Origin: Chloroflexota bacterium
Lineage (GTDB): Bacteria; Chloroflexota; Dehalococcoidia; Lucifugimonadales; JACPQL01
Assembly (NCBI GenBank): GCA_016190445.1
Contig: JACPQL010000027.1
Coordinates: 1 to 64,000 of the forward strand
DNA length: 64,000 nucleotides
Direction: 5' to 3'
Shown: positions 1-64,000 of the stretch, piece after piece
Numbering within the stretch: position 1 is the stretch's first letter
Layout: each line of letters starts with the position of its first letter
The notes under the pieces: generated by a model
What the model was told of the DNA's origin: nothing
Databases searched by the model: none
What the model saw: the letters and a program-made list of their open reading frames with translations, nothing else
Translations under genes and position numbers: made by a program

Positions 1-155
1 AAAAACCTTCTTCCCCCTTCCTCGAAGAAGGAAGGGGGACCGAGGGGGATAGTTGGTTGGCCGGACGACCCAGGCCAGGCAAATCCTCCCCCGCCGCTTT
101 GGGTTCCGGAGGTAACGAAATATCGAAGGCACTACACTAGCATATCACACATCAT
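1..155 (+). repeat. Intergenic element B, copy 1 (left end cut by the window)
   Basis: This non-coding stretch is about 85% identical by eye to the reverse complement of 16,585-16,735. It holds a hairpin built from CCCCCTTCCT and AGGAAGGGGG, then GGTTGGCCGGACGACC and a conserved CCGCCGCTTTGGGTTCC block. The copy at 16.6 kb continues further on the side that is cut off here. The two copies face opposite ways and bracket the first 16 kb. It shares the AGGAAGGGGG palindrome core with the element at 5,515-5,657, so the families appear related. No transposase is encoded. Confidence 0.7.
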
Positions 156-217
156 TCTGGCAACATATCTAGCGACCATTCATGGAAGGCATGTCCGATG
201 CACGAGCAGGGCCAGAA

Positions 218-247
218 TTGACGCCGCCATCGTCTGGTTGCTATAGT
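218..247 (+). promoter_or_regulatory. Predicted sigma-70 promoter of hpt
   Basis: TTGACG at 218-223 and TATAGT at 242-247 are separated by 18 nt, and the -10 box is extended (TGCTATAGT, 239-247). Transcription would begin near 254. The box lies inside the longest possible hpt reading frame, which argues that translation starts downstream, at GTG 269. Confidence 0.6.
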
Positions 248-268
248 CGGCTTGTGGTCGCAGGCACC

Positions 269-799
269 GTGACACAGCACAAGCTGGTGCTCCTCCTCTC
301 CCGACAGGAGATCGGGGAGGTGGTGCGACGCCTTGCGGCAGAGATAGACCGGGACTATGCCGGGAGGGAGCTGCTGCTGGTGGTAATTTTGCGGGGGGCC
401 TTTGTCTTCGCCGCCGACCTGGTGAGGGAGATGCGCACCCCCGTCCGGGTTGACTTCGTCCGCATCTCCAGCTACCCGACAGGCACCGTGACCACAGGCG
501 GGCCCCGGGTAGTGACAGGTGTGCGCCGGGAGGAGGTGCGTGGACGGGATGTGCTGCTGGTGGAGGACATCCTGGACACGGGCCTCTCCGTGGACAGGCT
601 CTTAAAGTACTTGCGTCGCATGGGGCCTGCCTCGCTCAGGGTGTGTGCCTTGCTGGACAAGCCGTCGCGTCGCCGGGTGGATGTGCCGCTGCACTATCGG
701 GGGACCACGGTGCCCGACCGGTTCCTGGTGGGGTACGGCCTGGACATGGACCAGCGGTGCCGCAACCTCTCTGACATCTACTGGGTCCAGGAGAGCTAG
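269..799 (+). CDS. hpt: Hypoxanthine/guanine phosphoribosyltransferase
   Basis: A purine-salvage enzyme of the cytoplasm that joins hypoxanthine or guanine to PRPP to give IMP or GMP. The PRPP-binding loop VEDILDTG is at residues 98-105 of the 176-aa product, and the N-terminal ILRGAFVFAADL block is typical of Hpt. The frame is open back to an ATG at 182, but the first 29 codons are unlike the family and contain a good promoter, so GTG 269 is chosen; this also gives the usual Hpt length. The adenine deaminase gene follows 1 nt after the stop, so the two form a purine-salvage pair: adenine to hypoxanthine to IMP. Confidence 0.9.
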   Translation: MTQHKLVLLLSRQEIGEVVRRLAAEIDRDYAGRELLLVVILRGAFVFAADLVREMRTPVRVDFVRISSYPTGTVTTGGPRVVTGVRREEVRGRDVLLVEDILDTGLSVDRLLKYLRRMGPASLRVCALLDKPSRRRVDVPLHYRGTTVPDRFLVGYGLDMDQRCRNLSDIYWVQES

Positions 800-800
800 C

Positions 801-2507
801 ATGGACATGAAGCGCCTTATCGCCGTGGCGCGAGGCGATGCCATCGCGGACACGGTGTTCCTGAACGCCCGCATCGTCAACACCTTCACCGGTGAGATAG
901 AGGAGGGCAACGTGGCGGTGGCGGAGGGTCGCGTGGCTGGCGTGGGCGACTACTCCGAGGGGGCCCAGGTGGTGGACCTGAGAGGTAAGTACCTGGTCCC
1001 CGGCCTGGTGGACGGGCATGTGCACATCGAAAGCTCCATGCTCCACGTGGGCCAGTACGCCAGGGCGGTGGTGCCCCACGGGACGCTGGCGGTGGTGACT
1101 GACCTGCACGAGGTGACCAACGTCTGTGGCCTGCGAGGTATGCGGTACATCATGCGGTGCGGCAGACAGGTGCCTCTGGACCTCTTTTTCATGGCCCCTT
1201 CCTGTGTGCCCGCCACCGACCTGGAGACGTCGGGCGCCCGCCTGGAGGCGGCGGACATACGCCGCGCCCTGCGGCTGCCTGGCGTTATAGGCCTGGGGGA
1301 GGTAATGAACTTCCCCGCCGTCATCGGTGCCCAGGATGGTGTGCTGGACAAGCTGGATGCCGCTGCATCCAGGGTGCGGGACGGCCACGCGCCCCTGGTG
1401 CGGGGGCGCGCCCTGAACGCCTACCTCTGTCCCATCATCGGCTCCGACCACGAGACAACGGAGTACGAGGAGGGCCTGGAGAAGCTGCGCCGTGGTATGC
1501 ACCTGATGGTCCGCGAGGGCAGCACGGAGAAGAACCTGGAGGCCCTGCTCCCCATTGTGACCGACGGCAACTACCACCGGTGCATGCTGGTGGTGGACGA
1601 CCGCAACGCCCGGGACATCCTCCACGACGGCGACGTGGACGCGGTGGTGCGCAAGGCCATCCGGCTGGGGCTGGACCCGGTGCGGGCGGTGCAGATGGCC
1701 TCCCTGAACCCGGCGCGCTACTTCGGGCTGGAGGGATATGGGGCCATCGGCCCTGGCTATCACGCCAACCTGCTGGTGGTGGGTGACCTTCGTGACTTCC
1801 GCGTCGAGGCCGTGTACTACCGGGGGAGGAAGGTGGCAGAGGAAGGTCACGCGCTCTTTACGCCACCCCTGCGGGCGCCCCGATGGACCACTACCACCAT
1901 GCGCGTGGCCCCCCTTTCAGTGGAGCGGCTGGCACTGAAGGCGGGGGACTCCAGCTTTCCAGCTATCGAGATAGTCCCCGGCCAGATCGTGACCCGACGG
2001 GTCCAGGTCACTCCGCTCCGCAAGGGCGGCCTGGTGATGGCGGACCCGGAGCGTGACCTCCTGAAGCTGGCTGTCATCGAGAGGCATCAGGCCACGGGCA
2101 ACGTGGGGCTGGGGCTGGTGAAGGGGCTGGGCCTCAAGCGCGGCGCCATAGGCACCTCCGTGGCCCACGACTCCCACAACATAGTGGTGGCAGGCGCCAG
2201 TGACGAGGACATGCTGGCCGTGGCGCAGGAGATCAGGGCCAACCAGGGTGGGCTGGCCTGCGCCGTGGGTGGGCGAGTGGTGGCCTCCCTGGCGCTGCCG
2301 GTGGCCGGGCTCCTATCCCTGGAGCCTCTGGAGACGGTGGCGACGAAGCTGGAGGAGCTAGGCCGCGCCGCCGCGGACCTCGGATGCACCCATCCGTCAC
2401 CCTTCTCCATCCTCTCCTTCCTGGCGCTGCCAGTCATCCCGGAGCTGAAGCTGACGGACATGGGCCTGGTGGACGTGGTGGCGGGGAAGCTCCTGACGAT
2501 CACCTAG
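801..2507 (+). CDS. ade: Adenine deaminase
   Basis: A metal-dependent amidohydrolase that converts adenine to hypoxanthine and ammonia. The 568-aa length fits bacterial Ade. The N-terminal amidohydrolase barrel carries DGHVHIESS at about residues 71-79 (metal-binding HxH) and the VTDLHEV block near residue 100. The C-terminal part has KGLGLKRGAIGTSVAHDSHN, typical of Ade rather than of dihydroorotase or urease. The ATG at 801 follows the hpt stop directly, and an upstream in-frame extension overlaps hpt and is not family-like. Together with hpt it recycles adenine, including adenine released by the methylthioadenosine enzymes encoded downstream. Confidence 0.93.
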   Translation: MDMKRLIAVARGDAIADTVFLNARIVNTFTGEIEEGNVAVAEGRVAGVGDYSEGAQVVDLRGKYLVPGLVDGHVHIESSMLHVGQYARAVVPHGTLAVVTDLHEVTNVCGLRGMRYIMRCGRQVPLDLFFMAPSCVPATDLETSGARLEAADIRRALRLPGVIGLGEVMNFPAVIGAQDGVLDKLDAAASRVRDGHAPLVRGRALNAYLCPIIGSDHETTEYEEGLEKLRRGMHLMVREGSTEKNLEALLPIVTDGNYHRCMLVVDDRNARDILHDGDVDAVVRKAIRLGLDPVRAVQMASLNPARYFGLEGYGAIGPGYHANLLVVGDLRDFRVEAVYYRGRKVAEEGHALFTPPLRAPRWTTTTMRVAPLSVERLALKAGDSSFPAIEIVPGQIVTRRVQVTPLRKGGLVMADPERDLLKLAVIERHQATGNVGLGLVKGLGLKRGAIGTSVAHDSHNIVVAGASDEDMLAVAQEIRANQGGLACAVGGRVVASLALPVAGLLSLEPLETVATKLEELGRAAADLGCTHPSPFSILSFLALPVIPELKLTDMGLVDVVAGKLLTIT

Positions 2508-3257
2508 ATGGCAACTGCATCCATCCAGCGGCGGTTTTCCGCCGTCACCCTGGACCTGTGGCAGACCCTCATCTTCGATCGGCCCGAGTGGGGCCGAGCC
2601 CGCTCCCAGGCCAGGGTCCAGGGCGCCATGGAAGCCCTGGCCCAAGCGGGTGAGTCTTTCTCTACCGAGCAGGTGGAGGCCGCCTACCGGGCGTGCCAGC
2701 GTGCCCACCAGGAGATGCAGGCCGGGGGTGACGACCTGGCGTTCGATGCCCAGGTCAGGATGTTCCTCAAGCACCTGGACCCCTCGCTGGTGTCGCGCCT
2801 GGACGGCCGGGTGGAGGCAGACGTGGCCCGCCGCTACGGCCACGCCATCTTCGTGCGGCCACCGGAGCTGGTGCCAGAGGCGCGGGAGGTGCTGTCGGCC
2901 CTGCGCGGTCGCGGCTACCGCCTGGCCCTGGTCTCCAACACAGGCGCCACCCCCGGCGTTCTCTTCCGACAGATCCTTACGGAGAACCGGGCCCTTGGCT
3001 ACTTTGATGTGCTGACCTTCTCCGACGAGGTGGGCCGCTGCAAGCCGCACCCGGAGATGTTCCAGCGCACCCTGGCGGCCCTCCAGGTGGAGCCTCAGGA
3101 GGCCGTCCACGTGGGGGACAGCCTGCGGGCCGATGTGACGGGGGCCAAGGGGGTGGGCATGGGCGCCATCTGGCTGCGTGGCCCCGATGCCTCGGAGCCG
3201 GATGTCCAGCCAGACGTCACCATCAGCCGCCTGGCAGACCTGCTGGCGGTGCTGTGA
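2508..3257 (+). CDS. HAD-superfamily hydrolase (subfamily IA)
   Basis: A predicted small-molecule phosphatase of 249 aa. Motif I appears as LDLWQTLIF (nucleophile Asp16; the usual second Asp is Gln19), motif II as LVSNTG near residue 141, the lysine motif as CKPHPEMF near residue 178, and motif III as VHVGDSLRADV near residue 200. A helical cap lies between motifs I and II. Its ATG abuts the ade stop codon, so it is probably co-transcribed with hpt and ade and may act on a nucleotide or sugar phosphate. Replacement of the general acid/base Asp by Gln is seen in some HAD families and leaves the substrate open. Confidence 0.85.
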   Translation: MATASIQRRFSAVTLDLWQTLIFDRPEWGRARSQARVQGAMEALAQAGESFSTEQVEAAYRACQRAHQEMQAGGDDLAFDAQVRMFLKHLDPSLVSRLDGRVEADVARRYGHAIFVRPPELVPEAREVLSALRGRGYRLALVSNTGATPGVLFRQILTENRALGYFDVLTFSDEVGRCKPHPEMFQRTLAALQVEPQEAVHVGDSLRADVTGAKGVGMGAIWLRGPDASEPDVQPDVTISRLADLLAVL

Positions 3258-3416
3258 ATGTGTGGGATAGAAGCGCAGCCCAATCAAGCCGGAGCGAGTC
3301 GCGCACTTGACTGACAGTTGGCGGACGGCATCAGATGAGCCCAGGGTTCTTGCGATGCTCTCCCTCTTCTGCCCAGGCTGTGGTAAACTTAGTCTTGAGT
3401 TGGCTAGAGGTGGAGT

Positions 3417-3596
3417 ATGGCTGTGAAGAGCGTGCGCAATACCAAGGTCGTGGGGAGCCGGAGGGAAAAGGTGTTGGCGGAGAACAAAAAAACAGAACGT
3501 CGCACATCGGGCACTGATGTGAAAGTGCTTGACCGTGCCATAAAGTTAGTCATTGACATGCACAGGGAAACTATCAAGGAGCTGGAGCGTTACTAG
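3417..3596 (+). CDS. Small protein upstream of Fic; possible antitoxin
   Basis: This is a 59-aa reading frame that begins MAVKSVRNTKVV and ends RETIKELERY. It is preceded by a purine-rich AGAGGTGG ribosome-binding site. The C-terminal half (GTDVKVLDRAIKLVIDMHR) would form an amphipathic helix. The frame overlaps the Fic gene by 44 nt, which is the arrangement usual for antitoxin-toxin pairs. I do not recognise the family; it is not an obvious Phd. The antitoxin role is inferred from position alone. Confidence 0.5.
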   Translation: MAVKSVRNTKVVGSRREKVLAENKKTERRTSGTDVKVLDRAIKLVIDMHRETIKELERY

Positions 3597-4152
3597 GAGA
3601 CGCTATCGGTTTCTTGACCGCTTTGCTGTAGAGCGACTTGTATACTGGCTGGCATCGGAGTTCTACCCGGATTATCCGGACCCGATGCCAGCTTTTAGGT
3701 ATTTAGGCGGAGACCATGGTCGTGGGCTTCTCGAATCCGCCTTAGCGCAACCTCAGCAGACATTCGAAGGGCGCTTTCTGTACAGAACCATCTTTGATAA
3801 AGCCGCTGTCCTCTTCCAGTCCTTGATCAAAGACCACCCCCTCTTGGATGGCAACAAACGTCTGGCACACACCTCCGTGGCGCTGTTTCTCACTATGAAT
3901 GGTTACTTGTTCTATGTTTCGCGATGTGAGGCCATTAAGTTCACACTAAGCATAGCTTCGGCTTATGGGAGCCCTGGCTTGAAGGAAATCTCCAGATGGC
4001 TACGCCGGAACTCAATTAGTCGACAGGCATTGTTGGCGAAACCACCAGCCGAGCGAAACAGGTGGGCGAGGGTTGTACTAGGTGCTAGTGGATACGTCAG
4101 AAGGTTCGCCAGCATCGCCGAGGCAATCGTGAGTTTACGCAGCAGAACATGA
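3553..4152 (+). CDS. Fic/Doc-family protein
   Basis: Fic-fold enzymes transfer AMP (Fic) or phosphate (Doc) to target proteins. The active-site motif is HPLLDGNKR at residues 95-103, matching the HxFxxGNxR loop with Leu for Phe and an Asp as in Doc. The product is 199 aa, longer than Doc (about 126 aa), with a C-terminal extension ending in ASIAEAIVSLRSRT. The only start in this frame before the conserved region is TTG 3553, because a TAG lies just upstream; it overlaps the preceding small gene, so translational coupling is likely. Codon use is less GC-biased than in the neighbours, which suggests transfer. Confidence 0.75.
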   Translation: MTCTGKLSRSWSVTRRRYRFLDRFAVERLVYWLASEFYPDYPDPMPAFRYLGGDHGRGLLESALAQPQQTFEGRFLYRTIFDKAAVLFQSLIKDHPLLDGNKRLAHTSVALFLTMNGYLFYVSRCEAIKFTLSIASAYGSPGLKEISRWLRRNSISRQALLAKPPAERNRWARVVLGASGYVRRFASIAEAIVSLRSRT

Positions 4153-4198
4153 GCTGGGGTTACAGCGATCGCTACTCCAATCCTTTCCACGCTTCTTC

Positions 4199-4227
4199 TT
4201 GACAGTGGCGCGGCCTTTACGTACCAT
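4199..4227 (+). promoter_or_regulatory. Predicted promoter of the SAM-cycle operon
   Basis: A consensus TTGACA at 4,199-4,204 is followed after 17 nt by TACCAT at 4,222-4,227. The transcript would start near 4,234, about 20 nt before the riboswitch. Confidence 0.6.
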
Positions 4228-4256
4228 TCTCGGTGACAACTGAATAGGGCAGCACA

Positions 4257-4390
4257 CGCTCTTATCCAGAGGGGCAGAGGGACCGGCCCGACGAAGCCCG
4301 GCAACCGGTTCCGGCACGGGCAGACCAGCCCGGCGGAACGTCGGTGCCAATTCCGGCAGGCCGAAATGCAACGGCCTGGGAGATGAGAGT
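4257..4390 (+). promoter_or_regulatory. SAM-I (S-box) riboswitch
   Basis: The order of conserved S-box blocks is complete: CTCTTATCCAGAG, GGGCAGAGGGA, CCCGACGAAGCCCGGCAACC, GGTGCCAATTCCGGCAGG and the closing GAGATGAGAG. The P1 strands (CTCTTATC and GATGAGAG) pair. A rho-independent terminator follows at 4,402, and mtnA starts at 4,463. Binding of S-adenosylmethionine would favour termination, so methylthioadenosine salvage and the downstream genes would be switched on when SAM is low. Confidence 0.95.
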
Positions 4391-4401
4391 GATCCGCAGG
4401 G

Positions 4402-4432
4402 AAAGCTTCTCTCTCCGGGAGAAGCTTTTTGT
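4402..4432 (+). terminator. Riboswitch-controlled intrinsic terminator
   Basis: AAAGCTTCTC at 4,402-4,411 pairs perfectly with GAGAAGCTTT at 4,419-4,428 around a 7-nt loop and runs into TTTTT. It sits between the SAM-I aptamer and mtnA, as expected for the expression platform. Confidence 0.9.
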
Positions 4433-4462
4433 TATCCCGGAGAGCAGGCGAAAGAGTTAGCC

Positions 4463-5515
4463 ATGCGCGATATCCAGCCCGTCCGGTGGCAGGACGGCCA
4501 CCTTTTACTGCTTGACCAGACCCTCCTCCCTCACCGGGAGGTGGTGCTGGAGATCACGGACCATCGGCAGGCGGCGGAGGCCATCAGGCAGATGCGGGTC
4601 CGCGGCGCGCCCGCCATCGGCGTGGCGGGCGCCTACGCTGTGGCTCTGGCGGCCCGGGCCCTCCAGTCCAGGCAATGGGACGGCTTCCTCGCTGAGCTGG
4701 AGCGGGAGGCCGCTGCCATCGGCTCTACCAGGCCCACCGCGGTCAATCTGAGATGGGCAGTGGACAGGATGCTGCGCCGGGCCCTCCAGTGCGCGTCTTC
4801 CGCCGAGGCGTGCCACGCGCTGGAGGAGGAGGCGTGCCGTATCCATCAGGAGGACGTGGAGGCCTGCCGGGCCCTCAGCGCCCACGGTGCCTCCCTTCTA
4901 CCTTCAGAGGGCGGTGTGCTCACCCATTGCAACGCGGGCGCACTGGCCACGGGCGGCTACTACGGGACTGCTCTGGGGGTGGTGCGCGCCGCCTGGGAGA
5001 TGGGGAAGCGGTTCCACGCCTTCTGCACCGAGACGCGCCCGTTCCTCCAGGGGGCCAGGCTCACGGCCTGGGAGCTGGTGCAGATGGGGATACCGGCGAC
5101 CTTGGTGGTGGACTCGGCTGCAGGAAGCCTTATGCGAAAGGGCGAGGTGCAGTGCGTCATCGTGGGGGCGGACCGGATCGCGGCCAACGGGGACGTGGCC
5201 AACAAGATAGGGACTTACTCTCTGGCGGTGCTGGCCCGCGAGAACGCCGTTCCCTTCTATGTGGCCGCACCCACCAGCACCGTGGACCTGTCTCTTCCTT
5301 CAGGGGAGGAGATTCCAATAGAGGAGCGTCCTGCCGAAGAGGTGACCCGGTGGGCGAGCGTGCCCACAGCCCCAGCGGGGATTGGGGCGCGCAACCCGGC
5401 CTTCGACGTGACGCCACACCGGTACGTGACCGCCATCATTACGGAGAGAGGAGTATTGTGCCCTCCCTACGAGGCAGCCCTGCGGGGGGCGCTGGCTGAC
5501 CATGTCCGAGCCTAG
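4463..5515 (+). CDS. mtnA: Methylthioribose-1-phosphate isomerase
   Basis: Catalyses isomerisation of 5-methylthioribose-1-phosphate to the ribulose phosphate in methionine salvage. The 350-aa protein has the family blocks MRVRGAPAIGVAGAYAVALA near residue 44, the catalytic cysteine in THCNAG (Cys156) and the catalytic aspartate in GADRIAANGD (Asp237). It is the first gene behind the SAM-I riboswitch. The eIF2B-alpha-like fold is shared with translation factors, but the paired Cys and Asp identify MtnA. Its stop codon TAG is made of a TA target dinucleotide plus the first G of an inserted element (5,515-5,657); before insertion it would have been TAA. Confidence 0.95.
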   Translation: MRDIQPVRWQDGHLLLLDQTLLPHREVVLEITDHRQAAEAIRQMRVRGAPAIGVAGAYAVALAARALQSRQWDGFLAELEREAAAIGSTRPTAVNLRWAVDRMLRRALQCASSAEACHALEEEACRIHQEDVEACRALSAHGASLLPSEGGVLTHCNAGALATGGYYGTALGVVRAAWEMGKRFHAFCTETRPFLQGARLTAWELVQMGIPATLVVDSAAGSLMRKGEVQCVIVGADRIAANGDVANKIGTYSLAVLARENAVPFYVAAPTSTVDLSLPSGEEIPIEERPAEEVTRWASVPTAPAGIGARNPAFDVTPHRYVTAIITERGVLCPPYEAALRGALADHVRA

Positions 5516-5657
5516 CAGACTGGTGAAAAAGGGGAGTCCAGAGGGGCTTCGCCCCTCTGGCGGGGGTCTGGGGGTGTCCCCCAGATATAATTTTCCCCCC
5601 CTTCCTGGCCAGGAAGGGGGATAGGGGGATGGTCGAAAGGGTTTCTAATCACCCTGC
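5515..5657 (+). mobile_element. MITE-like element A, copy 1 (between mtnA and mtnP)
   Basis: This 143-bp element is flanked by TA at 5,513-5,514 and 5,658-5,659. The outer ends are CAGACTGGTGAAAAA and, in reverse complement, CAGGGTGATTAGAAACC, imperfect inverted repeats also seen in the copies at 11,757 and 32,905. Inside are three perfect or near-perfect palindromes (CCAGAGGGGCTTCGCCCCTC, CTGGGGGTGTCCCCCAG, CCTTCCTGGCCAGGAAGG). It encodes no protein. Its right end carries TAG, GGGG and ATG (5,622-5,631) and supplies the present start of mtnP. TA duplication fits the IS630/Tc1-mariner type; no transposase is seen in the window. Confidence 0.8.
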
Positions 5658-6516
5658 TAAGGCCACCGTCGGCATCATAGGTGGAAGCGGCCTGTACGAG
5701 ATGGAGGGGCTGGAGGCAGTCCATGAGGTGTGGCCGGAGACGCCCTTTGGCAGGCCCAGCGACGCCATTGTCCTTGGCCGCCTTGGGGGCGTTGCCGCCG
5801 CCTTCCTTCCCCGCCATGGTCGCGGACACCGCCTCATGCCCACCGAGGTGCCGGCGCGGGCCAATATCTTCGCCCTCAAGTCGCTGGGGGTGGAGCGCAT
5901 CATATCCATCAGCGCCGTGGGAAGCCTGAAGGAGGAGATCCACCCCCTGGACCTGGTGGTGCCGGACCAGCTTGTTGACCGGACGCGGCTGCGGCAGAAC
6001 ACCTTCTTTGGCGACGGCGTCGTGGCCCACGTGGGCTTCGCCGAGCCCTTCTGCTCGCGGCTCAGCGCACTGCTGGCAGAGGTGGCGGCCTCCACCGGTG
6101 CCACGGTACACCGGGGCGGCACCTACGTGGTCATCGAGGGACCCGCATTCTCCACCAGGGCCGAGTCACATCTGTACCGCTCCTGGGGTGCCAGCGTCAT
6201 TGGCATGACGGCGCTGCCGGAGGCGCGCCTGGCGCGGGAGGCGGAGATGTGCTACGCCACTCTGGCCTGTGCCACCGACTACGACGTCTGGCACGAGACC
6301 GAGGCACCAGTGACGGTGGAGATGGTGGTGGCAAACTTGCAGAAGAACGTGGCCACGTCCAAGCGCACCCTCCAGCAGGTCATCCCGCGACTGGAGGGCC
6401 ATCGTTCTTGTAGCTGCGGCATGGCACTCAAGGACGCCATCATCACTGCGCCCGACCGCGTTCCGGCCAAGGCGAAGGAGCGGCTGGCGGCGATCATCGG
6501 CAAGTACGTGAGATAA
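5629..6516 (+). CDS. mtnP: S-methyl-5'-thioadenosine phosphorylase
   Basis: Phosphorolyses methylthioadenosine to adenine and methylthioribose-1-phosphate, the substrate of the upstream MtnA. The 295-aa product has the PNP-family start VGIIGGSGLYEMEGL, the phosphate-binding region FLPRHGRGHRLMPTEVPARA, and GPAFSTRAE, IGMTALPEA and TDYDVWHE of the MTAP class. The first ten codons (MVERVSNHPA) lie mostly in the repeat element at 5,515-5,657. If the element and one TA are removed, mtnP starts at ATG 5,502 as MSEPKATVGIIGG and overlaps the end of mtnA. No other start exists downstream before the conserved region. Confidence 0.95.
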   Translation: MVERVSNHPAKATVGIIGGSGLYEMEGLEAVHEVWPETPFGRPSDAIVLGRLGGVAAAFLPRHGRGHRLMPTEVPARANIFALKSLGVERIISISAVGSLKEEIHPLDLVVPDQLVDRTRLRQNTFFGDGVVAHVGFAEPFCSRLSALLAEVAASTGATVHRGGTYVVIEGPAFSTRAESHLYRSWGASVIGMTALPEARLAREAEMCYATLACATDYDVWHETEAPVTVEMVVANLQKNVATSKRTLQQVIPRLEGHRSCSCGMALKDAIITAPDRVPAKAKERLAAIIGKYVR

Positions 6517-6538
6517 CACACCTGGGAGGTGTAGATAC

Positions 6539-6916
6539 ATGGCAGAGCGTGTTCGAAACGCGGCCCAGCGGGGCCGACAGGAGCCTGGCGAGCCATACCG
6601 GCGCATCAGCGTGGACGAAGCCAAGGCGATGCTGGACGAGGGTGACTCTCTGGTTGTTGACGTCCGCAACCCCGACGAGTGGGTTTCAGGCCACGTGCAA
6701 GGCGCCGTGCACATTCCCGTGGACTCGGTCCTCAGCCGGGCGGACGAGCTACCCAGGGACAAGAACCTTCTCTTCATCTGCGCCGTGGGGGTGAGGAGCG
6801 GGCTCGCGTGCGAGATGGCCGCAGCCCTGGGCTTCGACCGGGAGCGGCTATTCAACATCGAGGAGGGGACACCCCGCTGGATAGAGAAGAAACACCCCAC
6901 CACGTACGGGAACTAG
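6539..6916 (+). CDS. Rhodanese-like domain protein
   Basis: A single-domain sulfurtransferase-like protein of 125 aa. The rhodanese signature VVDVRNPDEWVSGHVQGAVH begins near residue 40, and the active-site loop is CAVGVRSG with the catalytic Cys at 81. The first 20 residues are unrelated and charged. The GGGAGGTGTAGATAC leader gives a normal ribosome-binding site. It lies 22 nt after mtnP inside the SAM-cycle operon, so a role in sulfur transfer linked to methionine turnover is plausible but unproven. Confidence 0.88.
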   Translation: MAERVRNAAQRGRQEPGEPYRRISVDEAKAMLDEGDSLVVDVRNPDEWVSGHVQGAVHIPVDSVLSRADELPRDKNLLFICAVGVRSGLACEMAAALGFDRERLFNIEEGTPRWIEKKHPTTYGN

Positions 6917-6944
6917 GAGGTGAGGGACGGGCCACGGCGCTTAC

Positions 6945-7469
6945 GTGCCTCGCTGCCTCTTGCTGACGGGCCGGCCCGGGTGTGGCAAGACCACGCTGGT
7001 GAGGAAGGTGCTACGCCTCTCTGGGGTACGGGCCGCGGGGTTCTACACGGAGGAGGTCCGGCACGACGGGCGGCGCGTGGGCTTCGACCTGGTGACCCTC
7101 AGGGGCACCAGGGTGCCCCTGGCGCGGGAGGGGCTGCCCAGTCCCCACCGGGTGGGCCGCTACGGGGTGGAGGTGCGCTCAGTGGAGGTAGAGGGTGTGT
7201 CGGCGCTGGAGGAGGCCCTGGCGGGGGGTTACCTGGCTGTGGTGGACGAGATAGGCAAGATGGAGCTCTTCTCCGGGCGGTTCCGAGATACGGTCCACCG
7301 CCTCCTGGATACCGGAGTGCCAGTGCTGGGGACAGTCATGCTGGCTCCCCACCCATGGGCGGACCGGCTGAAGCAGGACGACCGGGTGGATGTGGTGGGA
7401 CTGACCGCCCAGAACCGTGGGCAGGTCTTGGAGCAGACCTTAGCGTGGCTCAAAGAGGTTGTCGGTTGA
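6945..7469 (+). CDS. Nucleoside-triphosphatase, THEP1 family
   Basis: A P-loop NTPase of 174 aa. Walker A is GRPGCGKTT at residues 9-17 and Walker B is VVDEIGKMEL near residues 98-107, both matching the THEP1/NTPase family (COG1618) found mainly in archaea and thermophiles. The family hydrolyses ATP, GTP and other NTPs in vitro; its physiological role is unclear. The start is GTG 6945. The 3' end overlaps the next gene by 4 nt if that gene starts at TTG 7466, which suggests coupling. Confidence 0.85.
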   Translation: MPRCLLLTGRPGCGKTTLVRKVLRLSGVRAAGFYTEEVRHDGRRVGFDLVTLRGTRVPLAREGLPSPHRVGRYGVEVRSVEVEGVSALEEALAGGYLAVVDEIGKMELFSGRFRDTVHRLLDTGVPVLGTVMLAPHPWADRLKQDDRVDVVGLTAQNRGQVLEQTLAWLKEVVG

Positions 7470-9058
7470 GTGACCTGATGGATATGGTGCAGGCGCTACT
7501 TCGCCCTGAGGCGTACCCGGAGAGGCCCGCTTCGGTGGAGTTGGTGGAGACCCACATCTCCTTCATCTTTTTGACAGGGCAGTACGTGTACAAGGTGAAG
7601 AAGCCCGTCAACTTCGGCTTCCTGGACTTCACCACCCTGGAGAAGCGGAAGCACTTCTGCGATCAAGAGGTGGCGCTTAACCGTCGCCTATCGCCCGATG
7701 TGTACCTGGGAGTGGTGGAGGTACGGAAAGACGATGGCCGTTACGCCGTTGATGGCCCAGGCCAGACGGCGGAGTACGCGGTGAAGATGCGCCAGCTCCC
7801 CAGGGAGCGCAGCCTTCAGGCGATGCTGGCGCGTGGGGAGGTCGGCTCGGAGCAGGTGCGGCGGGTGGCGGAGAAGATCGCCCGGTTCCATCAGGAGACG
7901 GAGAGCGGCCCCGAGATCACTCGGGCCGGCGGCCTGGAGACGGTGCGTACCAACGTGGAGGAGAACTTCCAGCAGACCGAGAAATACGTGGGCGGCGTCC
8001 TGGACGCGGACGCCTTCGACGATTTGGTGGCCTACAGCCGGGCTTTCATGGAGGCCCGGCAGGACCTTCTTCGGCGCAGGGAGGAGGATGGCCGCATCCG
8101 GGACTGCCACGGCGACCTGCACTCGGCGCAGATATTCCTGGACGACGGCATCCAGGTAATAGACTGTATCGAATTCAACGAGCGGTTCCGCTACTCCGAC
8201 GTGGCCCTGGACGTGGCCTTCCTGGCCATGGACCTGGACCACCATGGCCGCGGGGACCTCTCCAGGGTGCTCATGGAGGCCTACGTCCAGGCCTCTGGCG
8301 ACACAGGGGTCTGGCCGCTGCTGGACTTCTACAAGTGCTACCGGGCCTACGTCCGGGCCAAGGTCACAAGCTTCCGGCTGGACGAGCCCCAGCTTCCCGC
8401 CGCCGAGCGCCAGGCAACGGAGAAGATGGCCCGCTCCTACTACTCCCTGGCCCACCAGTACGCCCGCCGGGCGGTGCCACGCCCTGCCCTCTTTCTTGTA
8501 GCCGGGCTCATGGGCACGGGCAAGTCCCACCTGGCCGCCGAGCTGGGCCGACGCTGGGAGATGGCCGCTCTCTCCTCCGACATTGCGCGCAAGGCCCTGG
8601 CGGGTATCGGCGCCACGGAGCACAGGTACGAGCCCTTCGGCCAGGGCATCTACTCCGCCCAGTTCGACCAGAAGACATACCACCAGATGTTCCAGGAGGC
8701 GGCGGAGGCACTCCGGCAGGGCCAGTCGGTAGTGCTGGACGCCTCTTTCAGGCAGTCTGCCCTCAGGAGGTCCGCCATTGAGGTCGCCCAGCGGGCCGGG
8801 GCCCAGGCGTGGGTCATCGAGTGCACCGCCCCGGACGAGGAGATTCACCGTCGCCTCGCCCGGCGAACATCAGGCCAGGAGGAGACTGTGTCCGACGGCC
8901 GCTGGGAGATCTACCATGCCCAGAAGGCTGCCTGGGAGCCCGTGGCGGAGGTGCCCCCCCACAGGCACATCCAGGTTAACACCTCCGGCACGTCTCAGGA
9001 GACGGTGCGGCGTGCCCTGGAGTTGCTGTCCATCAGCTTCCTGACACAAGAGGACTGA
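7466..9058 (+). CDS. Two-domain protein: aminoglycoside-phosphotransferase-like kinase plus P-loop ATPase
   Basis: About 530 aa. Residues 10-300 form an APH-like kinase domain with the catalytic loop [11 protein letters not shown] (from residue 214) and the metal-binding [15 protein letters not shown] (near 231). Residues 345-530 form a zeta-toxin or gluconate-kinase-like P-loop domain with [11 protein letters not shown]. This architecture (COG0645/COG2187) is widespread in bacteria and its substrate is unknown; antibiotic resistance should not be assumed. TTG 7466 has AAAGAGG 7 nt upstream and overlaps the previous stop; ATG 7478 is the alternative. Confidence 0.85.
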
Positions 9059-9105
9059 CTGTGACGTCCGCAGGAAGGTCGTCGCAGGGGAAAGGAGATA
9101 GTCGG

Positions 9106-10374
9106 TTGCAGACCCGTGCACAAGGGGACGTAAGAGACATATCGCTGGCTGAGGCGGGAGTCCGCCGAATAGAGTGGGCCGAGCGGGAGATGCCGGTGCT
9201 GCGGCTCATCCGGGAGCGGTTCGCCAAAGAGAGGCCCCTCCAGGGCGTGCGTGTATCCGGATGCCTGCACGTCACCACCGAGACGGCCAACCTGGCCATC
9301 ACCCTGAAGGAGGGCGGAGCCGAGGTGGCGCTGTGCGCCAGCAACCCGCTCAGCACCCAGGACGATGTGGCCGCCGCTCTGGTGGCCACGTACGGTATTC
9401 CCACCTTCGCCATAAAGGGCGAGGAGAATGAGACCTACTACCGCCACATCCACGCGGCGCTGGCGCACCAGCCCCAAGCGACCCTGGACGACGGTGCTGA
9501 CCTGGTGGCCACGGTGCACAAGGACCGTCGTGACCTGATTCCGGGCCTACTGGGGGGCACCGAGGAGACCACCACCGGCGTCATCCGGCTCCGGAGCATG
9601 GCCGCCGCCGGTGAGCTGAAGTACCCGATCATAGCCGTCAACGAGGCGGACACCAAGCACCTGTTCGACAACAGGTATGGCACGGGCCAGAGCACCCTGG
9701 ACGGGATCACCAGGGCCACCAACCTGCTATGGGCAGGGAGGCAGGTGGTGGTGTGCGGCTACGGGTGGTGTGGCCGCGGGGTGGCCAGCCGCGCCCGCGG
9801 CATGGGGTCGCATGTGATAGTCACGGAGGTGGACCCCATTCGCGCCCTGGAGGCGGTGATGGACGGCTTCCAGGTCATGCCCGCCGGGGAGGCCGCCCGG
9901 GTGGGAGAGGTGTTCATCACTGTGACGGGAGGCATCCACGCCATAGACCGGGACCACATGGAGGCGATGCGCGACGGCGCCATATTGGCCAATAGCGGCC
10001 ACTTCAACGTGGAGATCAACATCCCTGCCCTGGAGAAGATGGCGGTCTCCCGACGGACCATCCGCCCCTTTGTGGAGGAGTTCCGCCTGCGGGACGGGCG
10101 CCGCATCTATCTGCTGGGAGAGGGGCGTCTCATCAACCTGGCGGCCGCCGAAGGGCATCCTTCCAGCGTCATGGACATGAGCTTCGCTGACCAGGCCTTG
10201 AGCGTGGAATACCTGGTGCAGGCCCATGAGACTCTCAAGCCGGGGGTGTACCCGGTGCCGCGCCACCTGGACCAGGAGGTGGGCCGCCTCAAGCTGGTGG
10301 CTATGGGTGTGGAGATAGACACCTTTACTGAAGAGCAAAAGCGGTACCTGGCGAGCTGGGAAACAGGCACCTAG
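9106..10374 (+). CDS. ahcY: Adenosylhomocysteinase
   Basis: Hydrolyses S-adenosylhomocysteine to adenosine and homocysteine and so removes the product of SAM-dependent methylation. Clear family blocks are [49 protein letters not shown], the NAD-binding [14 protein letters not shown], and GHFNVEIN. The cofactor fold follows the usual order. TTG 9106 has AAAGGAG 8 nt upstream and gives 422 aa, the usual size in thermophile-type AhcY. A longer start at GTG 9061, also with a weak AAGAGG site, would add 15 poorly conserved residues. It is co-directional with mtnA-mtnP and metK. Confidence 0.95.
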
Positions 10375-10425
10375 ACCGTCACGCGCCGCGACCTTATGTC
10401 ACATGTCGAAAGGAGGAACTGATCA

Positions 10426-11679
10426 ATGGGACTAACTTTCACGGACTCGCCCTCGTATCTGTTCACCTCGGAGTCGGTGACGGAGGGCCATCCCGACAAG
10501 CTGTGCGACCGGATATCCGACTCCGTCCTGGACGCCATGCTGGCCAAGGACCCGTACGCCCGGGTGGCCTGTGAGACGACGGCCACCACGGGGCTGGTGG
10601 TGGTCATGGGAGAGGTCACCACCGAGTGCTATGTTGACATCCCTACCGTCATCCGGCAGGCCATCAAAGAGGTGGGTTACACCGACCCCGCCTATGGATT
10701 CCTCCACGAGACCTGCGGCGTACTCGTCTCCATCCACGAACAGTCTCCCGACATCTCCATGGCAGTGGGCCACTCCCTGGAGACCCGGCAGCGGGGGCTC
10801 ATCAATAACAACAACGAGGTAGATACCCTCGGCGCGGGAGACCAGGGAATGATGGTGGGCTTCGCCTGCAACGAGACGCCTGAGCTGATGCCTCTGCCCA
10901 TCTCCCTGGCCCACAGGCTCTGTCGGCGCTTGGCGGAGGTGCGCAAGAGCGGCGCCCTTCCTTACCTTCGTCCCGATGGCAAGTCCCAGGTGACGGTGGA
11001 GTACCAGTACGGCGTGCCCAAGCGTGTCCACACCGTCATTCTCAGCGCCCAGCACGACCCAGGGGTGAGCCAGGAGACCCTGACCAATGATCTGATGGAG
11101 TTCGTGGTGCGCGTGGTCATCCCTCGCAACCTGCGGGACAAGAACACACGCTACCTCATCAATCCCAGTGGCCGGTTCGTAATTGGCGGGCCTGTGGGGG
11201 ACACGGGGCTCACCGGACGCAAGATACTTGTGGACACCTATGGGGGGATCGCCCGCCACGGCGGCGGCTGCTTCTCCGGCAAGGACCCCACCAAGGTGGA
11301 CCGCTCCGGTGCCTACGCGGCACGCTACGTAGCCAAGAACATCGTGGCCGCGGGCCTGGCCGACAGGGTGGAGGTGGAGGTCTCCTACGCCATCGGCGTG
11401 GCCAGCCCTGTGGCCATCAGTGTGGAGACCTTCGGGACGGGCAAGGTGGAGGACCAGGTGATAGCCGACCTGGTGACCAAGCATTTTGACCTTCGGCCCG
11501 GCGCCATCATCCATGACCTGGACCTGCGCCGCCCCATATATACACCCACCTCGTCCTACGGGCACTTCGGGCGAGACGACGTGGCCCTGCCCTGGGAGCG
11601 CACCGACAAGGCGGCGGCCCTTCGGGCTGAGGCGCACACCCACGTGGTGCGCAGGGAGGAGAGCGCGTCGGCGGGGTAG
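10426..11679 (+). CDS. metK: S-adenosylmethionine synthetase
   Basis: Makes SAM from methionine and ATP. The 417-aa protein begins with [20 protein letters not shown] (ATP-binding), has [20 protein letters not shown] (methionine/ATP loop) and the C-terminal signature [20 protein letters not shown]. The start has a strong AAAGGAGG site. It is the last gene of the co-directional SAM-cycle run headed by the SAM-I riboswitch, so its expression may also respond to SAM, although a separate promoter cannot be excluded. Confidence 0.97.
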
Positions 11680-11699
11680 GTTGGGGCCAACGCCCCCTG

Positions 11700-11708
11700 T
11701 GCTATACT
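11700..11708 (+). promoter_or_regulatory. Predicted extended -10 promoter of the phosphohexomutase gene
   Basis: TGCTATACT gives an extended -10 box; the same nine bases occur upstream of the gene at 24,162. Transcription would start near 11,714, about 20 nt before GTG 11735, the inferred start of the gene before a repeat element inserted at 11,757. GGGGCCAACGCCCC just upstream could terminate metK transcripts, but no T-run follows. Confidence 0.5.
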
Positions 11709-11756
11709 GGAGCCAGCTTGTAGGTGGGCGAGGTGTGCTGTTGAGCACTAGCCTTA

Positions 11757-11923
11757 GCAGGCTGTTGAAGAGGGGGTGTCCAGAGGGGCCAAGCCCCGGA
11801 GCTTGTCCTGAGCGAGGTCGAAGGAGCGGGGGTCTGGGGGTGTCCCCCAGATATAATCTTGGCCCCCTTCCTGGCCAGGAAGGGGGTTAGGGGGATGGTC
11901 GAAGGAGTTTTCCATCACCCCGT
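11757..11923 (+). mobile_element. MITE-like element A, copy 2 (in the start of glmM)
   Basis: This copy begins CAGGCTGTTGAAGAGG after a TA at 11,755-11,756. Its right end, TTTTCCATCACCCCG, has drifted from CACCCTG, and the expected second TA reads CA. The internal part is longer than in copy 1, with an added CTTGTCCTGAGCGAGGTCGA stretch also present in the element at 45,854. The palindromes CTGGGGGTGTCCCCCAG and CCTTCCTGGCCAGGAAGG are intact. As in copy 1, TAG (11,888-11,890), GGGG and ATG (11,895) lie at the right end, and the ATG is the present gene start. Confidence 0.75.
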
Positions 11924-13346
11924 CAAGCCCATCAAGTTCGGCACCGACGGGTGGCGGGCCATCATCGCCCGCGATTTCACCTTTGAGAACGTCCGCGCCT
12001 GCGCCCTGGGCGTGGCCCGCTACCTGGAGCGCCGGGGAATGGCGTCGCGAGGGCTGGTGGTGGGCTACGACACCCGCTTCGCCTCGGAGGAGTTCGCCGC
12101 CGAGGTGGCCAGCGTGGTGGCCGCCAGCGGTACCAGAGTCCTCCTGTGCAGCCGGGCCGCTCCCACGCCTGTGGTCAGCTTCAACGTTGTACACCGCCGC
12201 GCCGCGGGAGCCGTGGTCATAACCGCCAGCCACAACCCCTGGGCATGGAACGGCTTCAAGTACAAGTCCCCGGAAGGGGGCAGCGCCGCGCCTGAGGTCG
12301 TGGCAGAGCTGGAGGGGGAGATCGCCCGCGTTCTTGCGGGGGCCACTCCTCAGCTAGTCCCGTTGCCAGAGGCCCGGAGCCGTGGCCTGCTGGACGACTT
12401 GGACCCAGCGCCACCCTACCTGGCCCACGCAGCCACCCTGGTGGACCTGGGCCAGCTCCGCGCCGCCGGGCTCAAGGTGGGCGTGGACGCCATGCACGGG
12501 GCAGGGGCCGGCTACTTCCCTGCGCTGCTGGGTGGAGGGGCTACCACCTTCCAGGAGATCAGGGGAGAGCGGAACCCGCTTTTCCCTGGCATGGCACAGC
12601 CGGAGCCCATCGCCGCCAACCTGGGGCCACTGGCCGACGCGGTGAGGCGCGATGGGCTGGACGTGGGCGTGGCCCTGGACGGCGACGCCGACCGCCTGGG
12701 GCTGGTGGACGAGCGGGGCCAGTTCATCACCACGCTCCAGACCTTCGCCCTTCTGTGCCTCTACTGGCTGGAGGTGCGTGGGCAGCGGGGGCCGCTGGTG
12801 AAGTCCCTGACCCAGACCGGCATGATCGAGCGGTTGGGACAACTCTACGACGTGCCCGTCCACATGACGCCGGTGGGGTTCAAGTACCTGGGGCCGGTGA
12901 TGGTGCGGGAAAACGCCCTGGCCGCAGGCGAGGAGAGCGGCGGGTACGCCTTCCGGGGCAACATCCCGGAGCGCGACGGCATCTTCGGCGGCCTGCTCTT
13001 CCTGGACATGATGGTGCGCACCGGCAAGCGGCCTTCTGAGCTTCTGGAGTGGCTCTACTCCAAGGTGGGGCCGCACCACTTCGACCGGTGGGACCTGGAG
13101 TTCCCTCCCCAGCAGCGGGAGGCCATACAGCGCCGGACTTCGAAGGCCCGCCCTGACCGCCTGGCGGGCAAGCGGGTGGAGTCCATAGATACCCAGGACG
13201 GCTACCGCTTCAACCTGGAGGGTGGGTACTGGGCGCTGGTGCGCTTCTCCGGCACCGAGCCGCTGCTGCGGCTCTACGCGGAGGCCGAGAGCCCCGAGCA
13301 GGTCCGCGAGCTGCTTGGCGCCCTGCGGGAGATGGCGGGGGTGTAG
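11895..13346 (+). CDS. Phosphohexomutase (phosphoglucomutase/phosphomannomutase, GlmM-like)
   Basis: An alpha-D-phosphohexomutase of 483 aa that moves phosphate between C1 and C6 of glucose, mannose or glucosamine. All four signatures are present: the phosphoserine loop TASHNP (Ser112), metal-binding DGDADRLG (from residue 262), sugar-specificity loop GEESGGYA (near 345; GEESG is typical of glucose/mannose types) and phosphate-binding RFSGTEPLLRL. The N-terminus MVEGVFHHP is encoded by the inserted repeat at 11,757-11,923. Without the repeat the gene would begin at GTG 11735 as MLLSTSLKPIKFGTDGWR. The isomerase gene follows 54 nt downstream. Confidence 0.92.
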   Translation: MVEGVFHHPVKPIKFGTDGWRAIIARDFTFENVRACALGVARYLERRGMASRGLVVGYDTRFASEEFAAEVASVVAASGTRVLLCSRAAPTPVVSFNVVHRRAAGAVVITASHNPWAWNGFKYKSPEGGSAAPEVVAELEGEIARVLAGATPQLVPLPEARSRGLLDDLDPAPPYLAHAATLVDLGQLRAAGLKVGVDAMHGAGAGYFPALLGGGATTFQEIRGERNPLFPGMAQPEPIAANLGPLADAVRRDGLDVGVALDGDADRLGLVDERGQFITTLQTFALLCLYWLEVRGQRGPLVKSLTQTGMIERLGQLYDVPVHMTPVGFKYLGPVMVRENALAAGEESGGYAFRGNIPERDGIFGGLLFLDMMVRTGKRPSELLEWLYSKVGPHHFDRWDLEFPPQQREAIQRRTSKARPDRLAGKRVESIDTQDGYRFNLEGGYWALVRFSGTEPLLRLYAEAESPEQVRELLGALREMAGV

Positions 13347-13400
13347 GTAAAGGCACGTGCCTTCGCCGATGTTATGCGAGTTCGTCTTTAGCGGTGTGTG

Positions 13401-14483
13401 ATGACCACTGACCCTGTGCTGGACTCCCCAGACATACGCGCCAGGCTCGACCCCTCTGGCATGCGGGAGCGCATCGCCGGCCTGGCCGACCAGTGCCGTC
13501 GCGCCTGGGAGCAGTCCAGGGCCTTCCCCTGGCCCCCGCTGCGCCCCCATGTGGAGCGGGTGGCGGTGCTGGGCATGGGGGGGTCGGCCATCGGCGGCGA
13601 CCTGCTGGCAGACCTGGCCTCCCACGAGGGGGCCGTGCCAGTGACGGTGGTGCGCGACTACTCCCTGCCGCCGGAGGTGGACAGCCACACCCTGGCCATT
13701 GCATCCAGCTACTCCGGGGAGACGGAGGAGACCCTTGCTGCCACTGAGGAGGCCGTGCACCGGGGGGCCCAGGTGGTGGCGGTGACCAGCGGCGGCACGC
13801 TGGCAAAACGGTGCCAGGAGATGGGCCTGCCGTGGTTCAGGGTGGACTACTCGGGAGAGCCCCGGTGCGCCCTGGGGTACAGCTTCGTGGTGCCATTGGC
13901 CCTCATGTGCCTCCGGAGTATTATGGCAGACAAGGCCAAGGACATGGAGGAGGCGCTATCCCTGCTGGAGCGCCAGTCCGCCCAGTACCGGCACGATGTC
14001 CCGATAGGCCAGAACCCCGCCAAGTCCCTGGCACGAGAGCTACACGGCAAGCCTATTGTCATCTACGGTGGCGGGCTGCTCTCGGGCGCGGCCCGGAGGT
14101 GGAAGACCCAGTTCAATGAGAACGCCAAGGCGTGGGCCTTTTACGAGCTTCTGCCGGAGGCGCACCACAACAGCGTGGTCGGCTACTCCCACCCCCTCTC
14201 TATCGGCCCAGAGGTCATCGCCCTCCTGCTGCGGCCTGCCACGGTGCACCCGCGCCTGGCGCTCCGCTACGAGATCACCGGCGAGCTTCTAGACCGGGCA
14301 TGTGTAGCCCACCACGTTGTCGAAGCCCAGGGGCGGTCCGCCCTGGCACAGGTGCTGAGCACCGTGTTCCTCGGCGACTACGCCAGCTACTACCTGGCGC
14401 TGCTATACGGGGTGGACCCTTCGCCCGTGGCCGCCGTTGACTACCTCAAGGGCAGGCTCTCGAAACGGGAGGGAGCGAGATAA
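13401..14483 (+). CDS. Bifunctional phosphoglucose/phosphomannose isomerase
   Basis: Interconverts fructose-6-phosphate with glucose-6-phosphate and mannose-6-phosphate. The 360-aa protein has two SIS domains: [18 protein letters not shown] and the phosphate-binding [14 protein letters not shown] in the first, and [20 protein letters not shown] with NENAKAWAF in the second. This is the archaeal/Chloroflexota-type PGI/PMI, distinct from classical Pgi. ATG 13401 is used; GTG 13398 directly precedes it. Placement after the phosphohexomutase implies a sugar-phosphate module for glycogen or cell-surface sugars. Confidence 0.92.
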
Positions 14484-14500
14484 CGCGGGTACCCATCGCC

Positions 14501-15280
14501 ATGACCATCGCCGGCTCTGACTCCGGCGCCGGGGCTGGCATCCAGGCCGACCTCAAGACCTTCGCCGCCCTGGGCGTGTACGGGACATCGGTGCTCACCG
14601 CCATCACCGCCCAGAACACCCTGGGGGTCACGGGCGTGCAGGAGGTCAGCACCGAGCTGATTGCCGCCCAGATTGACGCCGTTGTCACGGACATCGGTGC
14701 CGACGCCGTGAAGACAGGGATGCTCTCCTCTGTTGCTATCATAGAGACGGTGGCGCAGGCGGTGCGCCGCCACCACCTGGATGTGCTGGTGGTGGACCCG
14801 GTGATGGTGGCCAAGGGGGGAGACCGGCTGCTGCGCGAGGACGCGGTGGACACCCTTCGCTCCCGGCTGCTGCCACTGGCCACGGTGGTCACGCCCAACA
14901 GTCCCGAGGCCGAGGTGCTGGCGGGCAGGAGGGTCGCCTCTCTTGCCGAAGCGCGGGAGGCCGCCCGGGCCATCGCGGCCCTGGGGCCACGATGGGTGGT
15001 GGTGAAGGGGGGGCACTTTGGAGAGGAGGCGGTGGACACCCTCTTCGATGGCCGGGATTTCCTGGAGCTGACAGCCAAACGCGTCTCTACCAGGAACACC
15101 CACGGCACAGGCTGCACCTTCGCCTCGGCCATCGCTGCGGGGCTGGCGAAGGGACTGCCGGTGCCCGAGGCCGTGCGGCAGGCCAAGGAGTACGTCACTG
15201 AGGCCATCCGTCACTCCTTCTCCGTTGGCCACGGCCATGGGCCATTGAACCACTTTTACAGGGTGTGGCCACAGGAGTAG
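14501..15280 (+). CDS. thiD: Hydroxymethylpyrimidine/phosphomethylpyrimidine kinase
   Basis: Phosphorylates HMP and HMP-phosphate for thiamine synthesis or salvage. The 259-aa ribokinase-fold protein begins [20 protein letters not shown], has [27 protein letters not shown] and the anion hole [15 protein letters not shown] near residue 205. No TPP riboswitch is visible upstream. The start lies 17 nt after the isomerase stop; the sequence just before the ATG lacks a clear Shine-Dalgarno, so coupling is likely. Confidence 0.94.
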
Positions 15281-15350
15281 CCCTCCCCACAAGCCAAGAG
15301 AGGGGCCCGCGGAGATCGCTATGAGACTTGGCGCCACAAGGAGGTACCTC

Positions 15351-15869
15351 ATGGCACCCCGAAGGTCATCCAAAGAGGAGCCTCAAGTCCTGGAGATGCC
15401 CCCGCAAAAGATGGCGGTGGTGCGTGCCAAAGGCGCCCCTGACAAGGTCTTTCCTGAAGTAATGCCGGCACTTTACGGCTCGGTCTACACCCTGAAGTTC
15501 GACCGCAAGAAGCAGGGGCTGCCTGACTTCAAGGTCACTGGCCTGCGCGCCCGCTACCCCGATGCCCACCTGGTCCCGAAAGACCAGTGGACCCATATCA
15601 TGGGTCTACCTGTTCCCCAGGACACCACTTCCCTGCCACAGAAGGTCCCCGCAGTGGAGGTCAAGATTGAGACCTGGGATTACGGCACGGTAGCTCAGAT
15701 ACTTCACCTTGGGCCTTACGACCAGGAGTACCCGACTGTTGAGCGCCTGCGCCAGTTCATTGAAGCAAGTGGCTACGAGATCGGCAGCGTGCACGAAGAG
15801 GAGTACCTTAGCCGCCCCGACGTCAAAGTCCCCAAGACCATCATCAGGTATCCAGTGAAGAAGAGGTAG
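15351..15869 (+). CDS. GyrI-like small-molecule-binding domain protein
   Basis: A 172-aa protein matching the stand-alone GyrI-like (AraC effector-binding, SOUL-like) family. Diagnostic segments are QKMAVVRAKGAPDKVFPEVMP at the start, VEVKIETWDYGTVAQILHLG and GPYDQEYPTVERLRQFIEASGYE, which resembles the YxGpYeelxxt motif, and EEEYLSRPDVK near the end. ATG 15351 has AAGGAGG 5 nt upstream, so it is preferred to ATG 15321. Members bind or hydrolyse hydrophobic small molecules, but the ligand is unknown. The gene stands alone. Confidence 0.8.
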   Translation: MAPRRSSKEEPQVLEMPPQKMAVVRAKGAPDKVFPEVMPALYGSVYTLKFDRKKQGLPDFKVTGLRARYPDAHLVPKDQWTHIMGLPVPQDTTSLPQKVPAVEVKIETWDYGTVAQILHLGPYDQEYPTVERLRQFIEASGYEIGSVHEEEYLSRPDVKVPKTIIRYPVKKR

Positions 15870-15896
15870 CTTCGGTAAAGAGGCCGGGTCCGTGTT

Positions 15897-16526
15897 TCAG
15901 TCCGGCGCCGCGGAATACCTCATGATCGGTCGGACGGGTGACCTGCGAAGCACCTCCACAAAGCCCGCTTTGCGGAAGGCGGAGGCCAGTCCAGGGTAGG
16001 CAAAGGCGTCAGGCATCTTACCCGCCTTCGGTTCCACCGGGTACCCCTCGATGATCCTTGCGCCACGCCTCTTGGCGTACTCTATGGCGGCTTCCAACAG
16101 CCTTGTCGTGACCCCTTTGCGCCTGAATGGCCTGGCAACAAAGAAGCAGACCACGGACCAAACGGGCTGATCGTCAACCCTCTTCAGCGTCCGGGAGCGT
16201 TCCAGGGCCGAGTAGCCTTCTCTTGGACCTACTGAACACCAGCCGATGGGTTGACCGCTGACATAAGCCAAAAGCCCAGGGACTTCGCCTGCATCAACTA
16301 TCCTTTTCAGGGCCTCCTTGTTCGGTTGACCCTGTCGCGCTGCGAACTCGGACCGTGTCAACCTCCACCACATACACCAGCAGCCACCGCAAGCGCCGTG
16401 TTCTCCGAAAAGCGCTTCCAGGTCCTGCCAGCGGCCGGGCGTCAGCGGATGGAACTCCAAGTCCGGCAATAGGGTCGGCTCGGGAGACACCTTTCCCCCC
16501 TTTCTGATCTCACTCTCTAACCGCAC
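15897..16526 (-). CDS. GNAT-family N-acetyltransferase
   Basis: A 209-aa acyltransferase. The N-terminal CGGCWCMWWRLTRSEF block marks a known GNAT subfamily. The acetyl-CoA-binding motif is RPFRRKGVTTRLLEAAIEYA near residue 130, and the C-terminal AYPGLASAFRKAGFVEVLRR closes the fold. The substrate is unknown. The start is uncertain: GTG 16526 gives the longest form, and an internal GTG (16,490) gives a product starting SPEPTLL with a purine-rich AAAGGGGGGAAAG leader. It faces the upstream gene convergently. Confidence 0.82.
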   Translation of the reverse strand: MRLESEIRKGGKVSPEPTLLPDLEFHPLTPGRWQDLEALFGEHGACGGCWCMWWRLTRSEFAARQGQPNKEALKRIVDAGEVPGLLAYVSGQPIGWCSVGPREGYSALERSRTLKRVDDQPVWSVVCFFVARPFRRKGVTTRLLEAAIEYAKRRGARIIEGYPVEPKAGKMPDAFAYPGLASAFRKAGFVEVLRRSPVRPIMRYSAAPD

Positions 16527-16563
16527 ACACCGACCAGAAAGCGGAACACTATTGTAAGCAAAA

Positions 16564-16790
16564 CGTGGCAGGGCCGCCTAGACCCTGCCACGCTGGTGCA
16601 GTGCCTCTGATATTTCGCCACCTGTGGAACCCAAAGCGGCGGGGCAAGATTTGCCCAGCCCAGGTCGTCCGGCCAACCAACCATCCCCCTCGGTCCCCCT
16701 TCCTTCTCTGAGGAAGGGGGAGGAAGGTTTTCTCTGGGGGACACCCCCAGACCCCCGGCCTGCGGCGCTTTCTGCGCCTACAACGTAACG
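16564..16790 (-). repeat. Intergenic element B, copy 2 with adjoining hairpin
   Basis: The reverse complement of 16,585-16,735 matches positions 1-155, including GGTTGGCCGGACGACC and CCGCCGCTTTGGGTTCC. Further on lies CTGGGGGTGTCCCCCAG, the palindrome of element A. At one edge CGTGGCAGGG (16,564-16,573) and CCCTGCCACG (16,583-16,592) form a perfect 10-bp stem with a 9-nt loop. The stretch contains no credible gene. It separates two leftward genes and could carry a terminator for yceI-side transcription. Confidence 0.65.
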
Positions 16791-16852
16791 AAGCGTTAGA
16801 AGCACCCCGCTGGTGCCGCCAGGAATCAGCCTGGGCCCGCCTTGGACTGCGG

Positions 16853-17404
16853 CTAGGCTGTCTGCTTCTCCGCCGCCGGTACGGTCGCTTTCTTCACAAG
16901 CTCGGCGTCTATCGAAATGTTCACGGTGTCTCCCACCACCCAGCCGCCCGCCTCCAGGGGCATGTTCCAGCGAAGGCCAAAGTCCTTGCGGCTGAGGGAG
17001 GCAGTGGCGCTGAAACCGGCACGCGCATTGCCGTATGGGTCGGTGGCGAGGCCAGCAAATTCAACGTCCAGCGGTACCTCCCGGGTGATGTCGCGGATGG
17101 TCAGGTCGCCAATCACCCGGTACCTGTCGCCGTGGCGCTCGACGCGGCGGCTCTTGTAGGTCATGACGGGGGACTTCTCCGCATCGAAGAAGTCTGGTGA
17201 GCGCAGGTGGGCATCGCGCTGTGGCTCGCTCGTGTTAATGCTGGCTACGTCCACCTCCACCTCAACGGAAGATCGCGTCGGGTCCTTCTCATCGAAGTTG
17301 ACGGTCCCGCTCCACCTGTCGAAGCGCCCTTTCACCCTGGTCACCATCATGTGGCGGGCAGAGAACTCAATGCTCGTGTGGCTTCGGTCAATATCCCAGC
17401 TCAT
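16853..17404 (-). CDS. YceI-family protein
   Basis: A 183-aa lipocalin-like protein of the YceI family, which binds amphiphilic polyisoprenoid-type molecules. The sequence starts SWDIDRSHTSIEFSARHMMV and has VKGRFDRWSGTVNFDE, SPDFFDAEKSPVMTYKS and GDLTIRDITREVPLDVEF, the standard order of strands. ATG 17404 has AAGGAGG 7 nt upstream, so the longer frame to 17,443 is not used. No signal peptide is visible, unlike E. coli YceI, so a cytoplasmic location is likely. An ArsR regulator gene lies just upstream on the same strand. Confidence 0.9.
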   Translation of the reverse strand: MSWDIDRSHTSIEFSARHMMVTRVKGRFDRWSGTVNFDEKDPTRSSVEVEVDVASINTSEPQRDAHLRSPDFFDAEKSPVMTYKSRRVERHGDRYRVIGDLTIRDITREVPLDVEFAGLATDPYGNARAGFSATASLSRKDFGLRWNMPLEAGGWVVGDTVNISIDAELVKKATVPAAEKQTA

Positions 17405-17587
17405 CCTTACCTCCTTATCGTGCTCTTGTGTTCCATGGGTCATGGTACCTTCTCTTGTAACCTGCTATCAAACTGGCTGCGCGCCACCTCCTGCGATTGG
17501 TCTCGGACTCGCGATGCCTGATTATTCCATAGATGCAAAATTCCAAAATTATCGAGACAATGGCATAAAAAAGGGGGGCCTGGCCGG

Positions 17588-17887
17588 CTACGTCTGCACC
17601 GTCCCTGCGTGCATGCGCTCAAACTCTGGCAGGAAGCGCCTCAACTGCGCCCGGTTGACCCGAAAGAACATATGGAGCCCCTCTTTGCGGGACTCCATGA
17701 GGCCGCAGTGCTCCAGCACGCGGAAGTGGTGCGACAGCGCCGGTGCAGAGAGGGGGAAGCGCTGTGATATCTCCGCACAACTCACCTCATCGGCCCGAAG
17801 CAGCATCCGCACAATCTGGTAGCGGGTCCCGTCCGCCAGGGCCTTGAAGATGGCCGTTGCTTCTTTAGGGAATTGGTCGTCAGCCAT
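17588..17887 (-). CDS. ArsR-family transcriptional regulator
   Basis: A 99-aa winged-helix repressor: IFKALADGTRYQIVRMLL at the start, recognition helix region AEISQRFPLSAPALSHHFRVLE, wing EGLHMFFRVNRAQLRRFL. No CxC metal site precedes the recognition helix, so it may sense something other than As/Cd/Zn or act in redox control. It reads towards yceI, 183 nt downstream, and may control it. A TTAAATTGTTAA palindrome lies 23 nt upstream of the ATG as a candidate autoregulatory operator. Confidence 0.88.
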   Translation of the reverse strand: MADDQFPKEATAIFKALADGTRYQIVRMLLRADEVSCAEISQRFPLSAPALSHHFRVLEHCGLMESRKEGLHMFFRVNRAQLRRFLPEFERMHAGTVQT

Positions 17888-17909
17888 TGCTCACTACTTC
17901 TAAAATCAC

Positions 17910-17921
17910 TTAACAATTTAA
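17910..17921 (-). promoter_or_regulatory. Candidate ArsR operator
   Basis: TTAACAATTTAA is a 12-bp inverted repeat in an AT-rich island of otherwise GC-rich DNA, directly before the arsR start. ArsR proteins typically bind AT-rich dyads of this kind. The role is inferred from position. Confidence 0.4.
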
Positions 17922-17939
17922 CTTTAGCACCCCGCCAGT

Positions 17940-18250
17940 GGGCTGTCAAGGGATTGTGGACAGCACAGAAGACCACGTGAGGGGTCTTGGCCCCACTGGC
18001 CCGTTCGGGCATTGGTCCCTGCCCTGCTCTCTCAGCAGAAGGGGGTTGCCTCAAAAGTCGCCTTCCACATGCGACCCTGAGCCCTTCCCTGGAAGCGCGA
18101 AGGGTCTGGGGTGGCGAAGGCTATCTAGGAGGCACTAGCCCCACCCCAGATTCTTCGTCGTCCCGATGTCATCGGGACTCCTCAGAATGACAGTCTTGGG
18201 GCAAAGCCCAGCGGAAGCCAGGGGGCACCGGGACTCCCCACAGCGCGAGG
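17940..18250. repeat. Gene-free region with dispersed palindromic repeats
   Basis: About 310 bp lie between arsR and the collagen-like gene. I see no gene. Recognisable pieces are CCCGATGTCATCGGG (near 18,164), which resembles palindromes at 38.9 and 54.6 kb, and CCCCAGATTCTTCG with CTCAGAATGACAG, a common intergenic repeat type in bacteria. CCCTGAGCCCTTCCC and GCGAAGGGTCTGGGG are related to blocks in the elements at 11.8 and 45.9 kb. Confidence 0.5.
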
Positions 18251-18251
18251 C

Positions 18252-19466
<1,215 letters not shown>

Positions 19467-19788
19467 TCAGACACAGGCATCACATCAATTGTGGGGCCCA
19501 CGACGACCGGCAGGCAAGCTGTCTAACCTCACTAAACCTCCCATCTTTTACGTGATTGTTATACAATTCTTATGTCGCCGTGGTCCTCGTCATCGCTTGG
19601 GCCCTGGGCTTCGCGCGCCCACGGGTGTCGGGAGAGCTTCACCAGAATGGGTGATTCCTCTCTCACCCCAGTTTCATCCACGGGTCACCCGGTTGCAGGG
19701 TAGGAGGTTTGGTGAGGTAGTGGTAGGGTGGTGTTGGGACAGGGAGGTGGTGACTCAGGCTCCCTGGGATTGAATCAAGGGGACGAGC

Positions 19789-20007
19789 ATGATTGTTGTG
19801 AGTAAGATGAGACCGGCAACCACACTCCTTACAGTAGCCCAGGTGGCCGCGCTGCTCAACGTGCACCCCAATACCGTGAGGCGCTGGGCCGAACTGGGGG
19901 TGTTGCGGGCGCTCAGGATTGGGCCGCGGGGTGACCGAAGGTTCTATCGGTCAGAGGTGGAGCGCCTCCTGGAGGCTGGGCCGAAAGCGGGGCCTCTGGA
20001 GGACTAG
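19789..20007 (+). CDS. Small MerR/excisionase-like helix-turn-helix protein
   Basis: A 72-aa protein whose core LLTVAQVAALLNVHPNTVRRWAELG is an HTH_17/MerR-type DNA-binding domain, followed by RIGPRGDRRFYRSEVERLLE. It lacks an effector domain, like BldC and phage excisionases. The start at ATG 19789 has AAGGGGA upstream; ATG 19807 is an alternative. The upstream 340 nt (19,443-19,788) hold an AT-rich stretch near 19,545-19,570 but no other gene. Its target is unknown. Confidence 0.8.
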   Translation: MIVVSKMRPATTLLTVAQVAALLNVHPNTVRRWAELGVLRALRIGPRGDRRFYRSEVERLLEAGPKAGPLED

Positions 20008-20042
20008 CTTCCAATGAGTAGCCTGCCGTGGTCCGAAGCGCC

Positions 20043-20750
20043 TCACGCGCCGGCCAGGTCGGGCTGCTCTCCCTGGTCCTGGGGTGGCATGGTCTCAGCG
20101 TCCCCACGTGAGGCTTGCTGTTCCCTGGACTCCTGGGCTCGGGCCGCCTCCGCCCTCCGGTCTCGCAGCCAGCGGTGCACCTCGTCCAGAGCGGGTGGCG
20201 CCACGTAGAAGACCTGGATGTCCGAAGGGAACTGCACCCGGTGGTCCTCTCCTATGAGCAATATTCCCAACTCCTGAGACTTGAGGGTCTCGTCTATGCG
20301 TCTAGCGATGTGGTCGTAGCGGCGGCGAGAGGCGTCCTCGTAGTTGTCCTGCACTAGCCGGGTGACTTTCTGGCTCATCAGGCCGATGAGCAGGCACCGC
20401 TGCCAGTCCATGACCTCCTCCGTCAGGGCCCAGTCATCGGTGGCCTCCATCCGTGCGCCGGCCCCGCACCAGGCGCGTACCAGCGGGACGACCAGAGGGT
20501 TGAACTTTTCCAGCACTGCCAGGTCCGGGTCGCCACCCTGGTGCAGCCCCTCGTGGTACACGTGGCCGGGAGAGCCCAGGCGGCGGGTCAGGTTGTCTAC
20601 CTGCTGGCGCACCTGCTCCCAGTACCTCAGAAGCAGCGGGGCCAGCCCCTCCGGGGGCTGGGGCGGGGCCAAGAGCAGCGGCACCAGGAGCAGCTTGCGG
20701 CTGCCCTGGAACTGCTCAGCCGTCGGTCTCTCCAGACGCCCCAGTTCCAT
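20043..20750 (-). CDS. Conserved-looking protein of unknown function
   Basis: About 235 aa from ATG 20748-20750, with longer alternatives to 20,873. I do not recognise the family. Features seen: an N-terminal basic and hydrophobic segment (SRKLLLVPLLLAPP), a His-rich HVYHEGLHQGGDPDL, a run of helices with many Trp and Arg residues, and a C-terminal part (GILLIGEDHRVQFPSDIQVF) that looks like an alpha/beta domain, ending in an acidic Gln-rich tail. Coding periodicity and the tight 22-nt gap to the upstream gene support a real gene. Confidence 0.6.
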   Translation of the reverse strand: MELGRLERPTAEQFQGSRKLLLVPLLLAPPQPPEGLAPLLLRYWEQVRQQVDNLTRRLGSPGHVYHEGLHQGGDPDLAVLEKFNPLVVPLVRAWCGAGARMEATDDWALTEEVMDWQRCLLIGLMSQKVTRLVQDNYEDASRRRYDHIARRIDETLKSQELGILLIGEDHRVQFPSDIQVFYVAPPALDEVHRWLRDRRAEAARAQESREQQASRGDAETMPPQDQGEQPDLAGA

Positions 20751-20772
20751 TGGCTCGGCCTCCGAGTTCTTG

Positions 20773-21138
20773 CTACGGGCCGCGGTGTGCAGCGGGCCCG
20801 GAGCGGTCGGTGAAAGCGCCCTGCGCGGGGAAGAGCTGGCGGTACACCACCCGGTTGGTCCGGGCGCGAGCAAGGACCCGCCCCGTCCATTCGGTGGGGT
20901 TGTCCCGCAGCTTCCGGTAGAACTCGGACCTCAGCACCTCCGGGCTCTCCATCTCGTAGATGGCGATGTACTTGGGCTGGCCCTCCACGGCAACGAACCT
21001 CCTGGCACCCAGGAAGCCAGGCACGGTCAGCCGCTCCGGGACATGCTCCTCGTTGTACCAGCGGTTGAACTCCACCTCATTCTCCGGGTCCACATCCGCG
21101 GTCACCACCAGCAATCCCCTGCCAATCTCCTGCTGCAT
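20773..21138 (-). CDS. Dimeric alpha/beta-barrel (EthD-like) protein
   Basis: 121 aa with FNRWYNEEHVPERLTVPGF near residue 23 followed by ARRFVAVEGQPKYIAIYEME. This WY-x-x-EH pattern is typical of small dimeric ferredoxin-like proteins (EthD/DUF4286-like) that act in degradation pathways or as unknown monooxygenase-type folds. It lies between the hydroxyacid dehydrogenase and an unknown gene on the same strand, so the three may be one transcript. The substrate is unknown. Confidence 0.65.
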   Translation of the reverse strand: MQQEIGRGLLVVTADVDPENEVEFNRWYNEEHVPERLTVPGFLGARRFVAVEGQPKYIAIYEMESPEVLRSEFYRKLRDNPTEWTGRVLARARTNRVVYRQLFPAQGAFTDRSGPAAHRGP

Positions 21139-21186
21139 GGCATCCCTCCCCTAGTGTTCTTGGCTGCTGGACCTGGGTGCGTACCG

Positions 21187-22173
21187 CTAGCGCCTTCCGA
21201 TGGCGCCGGCGTTGACGCAGGCGGGCATGGGCTTCCCCATGACCGCGGCTATGATGTTCTCCGCGGCCATAGTGGCCATCTTCATGCGCGTCTCATAGGT
21301 ACCGCTACCCACGTGAGGGGTGATGGTGACGTTGGGCAGAGCGAGCAGGGGGTCGTCCGGAGGTATGGGCTCGGGGTCCATCACGTCCAGGGCCGCCCCC
21401 GCAATCACCCTGTCGCGCAGCGCATGGTAGAGTGCCCTCTGGTCCACCACAGGACCGCGGGAGGTGTTCACCAGGAAGGCGGCGGGCTTCATCATCGCCA
21501 GCTCAGCCGCGCCTATCAAGTGGCGGGTCTGGGGCGTAAGGGGCACGTGCAGGCTCACGAAGTCGGAGCCGCGCAGCAGGGCCGGGAGGTCAGGCGCCTG
21601 CTCCAGCCCGTACCGACGCTCTGCGTCTTCCCTCGCCGACGTGTCGGAGTACAGCACACGCATGTCGAACCCGAGGGCCCGTCTAGCCACCTCCATGCCG
21701 ATCTGGCCCAGGCCCACGACGCCCAGAGTCTTGCCATGAACATCGCTGCCCAGGTAGGCCAGGGGGTGCCAGAGCCTCCACCTCCCGGCGCGCACTTCCC
21801 TGTCCAACTCGGCTATCCTGCGGGCCGAGGCCAGGATGAGGGCGAAGGCCAGGTCCGCGGTGGTCCTGGTGAGGATGCCTGGGGTGTTGCCCACGGCTAT
21901 GCCGCGCTGGGAGGCCGCGGCCACGTCTATGTTGTCGTATCCCACACCGTTGTTGGCTATCACCTTCAGCCCGGGGGTGGCGTCCATCAGCGCGGCGTCT
22001 ACGCGGTCGGTGACGTTGGTGAGGAGGCCGACGCAGCCGCGGGCACGCTCCACCAGCACGGGGTAAGGCGGGGGACCCTCGTCGGGCCACACATCCACCT
22101 CGAACTCCCGGCGCAGCAACTCGATGGCCTCCCGGGCAACCTCCCGCGTGACGAACACCCTGTTGGCAACCAC
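21187..22173 (-). CDS. D-2-hydroxyacid dehydrogenase (glyoxylate/hydroxypyruvate reductase type)
   Basis: An NAD(P)-dependent oxidoreductase of 328 aa. The Rossmann motif is VVGLGQIGMEVARRA, with the substrate loop NNGVGYDNIDV and NTPGILTRTTADLAFALI; the catalytic Arg lies in VNTSRGPVVDQ, Glu in PEPIPPDDPLL and His in ITPHVGSGT. Sequence is closest to GyaR/GhrB-type glyoxylate reductases, but phosphoglycerate and other hydroxyacids cannot be excluded. GTG 22173 has GGAGG 8 nt upstream; the frame extends to 22,239 without family similarity. Confidence 0.9.
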   Translation of the reverse strand: MVANRVFVTREVAREAIELLRREFEVDVWPDEGPPPYPVLVERARGCVGLLTNVTDRVDAALMDATPGLKVIANNGVGYDNIDVAAASQRGIAVGNTPGILTRTTADLAFALILASARRIAELDREVRAGRWRLWHPLAYLGSDVHGKTLGVVGLGQIGMEVARRALGFDMRVLYSDTSAREDAERRYGLEQAPDLPALLRGSDFVSLHVPLTPQTRHLIGAAELAMMKPAAFLVNTSRGPVVDQRALYHALRDRVIAGAALDVMDPEPIPPDDPLLALPNVTITPHVGSGTYETRMKMATMAAENIIAAVMGKPMPACVNAGAIGRR

Positions 22174-22288
22174 GTCATGGACCTCCCGTGCGGGGTTTGG
22201 CCCTAGGGCATTGTAATGCAGTCCCAGGCCCCTCGCCACAGCATGGCACGGGCGCCTTTCCCTGTGGCGATTGCTTGGCTACTATAGC

Positions 22289-23380
22289 ATGAGTATGGGA
22301 CGTCCTCCGGTGCGCTTCATCGCCCTGGTGGACCTGGACGCCTTCTTCGCCTCGGTAGAGGTGGTGGAGCGCCCTGATCTGCGGGGCAGGCCCCTGGTCA
22401 TTGGGGGAGACCCCGCGGCGCGGGGCGTGGTGGCGGCTGCCTCCTATGAGGCGAGGCGGTACGGTGTCCACTCCGCCATGCCCATGGCCCGCGCCCTCAG
22501 GCTCTGTCCTGAGGCTGTGGTGCTGCCGGTGCGCCACCACCTCTACTCCGACTACTCACGGCGGGTGATGGCCCTTCTGGCAGAGGCCAGCCCGGTGATG
22601 GAGCAGGTGTCCATAGACGAGGCGTACCTGGACCTGACCGCCGTGGCCGCAAACCTCGGGGAGGCGGAGGAGCGCCTGCGGCGGGCCCAGGCGGCGGTAC
22701 GGCAGCGGGTGAGCCTGCCATGCTCCGTCGGACTGGCCTCCACCAAGACCGTGGCCAAGGTCGCCTGCGAGACCGGCAAGCCGAGCGGGTTTGTGGTGGT
22801 GCCGCCAGGCCAGGAGGCGGAGTTCCTGGCCCCTCTGGAGGTGGGACGACTGCCCGGCATCGGCCCCAAGACAGAGCAGCGGCTGAAGGCCCTGGGGCTC
22901 AACACTCTGGGCGAGCTGGCCCGTGCCCCCATCGGCTCCCTTATGGGAGCCCTGGGCGGGTACGGGGCCATCCTCCAGCGCCGCGCCCAGGGGGAGGACC
23001 CCGGCCAGGTACACACGGAACACGAGACCAAGTCCATCAGCGAGGAGGAGACCTTCTCGCGCGACCTTCAGGAGCGGGGCCCGCTGCTCCAGGTGCTGGC
23101 CCGCATGTGTGTCTCAGTGGCGCGGGCGCTGGAGGAGCAGAGGGTGGCAGCCAGGACTGTGACACTGAAGCTGCGCTACGCTGACTTCACCACCATCACC
23201 CGTTCCATCACTCGCCGCACCGCCACCGCAAGCCCGAAAGTCCTGGAGGAGACGGCGCGCTCCCTCCTGGCCAGGAACTGGGACACGGCGCGGCCGGTAC
23301 GCCTGATAGGGGTGGGCGTGAGCAACCTGGCGTCGCGGGTCCCGCCGGGGCAGCTCGCCTGGGAGGGGCTGGCCGAGTAG
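22289..23380 (+). CDS. dinB: DNA polymerase IV (Y family)
   Basis: A lesion-bypass polymerase. The 363-aa product has catalytic-site motifs ALVDLDAFFASVE (near residue 14) and SIDEAYLDLT (near 110), the tyrosine-rich YEARRYGVHSAMPMARA, helix-hairpin-helix LPGIGPKTEQRLKALGL and a little-finger domain ending QLAWEGLAE. No C-terminal beta-clamp QLxLF motif is obvious. ATG 22289 or 22295 are both possible; TTG 22271 is less likely. A TACTAT box just upstream suggests a short or leaderless transcript. No LexA site was identified. Confidence 0.92.
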   Translation: MSMGRPPVRFIALVDLDAFFASVEVVERPDLRGRPLVIGGDPAARGVVAAASYEARRYGVHSAMPMARALRLCPEAVVLPVRHHLYSDYSRRVMALLAEASPVMEQVSIDEAYLDLTAVAANLGEAEERLRRAQAAVRQRVSLPCSVGLASTKTVAKVACETGKPSGFVVVPPGQEAEFLAPLEVGRLPGIGPKTEQRLKALGLNTLGELARAPIGSLMGALGGYGAILQRRAQGEDPGQVHTEHETKSISEEETFSRDLQERGPLLQVLARMCVSVARALEEQRVAARTVTLKLRYADFTTITRSITRRTATASPKVLEETARSLLARNWDTARPVRLIGVGVSNLASRVPPGQLAWEGLAE

Positions 23381-23394
23381 AGGCCACTGTTCAG

Positions 23395-23465
23395 AACGAC
23401 GCCGGAGCCCGCCCATGGTGAGCCCTTCGACAGGTCCGACCCGACTCGTCGGGGTTGCGGCTCTG
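23395..23465. repeat. Short dispersed repeat remnant
   Basis: This contains CATGGTGAGCCCTTCGACA and CCCGACTCGTCGGGGTTGCG. Similar CATGGTGAGCCCCGAT and GGGGTTGCGAGTCC strings occur in the reverse complement of 38,818-38,940. Non-coding; it lies between dinB and a convergent gene. Confidence 0.45.
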
Positions 23466-23474
23466 AATGAACTG

Positions 23475-24050
23475 CTACCCGGCCGCATTGTGTAGCGCCG
23501 CCCACTCCTGCGCCAACATGGCGTATATTGCGAGATCGTGGAACTGGCCACCCACATAGGCAGCCTGACGCTGAATCCCTTCGTAGGTGAACCCCAGCCG
23601 TTGGGGGATAGCAACGCTACGCCAATTGTCGGGCTGGGCGCGGACGACCACGCGATTGAGGCCCAGACTGCCAATCAGGTGCTCAACTAGAGCACGGCAG
23701 GCACGAGTCACTATGCCCCTGCCCTGGTAAGCCTCTGCAACCCAGTAGCCGACCTCGCAGGCCCTGTTGAGAGGGTCAATTCTGCCTTCAGTACCAATGG
23801 TGCCAACAACTTGACCACGGTAAATGATAAGCGGAGGCGTGCCGCTCCCTTCCACCTTGTGCATCAGGCAACGTTCAACCCACTGACGCTCGTCCTCTGA
23901 CCTGCGAATTACATCAACCCACGGGAGCCAGCGACCCAGGTAGTCCCGGTTGGCGTCAATCAGCGCGAACAGGCCCTCAGCATCGTCCATGGCTGGCCAG
24001 CACAGCTCTATCTCTTCGTCTACCGGGATGACTTCAACGGGTGTCGGCAT
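23475..24050 (-). CDS. RimJ/RimL-type GNAT acetyltransferase
   Basis: 191 aa, similar to ribosomal-protein-serine or other N-terminal acetyltransferases. It starts MPTPVEVIPVDEEIELCWPA, has GRWLPWVDVI, the acetyl-CoA motif EVGYWVAEAYQGRGIVTRA and the closing RVVVRAQPDNWRSVAIPQRL with GFTYEGIQRQAAYV. The target protein is unknown. ATG 24048-24050 is used because the reading frame further upstream overlaps the promoter of the divergent gene. Confidence 0.87.
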   Translation of the reverse strand: MPTPVEVIPVDEEIELCWPAMDDAEGLFALIDANRDYLGRWLPWVDVIRRSEDERQWVERCLMHKVEGSGTPPLIIYRGQVVGTIGTEGRIDPLNRACEVGYWVAEAYQGRGIVTRACRALVEHLIGSLGLNRVVVRAQPDNWRSVAIPQRLGFTYEGIQRQAAYVGGQFHDLAIYAMLAQEWAALHNAAG

Positions 24051-24113
24051 CGCAAGCCAGATTATACCTACTTGGCCAAGATAACAGCTATGGCCGGTGG
24101 GCCGGGCTGCGTG

Positions 24114-24122
24114 TGCTATACT
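24114..24122 (+). promoter_or_regulatory. Predicted extended -10 promoter
   Basis: TGCTATACT, identical to the box at 11,700-11,708, lies 40 nt before the TTG start of the ornithine-cyclodeaminase-family gene. The -35 region is poor, as is common for extended -10 promoters. Confidence 0.5.
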
Positions 24123-24161
24123 CCCAACAATTGGAGCTAACCTGCGAGGAGGGGGTGAAAC

Positions 24162-25115
24162 TTGGCCCTTTGGCTGACCGAAAAGGATGTGAGAGAACTG
24201 CTTCCCATGGACCAGTGCGTCCAGCTTGTGGAGAACGTGTTCCAGCAGGCGGGCCAGGGGCAGACGGTAAACCAGAGCCGCAGGCGCATCCGGCTGCCCG
24301 CCGGCTATCAGCATGTGATGAACGCGGCCGTGCTGGGCTCAGGGGCCGTCGGTCTCAAGGCGTATGTCAGCGGGGGAGGGCCTTCCAGGTCGGTGGTCGT
24401 CCTCTGGGATTCCGAGAGCGGGGCGCTTCTCGCCATAATGCAGGCGCAACGCTTGGGCCAGGTGCGCACCGGCGCCGCCAGCGGGGTGGCCACCAAATAT
24501 ATGGCCCGTCCGGATGCCTCAACTGTGGGCCTTTTCGGTACGGGCAATCAGGCCATCACACAGCTCGAAGCGGTGTGCGCCGTGCGCCCGGTACGACAGG
24601 TCAGGTGCTACAGCCGCACCCCGGAGCGGCGCGAGACTTTCGCCCGCCGGATGGCCTCCACACTGAAACTTGATGTCAGGCCGGTGAGCACCGCTGATGA
24701 GTGCGTGGCCGGTGCCGACATTGTCATCGCTATCACTAACTCCTCGGAGCCGGTGTTCAACGGGGAGAAGCTGAAGCCAGGCGCCCATGTGAACGCCGCG
24801 GGCAGCAACTCCTGGACGCGCCGGGAGGTGGACGAGGCTACCGTTCGTCGCTCCAGCCTGGTGGCGGTGGACGACCTGCCCCAGGCCAAGGTGGAGTGCG
24901 GTGAGCTGATCTACGCTGTGGAGCGGGGCATCTTCCGCTGGGAGCAGGCAGTGGAGCTGGGGGAGGTGGTGGCAGGCCGGGTGCCTGGCCGGTCCAGCGA
25001 CGACGCCATCACCCTATTCGAGTCCCAGGGGATCGCCACTGAGGACGTGGTGGCGGCCCTGCACGTCTACAGCATGGCCAGAGAGCGGGGTCTCGGCACC
25101 GAACTTCCGGCGTGA
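24162..25115 (+). CDS. Ornithine cyclodeaminase/mu-crystallin family protein
   Basis: An NAD(P)-dependent imine reductase or dehydrogenase-like enzyme of 317 aa. The family blocks are GSGAVGLKAYVSGGG, the catalytic/substrate region AQRLGQVRTGAASGVATKYM, the dinucleotide loop VGLFGTGNQAITQLEAV, CYSRTPERRETFAR, HVNAAGSNSWTRREVD and AVDDLPQAKVECGEL. Start is TTG 24162 with GGAGGGGG 6 nt upstream. The substrate could be ornithine, alanine, or a cyclic imine. A separate C-terminal fragment of a second family member survives at 32,350-32,493. Confidence 0.88.
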   Translation: MALWLTEKDVRELLPMDQCVQLVENVFQQAGQGQTVNQSRRRIRLPAGYQHVMNAAVLGSGAVGLKAYVSGGGPSRSVVVLWDSESGALLAIMQAQRLGQVRTGAASGVATKYMARPDASTVGLFGTGNQAITQLEAVCAVRPVRQVRCYSRTPERRETFARRMASTLKLDVRPVSTADECVAGADIVIAITNSSEPVFNGEKLKPGAHVNAAGSNSWTRREVDEATVRRSSLVAVDDLPQAKVECGELIYAVERGIFRWEQAVELGEVVAGRVPGRSSDDAITLFESQGIATEDVVAALHVYSMARERGLGTELPA

Positions 25116-26704
25116 TGGAGATAATGCCCATGCCACAGCAGGTGAGCATCAAGGTGATTGACCAGGTAGGGGATTCGGTGCTCAGCACGGCCACCGAATT
25201 CGCCCTGCGGCTGCCTGGTGTCCGCTACTGCGACATCCGGGTCGAAGCCAACGAGCGGCGGACCGCCGTGGCGGAGAACGGCCTGGAGAAGGCCAGCACC
25301 GAGGACTATGGCCTTGCCTTCGGCGTCCGGGTCCTGGCAGAGTCCGGCGGCGTGGTGGCCCCAGGCTACTTTGGCCAGATGCTGGGCTCGGCGGACGTGG
25401 ACAGGATAGGGCGTGTGCTTCAGGAGGGGGTAAAGCACGCCCACCAGCGGGCACGGGCCAGCGCGGAGCGGAAGGCATTGGCAAAAGGCCGGTTCGGCCC
25501 TCTGGGCCGCGCCCTGTACAGCACCGATCTTGCCCCCATTGAGGTCAAGCAGCAGACCATCCTCGCCACCTACCGGCAGGACCCCCGAGAGGTGCCCCTG
25601 GCCCGGGTGGTGGCGGCTGCTGCCGCTGCCTCCCGCGCCGTGGCCGGCCTGGATTCACGGGTGGCCTACAGCGTCGTGAGCGCCGCCACCGCCATCATCA
25701 GGGAGCTGTTCTGTAGCTCCCAGGGGTCGTGCATAGACCAGGGCTACGCCCAGACGGAGGGAGCCGTGTTTGTGGTGGCCAGCGGCAAGAAGGCCCCTCT
25801 CGAGCTGTATGACTTCACCGGCCATCAGCGCGGGTGGGAGGTCATCGAAGAGGGGTACGCCTCCGGCGCCATCCGTCTTCCCTCTCTGTTGGACTTCGCC
25901 ACCGGCCTGGCCCGTCTCACCCTGGAGACGGCGGACGCCCCATTCCTGCCGTCCACCGATGGCGAGGCGGTGGTGGTGACAGACCCCCACTACAACGCCC
26001 TGGTGGTGCACGAGGTGGTGGGCCACCCATCGGAGCTGGACCGGGCCCTGAAATACGAGACGGGGTACGCCGGCCGGAGCTGGCTCTTCAAGAGCCTGAG
26101 GGACAACCAGATTGGGAAGCAGGTGGCGTCCCCCCTGGTGAACGCCGTCTCCGACCCCACGCTGGAGGGGTACGGCCACTTCCTGTACGACCACGAGGGG
26201 ACCCCCGCCCGGCGGGTACACCACATCCAGGGCGGGGTCTACCGGGAGTTCCTGAACAGCCGCCAGACCGCCGCCATCCTGGGTGTTGCCCCCAACGGCT
26301 CCTACCGCGCCGCCGATGCCTCCCTGGTGCCCCTCATTCGCATGACCAACACCTTCTTTCCCGCCGGTAGCTCTGATCCCCAGCGCATCCTGCGGGACGT
26401 GGAGCGCGGCTACTATGTCAAAGGGCACCGCATCCCCTCGGTGGCCGAGTCCAGGGAGAACTTCCGCATCTCGGCCATGCAGGTGTACGAGATAAGGAAC
26501 GGCGAGATGGGGCAGTTGTACCGGGACGGCGCGGTAATGTCCGACAGCCGCGACTACTTCATGCGGGTGGACGCCGTGGGCAACGACCTCCAGTTGTTCC
26601 CCATCCCCAACTGCGGGAAGGGCCAGCCCATGCAGTCCAAGCGCATGGGCAACGGCGGCCCCACCATGCGCAGCGTCGCACGGTTGGTGGGGAGGGGTGG
26701 GTAG
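25115..26704 (+). CDS. tldD: TldD-type metalloprotease subunit
   Basis: With TldE/PmbA, TldD forms a heterodimeric zinc protease known to process microcin precursors and degrade CcdA antitoxin. About 529 aa; the HExxxH zinc site is HEVVGHPSE at about residue 299, and the C-terminal part has GYYVKGHRI and NCGKGQPM with RMGNGGPTMR. The partner gene lies 3.3 kb downstream (30,017). ATG 25115 overlaps the stop of the upstream gene (GTGATGG), so translation is coupled; ATG 25124 or 25130 are alternatives. Confidence 0.9.
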   Translation: MEIMPMPQQVSIKVIDQVGDSVLSTATEFALRLPGVRYCDIRVEANERRTAVAENGLEKASTEDYGLAFGVRVLAESGGVVAPGYFGQMLGSADVDRIGRVLQEGVKHAHQRARASAERKALAKGRFGPLGRALYSTDLAPIEVKQQTILATYRQDPREVPLARVVAAAAAASRAVAGLDSRVAYSVVSAATAIIRELFCSSQGSCIDQGYAQTEGAVFVVASGKKAPLELYDFTGHQRGWEVIEEGYASGAIRLPSLLDFATGLARLTLETADAPFLPSTDGEAVVVTDPHYNALVVHEVVGHPSELDRALKYETGYAGRSWLFKSLRDNQIGKQVASPLVNAVSDPTLEGYGHFLYDHEGTPARRVHHIQGGVYREFLNSRQTAAILGVAPNGSYRAADASLVPLIRMTNTFFPAGSSDPQRILRDVERGYYVKGHRIPSVAESRENFRISAMQVYEIRNGEMGQLYRDGAVMSDSRDYFMRVDAVGNDLQLFPIPNCGKGQPMQSKRMGNGGPTMRSVARLVGRGG

Positions 26705-26782
26705 AGTCAGGCTGGTGTCAGGCTCCTTGACGGGGAGCGGGCCATTCTTCATACTATTGTAAGAATCTGGTAGGAGAGTGGT

Positions 26783-27055
26783 ATGACCAAAGCGGCCAAG
26801 GTTGCCATTAGCCTCCCTGAGGAGCTTCTCCAGTGCATCGAGATGGAACGTCAGGCCACCGGAGAGACACGCAGCGAGTTCCTTCGCCGCGCCGTGGAGG
26901 CCTTCTTGCTTCGAGAGCGCGAGCGTGAGCTGGACGAGCAATACGTCCGAGGTTATCTGGAGACTCCCGAGACTTCTGAAGAGGTAGGGGGAATGTATCG
27001 GGCCGGTCTTGCCGCCCTTGCTCAAGAGCCCTGGGAAGACGGAGACGACCAGTGA
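26783..27055 (+). CDS. Ribbon-helix-helix antitoxin (MazE/CopG-like)
   Basis: A 90-aa protein. The N-terminal AKVAISLPEELLQCIEMER with GETRSEFLRRAVEAFL is a ribbon-helix-helix DNA-binding domain; the acidic C-terminus (PETSEEVGGMYRAG, EPWEDGDDQ) would wrap the toxin. A TAGGAGAG site precedes the ATG. It overlaps the MazF-like gene by 4 nt, the usual layout for an autoregulated antitoxin-toxin pair. Confidence 0.85.
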   Translation: MTKAAKVAISLPEELLQCIEMERQATGETRSEFLRRAVEAFLLRERERELDEQYVRGYLETPETSEEVGGMYRAGLAALAQEPWEDGDDQ

Positions 27056-27369
27056 AGCGAGGCGAAGTGTGGTGGGCAGACCTTCCACCACCCGCCGGGC
27101 GCAGGCCTGTAGTCCTCCTCTCCCGTGATTCGGCGTACCCAGTCCGGCGTTTCGTGATTGTCGCGCCCGTCACTACACGTATCCGCCGTATTCCGGCAGA
27201 GGTCCCGCTGGGGCCGGAGGACGGCCTTGCCCGTCCCTGCGTCGTAAACCTTGACGTCATAGCCACTATCGCCAAAGACGCTCTTCAAGAGCGGATCACC
27301 GCCCTGGGCCTGGCGAAGCTCAAGGCGGTTGACACGGCGCTCCGCTTCGCTCTGGGCCTGGAGCAGTAG
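27052..27369 (+). CDS. MazF/PemK-family endoribonuclease toxin
   Basis: 105 aa, the standard MazF size. It begins KRGEVWWADLPPPAGRRPVV, with RPVVLLSRD and VIVAPVTTRIRRIPAEV, then CVVNLDVIATIAKDAL; the conserved Arg and Thr/Ser catalytic residues of MazF correspond to the GRRPVV and APVTT segments. It would cleave mRNA at a short sequence unless bound by the upstream antitoxin. GTG 27052 overlaps the antitoxin stop (GTGA). Confidence 0.9.
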   Translation: MKRGEVWWADLPPPAGRRPVVLLSRDSAYPVRRFVIVAPVTTRIRRIPAEVPLGPEDGLARPCVVNLDVIATIAKDALQERITALGLAKLKAVDTALRFALGLEQ

Positions 27370-27453
27370 CGGCACTTCCCAACACCTCCCTCATGCGCTA
27401 TCGTTGGGCCAGTTAGCTAAACACAAGGTTGAGCCTTTCCAGGAGGTGTGAAC

Positions 27454-28320
27454 ATGGCAACAAACCCAACGGTCCCCGAGGACAAGTGGCTCACCGTCAA
27501 CGGCCTGCGGGTCCACTACCTGGACTGGGGTGGCGACTGGAGCAAGCGGCCCCTGTACCTCCTGCACGGCCTCGGCGGCCACGCCCACGCCTTCGACAAG
27601 TTCGCCCCCCTCTGGGCGGAGACCCACCACGTCATCGCTATAGACGAGCGCGGCTGCGGCGACAGCGACTGGTCGCGGGAGGGCTACTCCGTCCAGGCCT
27701 TCGCCGCAGACGTGGGCGAGTTCGCCCTCAAGACGGGTCTCTACCCCTTTGACTACTACGGCCACTCTCAGGGCTCCCGAATAGGCATGGTGGTGGGCGC
27801 CTACTACGGCCACCTGGTCAGCCACCTGGTCCTAGGCGACTACGGCCCTGAGCGGGACCCCTCCCCCGCCGGGCGTGCGACGGCACAGCAACGCATGGAG
27901 GGCCGCGCCGCTCGCCCCAAAGGGTTCTTCAGCCCGCAGCAGGCCTTCGACTGGCACCGGCAGCAGGATGAAAAGCTCTCTGACGAGGATATCTGGCACA
28001 CCGTCAAGTACACCTACCGCCGCAACTGGGACGGCATCCTGGTGCCCAAGACCGACCCGGAGATTAACTGGCTCACCGGCAGGACCGCCCTGAAGGAGGG
28101 CCCCTTCCTCTGGGAGTGCGTCTCCAGGGTCTCCTGCAAGACCCTGGTGCTGCGCGGCGGGGTGAGCACGGTGCTGGACAAGGCCCAGGCGCAGAAGATG
28201 GCCGCCCTCATCCCCAACGGCAAGGGGGCCACGAGGGAGGTGCCTGGCGCTGGCCACGGCCTCCAGAATGAGAACATGGAGGGGGCCTTTCGCATCCTGC
28301 GGGAGTTCTTTGAGACGTAG
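27454..28320 (+). CDS. Alpha/beta-hydrolase
   Basis: 288 aa with the oxyanion segment LLHGLGGHAHAFDKFAPLW, the nucleophile elbow GHSQGS (Ser near residue 108), the acid region LVLRGGVSTVLDKAQAQ and the catalytic His in VPGAGHGLQNEN. The best class match is the epoxide-hydrolase/haloperoxidase-like group of hydrolases. ATG 27454 is chosen because AGGAGG lies 7 nt upstream; GTG 27448 is too close to that site. The substrate is unknown. Confidence 0.87.
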   Translation: MATNPTVPEDKWLTVNGLRVHYLDWGGDWSKRPLYLLHGLGGHAHAFDKFAPLWAETHHVIAIDERGCGDSDWSREGYSVQAFAADVGEFALKTGLYPFDYYGHSQGSRIGMVVGAYYGHLVSHLVLGDYGPERDPSPAGRATAQQRMEGRAARPKGFFSPQQAFDWHRQQDEKLSDEDIWHTVKYTYRRNWDGILVPKTDPEINWLTGRTALKEGPFLWECVSRVSCKTLVLRGGVSTVLDKAQAQKMAALIPNGKGATREVPGAGHGLQNENMEGAFRILREFFET

Positions 28321-28349
28321 GAGTCGCTGGCCCTACCTGGGGTGAGTCC

Positions 28350-29000
28350 TTGCCTGCTGGGAGAACTGCCGGTACACGCAGGGTTTCCAGGGCACAGCCT
28401 GCCGGTCTGCTCCGTCGCCTGCTCGACCGGGCCGACCGCGTTGACTGGCGCTATAAGCTACAGCTCACCATTGGGGTCTGCCTGGCTATCACCATACCTT
28501 TTTATCTTCTACGAGACCACCTGATGGCCCTGGGCAAGTGGGGCTACCTGGGAGCCTTTCTCATCAACGGCCTCAGCAGCGCCACCGTGGTGCTGCCCGC
28601 TCCCGGCGGCCTGCTCATCGCCATGATGGGGAGGGACTTCAATCCTCTTCTGGTTGGCGTCGCAGCAGGGCTAGGAGGTACTCTGGGCGGCTCGACGGCC
28701 TATTTGGCCGGGGCCGTCAACGGCAGAGCCGCTCGTGAAAGCCGATGGTTCCGCTGGCTGGATGGGCTCATGACAAGGGCTGGCGGTGCAATTATCTTCT
28801 TCTCCGGCCTCTTGCCGCTTTTTCCTGGCGACTTCGCCACCGTAATCGCTGGCGCCGTAAGGTATCCCTTCAAAAAGTACCTCTGGTACAACGGCCTTGC
28901 CAGCGTCATCAAGATGGGGGCTATCGCCTATGTTGGCGCCGATGTCTTGAGTCGCCTGGAGAGGCTCGCAACCCAATGGGTGACCTCCCTCTTTCAGTAG
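28350..29000 (+). CDS. VTT/DedA-like membrane protein
   Basis: 216 aa with several hydrophobic helices (LQLTIGVCLAITIPFYLL, GYLGAFLINGLSSATVVLP, LLVGVAAGLGGTLGGSTAYL, AIIFFSGLLPLFPGDFATVI, VIKMGAIAYVGADVL). The FPGD and reentrant-loop-like prolines match the VTT (SNARE-associated) domain of DedA-type proteins, now known as lipid flippases or scramblases. The TTG start at 28,350 is weakly supported; a start further in, ahead of the first helix, is possible. Confidence 0.72.
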   Translation: MPAGRTAGTRRVSRAQPAGLLRRLLDRADRVDWRYKLQLTIGVCLAITIPFYLLRDHLMALGKWGYLGAFLINGLSSATVVLPAPGGLLIAMMGRDFNPLLVGVAAGLGGTLGGSTAYLAGAVNGRAARESRWFRWLDGLMTRAGGAIIFFSGLLPLFPGDFATVIAGAVRYPFKKYLWYNGLASVIKMGAIAYVGADVLSRLERLATQWVTSLFQ

Positions 29001-29036
29001 CTACTTGCGTGGAAGTGGAGAGGTAGGAGGTGGTCC

Positions 29037-30002
29037 ATGACCGTCGCCGTGGTCATTCTGAGCGTGGCGCTGGCGCTGGTGGCGCTCTTGGCCGTTCTGC
29101 TGGCCCGCCGAGGCGGCGAGGACTCGGGACTGCGGGAGCGGCTTCAGGCCCTGGAGGCACGCATCCTGGAGAGCGCCGCCGCGGTGAAGGACCCGATCCA
29201 GCAGGGCCTCTTCTCCATCGCCAGCGACGTCACTGCGCTCAAGACGAGCCTGGAGGGCCAGCGCCAGCTTCAGGACATGCTGCGGGAGAGCGCCCAGCGG
29301 GTGGAGGCGGTGCTCACTGGCACCAGGAAGGGGCCTGCGGGGGAGAAGGTGGTGGGCGACCTGCTGCGCCAGCTTCCTGCCGCCATGGTGGACTGCAACC
29401 TGCGGGTGAACGGCCGGCCCGTGGAGTACGCCCTGGTGCTACCCGACAAGAAGCGGTTGCCCATAGACTCCAAGCTGGTGGCCACCGAGGAACTGGAGCG
29501 CCTGGCCAAAGAGACAGACGACCGCCAGGCGACTGAGCTGCGGGCCGCAGTGGAAAAGGCAGTCCTGGGCCAGGCCGAGCAGGTGCGCCGCTACATAGAC
29601 CCCTCGGTGACGCTGGACTTCGCCCTCATGGCCGTGCCTGACTCTGTCTTCGCCGTCCTGAGCACCCAGGTGCACTGGAACGCCTACCAGCGAGGTGTTC
29701 TCGTGGTATCCTACAGCGTTGTGGTGCCCTTCGTGCTGGCCCTCTACCATCTGTTCCTTCAGTACGGGACCCGGGTGGACACCGCCAGCCTGGGCGCGGC
29801 CCTGGAGCGTATAGACAGGCATTGCCAGGACGTGCGCCGGGAGCTAGAGAACAGGCTGTACAAGGGACATACTATGGTGGGCAACGCCCACGACGAGATA
29901 AATCAACTGGTGTCCAAAATACAAGGTGAGGCCCAGCGGCTTCGGGCTTATACCTCTGACGCTGCCGCGGCCTCTGAAGGGCGTGGTGCGCCACCCCGCT
30001 AG
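29037..30002 (+). CDS. rmuC: RmuC-family DNA recombination protein
   Basis: 321 aa. An N-terminal transmembrane segment (VAVVILSVALALVALLAVLL) is followed by a coiled-coil region and the nuclease-like core: GPAGEKVVGDLLRQL, LPDKKRLPIDSKLVATEEL and DFALMAVPDSVFAVL. This is the RmuC fold, a PD-(D/E)XK-related domain whose E. coli member limits inversions at short repeats. Such an activity is of interest in a genome with many inverted repeats. It lies 14 nt before tldE. Confidence 0.85.
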   Translation: MTVAVVILSVALALVALLAVLLARRGGEDSGLRERLQALEARILESAAAVKDPIQQGLFSIASDVTALKTSLEGQRQLQDMLRESAQRVEAVLTGTRKGPAGEKVVGDLLRQLPAAMVDCNLRVNGRPVEYALVLPDKKRLPIDSKLVATEELERLAKETDDRQATELRAAVEKAVLGQAEQVRRYIDPSVTLDFALMAVPDSVFAVLSTQVHWNAYQRGVLVVSYSVVVPFVLALYHLFLQYGTRVDTASLGAALERIDRHCQDVRRELENRLYKGHTMVGNAHDEINQLVSKIQGEAQRLRAYTSDAAAASEGRGAPPR

Positions 30003-30016
30003 GAGGAATTGGACCG

Positions 30017-31582
30017 ATGTCTGTTTCAGTCTCTCTGCTCCGTCGCTCCGTCGCCGACGCGGTGGCCTACCTGCGCACCCTGGCCGATGTGCGAGAGGCG
30101 GAGGTCTTTGCCGCCAATAACGCCAACCTGACGGCGCGCCTCAACTACTCCTCTCACATCCCCAGCAACGGGCTGGAAGAGCCCAAGTCCATCGAGTCCT
30201 ACGGCGTAGGCATCCGCTTGGCGCTTCAAACTGACGCCGGAGTGAGGGTGGGGTTCGGCAGCGAGCCCAGCGACCTCTCTCTGGAGGGGGTGCGGCGGGC
30301 CGTGGAGAAGGCCCGGCGAGGCGCCGTACTGGACCCGGAGTTCGTTTCGCTGCCGCGGCCCGGCACCGCGCGGCCCCGCCGCGCTCTGGCAGACTACCAC
30401 GACCCGCGCATCATGCGCATCCACGACGGGCAGCTTGTGGAGGCGGGATGGAGCGTGGTGGAGCGCGCGCTGGAGGCATTTCAGTCGTCGGAGGCGCTGC
30501 TGGAGTGGGCCCGCACCCCTGAAGGGATCAACGACCTGGGCCTGCTCCTCACCGGCGACGTGGTGGTGCTCCAGGAGCGTGTTGCCATTGGCTCCACCAG
30601 CTTCCAGCCGGTGCTTCACGACGAGTCCACCCTCATCTTCTCGTTCGTCACCAGCATGGTTGAGGCGCAGCACGCCAAGGGCAGCGGGTGGTCTGAGGGA
30701 AGCCAACTGGCCGACTTCTCGGGCGAGGCTGGGGCCGAGGCGGTGAGGAACGCCATCCGCGCCGCCGGCGGCCAGCGGGTCCCCGACGGCAAGTACAGGA
30801 TGGTCCTGGGGCCTCAGCCAGTAACGGACATGCTTAACAACCTGGTGCTTCCAGGGCTCACTGTGGACCTCTTCTATGCCTCGGCGTCGCCCTTCCAGGG
30901 CAAGCTGGACCGCCAGGTGGCCTCGGAGATGCTCTCCATCTACGACCACGGCGCCGTGCGCGGCCTGGCGGCCAGCAAGGGCATCACCGACGAGGGCCTG
31001 CCCACGGGTCGCACGGACCTGGTGCGCCAGGGCCGGTTGGTGGGGCTGCTGTCCAACTGGTACGAGACGCAGCGCATACTCCGAGACCCCAAAGGCAAGG
31101 AGAAGCTGGGAGCGGACCCCAGCCAGCGCCGCCGGGCCATCGAGCCGCGCAACGGCTTCCGCGCGGGCCCTGGCGGAGGGCGCCAGTTCGACCGGCCTCC
31201 CGCCACCACCGCCACCAACGTGCTGCTGGAGGGGTCGCGGGAGATGTCGCAGGAGGAGCTGCTCCGCCTGGTGGGCGACGGTCTGTACATCGGGCGCATC
31301 TGGTACACCTATCCCATCAACGGCATCGCCGCGGGCGACTTCACCTGCACCGTCGTCGGCGACTCCTACATCATCCGAGATGGGCGCATCGTCGCCCCGC
31401 TCAAGCCCAACACCGTCCGCATCAACGACAGCATCCACAACGTGCTCAAAGGGGTGCTGGGCGTAGGCAAGGAGAAGAAGGCCACCACCATCTGGAGTGC
31501 AGACCAGGTGGTGCATGCCCCGGAGATCGCGGTGGAAGGGTTGGAGGTGCGGGAGATCGCCGGGTACATGGAGGGCCTGTGA
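30017..31582 (+). CDS. TldE/PmbA-type protease subunit
   Basis: 521 aa, the non-metal partner of TldD. It lacks HExxxH, as expected. Family segments are AEVFAANNANLTARLNYSSH, RVGFGSEPSDLSLEGVRRAV, SKGITDEGLPTGRTDLVRQG, NWYETQRILRD and GDSYIIRDGRIVAPLKPNTV. AGGAGG precedes the ATG. With tldD at 25,115 it would form a protease that unfolds and cuts small peptides or antitoxins; two toxin-antitoxin pairs lie nearby. Confidence 0.88.
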   Translation: MSVSVSLLRRSVADAVAYLRTLADVREAEVFAANNANLTARLNYSSHIPSNGLEEPKSIESYGVGIRLALQTDAGVRVGFGSEPSDLSLEGVRRAVEKARRGAVLDPEFVSLPRPGTARPRRALADYHDPRIMRIHDGQLVEAGWSVVERALEAFQSSEALLEWARTPEGINDLGLLLTGDVVVLQERVAIGSTSFQPVLHDESTLIFSFVTSMVEAQHAKGSGWSEGSQLADFSGEAGAEAVRNAIRAAGGQRVPDGKYRMVLGPQPVTDMLNNLVLPGLTVDLFYASASPFQGKLDRQVASEMLSIYDHGAVRGLAASKGITDEGLPTGRTDLVRQGRLVGLLSNWYETQRILRDPKGKEKLGADPSQRRRAIEPRNGFRAGPGGGRQFDRPPATTATNVLLEGSREMSQEELLRLVGDGLYIGRIWYTYPINGIAAGDFTCTVVGDSYIIRDGRIVAPLKPNTVRINDSIHNVLKGVLGVGKEKKATTIWSADQVVHAPEIAVEGLEVREIAGYMEGL

Positions 31583-31675
31583 CCGAGGTCTGGAGAGGGG
31601 TTGGGACGGAGGTGGAGATGTAGGGGAGCAGGGCAAAGCCACCACGGACCGAGGCTTGAACAGGACGGTGGGGCC

Positions 31676-31996
31676 ATGGGAGAGAGAAGAGCTGCAACAG
31701 GTCGCCGGAGCCTTGACGACATCCTGAGAACCCTGCGCGACCACATGCCTGACCTGAGAGAAAACCATGGGGTCAGGTCTCTGGCGGTGTTCGGTTCCTA
31801 CGTTCGGGGCCAGCAGCGAAAGCGGAGTGACCTGGATGTGCTGGTGGAGTTCGAGCAAGCGCCGACCCTGTTCGGGTTCATGGACCTGGAGGAGGAGCTT
31901 TCCCGGCTCCTTGGAGTAAAGGTGGACCTGGTCTCCCGGAAGGCCCTCAAGGGGGAGATTGGCAGTCGCATCCTGGAGGAGGCCATCGTTCCGTGA
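31676..31996 (+). CDS. mntA: MNT-domain nucleotidyltransferase (MntA-type antitoxin)
   Basis: 106 aa. The minimal nucleotidyltransferase signature GSYVRGQQRKRSDLDVLVEF holds the GS and two catalytic aspartates (DLD), and a third acidic residue lies in KVDLVSR. In the MntA/HepT pairs studied, MntA adds AMP groups to the HepT toxin and so neutralises it. ATG 31676 is used; the frame is open further upstream without similarity. It overlaps the HEPN gene by 4 nt. Confidence 0.88.
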   Translation: MGERRAATGRRSLDDILRTLRDHMPDLRENHGVRSLAVFGSYVRGQQRKRSDLDVLVEFEQAPTLFGFMDLEEELSRLLGVKVDLVSRKALKGEIGSRILEEAIVP

Positions 31997-32349
31997 GGTC
32001 CCGCAGGGAGGCGCTGGACTATCTCCGCGACATCCTGGAGATGATGGACAAGGTGAAGGAGTTCATCGCCGACATGCCCTTTGACGAGTTCGCCCGGGAC
32101 GAGAAGACCAACTTTGCGGTCTTCCGCGCCCTGGAGGTCATTGGTGAGGCGGCCAAACAGGTCCCCGCAGCGGTGAGGCGCCGGCACCCTGACGTGCCAT
32201 GGCGAAGGATGGCGGGGATGCGTGACCGGCTCATCCACGGCTACTTCGGCGTGGACCTGGAGATAGTCTGGGAGACGGCCACCCGGCTGGTCCCGGAGCT
32301 AAGACCACGGCTAGCGGAGGTCCTGGGAGAGGAGAGCGAGCGCGCTTGA
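31993..32349 (+). CDS. hepT: HEPN-domain ribonuclease toxin (HepT, DUF86)
   Basis: 118 aa, all-helical. The active-site motif is RDRLIHGYF, i.e. R-x4-H-x-Y, in which Arg and His form the RNase site and the Tyr is the residue modified by MntA in characterised systems. Also conserved are RDILEMMDKVKEFI and FRALEVIGEAAKQVP. GTG 31993 overlaps mntA (GTGA), so the pair is translationally coupled. Its stop is directly followed by a pseudogene fragment. Confidence 0.88.
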   Translation: MRSRREALDYLRDILEMMDKVKEFIADMPFDEFARDEKTNFAVFRALEVIGEAAKQVPAAVRRRHPDVPWRRMAGMRDRLIHGYFGVDLEIVWETATRLVPELRPRLAEVLGEESERA

Positions 32350-32493
32350 AGAAGTGCAGGCCCAGGTCGCACCTCGGAGGAGCAGATTGTGCTGTACAAG
32401 GCGGTGGGGTTTGGCCCGCTGGACGTGGCCACCGCCAGGCTCGCCTACGACCGCGCCCGGGAGAGAGGAATGGGGGTGGAGGTGGAGTTTTGA
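32350..32493 (+). pseudogene. C-terminal remnant of an ornithine-cyclodeaminase-family gene
   Basis: Directly after the hepT stop, the same frame reads GRTSEEQIVLYKAVGFGPLD, then VATARLAYDRARERGMGVEV, then EF and TGA. This aligns with the last 40 residues of the intact family member at 24,162 (SSDDAITLFESQGIATEDVV, then AALHVYSMARERGLGTELPA). No start or catalytic part remains, so the toxin-antitoxin pair appears to have replaced the rest of the gene. Confidence 0.7.
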
Positions 32494-32519
32494 GGTACGC
32501 CGTACCGACAGTAGCCTCC

Positions 32520-32583
32520 GGGCCGCAACGCCTGCGGGCTTAGCCTTGCAGGCGACTCAGTTCGAATCCGCAATGGCCCACCA
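32520..32583 (+). other. tRNA 3'-end-like sequence (possible old attachment site)
   Basis: GTTCGAATC followed 13 nt later by GGCCCACCA resembles the T-loop, acceptor strand and CCA of a tRNA, and GGGCC at 32,520 could pair with GGCCC. The T-stem does not pair and the whole is only 64 nt, so it is not a functional tRNA. It lies at the border between GC-rich pseudogene DNA and the AT-richer restriction-modification genes, where an integration remnant would be expected. Confidence 0.3.
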
Positions 32584-32656
32584 CGGAAACTCGAACTTGT
32601 GGCGGCTCATCTGTTTTAAGGGTATCATGGCGTGTGGGCAAGTGCGGTCGCTCGTG

Positions 32657-33802
32657 ATGGGCCACCCTAGGAGGCGAGCCATTACCAAGCACATCAGCGC
32701 TTTCGATAAAGTCCTAAGCATACCTACTGAGGAACTAGAGTTCGAGCTTCGGGCATTTCAGCATGTCCCTTGGTCAGAATTCGTTCTGAACCCCCGCCGA
32801 CTTCGCGGCAGTGACTTCCTAATGCGTTGGTCGCAGGGTTACTGGAGCGAAGAGCGGGTTATAGAAGCGGTGAATGCAACTCCCTATTATTGGGCGATTC
32901 CCTATCAGGGTGATGAAAAACCCGTTCGACCATCCCCCTGGCCCCCTTCCTGACCAGGAAGGGGGTAGAAATCATATCTGGGGGACACCCCCATCCTTCC
33001 GCGGAAGGACCGCCAAAGGGGCTCCGCCCCTCTGGACACCCCTTTTTCAGCAACCTGTTATGGCCCCAGCGGTGTTGCCCCTACAGATGTTAGAGAGTTT
33101 GAACTATATTTTGAACGACTAGAAGCAGCAGGTTTGGGTAATATCAAACGCCCGGACATACTGGTCTTCAGAAAAACCGATGCCAATTTCGTGAGCGACA
33201 TAGTCGAGAAGTTGGGAGGTGATAAAGAACTCCCTTTCATTCCCGAAAACAACAAAGGTATGCGGGCGTTATTGTCACGGACTATTGTTGGTGTTGAGTG
33301 CGAAAATAGTCTGTGGGTAGCCAAACAAATGCCCAATTACGGCACTCCTTTGTCCCCCCAGAAGCGCTTGGGAGGTAAACCCGGTCTGAAGAAAACGGCA
33401 GTCGTTCCAACGATTATCCTCAAGGACGAGGACTTAGCCTCTCTTCAATCCTGGCAAACGGCCACGGGTGTACCCATACATGTATGGCATGTATTCCATG
33501 ATATTGCGTATGGAATCTCGCTGGATAACGCTCTGACCTTACTTGACAGCAGCCTCATCAAGGCTACCGAACAGATATTTCAAGCACCAGGTGGTGCTAC
33601 TACTAGGAAGCAGATCTACAAGATTTACTACCACTACGGCTATAAACTGGCAGAGACTCAAGGAGAGGTAAAGCTCAAAGCTGACTCCATAGTTGATAAA
33701 AATGGGCATATCCTCCCCTTCGTAAGGTTCGAAGGGGGTGAGCTGAAGCTTTCCAACGAAGCTCTTCAAGAGTTGCAAGCCTGCACGGAGAGGAGGCGCT
33801 AG
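32657..33802 (+). pseudogene. Type II restriction endonuclease gene (AccI-like), split by a MITE
   Basis: The 5' part (to 32,904) encodes FVLNPRRLRGSDFLMRWSQG and WSEERVIEAVNATPYYWAIP; the 3' part (from 33,061) encodes NIKRPDILVFRK, VGVECENSLWVAKQMPNYG and VWHVFHDIAYGISLD. Order and motifs suit the AccI-type endonuclease family: a D near RPDILVF and E-x-S in ECENS would form the nuclease centre. Removing the 154-bp element and one TA joins the halves in frame (ATT CCC TAT GGC CCC) to about 329 aa. An AGGAGG at 32,669-32,674 stands 6 nt before an in-frame ATT, perhaps a lost ATG. The methylase gene follows with 1-nt overlap. Confidence 0.8.
32905..33058 (-). mobile_element. MITE-like element A, copy 3 (inside the endonuclease gene)
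   Basis: 154 bp, flanked by TA at 32,903-32,904 and 33,059-33,060. The ends are CAGGGTGATGAAAAACCC and, in reverse complement, CAGGTTGCTGAAAAAGGGG, imperfect inverted repeats. In reverse orientation it has the same order as copies 1 and 2, including the right-end ATGGTCGAACGGGTTTTTC. Being reversed relative to its host gene, it does not give a new start and instead ends the upstream frame at 32,953. Confidence 0.85.
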
Positions 33803-35316
33803 TGGCTACCTCCCGTGTGTCCCTCCCGCGAAGTGGGCCTGCTAGAGAAGCGCTTAGGGAGAAAGGGCAGTTCTGGACCCCTGGGTGGGTAGCAGAGGCG
33901 ATGGTCGGCTATGTATTAGCCGATGGTGCCGGAGACATTTTCGACCCGGCTGTAGGGCAAGGCTCGTTCTTCCGTGCAGCGAAGAAACTTAGTAAAGAGC
34001 TTGGTCGCCCCATCGCGCTAAGTGGCTCCGAACTAGATGCTAATATCTTAGCTACGGCTCTGCACGACGAGCTAGAGACGGCCGATATCGAAGATGTCAA
34101 ACTGGCAGATTTCCTACAGGATCCACCTGAAGGGCAGTTCAGGGCTATAGTTGCGAACCCGCCATACATACGCCACCATCGAGTTAGTTCAGACTACAAG
34201 GGCTTTCTGAAGCTCTTTGCTGCAATGACGATCGGACGGCCCCTAGATGGCCGCGCTGGACTCCACGTTTATTTCCTTCTCCAAGCGCTGCGCCATTTAA
34301 AAGAGGGTGGGAAGCTTGCCTTCATCATGCCAGCAGACACCTGTGAGGGCGTTTTCGCAGACTATTTATGGGGTTGGATCACAATCAATTATCGGCTTGA
34401 CTGCGTTGTCACTTTTGACCCACACGCGACACCCTTCTCAGCAGTAGACACAAATCCACTCATCTTTTTACTGACCAGGAAAGAACCTCGCGATGAGTTT
34501 CTATGGGCGCGAGTTCACAGGGCAGAAACTCCAGCTTTGAAAACATGGCTTTGCTGTAACTTTCAGCACATCTCTAGTGCCGACATTTCAGTGGTAAGGC
34601 GCGGGCTGGTGGAGGGACTGACAACTGGACTGAGCCGCTTTCCCGCAGGAGACATGATTGACACGCCTCGGCTGTGTAGCTACGCACAGGTAATGCGCGG
34701 AATTGCTCCCGGCGCACAAGACTTCTTCTTTCTCACCTCGCATGAAATAACAGACCTGCAACTCCCCAGAGAATTCTTCTTGCGCGCGATCGGCCGAACC
34801 CGTGATGTGGTGGGTGACACCATTACCACCTCCATGCTTGATCAGCTAGATAAGCGAGGAAGACCTACGTGGTTGTTGAGCCTCGATGGCAGAACCGTCA
34901 ATGAGTTCCCGGAGGCAGTGCAGCGCTATTTAGCAGAGGGCCAACGAAGTGGTTTACCGAAGAGGCCGCTTATAAGCCAGCGACGCCCTTGGTATAAGAT
35001 GGAGGTGCGTCGAACACCGCATTTTTTGTTCGCATACCTTGGCAGACGAAATGCCCGCTTCATACGAAACCTAGCAGGCGTCGTGCCGCTCACGGGTTTC
35101 CTTTGCGTGTACCTTCTCACTGAGGAACCCAGCTTTATTGAGCGGGTAGAGCGGGTGCTCGCACATCCCGACACAATCGCTAACCTGAGCCTAGTTGCCA
35201 AGTCATACGGCCAAGGGGCCATCAAAGTGGAGCCTCGTGCATTGGAGCGCTTGCCCATCCCTGTGCATGTGCTTGAGGAGTATGGCGTACCAGCGAGGCC
35301 ATCAGCGGCTGGCTAA
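33802..35316 (+). CDS. N6-adenine DNA methyltransferase (type II)
   Basis: 504 aa. The SAM-binding motif I is DIFDPAVGQGSF near residue 47, the catalytic motif IV is VANPPYIRHHR near 118 (NPPY class, adenine-N6), and the target-recognition region fills the C-terminal half. GTG 33802 has AGGAGG 5 nt upstream and overlaps the endonuclease stop. Since the endonuclease is split, the enzyme is probably an orphan that methylates DNA without restriction. GC content is visibly lower than in flanking genes, which suggests transfer. Confidence 0.9.
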   Translation: MATSRVSLPRSGPAREALREKGQFWTPGWVAEAMVGYVLADGAGDIFDPAVGQGSFFRAAKKLSKELGRPIALSGSELDANILATALHDELETADIEDVKLADFLQDPPEGQFRAIVANPPYIRHHRVSSDYKGFLKLFAAMTIGRPLDGRAGLHVYFLLQALRHLKEGGKLAFIMPADTCEGVFADYLWGWITINYRLDCVVTFDPHATPFSAVDTNPLIFLLTRKEPRDEFLWARVHRAETPALKTWLCCNFQHISSADISVVRRGLVEGLTTGLSRFPAGDMIDTPRLCSYAQVMRGIAPGAQDFFFLTSHEITDLQLPREFFLRAIGRTRDVVGDTITTSMLDQLDKRGRPTWLLSLDGRTVNEFPEAVQRYLAEGQRSGLPKRPLISQRRPWYKMEVRRTPHFLFAYLGRRNARFIRNLAGVVPLTGFLCVYLLTEEPSFIERVERVLAHPDTIANLSLVAKSYGQGAIKVEPRALERLPIPVHVLEEYGVPARPSAAG

Positions 35317-35448
35317 AAGTTGCTTGAGTCTGGGCACCAGGTCCGGCCGCAAAAAGTTCGAGTAGTGTCCGCTGAGCCCCACCATTGGCGGGGGCAAGCA
35401 CCTTGGCTCTGGGTGGCAGCCCCCATCAGGGAGCAGGAAACAGGCCTC

Positions 35449-38790
<3,342 letters not shown>

Positions 38791-38817
38791 CCGTGCACTT
38801 CAGTCCGGCCGGTCTTC

Positions 38818-38940
38818 GTGTCACCCTTCGAGAGGCTCCGGGTAAGAGGCGCGCACACATTTCCTGCCACTCATGGTTCGACAAGTCCAAGAAGGACTCG
38901 CAACCCCGATATCATCGGGGCTCACCATGAGCGGATTTCA
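38818..38940. repeat. Dispersed palindromic repeat
   Basis: This holds CCCCGATATCATCGGGG, a 17-nt palindrome, with AAGGACTCGC on one side and GCTCACCATGAGCGG on the other. Variants of the palindrome occur near 18,164 and 54,612, and GGACTCGC recurs near 54,560. Non-coding. Confidence 0.55.
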
Positions 38941-38967
38941 TGTGCAGCGGCCCACCCCTTTACCCCT

Positions 38968-39672
38968 TTACCCCCGCTTCAGCATGTAGAGTGCGACCCA
39001 GGCGGCGATGAGGAGCCAGGGCACCAGGCTCCACACCAACCGCTCGCCCATGAGCTGGGGGAACCAGGGCCTGGCCTCGGAGCTGTGCGCCAGCTTGCGC
39101 AGGTCATCCGTCAACTCCGCATCACCCTCCGCCATGCGCTCCGCCAGAGTGTCAGCCCGCCGCAGCCCGACGAGCCTCCCCTGGCGCAGGTAGGACAGGT
39201 ATAGCTCCTGGCGCATCCCCAGCTCTCGCTCAATCTCCCGCTTGCGGTACTCGGACACGTGCTGGAGGGTAAAAGTGCGACGCAGCAGGAGCCACCACCC
39301 CAGGGTGAGCAGTACGGCCACGGCCCCCACCAGCCCCACCACTCGAAGTGTGAGTTCGTCGCCCGCCGTCAGGCCCACCGCCATGAAAGTAATGCCCACC
39401 ATGCTCAGGCCCACCAGCACCAACCCGCTCATCCAGACACGCTGCTGGAGGTAGGTCCAGTAGGAGTCCAGCAGCTCGTACTCCAACAATAAGACCTGCC
39501 AGCGGCTCCGCGGCGGCACCCGCATCACCGCCGCCTCCCCCGGCACCTCCGCCACCACGCGCTCCCTGGGCTCAGCCACCTGCTCCCGGGCATCTCTCGC
39601 CTCCCTACCCTGTCTCCCCTCTCTGGTCTCTCTCACGTCTCTGCCCTGTCTCGCGTCTCGGGCCTCTCTCAT
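38968..39672 (-). CDS. Membrane protein of unknown function within the pyr operon
   Basis: 234 aa. Residues 1-45 are a highly charged Arg/Glu/Asp-rich repeat (REARDARQGRDVRETREG), encoded by a CT-rich simple-sequence tract. Two central transmembrane helices (VLVGLSMVGITFMAVGL, VGLVGAVAVLLTLGWWLLL), a cytoplasmic-like helical stretch (ERELGMRQELYLSYLRQGRL) and a final helix (LVWSLVPWLLIAAWVALYML) follow. The ATG overlaps the carA stop by 4 nt, so it is co-translated. I do not recognise the family, and a link to pyrimidine synthesis is inferred only from location. Confidence 0.75.
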   Translation of the reverse strand: MREARDARQGRDVRETREGRQGREARDAREQVAEPRERVVAEVPGEAAVMRVPPRSRWQVLLLEYELLDSYWTYLQQRVWMSGLVLVGLSMVGITFMAVGLTAGDELTLRVVGLVGAVAVLLTLGWWLLLRRTFTLQHVSEYRKREIERELGMRQELYLSYLRQGRLVGLRRADTLAERMAEGDAELTDDLRKLAHSSEARPWFPQLMGERLVWSLVPWLLIAAWVALYMLKRG

Positions 39673-40784
39673 GACCCCTTGACCTCCTTCCTTATCATCC
39701 TTACCATTTCCAGAAACCTGTCGAACAGGTACTCGTTGTCCCGTGGGCCCGGCGCGGCCTCCGAGTGGTACTGAATAGAGATAACAGGCACCTCCCGGTG
39801 CCGCAGCCCTTCCACCGTGCCGTCATTCAGGTTCACGTGGGTCACCTCCAACTCAGGGGGCAAGCCATCCCCGTCCACCGCGTAGCCGTGGTTCTGAGCA
39901 GTGATGTGCACACGACCAGTGGCCAGGTCCCGCACCGGGTGATTGGCGCCCCGGTGCCCGAACTTCAGCTTGAACGTCTGACCTCCGAAGGCCCGCGCCA
40001 GCAGTTGGTGGCCCAGACAGATGCCCATCACCGGCACCCGCCCCGCGATGGCCCGCGCCGTCTTTACAGCGTAGTCCAGGAGCGCGGGGTCTCCAGGCCC
40101 AGGCGAGAACACGACCCCCACAGGCCTGAGGGCCATGATCTCCTCTGCGCCGGTATGGCCGGGAACGACGATGACCTCGCACCCCTTGTGCTTCAGGATG
40201 CGCAGGATGTTGTACTTGAGGCCACAGTCCGTGACGGCGATCCGAAGTGACCTGCCAGCATGGCCCTTCGGGCCTCCGTCCCAGGTGTACTGGCTGTCGG
40301 TCGCTACGTTGCGGACGAAGTCGGTGGCGCCGTAGGCAGGCACCACCTTGAGGCGCTCCAGCGCCTGCTGGGGCGACTCCTGGGTGGTGATGATGCCCAT
40401 CATGACGCCGTGGGAGCGGAGCTTCCGGGTGACGGCGCGGGTATCCAAGCCGCATACCCCAGGCACCCCCTGGCTGGCGAGGAACTGGTGGAGGGTGCCC
40501 ACGCTATCGTAGTGGCTGGGAGTGAGGGAGTGATGGCACACCACGAAGCCCGACACCTGGAGACGGCGCGACTCCACGTCCTGCGCGTTGACGCCATAGT
40601 TGCCCATGAGGGGGTAGGTGCCCACCAGGACCTGGCCTGCGTAGGAGGGGTCGGTGAGCATCTCCTGGTAGCCGGTCATGCTGGTATTGAAGACGACCTC
40701 ACCATACGCGGTAGCCTCGGCGCCGAAGCTCTCCCCTTCGTACACCGAGCCGTCTTCCAGCACCAGATAGGCTGTTTTCGTCAA
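39669..40784 (-). CDS. carA: Carbamoyl-phosphate synthase, small subunit
   Basis: The glutaminase subunit that feeds ammonia to CarB. 371 aa: an N-terminal CPSase small-chain domain (EDGSVYEGESFGAEATAYGE, VVFNTSMTGYQEMLTDPSY) and a class I amidotransferase domain with VFSPGPGDP, the nucleophile in GICLGHQLLA (Cys near residue 245) and the His-Glu pair in QYHSEAAPGP. Start ATG 40784. It follows pyrC with a 19-nt gap. Confidence 0.97.
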   Translation of the reverse strand: MTKTAYLVLEDGSVYEGESFGAEATAYGEVVFNTSMTGYQEMLTDPSYAGQVLVGTYPLMGNYGVNAQDVESRRLQVSGFVVCHHSLTPSHYDSVGTLHQFLASQGVPGVCGLDTRAVTRKLRSHGVMMGIITTQESPQQALERLKVVPAYGATDFVRNVATDSQYTWDGGPKGHAGRSLRIAVTDCGLKYNILRILKHKGCEVIVVPGHTGAEEIMALRPVGVVFSPGPGDPALLDYAVKTARAIAGRVPVMGICLGHQLLARAFGGQTFKLKFGHRGANHPVRDLATGRVHITAQNHGYAVDGDGLPPELEVTHVNLNDGTVEGLRHREVPVISIQYHSEAAPGPRDNEYLFDRFLEMVRMIRKEVKGS

Positions 40785-40803
40785 ATCACTCCTCTACTCA
40801 CAG

Positions 40804-42171
40804 CTAGATGGCTCCCCCCATCCCGTCGAACACCACCCGGCCCTGCACCATGGTCAGCTTCACCCTGCCCTTCAAGGTACAGCCGTCCAGGGGCGTGTTC
40901 TTCCCCTTGGACGCGAACTGGCCCACGTCCACAGTCCACTCCTCGTCGGGGTCGAAGAGCACCACGTCCGCCGGGGTGCCTGGGCGCAGGGTGGCCAGGT
41001 CGTCGAAACGGCCCCCAAGCACCTGGGACGGCCCCACCGTCAGCCGGTGCACCAGGGTGGGCAGGTCAACCAGGCCCCCGTGCACCAGCCCCATGAGGGA
41101 ACCCAGGGCCGTCTCCAGCACACTTATCCCGAAGGCCGCCTCCTCATAGGTCACCAGCTTGTCCGTTATGGCGTGGGGCGCGTGGTCCGTGGCGATTATG
41201 TCAATAGTGCCGTCCACCAGCGCCGCCGCCAGCGCCTCGGCGTCGGCTGGCGAACGAAGAGGCGGGTTCACCTTGGTGCGAGTATCGTAGGCGGAGAGGA
41301 CGAGAGGCTGCGGCGAAGGGGCGCCCCCGTCCCGCCTTCCCAGGACCCAGGCGTCGTTCATGGTCAGGTGATGGGGCGTCGCCTCCGCCGTCACCGCCAG
41401 GCCGCGGGCCTTCGCCTGGCGCACCAGGTCAACGGCCCCCGCCGTGCTGATGTGGGCCAGGTGGAGCCTGCCGCCGGTCATCTCGGCCAGGGCAATATCC
41501 CGGGCAATCATGACCTCCTCCGCCGCGGCTGGGTAGCCTCGCAACCCCAGCCTGGTGGCCACCCAGCCCTCGTTCATCACCCCACCAGCGGACAGGGAGT
41601 GGTCCTCGCAGTGGTTGATGATGGGCAGCCCCAGGCCAACGGTGTATTGCAAGGCCATGCGCATGATGTGGGGATCGCCCACAGGGTTGCCGTCGTCGCT
41701 GAAGGCTATTGCGCCGGCCTCAGCCAGCTCCCTCAGCCCTGCCAGCACCTTGCCCTGGCGTCCCTGGGTGATGCAGCCGATGGGAAAGACGCGGACGCAC
41801 CCTGTGGCCCTGGCCTGGCGCAGGACGTACTCCACCATGGACTCGCTGTCTATGGCAGGCTCAGTGTTGGGCATGCAGCAGACTGCGGTGAAGCCTCCCC
41901 GGGCCGCGGCGAGGGTGCCAGTGGCAATTGTCTCCTTGTGCTCGTGGCCGGGCTCCCGCAGGTGGCAGTGCAGGTCAATGAACCCCGGACAGGCCACCCA
42001 CCGGCGTCCGGCGCGCACCACGCGGCTACCGCCGGGCAGAGACGCGGGGTCCACCGGCTCGCCGGCGGAGGCGATGAGGCTGTCGCAGACCAGCAGGTCG
42101 CCCGGGCGATCCAGGCCCCGGGATGGGTCTATGATGCGGGCGCCCTGGATGAGAATGGCCTCGCCACTCAC
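40804..42171 (-). CDS. pyrC: Dihydroorotase
   Basis: Cyclises carbamoyl-aspartate to dihydroorotate. 455 aa of class I amidohydrolase type: metal-binding [20 protein letters not shown] near residue 62, [24 protein letters not shown] and the metal Asp in [10 protein letters not shown]. The GTG start overlaps the pyrB stop by 4 nt. The class I form and its order pyrR-pyrB-pyrC-carA-carB match the Gram-positive-type pyr operon. Confidence 0.96.
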
Positions 42172-43187
42172 CGTTGCGCCTCCTCCCGGCCAGGCACCGC
42201 CAGCATGTAAAGGAGCGCCATGCGCACAGCTACGCCATTGGTCACCTGCTCCTCAATGAGAGACTGGGACCCATGGGCCACGGCCGGGCTAATCTCTATC
42301 CCCTCGTTCATGGGGCCGGGGTGCATCACCAGCGCCCCAGGCTTGGCGCGCTCCAGGCGCTTGGGATTCACCTGCCACAGCCGACAGTACTCCCGAAGGC
42401 TGGGAAGAAGACCGGCCTGCTGCCGCTCCTTCTGGAGCCGGAGCACCATCACCACGTCAGCCCCATCCAGGGCTCGGTCCAGGTCTGTCTCCACTGCTAC
42501 GGTATCGGGTAGGTACGCCCCTCCCTCAGCCCCGGCTCCCCGAAGAAGGTCCAGGGGAAGCAAAGTGGGAGGACCACACAGGGTGATATGAGCCCCCACC
42601 CGCGCCAGGCCCCAGAGGTTGGAGCGTGCGACCCGGCTGTGAAGGACATCCCCGACTATGGCCACCTTCACACCGGCCAGGCGCCCCAGGTGTCGCCGGA
42701 TGGTGTACATGTCCAGCAGGGCCTGGCTGGGGTGGGCGTGCCAGCCATCCCCCGCGTTGATGACCCCGCTGCGCTCCAGGTGAGAGGCCATGAGGTAAGG
42801 GGCTCCCGAGTGGGGGTGGCGCACCACCAGAAAGTCGGCCCCGGTTGCCTGGAGGGTGAGGGCGGTGTTCAACAGCGACTCCCCCTTGGATACGCTGGAG
42901 GAGTCGGCGCTGACGTTGATGACATCGGCGCTAAGTATCTTGGCGGCCTGCTCGAAGGAGACGCGGGTCCGGGTGCTGGACTCGTAGAACAGCGTCACAA
43001 TCACCTTGCCCCGCAGGGTGGGCACCTTCTTTATCTCCCTGCCCAGCACCTCCCGCATACCGTCGGCGGTCTCCATCACCGCCTCGATCTCCTGAGGGGA
43101 GAAGTCGTCCAGGTCCAGCAGATGACGGCGGCATTGCCCCCCGGTCTGGGTCACCTTCGGCTCGGCCACAGGTTGTAGAGTGCTCAC
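42168..43187 (-). CDS. pyrB: Aspartate carbamoyltransferase, catalytic subunit
   Basis: Joins carbamoyl phosphate and aspartate, the first committed pyrimidine step. 339 aa with the carbamoyl-phosphate site [20 protein letters not shown], the 80s loop [30 protein letters not shown] and the aspartate-binding [12 protein letters not shown] with [11 protein letters not shown]. No pyrI gene for a regulatory subunit is seen. GTG 43187 overlaps the pyrR stop by 4 nt. Confidence 0.96.
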
Positions 43188-43735
43188 GCCGTCACCGCCG
43201 TCGCGCTGGTGAGCAACACCACCTCGTCCACGCCGTCCACCTCTTGGAGTCTCACCTGCACCTCCTCGCTCATAGCGGTGGGGATGTTCTTGCCCACGTA
43301 GTCAGCGCGGATGGGCAGCTCCCGGTGTCCACGGTCCACCAGCGCCAGAAGCTGCACCAGCCTGGGCCGGCCCATGTCCATCAAGGCATCCATGGCGGCG
43401 CGGATGCTGCGGCCCGTGAACAGCACGTCATCCACCAGCACCACGCACTTGTCGTCTATGTCCACGGGGAACTGGGTGGGGTGGACCACGGGGCTAGCCC
43501 TGCGCCCCAGGTCATCGCGGTACAGGCTGATGTCCAGGACGCCCACAGGGACATGGACGCCCTCCAAGCGGGAGACGTTACCAGCCAGGCGATGGGCCAG
43601 GGGAACGCCTCGGGTGTGCACACCAACGAAGACCAGGTCTTGCGCCCCCCGGTGGCGCTCCACCACCTCGTGGGAGAGGCGTGCCAGGGCGCGGCGGATG
43701 TCGTCCGGGCCCATCAGTCGCTTTTCGTCGGCCAC
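43184..43735 (-). CDS. pyrR: PyrR: pyr operon attenuator and uracil phosphoribosyltransferase
   Basis: 183 aa. It binds UMP and pyr leader RNA to promote termination and also has UPRTase activity. Signatures are [18 protein letters not shown], the PRPP motif [13 protein letters not shown] near residue 100, and [24 protein letters not shown] 43735 is used: it directly follows the T-run of an intrinsic terminator whose 3' arm GGCGAGGGG would act as the ribosome-binding site. The longer frame to 43,846 runs back through the leader and is not translated. Confidence 0.94.
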
Positions 43736-43769
43736 AAAAAACCCCTCGCCCTTGGTGGCTGGCGAGAGG
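43736..43769 (-). terminator. pyr leader attenuator terminator
   Basis: On the minus strand, CCTCTCGCC pairs with GGCGAGGGG over 9 bp (one G-T) around AGCCACCAA, then TTTTTT and at once the GTG of pyrR. Termination here stops the whole operon. Because the 3' arm is also the only Shine-Dalgarno-like sequence, the stem would hide it as well. Confidence 0.85.
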
Positions 43770-43853
43770 TTACAGGAGTCTGCCTCAAACTGGAGCCAAA
43801 GACCATTATAGGACCGGACGTACCGCCCGTTCCGGGCCTCCTGCAACCTTGCC

Positions 43854-43867
43854 AGCCTCGCCGGGCT
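43854..43867 (-). promoter_or_regulatory. PyrR-binding site in leader RNA
   Basis: The minus strand reads AGCCCGGCGAGGCT, matching the PyrR RNA consensus ARUCCNGNGAGGYU at 13 of 14 positions. It lies about 70 nt into the leader and 85 nt upstream of the terminator. PyrR-UMP binding should favour the terminator at 43,736-43,769. Confidence 0.75.
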
Positions 43868-43939
43868 GACTTAAAGGTCCACTTTCACAAGAAAAGCGGC
43901 CCTGGTTGTCTTTGGCTCTCTATCTATTTGTTGGGCAGG

Positions 43940-43968
43940 ATTATACCACCCGTGGTCGGCGGGAGCAA
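43940..43968 (-). promoter_or_regulatory. pyr operon promoter
   Basis: On the minus strand TTGCTC (43,968-43,963) and TATAAT (43,945-43,940) are 17 nt apart. The transcript would start near 43,933 and carry a leader of about 200 nt. A second TATAAT at 43,810-43,805 lies inside the leader without a good -35 box. Confidence 0.6.
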
Positions 43969-44152
43969 GGTCGTGCGTCGCCCTCCCAGGGCATTTCAGC
44001 CATTCCGGTGCAGTATTGGAGGACCCCCATCCTGACCTTCCCCCGCAGGCGGGGGCAGGGACTCACTCTAACCTTTCAGAGTTCACCTGTTCCGCATCCA
44101 ACGTCAATGAAAAGCCCTACCCACGCTCCGCCGCCATTCGCCCCCCAGCTCC

Positions 44153-45604
44153 CTACCTCGCGGCGGGTACCGAGTAGGCCACCAGGCGCCTCCTGGACCT
44201 TTGGGCCACACCGGTCTCGTGGGCGGCCTGGCCAACCGCCCTGGCCACGTTCCTCACCACCCGTGTATCGAAGATGCTGGGCATGATGTAGTCCTCGTTC
44301 AGGTCGCTGGCAGGGACCCCGGCAGCGATAGCATGGGCAGCAGCCATCTGCATCTCGTCGTTGATGAGGCGGGCCCTGACATCCAGGGCACCACGGAACA
44401 GGCCGGGGAAGCACAGGGCGTTGTTGATCTGGTTGGGATAGTCGGAGCGGCCCGTGGCCATGATCCGCACATGCCCTTCCGCCTCCTCTGGCCAGATCTC
44501 CGGGTCGGGATTGGCCATGGCAAAGACGATGGGGTCTCTGTTCATAACTTTGAGATGATCTACTTTAATGATGCCAGGCCCCGAGAGGCCCAGGAACAGG
44601 TCGGCCCCTCTCATGGCCTCCATCAGGTCGCCTCGCACATCGTCGGGGTTGGTCGCCGAGGCGAACCAGGCCTTCATCGTGTTGTCGCCGTAGTTCCGCC
44701 CCCTATGCAGCGACCCCTGTCGGTCGAAGCCGATGATATTGCGCACCCCGGCGCTCATCAGCATCTTGGTGCAGGCCACGCCAGCGGCACCCACGCCGGT
44801 CAGCACCACCTTCAGCGCGTCGGGCTTCTTGTTTACGATCTTCAGGGCATTGATGAGAGCCGCCATAGTCACAACGGCGGTGCCGTGCTGGTCATCGTGG
44901 AACACTGGTATGTCCATCTCCTGCTTGAGCCGGTCCTCTATGTAGAAGCAGCGTGGCGCCGAGATGTCCTCAAGGTTTATGCCACCGAAGCCCGTGGACA
45001 TGAGCTTCACCGTCTGGATGATCTCGTCGGGGTCCTTGGTGTCCAGGCAGATGGGCCATGCATCCACGCCCCCCAGCTCCTTGAACAGCAGGGCCTTACC
45101 CTCCATGACCGGCATGGCAGCCCTGGGCCCGATGTCCCCCAGGCCCAGCACAGCGGTGCCATCAGACACCACAGCCACGGTGTTCGCCTTGGTAGTGAGA
45201 GACCACACCGATGCGGGGTCGTGATAGATGGCCATGCAGACCCGACCCACGCCCGGGGTATACACGATGGACATGTCGTCGCGGGTCCTGACAGGGCTCT
45301 TGGAGGATATCTCGATCTTGCCCCCCAGGTGCCTCAAGAAAACACGATCGGAGACGTGCACCACCTTCACCCCAGGCAACTGGCGTAGCCGGTGCACTAT
45401 CTCGTGCCCGTGCTCCTCATCTCGAGCATTCACCGTGACGTCGCGCACTATGCTGCTGCGGCTGGAGGAGACTATGTCCACGGCGCCGATATCTCCCCCC
45501 ACCTCGCCGATGGCGGAGCTGATCTGGCCCAGCATGCCTACCTTGTTGGCATACTGCGCCCTGACAGTGAGGCTATAGGCTACACCGGGGTGTCTGGCGA
45601 CCAT
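44153..45604 (-). CDS. NAD-dependent malic enzyme with N-terminal ACT domain
   Basis: Oxidatively decarboxylates malate to pyruvate. 483 aa: residues 7-85 form an ACT domain (SLTVRAQYANKVGMLGQISS, DIGAVDIVSSSRSSIVRDV), a likely allosteric amino-acid or metabolite sensor. The catalytic part has VYTPGVGRVCMAI, GLGDIGPRAAMPVMEGKALL, the metal/substrate motif INLEDISAPRCFYIE, FHDDQHGTAVV and the nucleotide loop VLTGVGAAGVACTKML. The ATG has AAGGAGG upstream. The gene stands alone; the 280 nt to the pyr promoter hold a CCCCCGCAGGCGGGGG hairpin but no gene. Confidence 0.93.
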   Translation of the reverse strand: MVARHPGVAYSLTVRAQYANKVGMLGQISSAIGEVGGDIGAVDIVSSSRSSIVRDVTVNARDEEHGHEIVHRLRQLPGVKVVHVSDRVFLRHLGGKIEISSKSPVRTRDDMSIVYTPGVGRVCMAIYHDPASVWSLTTKANTVAVVSDGTAVLGLGDIGPRAAMPVMEGKALLFKELGGVDAWPICLDTKDPDEIIQTVKLMSTGFGGINLEDISAPRCFYIEDRLKQEMDIPVFHDDQHGTAVVTMAALINALKIVNKKPDALKVVLTGVGAAGVACTKMLMSAGVRNIIGFDRQGSLHRGRNYGDNTMKAWFASATNPDDVRGDLMEAMRGADLFLGLSGPGIIKVDHLKVMNRDPIVFAMANPDPEIWPEEAEGHVRIMATGRSDYPNQINNALCFPGLFRGALDVRARLINDEMQMAAAHAIAAGVPASDLNEDYIMPSIFDTRVVRNVARAVGQAAHETGVAQRSRRRLVAYSVPAAR

Positions 45605-45853
45605 GGAAGCACACCTCCTTGAGGAGACTTCCGCCTCACTATACTACAAGTAAATGGGCCTGTCCTATTGAGCCAGGTAGCAGCTTCAGCACCCCACAGG
45701 CCATGCGCTCAGCGAAAGCATCCATCACCTCCCCTACCCTTCGGAGCTAGCGCTGGACGCCCTGCCATGGCCACTGCGACTTCCCACACCGGCCCACCAT
45801 CCCAGGTCTGTGTACCGGGAGCACTCTCTCTTTGACCAGGGCCTTTGACCCAC

Positions 45854-46072
45854 GAAGCTATCCCAAATTTCGTGCATGGGGGAGTGCAGAGGGGGATTCG
45901 CCCCGGAGCTTGCCCTGAGCGCAGCCGAAGGGCCGGAGGTCTGGGGTCCGATGAGCTTTGCTCATCGAGACTCGCGACGAAGTCGGAGGTGTCCCCCAGA
46001 TCGCACTTTTCTCCCCCGCTCCCTTGGTAAGGGAGCGGGGGACACAGGGGGTGAGGGTTTTGGGACAGCTTC
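45854..46072 (+). mobile_element. Composite MITE-like element with nested palindrome
   Basis: About 219 bp with inverted ends GAAGCTATCCCAAA and, reversed, GAAGCTGTCCCAAA. The interior shares GCTTGCCCTGAGCG and GGTCTGGGG...TGTCCCCCAG with element A copy 2, but the latter palindrome is interrupted at 45,946-45,990 by CCGATGAGCTTTGCTCATCG and GACTCGCGACGAAGTCGGAG, a nested palindromic insert. Non-coding. Confidence 0.55.
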
Positions 46073-46077
46073 ACCTA

Positions 46078-46179
46078 TCAGGTCGCTGAAAACCTTCGTT
46101 TTTCAGCGATGGCCCCCTTCCCTCCCAGGGGTGAGGTGAACCTGCGGAAAAGGGCCTCGGGCCTTTTTCCGCAGCCTGC
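46078..46179 (+). mobile_element. Short MITE-like element, TA-flanked
   Basis: 102 bp flanked by TA at 46,076-46,077 and 46,180-46,181. Ends are CAGGTCGCTGAAAAC and, reversed, CAGGCTGCGGAAAAAGGCC, the same family of ends as element A. It is made of two hairpins: TCGCTGAAAAC with GTTTTTCAGCGA, and a 15-bp stem CTGCGGAAAAGGGCC with GGCCTTTTTCCGCAG. No gene. The rest of the 45,605-46,245 gap shows nothing else I can name. Confidence 0.6.
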
Positions 46180-46205
46180 TATCGCCCCAACTGACCGGCC
46201 CCCGC

Positions 46206-46213
46206 TGTATAAT
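46206..46213 (+). promoter_or_regulatory. Predicted -10 box of the ThDP-enzyme gene
   Basis: TGTATAAT contains a consensus TATAAT 33 nt before ATG 46246. No good -35 box is present. It lies 27 nt after the short element ending at 46,179. Confidence 0.45.
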
Positions 46214-46245
46214 TGGTGCACTCCAGCCCCAAGGGGTGCAAGGCC

Positions 46246-47883
46246 ATGGCACGACTCACCGGCGGCCAGGCGGTGGTGGAATCCCTGCTGGCTCAGGGGG
46301 TAGACACCGTATTCGGCGTCATAAGCATCCACACCCTGCACATCTTCGATGCCCTCTACCACCAGCAGGGCCGCATTCGCGTCATCGGCGGCAGGCACGA
46401 GCACGCCGTCGCATCCATGGCCGACGGCTACGCCCGCGTCACAGGACGCCCCGGGGTGCTCCTGACCAGCACCGGGCCGGGCGCCGCCGACTCCGTGGGG
46501 GGCATGGGGGAGGCATACCACTCCTCCACGCCGCTGCTCCAGATCACCACCAACGTGGAGAAGGAGTTCGTCAACAGCCGCCGCGGCGTCACCCACGAGC
46601 CCAAAGACCAGCTTGAGATGTTCCGCTCGGTCACCGGCTGGTGTGCCCTGGTGGACAGCGTGGAGTCCATCGGCGACCACATCGAGGAGGCGTTCCAGCG
46701 GTTCCACACCCGGCACCCCAGGCCCATTGAGCTGGAGGTGCCCACCGACCTGCTGGAGCAGCAGGCGGAGGTGGAGGTGATGCCACCTCGCTCAGCACTA
46801 TCGCCTTCGGCAGACCCCGCCCAGGTGGAGCGGGCCGTCCAGAAGCTGCGGTCCGCCAAACGCCCCGTCATCTGGGCGGCCAACGGAGTCATGATGTCCG
46901 GCGCCACCCCGGAGCTGGTGCGCCTGGCCGAGGCCCTGGACTGCCCTGTGGTCACCGGCGACGGCGGCAAAGGGGCATTCCCCGAGGACCATCCCCTATC
47001 CCTGGGGACTGCCCTGGGGCGCCGCATCTGGGGCGACAACCCCGTCCAGGAGTTCGTAGGCACCTGCGACCTGTGCCTGGTGGTGGGAAGCAGCCTCCCC
47101 TACCGCACCACCGTCGGCGTGGGCCTGCGCATGCCCCAGGAGCTGGTCCACATAGACATAGACCCGGAGATGTTCGGGCGCAACTACCCCACCAGTGTCG
47201 GCCTGGCCGGAGACGCCAAGGCCGTGCTGGGCCAGCTCCTCCAGGCCCTGGGAGGCCAACGGGTGCAGCGCAGCAGCGTCTGGCAGCGGGAGATGGAGGA
47301 GCTGAAGAAAAGAACATCGCAGGGATTGAAGGAGCAGTACCCCAACCAGCTTCGGGTATGGGAGGGTATCCGCTCAGTGCTCCCCCGGGACGCGGTCATG
47401 GTGGTAGACCCCACGGTGCCCGCCCAGACGCTGGTCCGCTGCTTCCCCATGTACGAGCCCAACTCCTGGGTGACGCCCCACGGCTGGGTGGGGATTGGGT
47501 TCGCCTTCCCCGCCAGCCTGGGGGCCAAGGTGGGCAGCCCGCAGCGCACCGTGGTGTGCATCACCGGCGACGGTGGCTTCCAGTACAACATGCAGGAGCT
47601 AGGCACCGCAGTCCAGTACGGCATCGCTCCGGTGGTGCTCATCTTCAACGACAACGCCTGGGGAGTGCTGAACAAAAGGCAGCAGGACCTGTTCCAGGGG
47701 CGTGTCATGGCAACGGAGCTGACCAACCCCGACTTCGTGCGCCTGGCCGAAGCCTACGGCGTGGAGGCGGTGTCGGTGAGCGACCTGGACGGGCTGCTGC
47801 GGGAGCTGGAGCGGGCGGTGAAGTCCGACCGCATCCAGCTCATCGAGGTGCGGACTCCCAAGGGCTTCGCCCACTTCCGGTAG
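46246..47883 (+). CDS. Thiamine-diphosphate-dependent enzyme, acetolactate-synthase-like
   Basis: 545 aa with the three-domain ThDP fold. The catalytic Glu lies in GGRHEHAVASMADGYAR (near residue 48), the central FAD/DHAP-like domain includes VIWAANGVMMSGATPELVRL, and the ThDP motif is ITGDGGFQYNMQELGTAV ending FNDNAWG. The family spans acetolactate synthase, benzoylformate decarboxylase and sulfoacetaldehyde acetyltransferase; no regulatory subunit gene is adjacent, so classical IlvB is less likely. ATG 46246 is preferred to GTG 46213 because the earlier start overlaps the -10 box. Confidence 0.88.
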   Translation: MARLTGGQAVVESLLAQGVDTVFGVISIHTLHIFDALYHQQGRIRVIGGRHEHAVASMADGYARVTGRPGVLLTSTGPGAADSVGGMGEAYHSSTPLLQITTNVEKEFVNSRRGVTHEPKDQLEMFRSVTGWCALVDSVESIGDHIEEAFQRFHTRHPRPIELEVPTDLLEQQAEVEVMPPRSALSPSADPAQVERAVQKLRSAKRPVIWAANGVMMSGATPELVRLAEALDCPVVTGDGGKGAFPEDHPLSLGTALGRRIWGDNPVQEFVGTCDLCLVVGSSLPYRTTVGVGLRMPQELVHIDIDPEMFGRNYPTSVGLAGDAKAVLGQLLQALGGQRVQRSSVWQREMEELKKRTSQGLKEQYPNQLRVWEGIRSVLPRDAVMVVDPTVPAQTLVRCFPMYEPNSWVTPHGWVGIGFAFPASLGAKVGSPQRTVVCITGDGGFQYNMQELGTAVQYGIAPVVLIFNDNAWGVLNKRQQDLFQGRVMATELTNPDFVRLAEAYGVEAVSVSDLDGLLRELERAVKSDRIQLIEVRTPKGFAHFR

Positions 47884-47887
47884 GCCC

Positions 47888-49288
47888 ATGGCACCCGCAC
47901 CGCGTTCCGAGACCCCTCAGCCCCACATCTACCCCCTGGACCCGCAGAAGATCACGGCGGAGGAGATCGCCGTGATCTTCGCCATGACCTCCCGTCGTCC
48001 CGAGCCCTTCGACGAGATCGCGAAGCTGGTCACGGCGGAGAAGGCGGCGGACTTCCACGAGCGGTGGGTGGTGGGCTACGGCCACGCCTCGGTGGCGGAG
48101 CACGCCGTCCTCCACCTGGCGGTGGAGAACATCTCCCGCCTGGCCTGCGACGCCCTGGAGGACAACCGCCTGGCCTCCTATACGGAGAAGTCCTCCCGCT
48201 ATCAGGTGATGCCGCCGGGCAGCTACCATGTTCCCGCTGAGCTAGAGGGCCACCCCCTGCGCCAGGCCTACGTGGAGACCTGCGAGGCCCTCTTCGCCGC
48301 CTACCAGGAGCTTGTCCGGGGCACCCAGGCACACCTGGGAACCGTGCGCCCCAGGCAGAATGGAGAGCGGGACGCGGCCTACAGCCTACGCCTACGCCGC
48401 GAGGCCACCGATAGCTGCCGCTTCGTGCTGCCCGCCGCCACCCTCACCAACGTGGGCGTCACCATGAACGCCCGCACCCTGGAGCACGCCATCACCAAGC
48501 TGCTTTCGTCGGAGATGGCCGAGGAGCACGCACTGGGCAAAGAGCTGAAGCAGCAAGGGCAGGCCATCACCCCCACGCTGGTCAAATACGCTGAAAAGAG
48601 CGCCTACCTGGCCGAGACCCGCGCCGCCCAGCGCCGGGAGGGCGAGCGCATGGCCCCTGCCCCGCCCTCCTCCTCTCAGGACGCCACGCTCGTCCACCAC
48701 GACCCACAGGCCGAAGAAAAGGTGGCTGCCGCCTTTCTCTACCGCTACGCCAGCCGGCCCTACCTGGACGTGTGGGACAAGGTGCTTCGTATGGACGAGG
48801 CAGAGCGCCGCCGGCTCATTGGTGAGGCCCTCTCCCGACTTGGCCCCCACGATGCCCCCATCCGGGAGCTGGAGCAGGTGTACTACACCTTCGAGCTGGT
48901 GCTGGACTACGGAGCGTACCGGGAGTTCAAGCGCCACCGGATGCAGTCCTACTTCGCCCAGCCCCTCACCGTGGAGCTGGGGTACGTGGTGCCGCCCCTT
49001 TTGGAGGAGGCCGGACTGGGAGAGACGTTCCGCCAGGCCATGGCCTCGGCAGAGGCGGGATACCGGCAATTGGCCAGCGGGCTGCCTCTCGCGGCCCAGT
49101 ACCTCGTCACCCACGCCCACAAGCGCCGGGTGCTGGCCACCATGGACCTCCGCCAGTGCTACCACCTCTTCAAGCTGCGCACCCAGCCCTCGGCCCACTT
49201 CTCCCTGGTGGCGGTGATGCAACAGGCCCTGGAGGCCGCCCGAAGAGTGCATCCGGCCCTCTTCCAGCACCTGCGACTACGGGCATAA
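47888..49288 (+). CDS. Tandem-domain ThyX-like protein (FAD-dependent thymidylate synthase family)
   Basis: 466 aa, about twice the usual ThyX length. The N-terminal half has GYGHASVAEHAVLHL and DNRLASYTEKSSRYQV (residues 92-107), which keeps the SxxExSxRY part of the ThyX motif but has DNR for RHR. The C-terminal half has FKRHRMQSYFAQPLTVE (347-363), which keeps RHR but loses the NExSxR part. Both halves also have the later ThyX helices (VGVTMNARTLEHAITKLL; LRQCYHLFKLRTQ). The two halves may make one composite active site. Start 4 nt after the previous stop. Confidence 0.85.
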   Translation: MAPAPRSETPQPHIYPLDPQKITAEEIAVIFAMTSRRPEPFDEIAKLVTAEKAADFHERWVVGYGHASVAEHAVLHLAVENISRLACDALEDNRLASYTEKSSRYQVMPPGSYHVPAELEGHPLRQAYVETCEALFAAYQELVRGTQAHLGTVRPRQNGERDAAYSLRLRREATDSCRFVLPAATLTNVGVTMNARTLEHAITKLLSSEMAEEHALGKELKQQGQAITPTLVKYAEKSAYLAETRAAQRREGERMAPAPPSSSQDATLVHHDPQAEEKVAAAFLYRYASRPYLDVWDKVLRMDEAERRRLIGEALSRLGPHDAPIRELEQVYYTFELVLDYGAYREFKRHRMQSYFAQPLTVELGYVVPPLLEEAGLGETFRQAMASAEAGYRQLASGLPLAAQYLVTHAHKRRVLATMDLRQCYHLFKLRTQPSAHFSLVAVMQQALEAARRVHPALFQHLRLRA

Positions 49289-49398
49289 GGTCCGCTAGGC
49301 CAGCCCCCAGCAGGGCCACTGTACCTCCCTCATGGCACCCTGACGCCATGCCTCGTCTTTCGTTATCGGATGCAGACGACGCAGAGGAGGCAAAGGCA

Positions 49399-50412
49399 AT
49401 GCTTAGACGCAAATGGGTGCTGGCAGTCCTTGCGGCGGTCATGGTGGCGGCGCTCGGCATAGGCGCGGTGCTGGCGGCCCCGTCGGGCCGCAGCCCCCAG
49501 GACTCCGCCAAGTCGAACTCCGGCGACAGCCAGGAACAGCAGGGCCATCCCTTCCTGGGCGTGGTCCTGGTGAAGCTCAACGAGAGAATCGCACAGAGGC
49601 TGGCAATCAGCAGCACCGAGGGCGTGGCCATCGCCCAGGTGGTGCCCGAGGGTCCGGCGGACGAAGCTGGGGCCAAGGTGGGCGACGTCATCCTCACCGC
49701 AAACGGCACAGAGATGGACGAGCCCGGCGACGTTACGAAGCAACTGCGCGACCTCGCCCCTGGCGACCAGGTAACCCTGACTGTGCTCCGGGCCGGTCAG
49801 CAGATCACTCTCACTGTTACGCTGGGGGAGACGCCCAGGCCCAAGGACATGCCCCAGGCGAAACGCCGGGGCCCCAAGGACGGGCTGCAACGGGTCCCCG
49901 ACATCTTCTCCCGGCTGATCCAGGGCAACCTGGAGCTGATGGGGCCATCCAGCACCAAGGTGGTGCTCACCGTGACGCCTGGCAAGGTCACCGCCGTCAC
50001 CGGCACCACGCTGACCATCGAGCGGCGAGACGGCCAGAGCGCCCAGTTTACCGTCCCGGAGGGCACGCCCGTGATGGAGCGGGGCCGGGAGATAGCCCTG
50101 AGCGAGCTGGAGGCCGGCACCCCGGTGGTGGTCTTCCAGAAAGACGGCCAGGTGGCGCGGGTGACCGTGGGTCCGCAGGCGCCCTCCCTGGTATGGCCCC
50201 ACAGTGGCGGCGGTGTGCGCCCCACCCCACCCGATGCGGACGAGATAGTGGGCCACCTCAGGGAGGCGATGGAGCAGCGGTTCCACCGCATGGACACTCA
50301 GCTAGACCGCCTGGAGGAGCGCCTGGACGGGCACCTGCGCCAGCACGGGCAGGCTTCTGCCAAGAATAACCAGGCGCGCAAGAAAGAGATCGGAACAGCC
50401 TCCCCAAGCTAG
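49399..50412 (+). CDS. Secreted or membrane-anchored PDZ-domain protein
   Basis: 337 aa. A signal peptide or anchor (LRRKWVLAVLAAVMVAALGI) is followed by a PDZ domain (HPFLGVVLVKLNERIAQRLA, VAIAQVVPEGPADEAGAKVG, DVILTANGTEMDEPGDVTKQ). A beta-rich domain (VTPGKVTAVTGTTLTIERRD) and a C-terminal coiled coil (MDTQLDRLEERLDGHLRQHG) follow. No trypsin-like protease domain is present, so it is not DegP; it may be a periplasmic chaperone or scaffold. ATG 49399 has GAGGAGG 8 nt upstream. Confidence 0.82.
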   Translation: MLRRKWVLAVLAAVMVAALGIGAVLAAPSGRSPQDSAKSNSGDSQEQQGHPFLGVVLVKLNERIAQRLAISSTEGVAIAQVVPEGPADEAGAKVGDVILTANGTEMDEPGDVTKQLRDLAPGDQVTLTVLRAGQQITLTVTLGETPRPKDMPQAKRRGPKDGLQRVPDIFSRLIQGNLELMGPSSTKVVLTVTPGKVTAVTGTTLTIERRDGQSAQFTVPEGTPVMERGREIALSELEAGTPVVVFQKDGQVARVTVGPQAPSLVWPHSGGGVRPTPPDADEIVGHLREAMEQRFHRMDTQLDRLEERLDGHLRQHGQASAKNNQARKKEIGTASPS

Positions 50413-50434
50413 CAGGGGTGCAGGCTGCAGAATT

Positions 50435-50461
50435 AGGGCCCGGGAGCGTATCCCGGGCCCT
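50435..50461. terminator. Bidirectional intrinsic terminator
   Basis: AGGGCCCGGGA (50,435-50,445) and TCCCGGGCCCT (50,451-50,461) form a perfect 11-bp stem with a 5-nt loop between two convergent genes. Only a short T-rich tail follows. Confidence 0.75.
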
Positions 50462-50472
50462 CTCGTTTCATA

Positions 50473-51819
50473 TCAGGCGGTACGTTGCCCTGCCGATGCA
50501 TCCTCGGCAAGAGCCAGCCTGCGGGGAAGCCGCGGACGAGGGAGATACCAGTAGAGCAGCACCCCAGCGGCGTAGGAAATGGCAATGGGCACTAGGGCGC
50601 CCATGTAGCTGCCCGACCTGTCGTACACCCACCCGGCAAAGACCGGCGCCCCCATGGCCATGAGGCTCTGCACCAGGGTCACCACACCCCGGAGGGTCGC
50701 AAAGCTGCGGCGGCCAAAAAAATCGCCGATCATGGCCCAGGTGATGGAGGCGATGCTTTCAGGAACGGCGAACATCATCACAAACAGCACCAGTTGCCAG
50801 AGACGCCCGTCGGTCACCATGAGCAGCACCAGACTCCCTACTCCCACAAGCAGGCCGACTGAGGCCATACGCTGCAATGACCATCTGTCCCCCATCCACC
50901 CGACGAACAGGCGGACAGGCAATGTGGTAAAGGCCAGCACGCCCACCAGAAGAGCGGCAGCGGCCTCGGTCTGCCCCTTCCACACCATCAGCGGCACTAT
51001 GTGCACGGCCACCCCTGTGTGGGCAGCGATGCGTAGGCCTATGGCAAAGGCCAGCAGCCAGTAGGACCTGGTCCCGAACGCCTCTCGGGCGGTGAAGTCC
51101 CGAGAAGCTCGCTCCTCCTGGAATGGCGAGGGGTGCGACGCCACATCAGCCTGCGGAGGCGGACCAGATGGCACGGGAGGGTCGCCGTCCGGCCTCAGCC
51201 CCATGCTCTCCGGACTGCGACGCACCCAGAACGAGAGAGGCAGGACCACCACCAACACCACCACTCCGGCGATGGCCGCAGTCGGCCGCCACCCGAAGGT
51301 CCGTATGGAGAGACCCATCAGAGGAACGATGACGGCACCACCTACCGACATACCCACAGCCACCATAGACATGGCCAGGCCACGGTGCCGACTGAACCAG
51401 TTGTTCACCGCCGCCATCACGCCGTGATTAAAGCCGGAGTTGAACCCCAGAGAGAGGACACCTAAGTAAACCAGGAGGAAGGAGGCGAAATTGTGGGTGA
51501 AAGCTAACAGGATGAAACCCACGCCTGCCAGGAGTGCGCCAACGAAAATCAGCTTTCCCGGCCCAACCCGGTCCACCAGGTAGCCGGCTGCGGGCCCCTC
51601 CAACCCGCCTTCCAGGCGGGCCACTCCGTAAGCAAAAGAGGTAGCGGCACGGGTGAGCCCAAAGTCCCTGGTTATGGGGAGGAAGAATACACTGAAGCCG
51701 GTCCAGTAGGTGCCGCCAGCCAGGGCGTTCATCACGACCCCGATGGCTACAATCCACCAGCCGTAGAAGACCTTGGAACCTTTCTTGCTAAGGCGTGCAC
51801 CGGCACGCGGAATTCCCAA
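50473..51819 (-). CDS. MFS transporter (monocarboxylate/oxalate-formate type)
   Basis: 448 aa, about 12 transmembrane helices with a central hydrophilic loop (residues 205-245). It starts near FYGWWIVAIGVVMNALAGGT, with VFFLPITRDFGLTRAATSFA and GYLVDRVGPGKLIFVGALLA in the first half, features common in the MCT/OFA group of anion or carboxylate carriers. The start TTG 51819 is uncertain. No linked pathway gene identifies the substrate; the neighbouring leuB-like and enolase-type genes suggest organic acids. Confidence 0.85.
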   Translation of the reverse strand: MGIPRAGARLSKKGSKVFYGWWIVAIGVVMNALAGGTYWTGFSVFFLPITRDFGLTRAATSFAYGVARLEGGLEGPAAGYLVDRVGPGKLIFVGALLAGVGFILLAFTHNFASFLLVYLGVLSLGFNSGFNHGVMAAVNNWFSRHRGLAMSMVAVGMSVGGAVIVPLMGLSIRTFGWRPTAAIAGVVVLVVVLPLSFWVRRSPESMGLRPDGDPPVPSGPPPQADVASHPSPFQEERASRDFTAREAFGTRSYWLLAFAIGLRIAAHTGVAVHIVPLMVWKGQTEAAAALLVGVLAFTTLPVRLFVGWMGDRWSLQRMASVGLLVGVGSLVLLMVTDGRLWQLVLFVMMFAVPESIASITWAMIGDFFGRRSFATLRGVVTLVQSLMAMGAPVFAGWVYDRSGSYMGALVPIAISYAAGVLLYWYLPRPRLPRRLALAEDASAGQRTA

Positions 51820-51915
51820 AGTTATCCTCTATCCGTCGCAAAAGGAGCCCACAGTCTGGCGGCATTATATCTCCGCCGTCCAGGGGGCACAAACACGACC
51901 CTGCCCACCTAAAGG

Positions 51916-53028
51916 CTACAGAGTGCGGACCAACTCCGCCACGGCATTGCCCATCTCTTTCGTGGTGACGACGCGCTGGCCTGGGGCAGCAATGTCCGCC
52001 GTGCGCAGCCCGCCAGTAAGGGCACGCTCCACCGCCCGCTCCACCAGGGCCGCCTCATGAGGCCTTCCCAGGGAATAGCGCAGCATGAGCGCGGCGCTCA
52101 GGATGGCACCCACAGGGTTCGCCTTCCCCTGGCCAGCAATGTCCGGCGCCGAGCCATGCACCGGCTCATACAGGCCGGGCGAGCGGCTCCCACGCCCCCG
52201 TCCATCTCCTGCGGGCACCCTCGACAGGCTGGCTGAAGGCAACATGCCCAGGGAGGCAGAGAGCACCGAAGCCTCGTCCGAGAGGATGTCTCCAAAGGTG
52301 TTCTCCATCACCAGCACATCAAAGCGCGCGGGGTTGCTCACCAGTTGCATGGCGCAGGAGTCCACCAGGGCGTGCTCCAGGGCCACGTCTGGGTACTCGC
52401 AGCCCATCTCCGAGGCCACCTCCCGCCACAGGCGCGACGTCTCCAGCACATTGGCCTTGTCCACCGAGGTGAGGCGTTTGCGGCGGGCGCGGGCCAGCTC
52501 GAACCCCACCCTCAGGATGCGCCGGATCTCCGCCTCGGTGTACTTCAGGGTGTCCACCCCTGCCCTGCCCCGGCTTGTCTGCCAGCGTCGCTTGGGGGTC
52601 GCGTAGTACAGTCCCCCGGTAAGCTCGCGCACCACCACCAGGTCAACTCCCCGCAGGCGCTCCGGCTTCACCGGGCTGGCCGCCTCCAGACAGGGAAAGA
52701 CCCGCACGGGCCGCAGGTTGGCGAACACCCCCATCCCCTTGCGCAGTGCCAGAAGGCCCTGTTCGGGCCGCACCGGCGCTTTGGGGTCGTCCCAGCGGGG
52801 GCCGCCCACAGCGCCGAACAGGACGGCGTGGCTCCGGCGCGCCAGCTCAAGGGTCTCCTCCCGGATGGGCACACCGTGCCTGTCCATGGCGGCGCCGCCC
52901 ACCTCGTCTCGGACGTAGTCCACAGCCAACCCCGTGCGAGCAGAGACGGCCTCCATCACCTTCACCGCCTCCCCTGTCACCTCCGGCCCTATGCCATCGC
53001 CGGGCAGCACCAAGACCTTGAACCTCAT
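51916..53028 (-). CDS. leuB: 3-Isopropylmalate dehydrogenase (or related beta-decarboxylating dehydrogenase)
   Basis: 370 aa, NAD-dependent. Motifs: VLPGDGIGPEVTGEAVKVME, LFGAVGGPRWDDPKAPVRPE and LLALRKGMGVFANLRPVRVF, VVRELTGGLYYATPKRR, SVDKANVLETSRLWREVA and the nucleotide loop YEPVHGSAPDIAGQGKANPV. GPRWD with LLALRK is the LeuB pattern rather than tartrate or isocitrate dehydrogenase. No leuA, leuC or leuD gene is nearby. An ATG start with AGGAGGGCCC upstream is good. Confidence 0.9.
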   Translation of the reverse strand: MRFKVLVLPGDGIGPEVTGEAVKVMEAVSARTGLAVDYVRDEVGGAAMDRHGVPIREETLELARRSHAVLFGAVGGPRWDDPKAPVRPEQGLLALRKGMGVFANLRPVRVFPCLEAASPVKPERLRGVDLVVVRELTGGLYYATPKRRWQTSRGRAGVDTLKYTEAEIRRILRVGFELARARRKRLTSVDKANVLETSRLWREVASEMGCEYPDVALEHALVDSCAMQLVSNPARFDVLVMENTFGDILSDEASVLSASLGMLPSASLSRVPAGDGRGRGSRSPGLYEPVHGSAPDIAGQGKANPVGAILSAALMLRYSLGRPHEAALVERAVERALTGGLRTADIAAPGQRVVTTKEMGNAVAELVRTL

Positions 53029-53043
53029 TGGGCCCTCCTGGCG

Positions 53044-54207
53044 CTACTTGTACTCCACACCGCCCACGCGGTGCTTCATGATAAAGTCCCAGTCGTACTC
53101 CACCCCCAGCCCTGGCCCCTCTGGGACATCCACACAGCCGTTGCTGTCCACGGCATCCAGCCCGTCCCGGTAGTTCTTGTACACTGGAGGCCCCTGCCAG
53201 GCGCCTGTTGGATGTACCAGCGCCATCTCGTAGTAGTTGGCGTTGCGCATGGCGGCCATGCAGTGGCGCTGGGCTGGCCCGGTGGCGTGAATCTCCACGT
53301 CCAGCCCGAACCCCTCGGCGGCGTGGGCTATCTTCATGACGCCGGTGATGCCTCCGTCCTGGATGTCCGCCCGCACAAAGTCCGTCGCCTCAGCCACGAT
53401 GAAGTCTATCTTCGCCTCAACGCCCCGGACCATCTCCATCTGGAGAATGGGGGTCTTGATGAGCTGCCGGAGCTTCCGATGAGCAAAGGCGGAGACGCCG
53501 GCGTCCGACATGGGGTCCTCCAGCCACATGAACGCCTCCTCGTCGCACGCACGCCCCACCTTCAGGGCATCCCAGAAAGTCCTGTAGGCGCAGGAGCCAT
53601 CCAGCATCAGGTCCATCTTGCCGCCCACCCGCTTGCCCACGGCGTGCACCGCGGCCACGTCCCTATCGAAGGGCGGCTGCCCCCAGACGTGGAGCTTGAA
53701 GGCAGGATACCCCATCTCCAGGCACTGCTGAGCGAAGTCGGCATAGGTCTCCGGGCTGTCCAGATAACCACTGTTCTCCTCGCCATGGTACGTGCTGGCA
53801 TAAGCAGGGAGCTTTCGCCTATACCCGCCCAGCATCTGGTAAATGGGCGCGCCGTAGATTCTTCCGGCGATGTCCCAAAGGGCCACGTCCACCGGGCCCA
53901 TGCCCACCTTGTCGGAGAACCGGAGGCCCCGCTTCACATCGTTGTAGATAAGCTCCCGCTCCAGGGCGTTCTTCCCAAGGAGATAGCGAGCAAACACCTG
54001 GAGCTGGCCGAGGCTGGCCGCAGTGCCGCCCACGAACTCTCCCGTGACCCCTGTGTGGGTGTGGACCTTGATGGCCATGGTTCGGCGGCGGACGGTGCTC
54101 CCCTTCTTATAGATGATGGAGAAGCCGTTGTAGTCGTGGCCATGGTCCGGAAGCTCGTACTCGAACAGGTGGGCCTCAATGCCGGTGATCCTCACATCTG
54201 CTGCCAT
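53044..54207 (-). CDS. Enolase-superfamily (mandelate racemase/muconate lactonising-like) dehydratase
   Basis: 387 aa. An N-terminal capping domain (RITGIEAHLFEYELPDHGHD) precedes the barrel: FKLHVWG (K-x-H at the end of strand 2), metal ligands in LMLDGSC (Asp), WLEDPM (Glu) and LQMEMV (Glu), and a possible base in EIHATGP. This is the acid-sugar dehydratase/racemase pattern, but the substrate is unknown. ATG 54207 has AGGAGG 9 nt upstream; a longer frame reaches 54,270. Only 15 nt separate it from leuB, so the two are probably co-transcribed. Confidence 0.85.
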   Translation of the reverse strand: MAADVRITGIEAHLFEYELPDHGHDYNGFSIIYKKGSTVRRRTMAIKVHTHTGVTGEFVGGTAASLGQLQVFARYLLGKNALERELIYNDVKRGLRFSDKVGMGPVDVALWDIAGRIYGAPIYQMLGGYRRKLPAYASTYHGEENSGYLDSPETYADFAQQCLEMGYPAFKLHVWGQPPFDRDVAAVHAVGKRVGGKMDLMLDGSCAYRTFWDALKVGRACDEEAFMWLEDPMSDAGVSAFAHRKLRQLIKTPILQMEMVRGVEAKIDFIVAEATDFVRADIQDGGITGVMKIAHAAEGFGLDVEIHATGPAQRHCMAAMRNANYYEMALVHPTGAWQGPPVYKNYRDGLDAVDSNGCVDVPEGPGLGVEYDWDFIMKHRVGGVEYK

Positions 54208-54842
54208 AGCTGACGACCTCCTGGCCAAGGATTCGGGAGTCATTCTCGCACAACCGCTTCCGCAGTTCATCCACCGACACCAAGGAAAGGGGCGGGGTTG
54301 TGCCCCGCCCCGCCGTCACTCCCACCTGTGTGGTGTCCCTGAAGTTCGCAGCCAATGTCTCTATGTCTTTGCGAGGCCTGATGGTTCGAGGTCCTCACCA
54401 CAGGCTCCGGAGGGCCGTGGCAATCTGGCGGCGGGGCCCACCCCTCCTCCAGATTGGCGTGAAAATAGGTCTTGGGGGAGGGGCTGTCGTGCTGAGGAGT
54501 CGGTTGAACTCATCTGTCCTCAACATTCTTCTGCCGACGAAGTCCCGACTCCGTCGAGGACTCGCGACAGAGTCGGAGCATCTAGGGGGTTTTTCATCCC
54601 CCTGTGGCGCCCCGATTGTATCGGGGCATGGCCGATTGCTTCATCCTCCGGCAAGCCGGAGTCTTCGCAACGACTGTTTGTAATCGTATTTCGGAAACAG
54701 GACACTAGCCCTCGCCCCTCGTGGTCTGGCAAGTCTCAGCTTCCTTTCATGCTGCTCTAAGGTCTGGGAGATAGGCTGAATTCTTGAGAGAGATGAGAGG
54801 CGTGGCCAGGACGAAGGCGTCCCGCAGTCATGCTAGCGTGGG
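54208..54842. repeat. Gene-free region rich in palindromic repeats
   Basis: About 635 bp without a convincing gene. It contains GACTCCGTCGAGGACTCGCG and GACAGAGTCGGAG (54,547-54,579), matching the nested insert at 45,946-45,990; GGGTTTTTCATCCCCCTG (54,588-54,605), like the right end of element A; and CCCCGATTGTATCGGGG near 54,612, like the palindromes at 18.16 and 38.91 kb. It separates two gene clusters. Confidence 0.55.
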
Positions 54843-55313
54843 GTGGTTGAATTGGCGCTGCTAGTCGCTGTGGCCGCTGTCGGGGGGGCTGTGGTGGCGG
54901 TAATGGTGTGCCTCCTGGCGAGGCGGCTAAGCCACGCACCAGTCCAGGCAGTCCTGGGTCCCACTGGGTACCAGGAGGCCCGCGTTGTCATCAACGGGCG
55001 CTACCGCCCGGACACCATCCGGGTGCAGCAGGGCGTGCCGGTGCGGGTCCGCTTCTTGCGGCGGGAGGAAGACCCCTGCTCGGAGCGGGTGGTCTTTGCG
55101 GGCTTTGGCATAGACCGGCGCCTGGCCGCTTTCCAGGAGACCACGGTGGAGTTCCTGCCCACGGCGCCTGGGACATTTCTCTTCACCTGCCAGTGGGGCA
55201 TGTACCGTGGCAGGCTGGTGGTCACAGCCGCCAGGGGCAGGCTGAAGGGCGGCCAGCCGGGTCAGACAGGGGCTGGGCCGCAGGCAGATGGGAAGGCGCC
55301 GGGTAGGGATTGA
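54843..55313 (+). CDS. Membrane-anchored cupredoxin-domain protein
   Basis: 156 aa. An N-terminal transmembrane helix (LALLVAVAAVGGAVVAVMVC) is followed by a cupredoxin_1-type domain: GRYRPDTIRVQQGVPVRVRF, DPCSERVVFAGFGIDRRL, and FLFTCQWGMYRGRLVV. The last segment has the Cys and Met of a copper-binding loop (CxxGM); the Cys in DPCS is extra. GTG 54843 is the start. It is the first gene of the cluster running to 62,224 and probably faces the cell exterior. Function may be copper binding or electron transfer. Confidence 0.8.
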   Translation: MVELALLVAVAAVGGAVVAVMVCLLARRLSHAPVQAVLGPTGYQEARVVINGRYRPDTIRVQQGVPVRVRFLRREEDPCSERVVFAGFGIDRRLAAFQETTVEFLPTAPGTFLFTCQWGMYRGRLVVTAARGRLKGGQPGQTGAGPQADGKAPGRD

Positions 55314-55346
55314 CAGGCAGCATCAAATGTAAAGGAGGAGATGTCA

Positions 55347-55559
55347 ATGCCGTTCTGGTCGAAGACGAAGGCCAAGGAGAAGGACCCAGTTTGCGGGATG
55401 GAGGTTGACTCCAAGAATGCGGCGGCGACCCAGGAGCACCAGGGCAAGACCTACTACTTCTGCTCCCCTTCCTGCAAGGCCAGCTTTGTCAAGGAGCCGG
55501 CGAAGTACGTGAAGGGGCCGCCTGCCGCCGGTGGCGGCATGGGGGGTGGGCACCACTAG
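55347..55559 (+). CDS. YHS-domain metal-binding protein
   Basis: 70 aa. The YHS core is DPVCGMEVDSKNAAATQEHQ with GKTYYFCSPSCKASFVKEP: a CxM and CxxxC set typical of metal-binding modules found in copper ATPases and in heavy-metal operons. The C-terminus is Gly/Met/His-rich (GGGMGGGHH), adding further soft-metal ligands. ATG 55347 has AAAGGAGG 8 nt upstream; ATG 55341 is too close to it. Confidence 0.88.
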   Translation: MPFWSKTKAKEKDPVCGMEVDSKNAAATQEHQGKTYYFCSPSCKASFVKEPAKYVKGPPAAGGGMGGGHH

Positions 55560-55654
55560 CTCTGAAAACCCCAGGGGCGGGGTGGCAATCGCTGTGGAGC
55601 GAATGGGGCTGGCCTTGGAAGGTCGGCTTCAAAAAACCGTTGAAAGGAGGAGCT

Positions 55655-55891
55655 ATGAAGCGAATGATGAGAGGTATGCGGGTAGGAGTCTTGGTGGTTG
55701 TACTGGGCCTTGCAGCGCTACTCCCGGCGGGTGCCGTCTTTGCGGCGGCACCGGAGGCGGAGTTTGGCCAGTGCGTCGCCATGATGGCGCAGAGCGGCCC
55801 TAATGAGCACGCCGCGATGATGGGGCTAGATAACTTCGGTGAGGTGGTCCAGCACTGCCAGGAGATGCACACCCCGCCCAATTCCAGGTAG
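55655..55891 (+). CDS. Small exported protein with paired Cys
   Basis: 78 aa. A clear signal peptide (MRGMRVGVLVVVLGLAALLP, cleavage after AVFA) leaves a mature peptide of about 45 aa: PEAEFGQCVAMMAQSGPNEH and GEVVQHCQEMHTPPNSR. Two Cys, four Met and three His in so short a chain suggest metal binding. AAAGGAGG precedes the ATG. Family not recognised. Confidence 0.75.
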   Translation: MKRMMRGMRVGVLVVVLGLAALLPAGAVFAAAPEAEFGQCVAMMAQSGPNEHAAMMGLDNFGEVVQHCQEMHTPPNSR

Positions 55892-55958
55892 AACCCCGTA
55901 AGGTGGGTCTCAGAGTTACTTGGTCCTCTCTTGGCTGTGCCTAGAAAAGGGGGAAGGC

Positions 55959-56939
55959 GTGAAAACCCTTGGCGTCATTCTCGGCTTGATAGCGCTCTTG
56001 GGCGTGGCTGGCGCATGCAACAGCCCGGGTTCTCCTAGCGCTACGTCTGCCTCCCAGAATCCCCAGGTCCGGCAGTACACCCTGGTGGCGGAAAAGGTCC
56101 AGCACGAGCTGGCCCCGGGCGTAGTCGTCACTGCCTGGGGCTATAACGGTCAGGTGCCAGGCCCGGAGGTCCGCGCCAATGAGGGCGACACCGTGCGGGT
56201 GACCTTCACCAACAACCTGCCTGTCCCCACCAGCGTCCACTGGCACGGGGTGGACGTGCCCTGGAACATGGATGGCGTCCCAGGGGTGAGCCAGCAGCCG
56301 GTGAAGCCTGGGGAGACCTTCAGCTACGAATTCGTGGCCAAGCCCGCGGGTACCCGCTTCTACCACACCCACGGCTCGGGCCAGGAGGACGAGGCCTCCC
56401 AGCTCGATATGGGCCTCTATGGGCCACTCATCATCGAGCCCGCCGTCAAGAGCCAGGCCTACGACGTGGAGATGACCATCATGCTGGACGAGTGGAACAC
56501 CACCATGATGGCGGACCAACAGATGCAAATGGGTGAGACCATGGACTACGACGTCTTCACCATCAATGCCAAGGCTTGGCCTACCACGAAGCCCCTGGTA
56601 GTGAAGCCCGACCAGCGAGTCTTGCTGCGCCTCATCAACGCGGGCACCTCCACTTTCCACCCCATGCATCTCCACGGCCACTCCTTCCGGGTGGTAGCGG
56701 TAGACGGCGGCCCGGTGCCTCTTGACCAGCAGCAGGTCCGGGACACCCTGCTGGTGGCGCCTGGGGAACGATATGACATAGAGTTCGTGGCCAATAATCC
56801 CGGCGTGTGGGTCTTCCATTGCCACGAGCTGCACCACGCTGACGGCGGCATGATCATGCTGGTGCGGTACGAAGGTTATGAGCTACCCGCTGGCCAGGTG
56901 GAGCCCATGTCCCCATCTATGCCAGGTATGGGTCACTAA
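55959..56939 (+). CDS. Multicopper oxidase, lipoprotein
   Basis: 326 aa. A lipoprotein signal (VKTLGVILGLIALLGVAGAC, lipobox Cys) precedes two cupredoxin domains. Copper ligands are all present: HWHGVD and FYHTHGSG (domain 1), HPMHLHGHSF and VFHCHELHHADGGM (domain 2, with the type 1 Cys). The length is that of two-domain oxidases (laccase/CueO-like). It would oxidise Cu(I), Fe(II) or phenols outside the cell. GTG 55959 is used because it places the start at the signal peptide and has AGGGGGA upstream. Confidence 0.92.
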   Translation: MKTLGVILGLIALLGVAGACNSPGSPSATSASQNPQVRQYTLVAEKVQHELAPGVVVTAWGYNGQVPGPEVRANEGDTVRVTFTNNLPVPTSVHWHGVDVPWNMDGVPGVSQQPVKPGETFSYEFVAKPAGTRFYHTHGSGQEDEASQLDMGLYGPLIIEPAVKSQAYDVEMTIMLDEWNTTMMADQQMQMGETMDYDVFTINAKAWPTTKPLVVKPDQRVLLRLINAGTSTFHPMHLHGHSFRVVAVDGGPVPLDQQQVRDTLLVAPGERYDIEFVANNPGVWVFHCHELHHADGGMIMLVRYEGYELPAGQVEPMSPSMPGMGH

Positions 56940-56967
56940 CACACGAATGCGAAAGAAGGAAGCAACG

Positions 56968-57297
56968 ATGTTTTCCATAACACTCACAGCCCAGGAAAAG
57001 CTCAAAGAGGTGCTGGACTCCCGCGGCTCGCCCGATGCTCCGGTGAGAGTGGTCGCGGTGCACGGACCACACGGGTGCATCCACGGCTGGAAGCTCGCCA
57101 TTGAGGAGGCGGGGGAGCCGCAGGACACTGTGGTCTGTGCTGGGGATGTGTGCATACTGGTGGAGCCGGAGCTGGTGGACATCCTGGACGGGGCCAGCAT
57201 TGACTACCGGGAGGACTCCCTGGGCATTGGCTTCGTCATAGAGGTGCCGAACGCCCCGCCACCCATGCACCAGCACGGCGGTGGCTGCCATCACTAG
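56968..57297 (+). CDS. HesB/IscA-like protein with His/Cys tail
   Basis: 109 aa. It begins MFSITLTAQEKLKEVLDSRG and has PHGCIHGWKLAIEE, VCILVEPELVDILDGASIDY and GIGFVIEVPNAPPPM, the fold of A-type iron-sulfur carriers. The cysteines differ from IscA: GCIHG in place of GCSGF, and the C-terminal CGCGxS is replaced by MHQHGGGCHH. This may bind copper, zinc or another metal rather than an Fe-S cluster. Lies 28 nt after the oxidase gene. Confidence 0.75.
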   Translation: MFSITLTAQEKLKEVLDSRGSPDAPVRVVAVHGPHGCIHGWKLAIEEAGEPQDTVVCAGDVCILVEPELVDILDGASIDYREDSLGIGFVIEVPNAPPPMHQHGGGCHH

Positions 57298-57307
57298 GGA
57301 GGGTTTG

Positions 57308-57859
57308 ATGGAGCAGCAGGCGATGTGCCACGTCCCGGCAGCCGAGGGTATGTTCCGGCCACCGACAAAGGTCGGTCCTGTGAGGCGCTTGCTACCCTTT
57401 GCCTTTGGCGTGGCTGGAGCGGGCTTGCTGGTGCTGCTTTACCTGGGGCTCGTCACCTGGGCCCAGGGCTGGAGGCACGCCCTGGAGCTTCTCTCCCAGG
57501 ACAGGGCCTTCGTGGCCGCCATAGCCAGCGGATTTGGCCTCCAGGTCGGCCTGTACAGCCACCTTCGCCTGGTGGTCCACCACGGAGTGCGGCTGGCAGT
57601 GCCAACGGCGGCGACAGGAGTGGGCACGGGCACCTCCTCGGTCGCCATGGTGGCATGCTGCCTCCACCACGTGGCCGACGTGCTGCCACTGGTGGGGCTC
57701 TCCGGCGCGGCTATCTTCCTCAGCGACTACCGCGTCCCCTTCATGGCGACCGGCCTGGTGGTGAATGGCATAGGGGTGGCAATTATGTTGAGGGTAGTTG
57801 TACGGGGCCGGTTGCACATGCGTGCGATGGCGGCGCGGGCGACGACGGAGGCACGGTAG
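57308..57859 (+). CDS. Membrane protein with a CCLHH motif
   Basis: 183 aa with about four transmembrane helices (LLPFAFGVAGAGLLVLLYLG, AFVAAIASGFGLQVGLYSHL, VAMVACCLHHVADVLPLVGL, VPFMATGLVVNGIGVAIML). Residues 117-121 are CCLHH, placed within a hydrophobic segment; an N-terminal AMCHVP adds Cys and His. Vicinal Cys and His in a membrane helix suggest metal transport or transmembrane redox. I do not recognise a named family. It starts 10 nt after the HesB-like gene. Confidence 0.75.
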   Translation: MEQQAMCHVPAAEGMFRPPTKVGPVRRLLPFAFGVAGAGLLVLLYLGLVTWAQGWRHALELLSQDRAFVAAIASGFGLQVGLYSHLRLVVHHGVRLAVPTAATGVGTGTSSVAMVACCLHHVADVLPLVGLSGAAIFLSDYRVPFMATGLVVNGIGVAIMLRVVVRGRLHMRAMAARATTEAR

Positions 57860-57863
57860 AGCC

Positions 57864-58379
57864 ATGCGCACCGCCCGCTGGATGCCGCGGTACTGGGGTG
57901 CTACTGTGGTGCTGTTCCTTCTGGCAGGGATGGCATCGGCAGCGTGTGCCCGGCAGGGGGCCGCTGTGCCCTCGGCGACACAGACGCCAGGTCAAGCGCT
58001 AGCACGCTCCTTGACTCTCGTTGACGAAGGCGGTGGCGGAGTTACCGTGGAGGCCACTTGGGTGACGGAGGGCCATCTTCAGGAGATGCCTCAGACAAGG
58101 CTAGAGGGCTATCCTTTGGAGCGCTACGCACTGGTCCACGTGAAGCTGGATACTCACTCGGGGGACCTGGCGGGCTACGATATGGCGCGCGTTGCGGCCC
58201 TTAGTGTGGGCGGAGGTCCCCCTGTCCAGGCTACTCTTTGGGTGGGTCTCGAGGACTCAGGCCACCATCGCGAGGGCGCCCTTGTCTTCCCAGAGCCAGG
58301 GAGTGAAGGGGGGCAGGTCGAGATGGTGCTGCGGGAAATCGCGGGTGTGCCGGAGCGTGCTTTCCGGTGGGAGTTCTGA
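57864..58379 (+). CDS. Putative lipoprotein of unknown function
   Basis: 171 aa. The N-terminus (GATVVLFLLAGMASAACARQ) is a lipoprotein-like signal with Cys near residue 28. The mature part is beta-rich (GGVTVEATWVTEGHLQEMPQ, YALVHVKLDTHSGDLAGYDM) and has no Cys. No family recognised. It starts 4 nt after the CCLHH gene and is followed by the Met-rich gene. Lgt, which would lipidate it, is encoded 900 bp downstream. Confidence 0.65.
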   Translation: MRTARWMPRYWGATVVLFLLAGMASAACARQGAAVPSATQTPGQALARSLTLVDEGGGGVTVEATWVTEGHLQEMPQTRLEGYPLERYALVHVKLDTHSGDLAGYDMARVAALSVGGGPPVQATLWVGLEDSGHHREGALVFPEPGSEGGQVEMVLREIAGVPERAFRWEF

Positions 58380-58460
58380 GTGGAAGCTGAGGGGTGGGTG
58401 TGAGGAGATTGTGAAAAAGGTAACGAGCTTGTAGAATAATGCTGAGGTGGGAGGGTTACT

Positions 58461-58874
58461 ATGAAGGTACGAAGGCTCTGGTGGATTGCAGTGGCTGTTT
58501 GGGTGGTTGCTCTGGGGGCTCTGCTGGTGGTCCCCGCGCTGGCCGCGCCTTCCAGGCAAGAGGGTACCCCTGGATCCGGCGCCTACGGTGCCATGCACGC
58601 GGCGTGTGTGGCCGGGGATGTGGAGGGGATGACCGCGGCCATGGGCTCCCTCACGGAGGAGGACTGGCAGGCGATGCAGGGGCACATGGGCGGAGCAGGC
58701 ATGGGCGGGATGATGGCGGGGCAGGGCATGATGGGCGGAAGTGGGATGATGGGTGGACAGCCTGGTCAAGGCATGATGGGCGGCGGCGGAATGATGGGAG
58801 GCCCCTCAGGACAGGGGATGATGGGAGGCGGGATGATGGGCGGGTGGTCCGGGCGGACCATGATGGCGTGGTGA
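58461..58874 (+). CDS. Exported Met/Gly-rich repeat protein
   Basis: 137 aa. A signal peptide (VRRLWWIAVAVWVVALGALL, then VVPALA) is followed by a short helical region (HAACVAGDVEGMTAAMGSLT) and a C-terminal tail of repeated GMMGG units (GQGMMGGSGMMGGQPGQGMM and on). Met clusters of this kind bind Cu(I) in copper-resistance proteins. The underlying DNA (58,730-58,865) is a degenerate tandem repeat. Confidence 0.78.
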   Translation: MKVRRLWWIAVAVWVVALGALLVVPALAAPSRQEGTPGSGAYGAMHAACVAGDVEGMTAAMGSLTEEDWQAMQGHMGGAGMGGMMAGQGMMGGSGMMGGQPGQGMMGGGGMMGGPSGQGMMGGGMMGGWSGRTMMAW

Positions 58875-58881
58875 GTGGGCC

Positions 58882-59211
58882 ATGACTTTCGACGCCAGCT
58901 TCTATCGCCAGGTCCTGCCCGAGCGAGTGGCGAGGGAGTGTCAGGGACACCCCGAGTCCGTTCCTGTGGTAAACCTGCACCTGGCAAATGGCAGGACGCT
59001 CGACCTTTGTCACATCATCCACCTGGCGGACACATGGTTCGCTGTCCAGTATTTCCGGGACACCGAAACGTGCGACGACATGGACATCGCCTTTCTGCCC
59101 TACGAACTCGTGGCCACAGTGACGGTCTCTCTGCATCACGCCGGAAGCCGGCGGATCGGCTTCCGTTTGGGTGAGCGGCCTGTCCCAGCGGATGTGGGAG
59201 TGAGCGCGTGA
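58882..59211 (+). CDS. Small protein of unknown function
   Basis: 109 aa, soluble. Visible features: FDASFYRQVLPERVARECQG, NLHLANGRTLDLCHIIHLAD, WFAVQYFRDTETCDDMDIAF, three Cys and several His. It starts 7 nt after the Met-rich gene and so belongs to the cluster. The pattern of a short beta barrel is suggested by alternating hydrophobic residues, but I do not recognise a family. Confidence 0.6.
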   Translation: MTFDASFYRQVLPERVARECQGHPESVPVVNLHLANGRTLDLCHIIHLADTWFAVQYFRDTETCDDMDIAFLPYELVATVTVSLHHAGSRRIGFRLGERPVPADVGVSA

Positions 59212-59278
59212 CAGATATCATGAAGGCAAGGCCGACACGCGGACAACGGTGTCTGGAGGTTGCTTGGGATAGAAGCAC

Positions 59279-60106
59279 ATGAACGGCATAACCATCAACA
59301 TTGACCCGGTCATCTTTCACCTGGGCGGCTTCGCCCTGCGGTGGTACGGCCTCACCTTTGCCGGAGGCATCGCACTGGCCATTCTCCTGGTCTCCAGGGG
59401 TGCCAAGAGAGCGGGGCTGGACACCGGCAAAGTCGGGAACATCGCCTTGTGGGCGGTGGTGGGAGGGGTGGTGGGTGCGCGGCTGTTCCACGTGGTGGAC
59501 AGGCTCAGCTACTACGTAGCCAACCCGTCCCATATCGTCATGGTGAACCACGGAGGGCTGGCTATCTGGGGAGGGCTGGTCACCGGCGGGCTGGTGGCGC
59601 TGTTCATGGCCCGCCGGGAAGGCATCCCCGTTCTAAAGCTGGCTGACGCCACGTCTATTGGCCTGATCGCTGGGCAGATGGTGGGGAGGATCGGGTGCAT
59701 CATCAACGGCGATGCCTATGGCGGCGCCACGAGTATGCCCTGGGGGTTCATCTACACGAACCCAGGGGCCATGCTGCCGGACTCGCTCCGGGGCATCCCC
59801 ACGCACCCTTACCCGCTGTACGAAATCCTGTGGGGCATGGCGCTCTTGGGCCTTCTCCTCTACCTGCGGCGGCGGTCTCTCCCCAGCGGGGTGCTGTTCC
59901 TGACATACGTGGGGGTATATGCCCTGGGGCGGTTCGGACTGACATTCGTGCGACAGGAGGCGGTTGTCCTGTGGGGGCTCCAGCAGGCGCAGGTGGTGGC
60001 GCTGGTGGTTCTGGCGCTGGCGGCAGCGGGGGCCGCGCGTTTGGTTACGGGCTGGCCCTCTGTCACGGTAGGCCGGCGGCGTCCCGTGGCGACGCGAAAC
60101 TCATGA
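59279..60106 (+). CDS. lgt: Prolipoprotein diacylglyceryl transferase
   Basis: 275 aa, polytopic membrane enzyme that attaches diacylglycerol to lipobox Cys residues. Lgt hallmarks: FALRWYGLTFAGGIALAILL, GGVVGARLFHVVDRLSYYVA, GGLAIWGGLVTGGLVALF, the signature GRIGCIINGDAYGGATSMPW and HPYPLYEILWGMALLGLLLY. It overlaps the next gene by 4 nt (ATGA). Being within a cluster with at least three lipoproteins makes functional sense, whether or not it is the only Lgt of the cell. Confidence 0.93.
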   Translation: MNGITINIDPVIFHLGGFALRWYGLTFAGGIALAILLVSRGAKRAGLDTGKVGNIALWAVVGGVVGARLFHVVDRLSYYVANPSHIVMVNHGGLAIWGGLVTGGLVALFMARREGIPVLKLADATSIGLIAGQMVGRIGCIINGDAYGGATSMPWGFIYTNPGAMLPDSLRGIPTHPYPLYEILWGMALLGLLLYLRRRSLPSGVLFLTYVGVYALGRFGLTFVRQEAVVLWGLQQAQVVALVVLALAAAGAARLVTGWPSVTVGRRRPVATRNS

Positions 60107-60912
60107 ATAAGAATAGGGCAGGGGTGCTGTTGTCTCTGGCTTTGGTGGTCCTGGCGGCCCTGTCGGCAGGATGCGCCTCCGGTGCCAGGCCCACCCCAAC
60201 CCCCACGCCCAGGGTGTCCAGTGGAGTCCCGGTCCTGGCCTTTGACAAACGGCAGGTGGACCTGGGCACTGTGACGCGGGACCAGCAGGGAGCGGCGACG
60301 TTCCTGGTGATGAACCGGGGCGACAGGCCGCTACAGGTGGGGCCGGTGACGGTCCAGGTAGAGCAGGGGGGCGAGATAGCAGAGAGCGTGAAGGAGAACG
60401 TTCATGTGGGGCCAGGCGAGGTGTTTTTGCTCCCCATCAAGCTGGGGGACCATCCACAGCTTGGCCCCTACCACTTGCTGGTGAACGTGGCGTCCAATGA
60501 CCCAGCGACTCCCACGGCCACGCTCTCCGTGGACTTCAACGTGGTGGAGGCACCTCCACCGCCAGGGACGGGGCCTCGCCTCCGAGTGGACAAAGAGATG
60601 ATAGACATCGGCCCTGTGCCCTACGACTGGCCGCTCTACGAGGTGTTCACCCTCCGCAACGATGGTGATGCGCCGCTGGTGCTGCAAGGAAAGCCCGTGG
60701 TGCGTGTGGAGGAGGGGTGCTGACCGCCCGAGGCGGTGGTCGGTGCGACCACTCTACAGCCGGGGCAGAGCACCACCCTGGAGCTGCCCCTCTTCATGGG
60801 AATGCACACGGGAATGGGGTCGCTGCACGTTTTTGCGGTGGACGTCCGCAGCAACGACCCGGTGGAGCCGGTGAAGACCCTGCGCTGGCGCTTCACGGCT
60901 GGAGGGAGGTGA
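60103..60912 (+). CDS. Candidate selenoprotein: lipoprotein with two DUF1573-like domains and an in-frame TGA
   Basis: Read through the TGA at 60,721-60,723 this encodes about 269 aa. A lipoprotein signal (LSLALVVLAALSAGCAS) precedes two Ig-like DUF1573-type domains (VDLGTVTRDQQGAATFLVMN; IDIGPVPYDWPLYEVFTLRN). The second leads into VRVEEGC-TGA-PPEAVVGATT, and the frame then continues without interruption (TLQPGQSTTLELPLFMGMHT, VDVRSNDPVEPVKTLRWRF) to TGA 60,910. As I recall related proteins, they have Cys-Cys-Pro-Pro here, so TGA stands where Cys is expected. A hairpin with loop GUG follows (60,737-60,751). Selenocysteine is the simplest reading; a nonsense mutation or sequencing error (TGC to TGA) is the alternative. 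Conventional calling would stop at 60,723. Confidence 0.75.
60721..60751 (+). promoter_or_regulatory. Candidate bacterial SECIS element
   Basis: Right after TGA come CCGCC-CGA-GGCGG (60,724-60,736) and TGGTCG-GTG-CGACCA (60,737-60,751), two perfect stems. The apical loop G and U are nt 20 and 21 after the TGA, the same spacing as the essential GU in E. coli fdhF. Bacterial SECIS elements need a stem-loop with an early loop G about 16-37 nt after UGA, which is met. Confidence 0.6.
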
Positions 60913-60914
60913 GC

Positions 60915-61394
60915 ATGGCCCGAGGGACCCTGCGACCCCGCAGGCGGCGCTACCAGCGACGCGGTGCAGGAGGCGCCCGAAGCTCGCCGGGGCTGAAAGG
61001 CCTGGCAGTTTTCGGGGCCGTAGTTGTGGTTGTTCTGGGCGCGGCGGCTTTCTTCCTCTGGCCAGCGGTGAAACCCGCAGGAGGAGGCACCCCCGGTGCG
61101 ATAACCATCCAGCCCACAATGGCGGGCTTCTTTCCCTCTCAGATTGAAGGACGGGCTGGAGAGCCCCTCACCATTCGCCTGGTGAACAAAGACACCCAGT
61201 TCCACACCGACGGTGGCGGCTGGCACCAGTTTGCCATAGACGAGCTACGGGTGGATGAGAAGATACCCCCTGAAACGACACAAGAGGTTACCTTCACCCC
61301 CGGCGTGGCTGGGACATACCAGTTCTACTGCGACGTGTGCTGCGGCGGGCGTGAGAGCCCCTCCATGCAGGGCACCCTGGTGGTGAGGGCATGA
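60915..61394 (+). CDS. Membrane-anchored cupredoxin with CuA-like Cys motif
   Basis: 159 aa. A basic N-terminus and a single transmembrane helix (GLKGLAVFGAVVVVVLGAAA) precede a cupredoxin domain: TIQPTMAGFFPSQIEGRAGE, the ligand His in GGGWHQFAIDEL, and YQFYCDVCCGGRESPSMQGT. The last resembles the CuA loop CxxxCGxxHxxM of cytochrome oxidase II and N2O reductase, but has three Cys (CDVCC), no His, and one residue more before Met. It may be a copper or thiol redox protein. It starts 2 nt after the candidate selenoprotein. Confidence 0.8.
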   Translation: MARGTLRPRRRRYQRRGAGGARSSPGLKGLAVFGAVVVVVLGAAAFFLWPAVKPAGGGTPGAITIQPTMAGFFPSQIEGRAGEPLTIRLVNKDTQFHTDGGGWHQFAIDELRVDEKIPPETTQEVTFTPGVAGTYQFYCDVCCGGRESPSMQGTLVVRA

Positions 61395-62224
61395 CCGTGG
61401 CCAGCCGACGCGTGATAGCTGCTGTTTCGTTGCCCATCATCCTGATACTCTCTGTCGGCCTAGCATCTGGCGTGTGGGGGACCCCCGCCCGTATATTCTC
61501 CGGAACCTCTGGCCCTCTGACCTCCACTGCGGTGACCCTGCCAACCGTTGTGGTTGGGGGGCTGGCCGACGGCATTAACCCGTGCGCCTTCACGGTGCTG
61601 CTCCTGTTTGTGGCCACCATCGCCTCGCTTTATGCGGGCATGGGGAACACGGGCACAGGGTCGGTGCGGGCCAGGCTTTTCCTGTACGGTGGTGCCTTCG
61701 TCTTTGCCATTTTCGTGACCTACCTGACCATGGGGACGGGGCTGCTCAGGGCCTCCTCAGTGGTGGCACAGAACCATCTGGGTGCCAGGTTGGGGGCACT
61801 GGCCGCCCTTTTCCTGGGGCTGTGGATGCTGAAGGACTACTTCGCGCCTGGATGGGGGCCCAGGCTGACGGCGCCGGCGGTGGTGGGCAACCTGGTGCGC
61901 AGGTGGGGACAGCGGGCAACGCTGACTGGCATGTTTGGCTTGGGCGTCCTGGTGGGCCTGTGCGAGGTGCCGTGCAGCGGCGCTGTATACCTGGTCATAG
62001 TGAGTATGTTGGCACTCCAGCAGAGCTTCCTCCGCTCCTACGTGTACCTGGTCCTGTACAACGTCATGTTCGTGGTGCCGCTGGTGGCCATCCTGGCGGT
62101 GGCCTCCGCCCGGCCAGCCCTGAATCGCCTGGCACACTGGAACCTCCATCACCGGGAGGGGATGCGGCTGGCGCTGGGCGTGGGAGTGGTGGTTCTGGGG
62201 CTGGCCATCCTGGCGACGGTGTGA
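61391..62224 (+). CDS. CcdA/DsbD-type transmembrane thiol-electron carrier
   Basis: 277 aa with about six transmembrane helices after an N-terminal signal-like segment. The two membrane cysteines of the CcdA family are in DGINPCAFTVLLLF and LCEVPCSGAVYLVIV, both with the preceding proline typical of CcdA. Such proteins take electrons from cytoplasmic thioredoxin and pass them to extracytoplasmic thiols. Overlap of 4 nt with the CuA-like gene indicates one operon, so its partners are probably the two Cys/Sec-bearing proteins encoded just upstream. Confidence 0.9.
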   Translation: MTVASRRVIAAVSLPIILILSVGLASGVWGTPARIFSGTSGPLTSTAVTLPTVVVGGLADGINPCAFTVLLLFVATIASLYAGMGNTGTGSVRARLFLYGGAFVFAIFVTYLTMGTGLLRASSVVAQNHLGARLGALAALFLGLWMLKDYFAPGWGPRLTAPAVVGNLVRRWGQRATLTGMFGLGVLVGLCEVPCSGAVYLVIVSMLALQQSFLRSYVYLVLYNVMFVVPLVAILAVASARPALNRLAHWNLHHREGMRLALGVGVVVLGLAILATV

Positions 62225-62253
62225 GGGACTGGACTGCGCAGCGGGCATCCGAG

Positions 62254-63501
62254 TTACGCCTTCTTCTGAGCAGCTTTGGGCTCGGTCCCACTGATGCTGA
62301 ACAGTGCTCCGGCCAGCACCAAAATCGCGGCTACGATGCTGAAGGAGACGAGGTAAGCAGAACCTGTCGCGAGGTCCCCGAAGGCGGCGATAAGCACGCC
62401 AGCCAGGATGGGCCCTGAGGCCTCGCCAATGTCCCAGATGGTGCCAAAGACACCCATGGCCGCGCCGTAGTTGCCTGCCTTGCACATGTCGGCCACCAGG
62501 GCCGTCGTTGATGGCGTTACTATAGCCATCCCCAAGCCAAAGACGGCTCCTTCTAGTAGCAGGCCAAAGAAGTTATCCGTAAGAGGCACCAGCGGGAGCA
62601 TGGTTGCGCACAGGGCCAGTCCGAGCAGGACCATGGGTTTCCTTCCTATCCGGTCGGAGATGCGGCCCGACAGTGGCTTGCCCACCATAGCCATCACAAG
62701 CGGTACCCACATCAGTGTACCCAGATGGGCGTCACCGAGCTTGACGATGTTCCTGGCATAGAGAGGCAGGAAACCCATCAGCGCTCCCACTCCCAGGAAC
62801 ATGGCTGCCTCCACCGCGCTGACGAGCAAAATGGGCCGGTTGCTTACCACCTCCCACATACCTCGGCGCAGGAGCTTCCATCGGCTGCCACGTGGACCTG
62901 TTGATACAGGCCCAGCATTGGCAGTTGGGCTGGTGCTCCCGATAGGCAGACTGAGCGCGAGCAGAAACGTAACAACACCCAGGGCCCCCACGACCGCATA
63001 GGTGAAGTAGAACTTGGACAGACCAGGTTCGGCCAGTGCCGCTAGGACTGCGCCGCCAAGGAGGGGGCCAAAGGCGCTGCCGACTTCGGTGGCCGATGCA
63101 AACCATCCGAGCTTTTCACCCCGCTCTTTCTGAAACAGATCGGCCACAGCCGCGGAGGCGACGGGGCTGAAGATAGCGGTGGCGAAACCGTGGATGAAAC
63201 GGAGGGCCAGGAGAGTGTACGGCTCCCTGACAAACAGGTACAGGAACGGCGGGAAGGCAAAGAAGACCGTTCCCAAGAGCAGCATGCGGCGTCGCCCCAG
63301 GATGTCGGAGAGCGTCCCCGCAGGGAGCTTGGCGAACACCCCCGTGATTGTGGAAGCCCCTATGACCAGCCCAATGAGCCATGTTTGGGCACCGAGCTCT
63401 TCGGCGAACCTGGGAAGCACCGGCGGCCTGGCCATCTGGTAACCCAGTCTGGCCGAGAAGCCCACCAGACAGAGCATCACAAAAGGACTAAGCCTTCGCA
63501 T
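62254..63501 (-). CDS. MFS transporter (drug/sugar efflux type)
   Basis: 415 aa, about 12 transmembrane helices. Conserved loops are AGTLSDILGRRRMLLLGTVF (motif A between helices 2 and 3) and its repeat SGRISDRIGRKPMVLLGLAL in the second half, plus FIHGFATAIFSPVASAAVAD. The type is close to multidrug or arabinose efflux proteins; the substrate is unknown. ATG 63501 is chosen over GTG 63513. It converges with ccdA and may be unrelated to that cluster. Confidence 0.87.
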   Translation of the reverse strand: MRRLSPFVMLCLVGFSARLGYQMARPPVLPRFAEELGAQTWLIGLVIGASTITGVFAKLPAGTLSDILGRRRMLLLGTVFFAFPPFLYLFVREPYTLLALRFIHGFATAIFSPVASAAVADLFQKERGEKLGWFASATEVGSAFGPLLGGAVLAALAEPGLSKFYFTYAVVGALGVVTFLLALSLPIGSTSPTANAGPVSTGPRGSRWKLLRRGMWEVVSNRPILLVSAVEAAMFLGVGALMGFLPLYARNIVKLGDAHLGTLMWVPLVMAMVGKPLSGRISDRIGRKPMVLLGLALCATMLPLVPLTDNFFGLLLEGAVFGLGMAIVTPSTTALVADMCKAGNYGAAMGVFGTIWDIGEASGPILAGVLIAAFGDLATGSAYLVSFSIVAAILVLAGALFSISGTEPKAAQKKA

Positions 63502-63513
63502 GATTAAGGGCAC

Positions 63514-63736
63514 CTAGCCGACTTCTCTGGTCTCCAGCGAGCGTTTGCGCTGCCGATGTAGGGTGATTGACTGCCGCGCCGCCCTTTCTGGATAGGAAGG
63601 ACCCGCCCGGGACTACGTCCTTCTCCGGAGGGACTGCGTCGAAAGGGTACTGGGGCTGGGGTGTGCCAAAGACCTGGTGGTCCCTCTCTTGCTAGGGAAG
63701 AGGAAGATTCAGGGGGCGAGGATATGCCAACGGCCT
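63514..63736. repeat. Intergenic region with degraded repeat
   Basis: About 220 nt without a gene. GGTCCCTCTCTTGCTAGGGA is an imperfect palindrome of the same style as CCCCTTCCTGGCCAGGAAGG in element A, and GGACTACGTCCTTCTCC with GGAGGGACTGCGTCGAAAGG is repeat-like. No clean ends are visible. Confidence 0.35.
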
Positions 63737-64000
63737 CTAGATGTGCCTCCCCACGGACTCGGCAACTGCCCGGAGGTCCTTCATCAGCCTGGTGAAGTCC
63801 GAGGGGGTCAGTGATTGGAGCCCGTCGGAGAGGGCGACCTTTGGGTTCGGGTGGACCTCGATGATAAGCGCATCGGCGCCCGCGGCCACCGCTGCCTTCG
63901 CTATGGCGGGAACAAGAGCGTAATGTCCAGCGGCATGGCTCGGGTCAGCGGCGATGGGCAGATGGCTGTTCCTCCTGACCACAGGTATCGAACCCACGTC
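63737..64000 (-). CDS. aroF: 3-Deoxy-7-phosphoheptulonate synthase, C-terminal part (runs off the window)
   Basis: The first committed step of the shikimate pathway, from PEP and erythrose-4-phosphate. Visible are about 87 residues of the C-terminus: [40 protein letters not shown] and [27 protein letters not shown] and SDGxQSL are hallmarks of the type I-beta (AroA(Bs)/AroF-like) enzyme. The start lies beyond position 64,000, so no statement on N-terminal regulatory domains can be made. Confidence 0.92.

Follow-up and report, generated by a model that had tools for sequence, protein, structure and literature searches.

A predicted DUF1573-type lipoprotein of Chloroflexota with a Gly-Cys-Sec-Pro motif: evidence for a separate selenoprotein subfamily

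The described DUF1573 selenoprotein and the gene under study

A selenoprotein with a DUF1573 domain and the motif UGC is tabulated in PMC9312934 and PMC13188914; both cite Zhang and Gladyshev 2007, to which the entry goes back. The latter source, an inventory of 2026, treats different positions of selenocysteine (Sec) as distinct subfamilies, of which it lists 119; its table contains no DUF1573 protein with the motif GCU. We presume, from the shared source, that the tabulated UGC protein is the one modelled by NCBIfam NF041425 (the OS_HP2 family). Since OS_HP2 has been described, selenoproteins as such are no novelty in this fold family. The sequence-only reading of this DNA, which knew of no selenoprotein in the family, was too broad in this respect; its statement can be kept for the GCU subfamily, which differs as set out below.

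The gene considered here occupies positions 60103-60912 (forward strand) of the window, i.e., of the whole stretch of 64,000 nucleotides that was analysed. It starts with ATG at 60103, ends with TGA at 60910-60912 and comprises 269 codons if its single in-frame TGA (60721-60723, codon 207) is counted as Sec. Translation from the ATG gives the context VRVEEGC-TGA-PPEAVVGATT; 62 open codons follow this TGA, and the gene ends 2 nt upstream of the next ATG (60915), in agreement with what had been read from the sequence. The signal sequence (60103-60174, recognised by eye) contains a lipobox-like LSAGC, whose Cys24 (60172-60174) is conserved at 90% or more in the order-level alignment; the product is accordingly predicted to be a lipoprotein. 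The whole protein scores 39.4 bits against Pfam DUF1573 (PF07610; gathering cut-off 26.1), best in its first domain.

The protein has two Ig-like domains. The second (60568-60897) carries the Cys-Sec pair and matches profile A2, which was built from this domain; alone it scores 21.3 bits against DUF1573, slightly below the gathering cut-off of 26.1. Its AlphaFold2 model, computed with an alignment of 58 sequences, is all-beta and confident (pLDDT 94.4), and the nearest solved folds found by Foldseek are Ig domains of the HYDIN/VesB/PapD type, in line with a HYDIN/PapD/ASH-type Ig fold. The likeness to the HYDIN/VesB-type ASH/PapD-like domains concerns the fold (Foldseek E about 1e-5 to 1e-4, TM about 0.6-0.7), whereas these are structural domains and not selenoproteins; sequence and fold searches of the PDB hit structural Ig-like domains for the most part, and no close relative with a known function was among them. 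The first domain (60229-60543) lacks Sec and is delimited by profile A2, by Pfam matches of the DUF1573/HYDIN-like Ig type and by aligned residues. Its detection with the profile of the second domain (1.4e-14) indicates that the domain has been duplicated within the gene, the first copy being without Sec. The corresponding motif of the first domain is GGE in the window protein and GC followed by D, E, T or A in several relatives.

It could be argued that the gene just adds one more member to the known OS_HP2 (UGC) family and that nothing new is involved. The fold family is indeed the same, and of the named selenoprotein models NF041425 comes closest: 23 of the 58 members match it at E up to 1e-3 (best 1.6e-10). 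However, with a curated cut-off of 100 bits in this model, the window protein reaches 25, mainly in the Sec-free first domain, and the Sec domain 12.6; no match over that cut-off was found in 400 Chloroflexota genomes. The motif is also different: the two families share a DUF1573-like domain with Sec in the loop of a Cys motif, but the review tables give UGC for OS_HP2, while UGC is absent from the window protein, which has GCU-Pro and, in addition, conserved Met and His residues. Sec here lies 13 residues before the conserved Pro-Gly, and the canonical CGC has its two Cys at distances of 14 and 12; the Sec of GCU thus comes one residue later than the first of these Cys. The second Sec of a sister form with two in-frame TGAs (see below) aligns with the Sec of the GCU family, and neither this alignment nor the Pro-Gly count places Sec on the first Cys, the position expected for UGC. 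The inventory PMC13188914, which separates subfamilies by Sec position, would file such a protein apart, its table listing no GCU DUF1573. We therefore regard membership in OS_HP2 as improbable and, given the unreached cut-off and the different place of Sec in the motif, file the gene under a new DUF1573 selenoprotein subfamily. In the CC-licensed papers searched, no GCU DUF1573 selenoprotein was found.

Two other known families can be compared. The canonical Cys forms of DUF1573 (e.g., L138-L142) share the Ig-like domain and the layout N-x-G ... Cys motif ... P-G; they differ in having S/T-CGCT and no TGA, and 15 residues separate N-x-G from their first Cys, compared with 20-21 from N-x-G to Sec here. 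The CYCXC (seleno)protein, OS_HP4 (NF041379/PF13798), is likewise a Sec/Cys family of Sec-using bacteria, and its relatives are frequent neighbours of the present genes, but its sequence is unrelated; the neighbour scanned is a Cys form with PCYCGC (83.5 bits, cut-off 90).

Conservation of the TGA and of the hairpin that follows it

All searches were made within Chloroflexota: 197 genomes of the same order were covered and, with profile A2, about 400 genomes at the level of the class and about 400 at that of the phylum. Full-length homologues with 54-64% identity were found in nine other genomes of the order. Each of the nine has one in-frame TGA, and all nine continue past it; the sequence-only reading had named relatives that truly end at this position as an argument against itself, and none was seen among them. 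Over all searches, TGA stands at the aligned column in 52 Chloroflexota genomes of 30 families, the window's own included, nearly always as G-C-TGA-P, and the domain sequence runs for about 60 codons beyond it. The carriers include single-contig genomes that are 95-99% complete (G547, G642, G838). An extra scan of contigs added one relative, apparently from the same genome as G083.

The expectation of Cys at this column in related proteins has been borne out: four relatives (L037, L047, L050 and the second copy in L062) have TGC or TGT. In a tree of the domain from which the motif was excluded, well-supported branches force at least two exchanges between Sec and Cys. The genome G489 contains both forms in tandem (L062, G489:C135:1064-1934), with the hairpin described below in the Sec copy only. 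One family member (L052, G272:C95) is fused downstream of a rhodanese domain, which may point to a sulfur/selenium relay.

In domain numbering, Asn36, the motif Gly-Cys-(Sec/Cys)-Pro, a Pro-Gly and the motif M84-H85-x2-M88-x3-H92 are conserved throughout the family. The last of these is M234-H235-x2-M238-x3-H242 in the window protein (60802-60828), downstream of the TGA; among 58 sequences its columns hold M in 53, H in 46, M in 55 and H in 57, and these residues are candidate metal ligands together with Cys206-Sec207.

In bacterial selenoprotein mRNAs the SECIS element, according to the bSECIS model, is a hairpin directly 3' of the UGA whose short apical loop, some 16-37 nt away, contains G or GU. 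The window has a hairpin of this kind at 60735-60753, on the forward strand: a stem of 8 bp (60735-60742 paired with 60746-60753) closes the loop GUG (60743-60745), which falls at nt 20-22 after the UGA, its GU being at nt 20-21. The position of the GU had been given correctly from the sequence, and nearly all apical loops of the relatives have it at nt 20-21; three sequences that have one additional codon show it at nt 23-24, and the loop of L097 is exceptional in reading GGU. Two stems had been proposed at the outset. Both can be formed, but only the second is conserved, and it is longer than the 60737-60751 originally claimed. A downstream stem of at least 5 bp is present in 56 of 56 distinct TGA sequences, while the first stem (CCGCC/GGCGG, 60724-60736) can be formed in only 7 of these 56 and is a local accident. 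A hairpin search carried out sequence by sequence found no GU hairpin in the four Cys sequences.

The pairing is supported by covariation. In 46 aligned sequences, 94.6% of cells are paired, against 74.6 +/- 1.4% in shuffles, and the covariation score is 0.578, against 0.205 +/- 0.019, a value reached by none of the 500 shuffles. Six of the eight base pairs have changed on both sides; when the partners are shifted by 1-3 columns, pairing does not exceed 67.9% and covariation does not exceed 0.245. Among the 1528 TGAs of the window (both strands), that at 60721 is the only one followed by a stem of at least 6 bp with a GU-initial loop of 3 nt at nt 20. Taken alone, the window hairpin has an unremarkable fold energy (z = -0.70); this value being non-significant, we do not use it as evidence and rely on covariation across relatives.

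These data bear on the possibility that TGA 60721 really terminates translation, or arose recently as a nonsense mutation, with decaying sequence downstream. TGA is the normal stop here, as it ends both the gene itself and the preceding lgt; on the other hand, the codon is kept in 52 genomes, the Met, His and Phe columns beyond it are strongly conserved, and the hairpin covaries. We consider termination at this codon highly improbable.

Selenocysteine machinery and the decoding of TGA 60721

The window's own assembly (G000) is a metagenome-assembled genome of 2.02 Mb in 52 contigs, 81% complete. It contains tRNA-Sec (selC) with the anticodon UCA (71.5 bits), selB (318 bits, or 348 with a second stretch included; cut-off 242) and selD (380 bits). 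The selD gene at L016 (G000:C46:1139-2059) has itself one in-frame TGA and belongs to the known Sec-containing SelD type. Thus three of the four genes whose presence had been proposed as a check were found, and selA was not found in this assembly. As the assembly is 81% complete and the same selA model matched in 22 of the 22 related genomes searched, an assembly gap would explain this most simply.

Among 49 tested carriers of the TGA, selB was detected in 41, including 20 of the 20 that are at least 95% complete; the eight without a match are all incomplete drafts. Since selB is common also where the gene was not found (21 of 29 genomes), this co-occurrence is consistent with Sec but does not discriminate.

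One could propose instead that the TGA is read as some other amino acid, through reassignment of the code or unspecific readthrough. We regard this as extremely improbable: TGA terminates the gene 60103-60912 and its neighbours, the sense residue aligned with it is Cys rather than Trp or Gly, and the genome has tRNA-Sec, selB and selD.

It follows from the comparative data that 60103-60912 almost certainly encodes a selenoprotein made by ordinary bacterial decoding, and conservation, covariation and the sel genes are all in accord with the original proposal of a SECIS-like hairpin. In this decoding the mRNA hairpin 60735-60753, shortly after UGA 60721, would direct SelB with Sec-tRNA(Sec) to insert selenocysteine at that codon, a step for which the comparative evidence is strong. 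The product would be a membrane-anchored extracytoplasmic lipoprotein whose second Ig domain bears the vicinal pair Cys206-Sec207. That both the decoding and the standing as a separate DUF1573 subfamily are correct is, we believe, very probable.

The sister form with two in-frame TGAs was found in two genomes of different families, on the minus strand in each: G200 (L068, G200:C86:1732-2055, GG-U-S-U-GVEAV) and G267 (L148, G267:C61:4883-5206, GG-U-M-U-GVATV). Its relatives L069, L149 and L150 have C-G-C-G at the U-x-U-G positions, and a stem with a GU loop at nt 20-21 follows the second TGA in both L068 and L148. We see the U-x-U form as a good double-selenoprotein candidate; it is rarer than the main GCU form, and less secure, as only two sequences with 49% identity are available.

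Gene neighbourhood, possible role and meaning

The neighbouring genes named here lie on the same strand as the selenoprotein gene. Upstream, lgt (prolipoprotein diacylglyceryl transferase, 59279-60106; Pfam LGT, 203 bits) overlaps its start by 4 nt. Downstream there is a membrane-anchored cupredoxin (60915-61394; Pfam Cupredoxin_1, 54.8 bits), weakly similar to the CuA domain of NosZ (30.5 bits against the NCBIfam model of the NosZ C-terminal region, far below the cut-off). It is followed by a membrane protein (61391-62224) that is DsbD/CcdA-like by eye (DGINPCAF ... CEVPCSG), with no Pfam or NCBIfam match at the thresholds used. The same copper-themed neighbourhood includes a multicopper oxidase (55920-56939; Pfam Cu-oxidase_3, Cu-oxidase_2, Cu-oxidase). 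A small protein of this stretch (58461-58874, forward strand) has a tail very rich in Met and Gly (MMGGSGMMGGQ...) and no Pfam or NCBIfam match. Elsewhere in the window, at 4259-4389 of the forward strand, there is a SAM riboswitch (Rfam RF00162, 79.9 bits).

At many loci the neighbours are cupredoxins (some of them similar to the CuA domains of NosZ or CoxB), COX2-cytochrome c proteins and multicopper oxidases and, further, an HMA protein, a NapH-like polyferredoxin and CYCXC-family proteins; the neighbour genes differ between lineages. Proteins with a PCYCGC motif (CYCXC family) and proteins with RPCC(S/G)N(S/P)TAFPDCNHG recur, as at L118:4102-5532 and L134:3468-4592; the latter protein, scanned in L118, has no NCBIfam match.

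On account of the Met/His motif and of the cupredoxin, multicopper-oxidase and NapH-like neighbours, we infer a membrane-anchored Cys-Sec site of copper or redox function. Cys-Sec and M-H-x2-M-x3-H may form a thiol/selenol redox site or a soft-metal site, the metal being most likely Cu(I), and it might serve the neighbouring CuA-like cupredoxins, NapH-like polyferredoxin and multicopper oxidase. We know of no metal-binding relative. A copper-linked role, as suggested by neighbours and residue conservation, is offered tentatively, as a possibility that falls short of being probable. The more specific proposal, namely a selenolate Cu(I) site (Cys-Sec with M-H-x2-M-x3-H) carried by an Ig-like lipoprotein whose task is to deliver copper to CuA-type cupredoxins or to reduce it for them, seems to us somewhat unlikely.

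The protein could instead be a general periplasmic thiol/selenol oxidoreductase or a sulfur-relay protein. This is a real possibility, if not a probable one, and is suggested by the vicinal Cys-Sec pair, the rhodanese domain fused to L052, the downstream membrane protein that appears CcdA-like by eye, and the Cys form L037, which adjoins a TlpA-like thioredoxin and a CcsA-like protein (by eye). Nevertheless, the conserved Met/His motif would be superfluous in a plain oxidoreductase, and genes for copper proteins recur close by.

If TGA is annotated as a stop, the protein would end at Cys206, and Sec, the Met/His motif and the last strands would be lost; this concerns dozens of Chloroflexota. 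The selenoproteome would gain a conserved and broad subfamily (30 families here) with an Ig-like rather than a thioredoxin-like fold, apparently a sizeable and so far undescribed branch of selenium-containing proteins in Chloroflexota. Natural Sec/Cys pairs are at hand, including one genome with a tandem pair, as is the sister form in which two TGAs stand in frame. Should the copper proposal be true, selenium would be linked to extracytoplasmic copper handling; and if the selenolate Cu(I) site is true, a copper chaperone or metalloreductase that has selenium as a ligand would be widespread among Chloroflexota.
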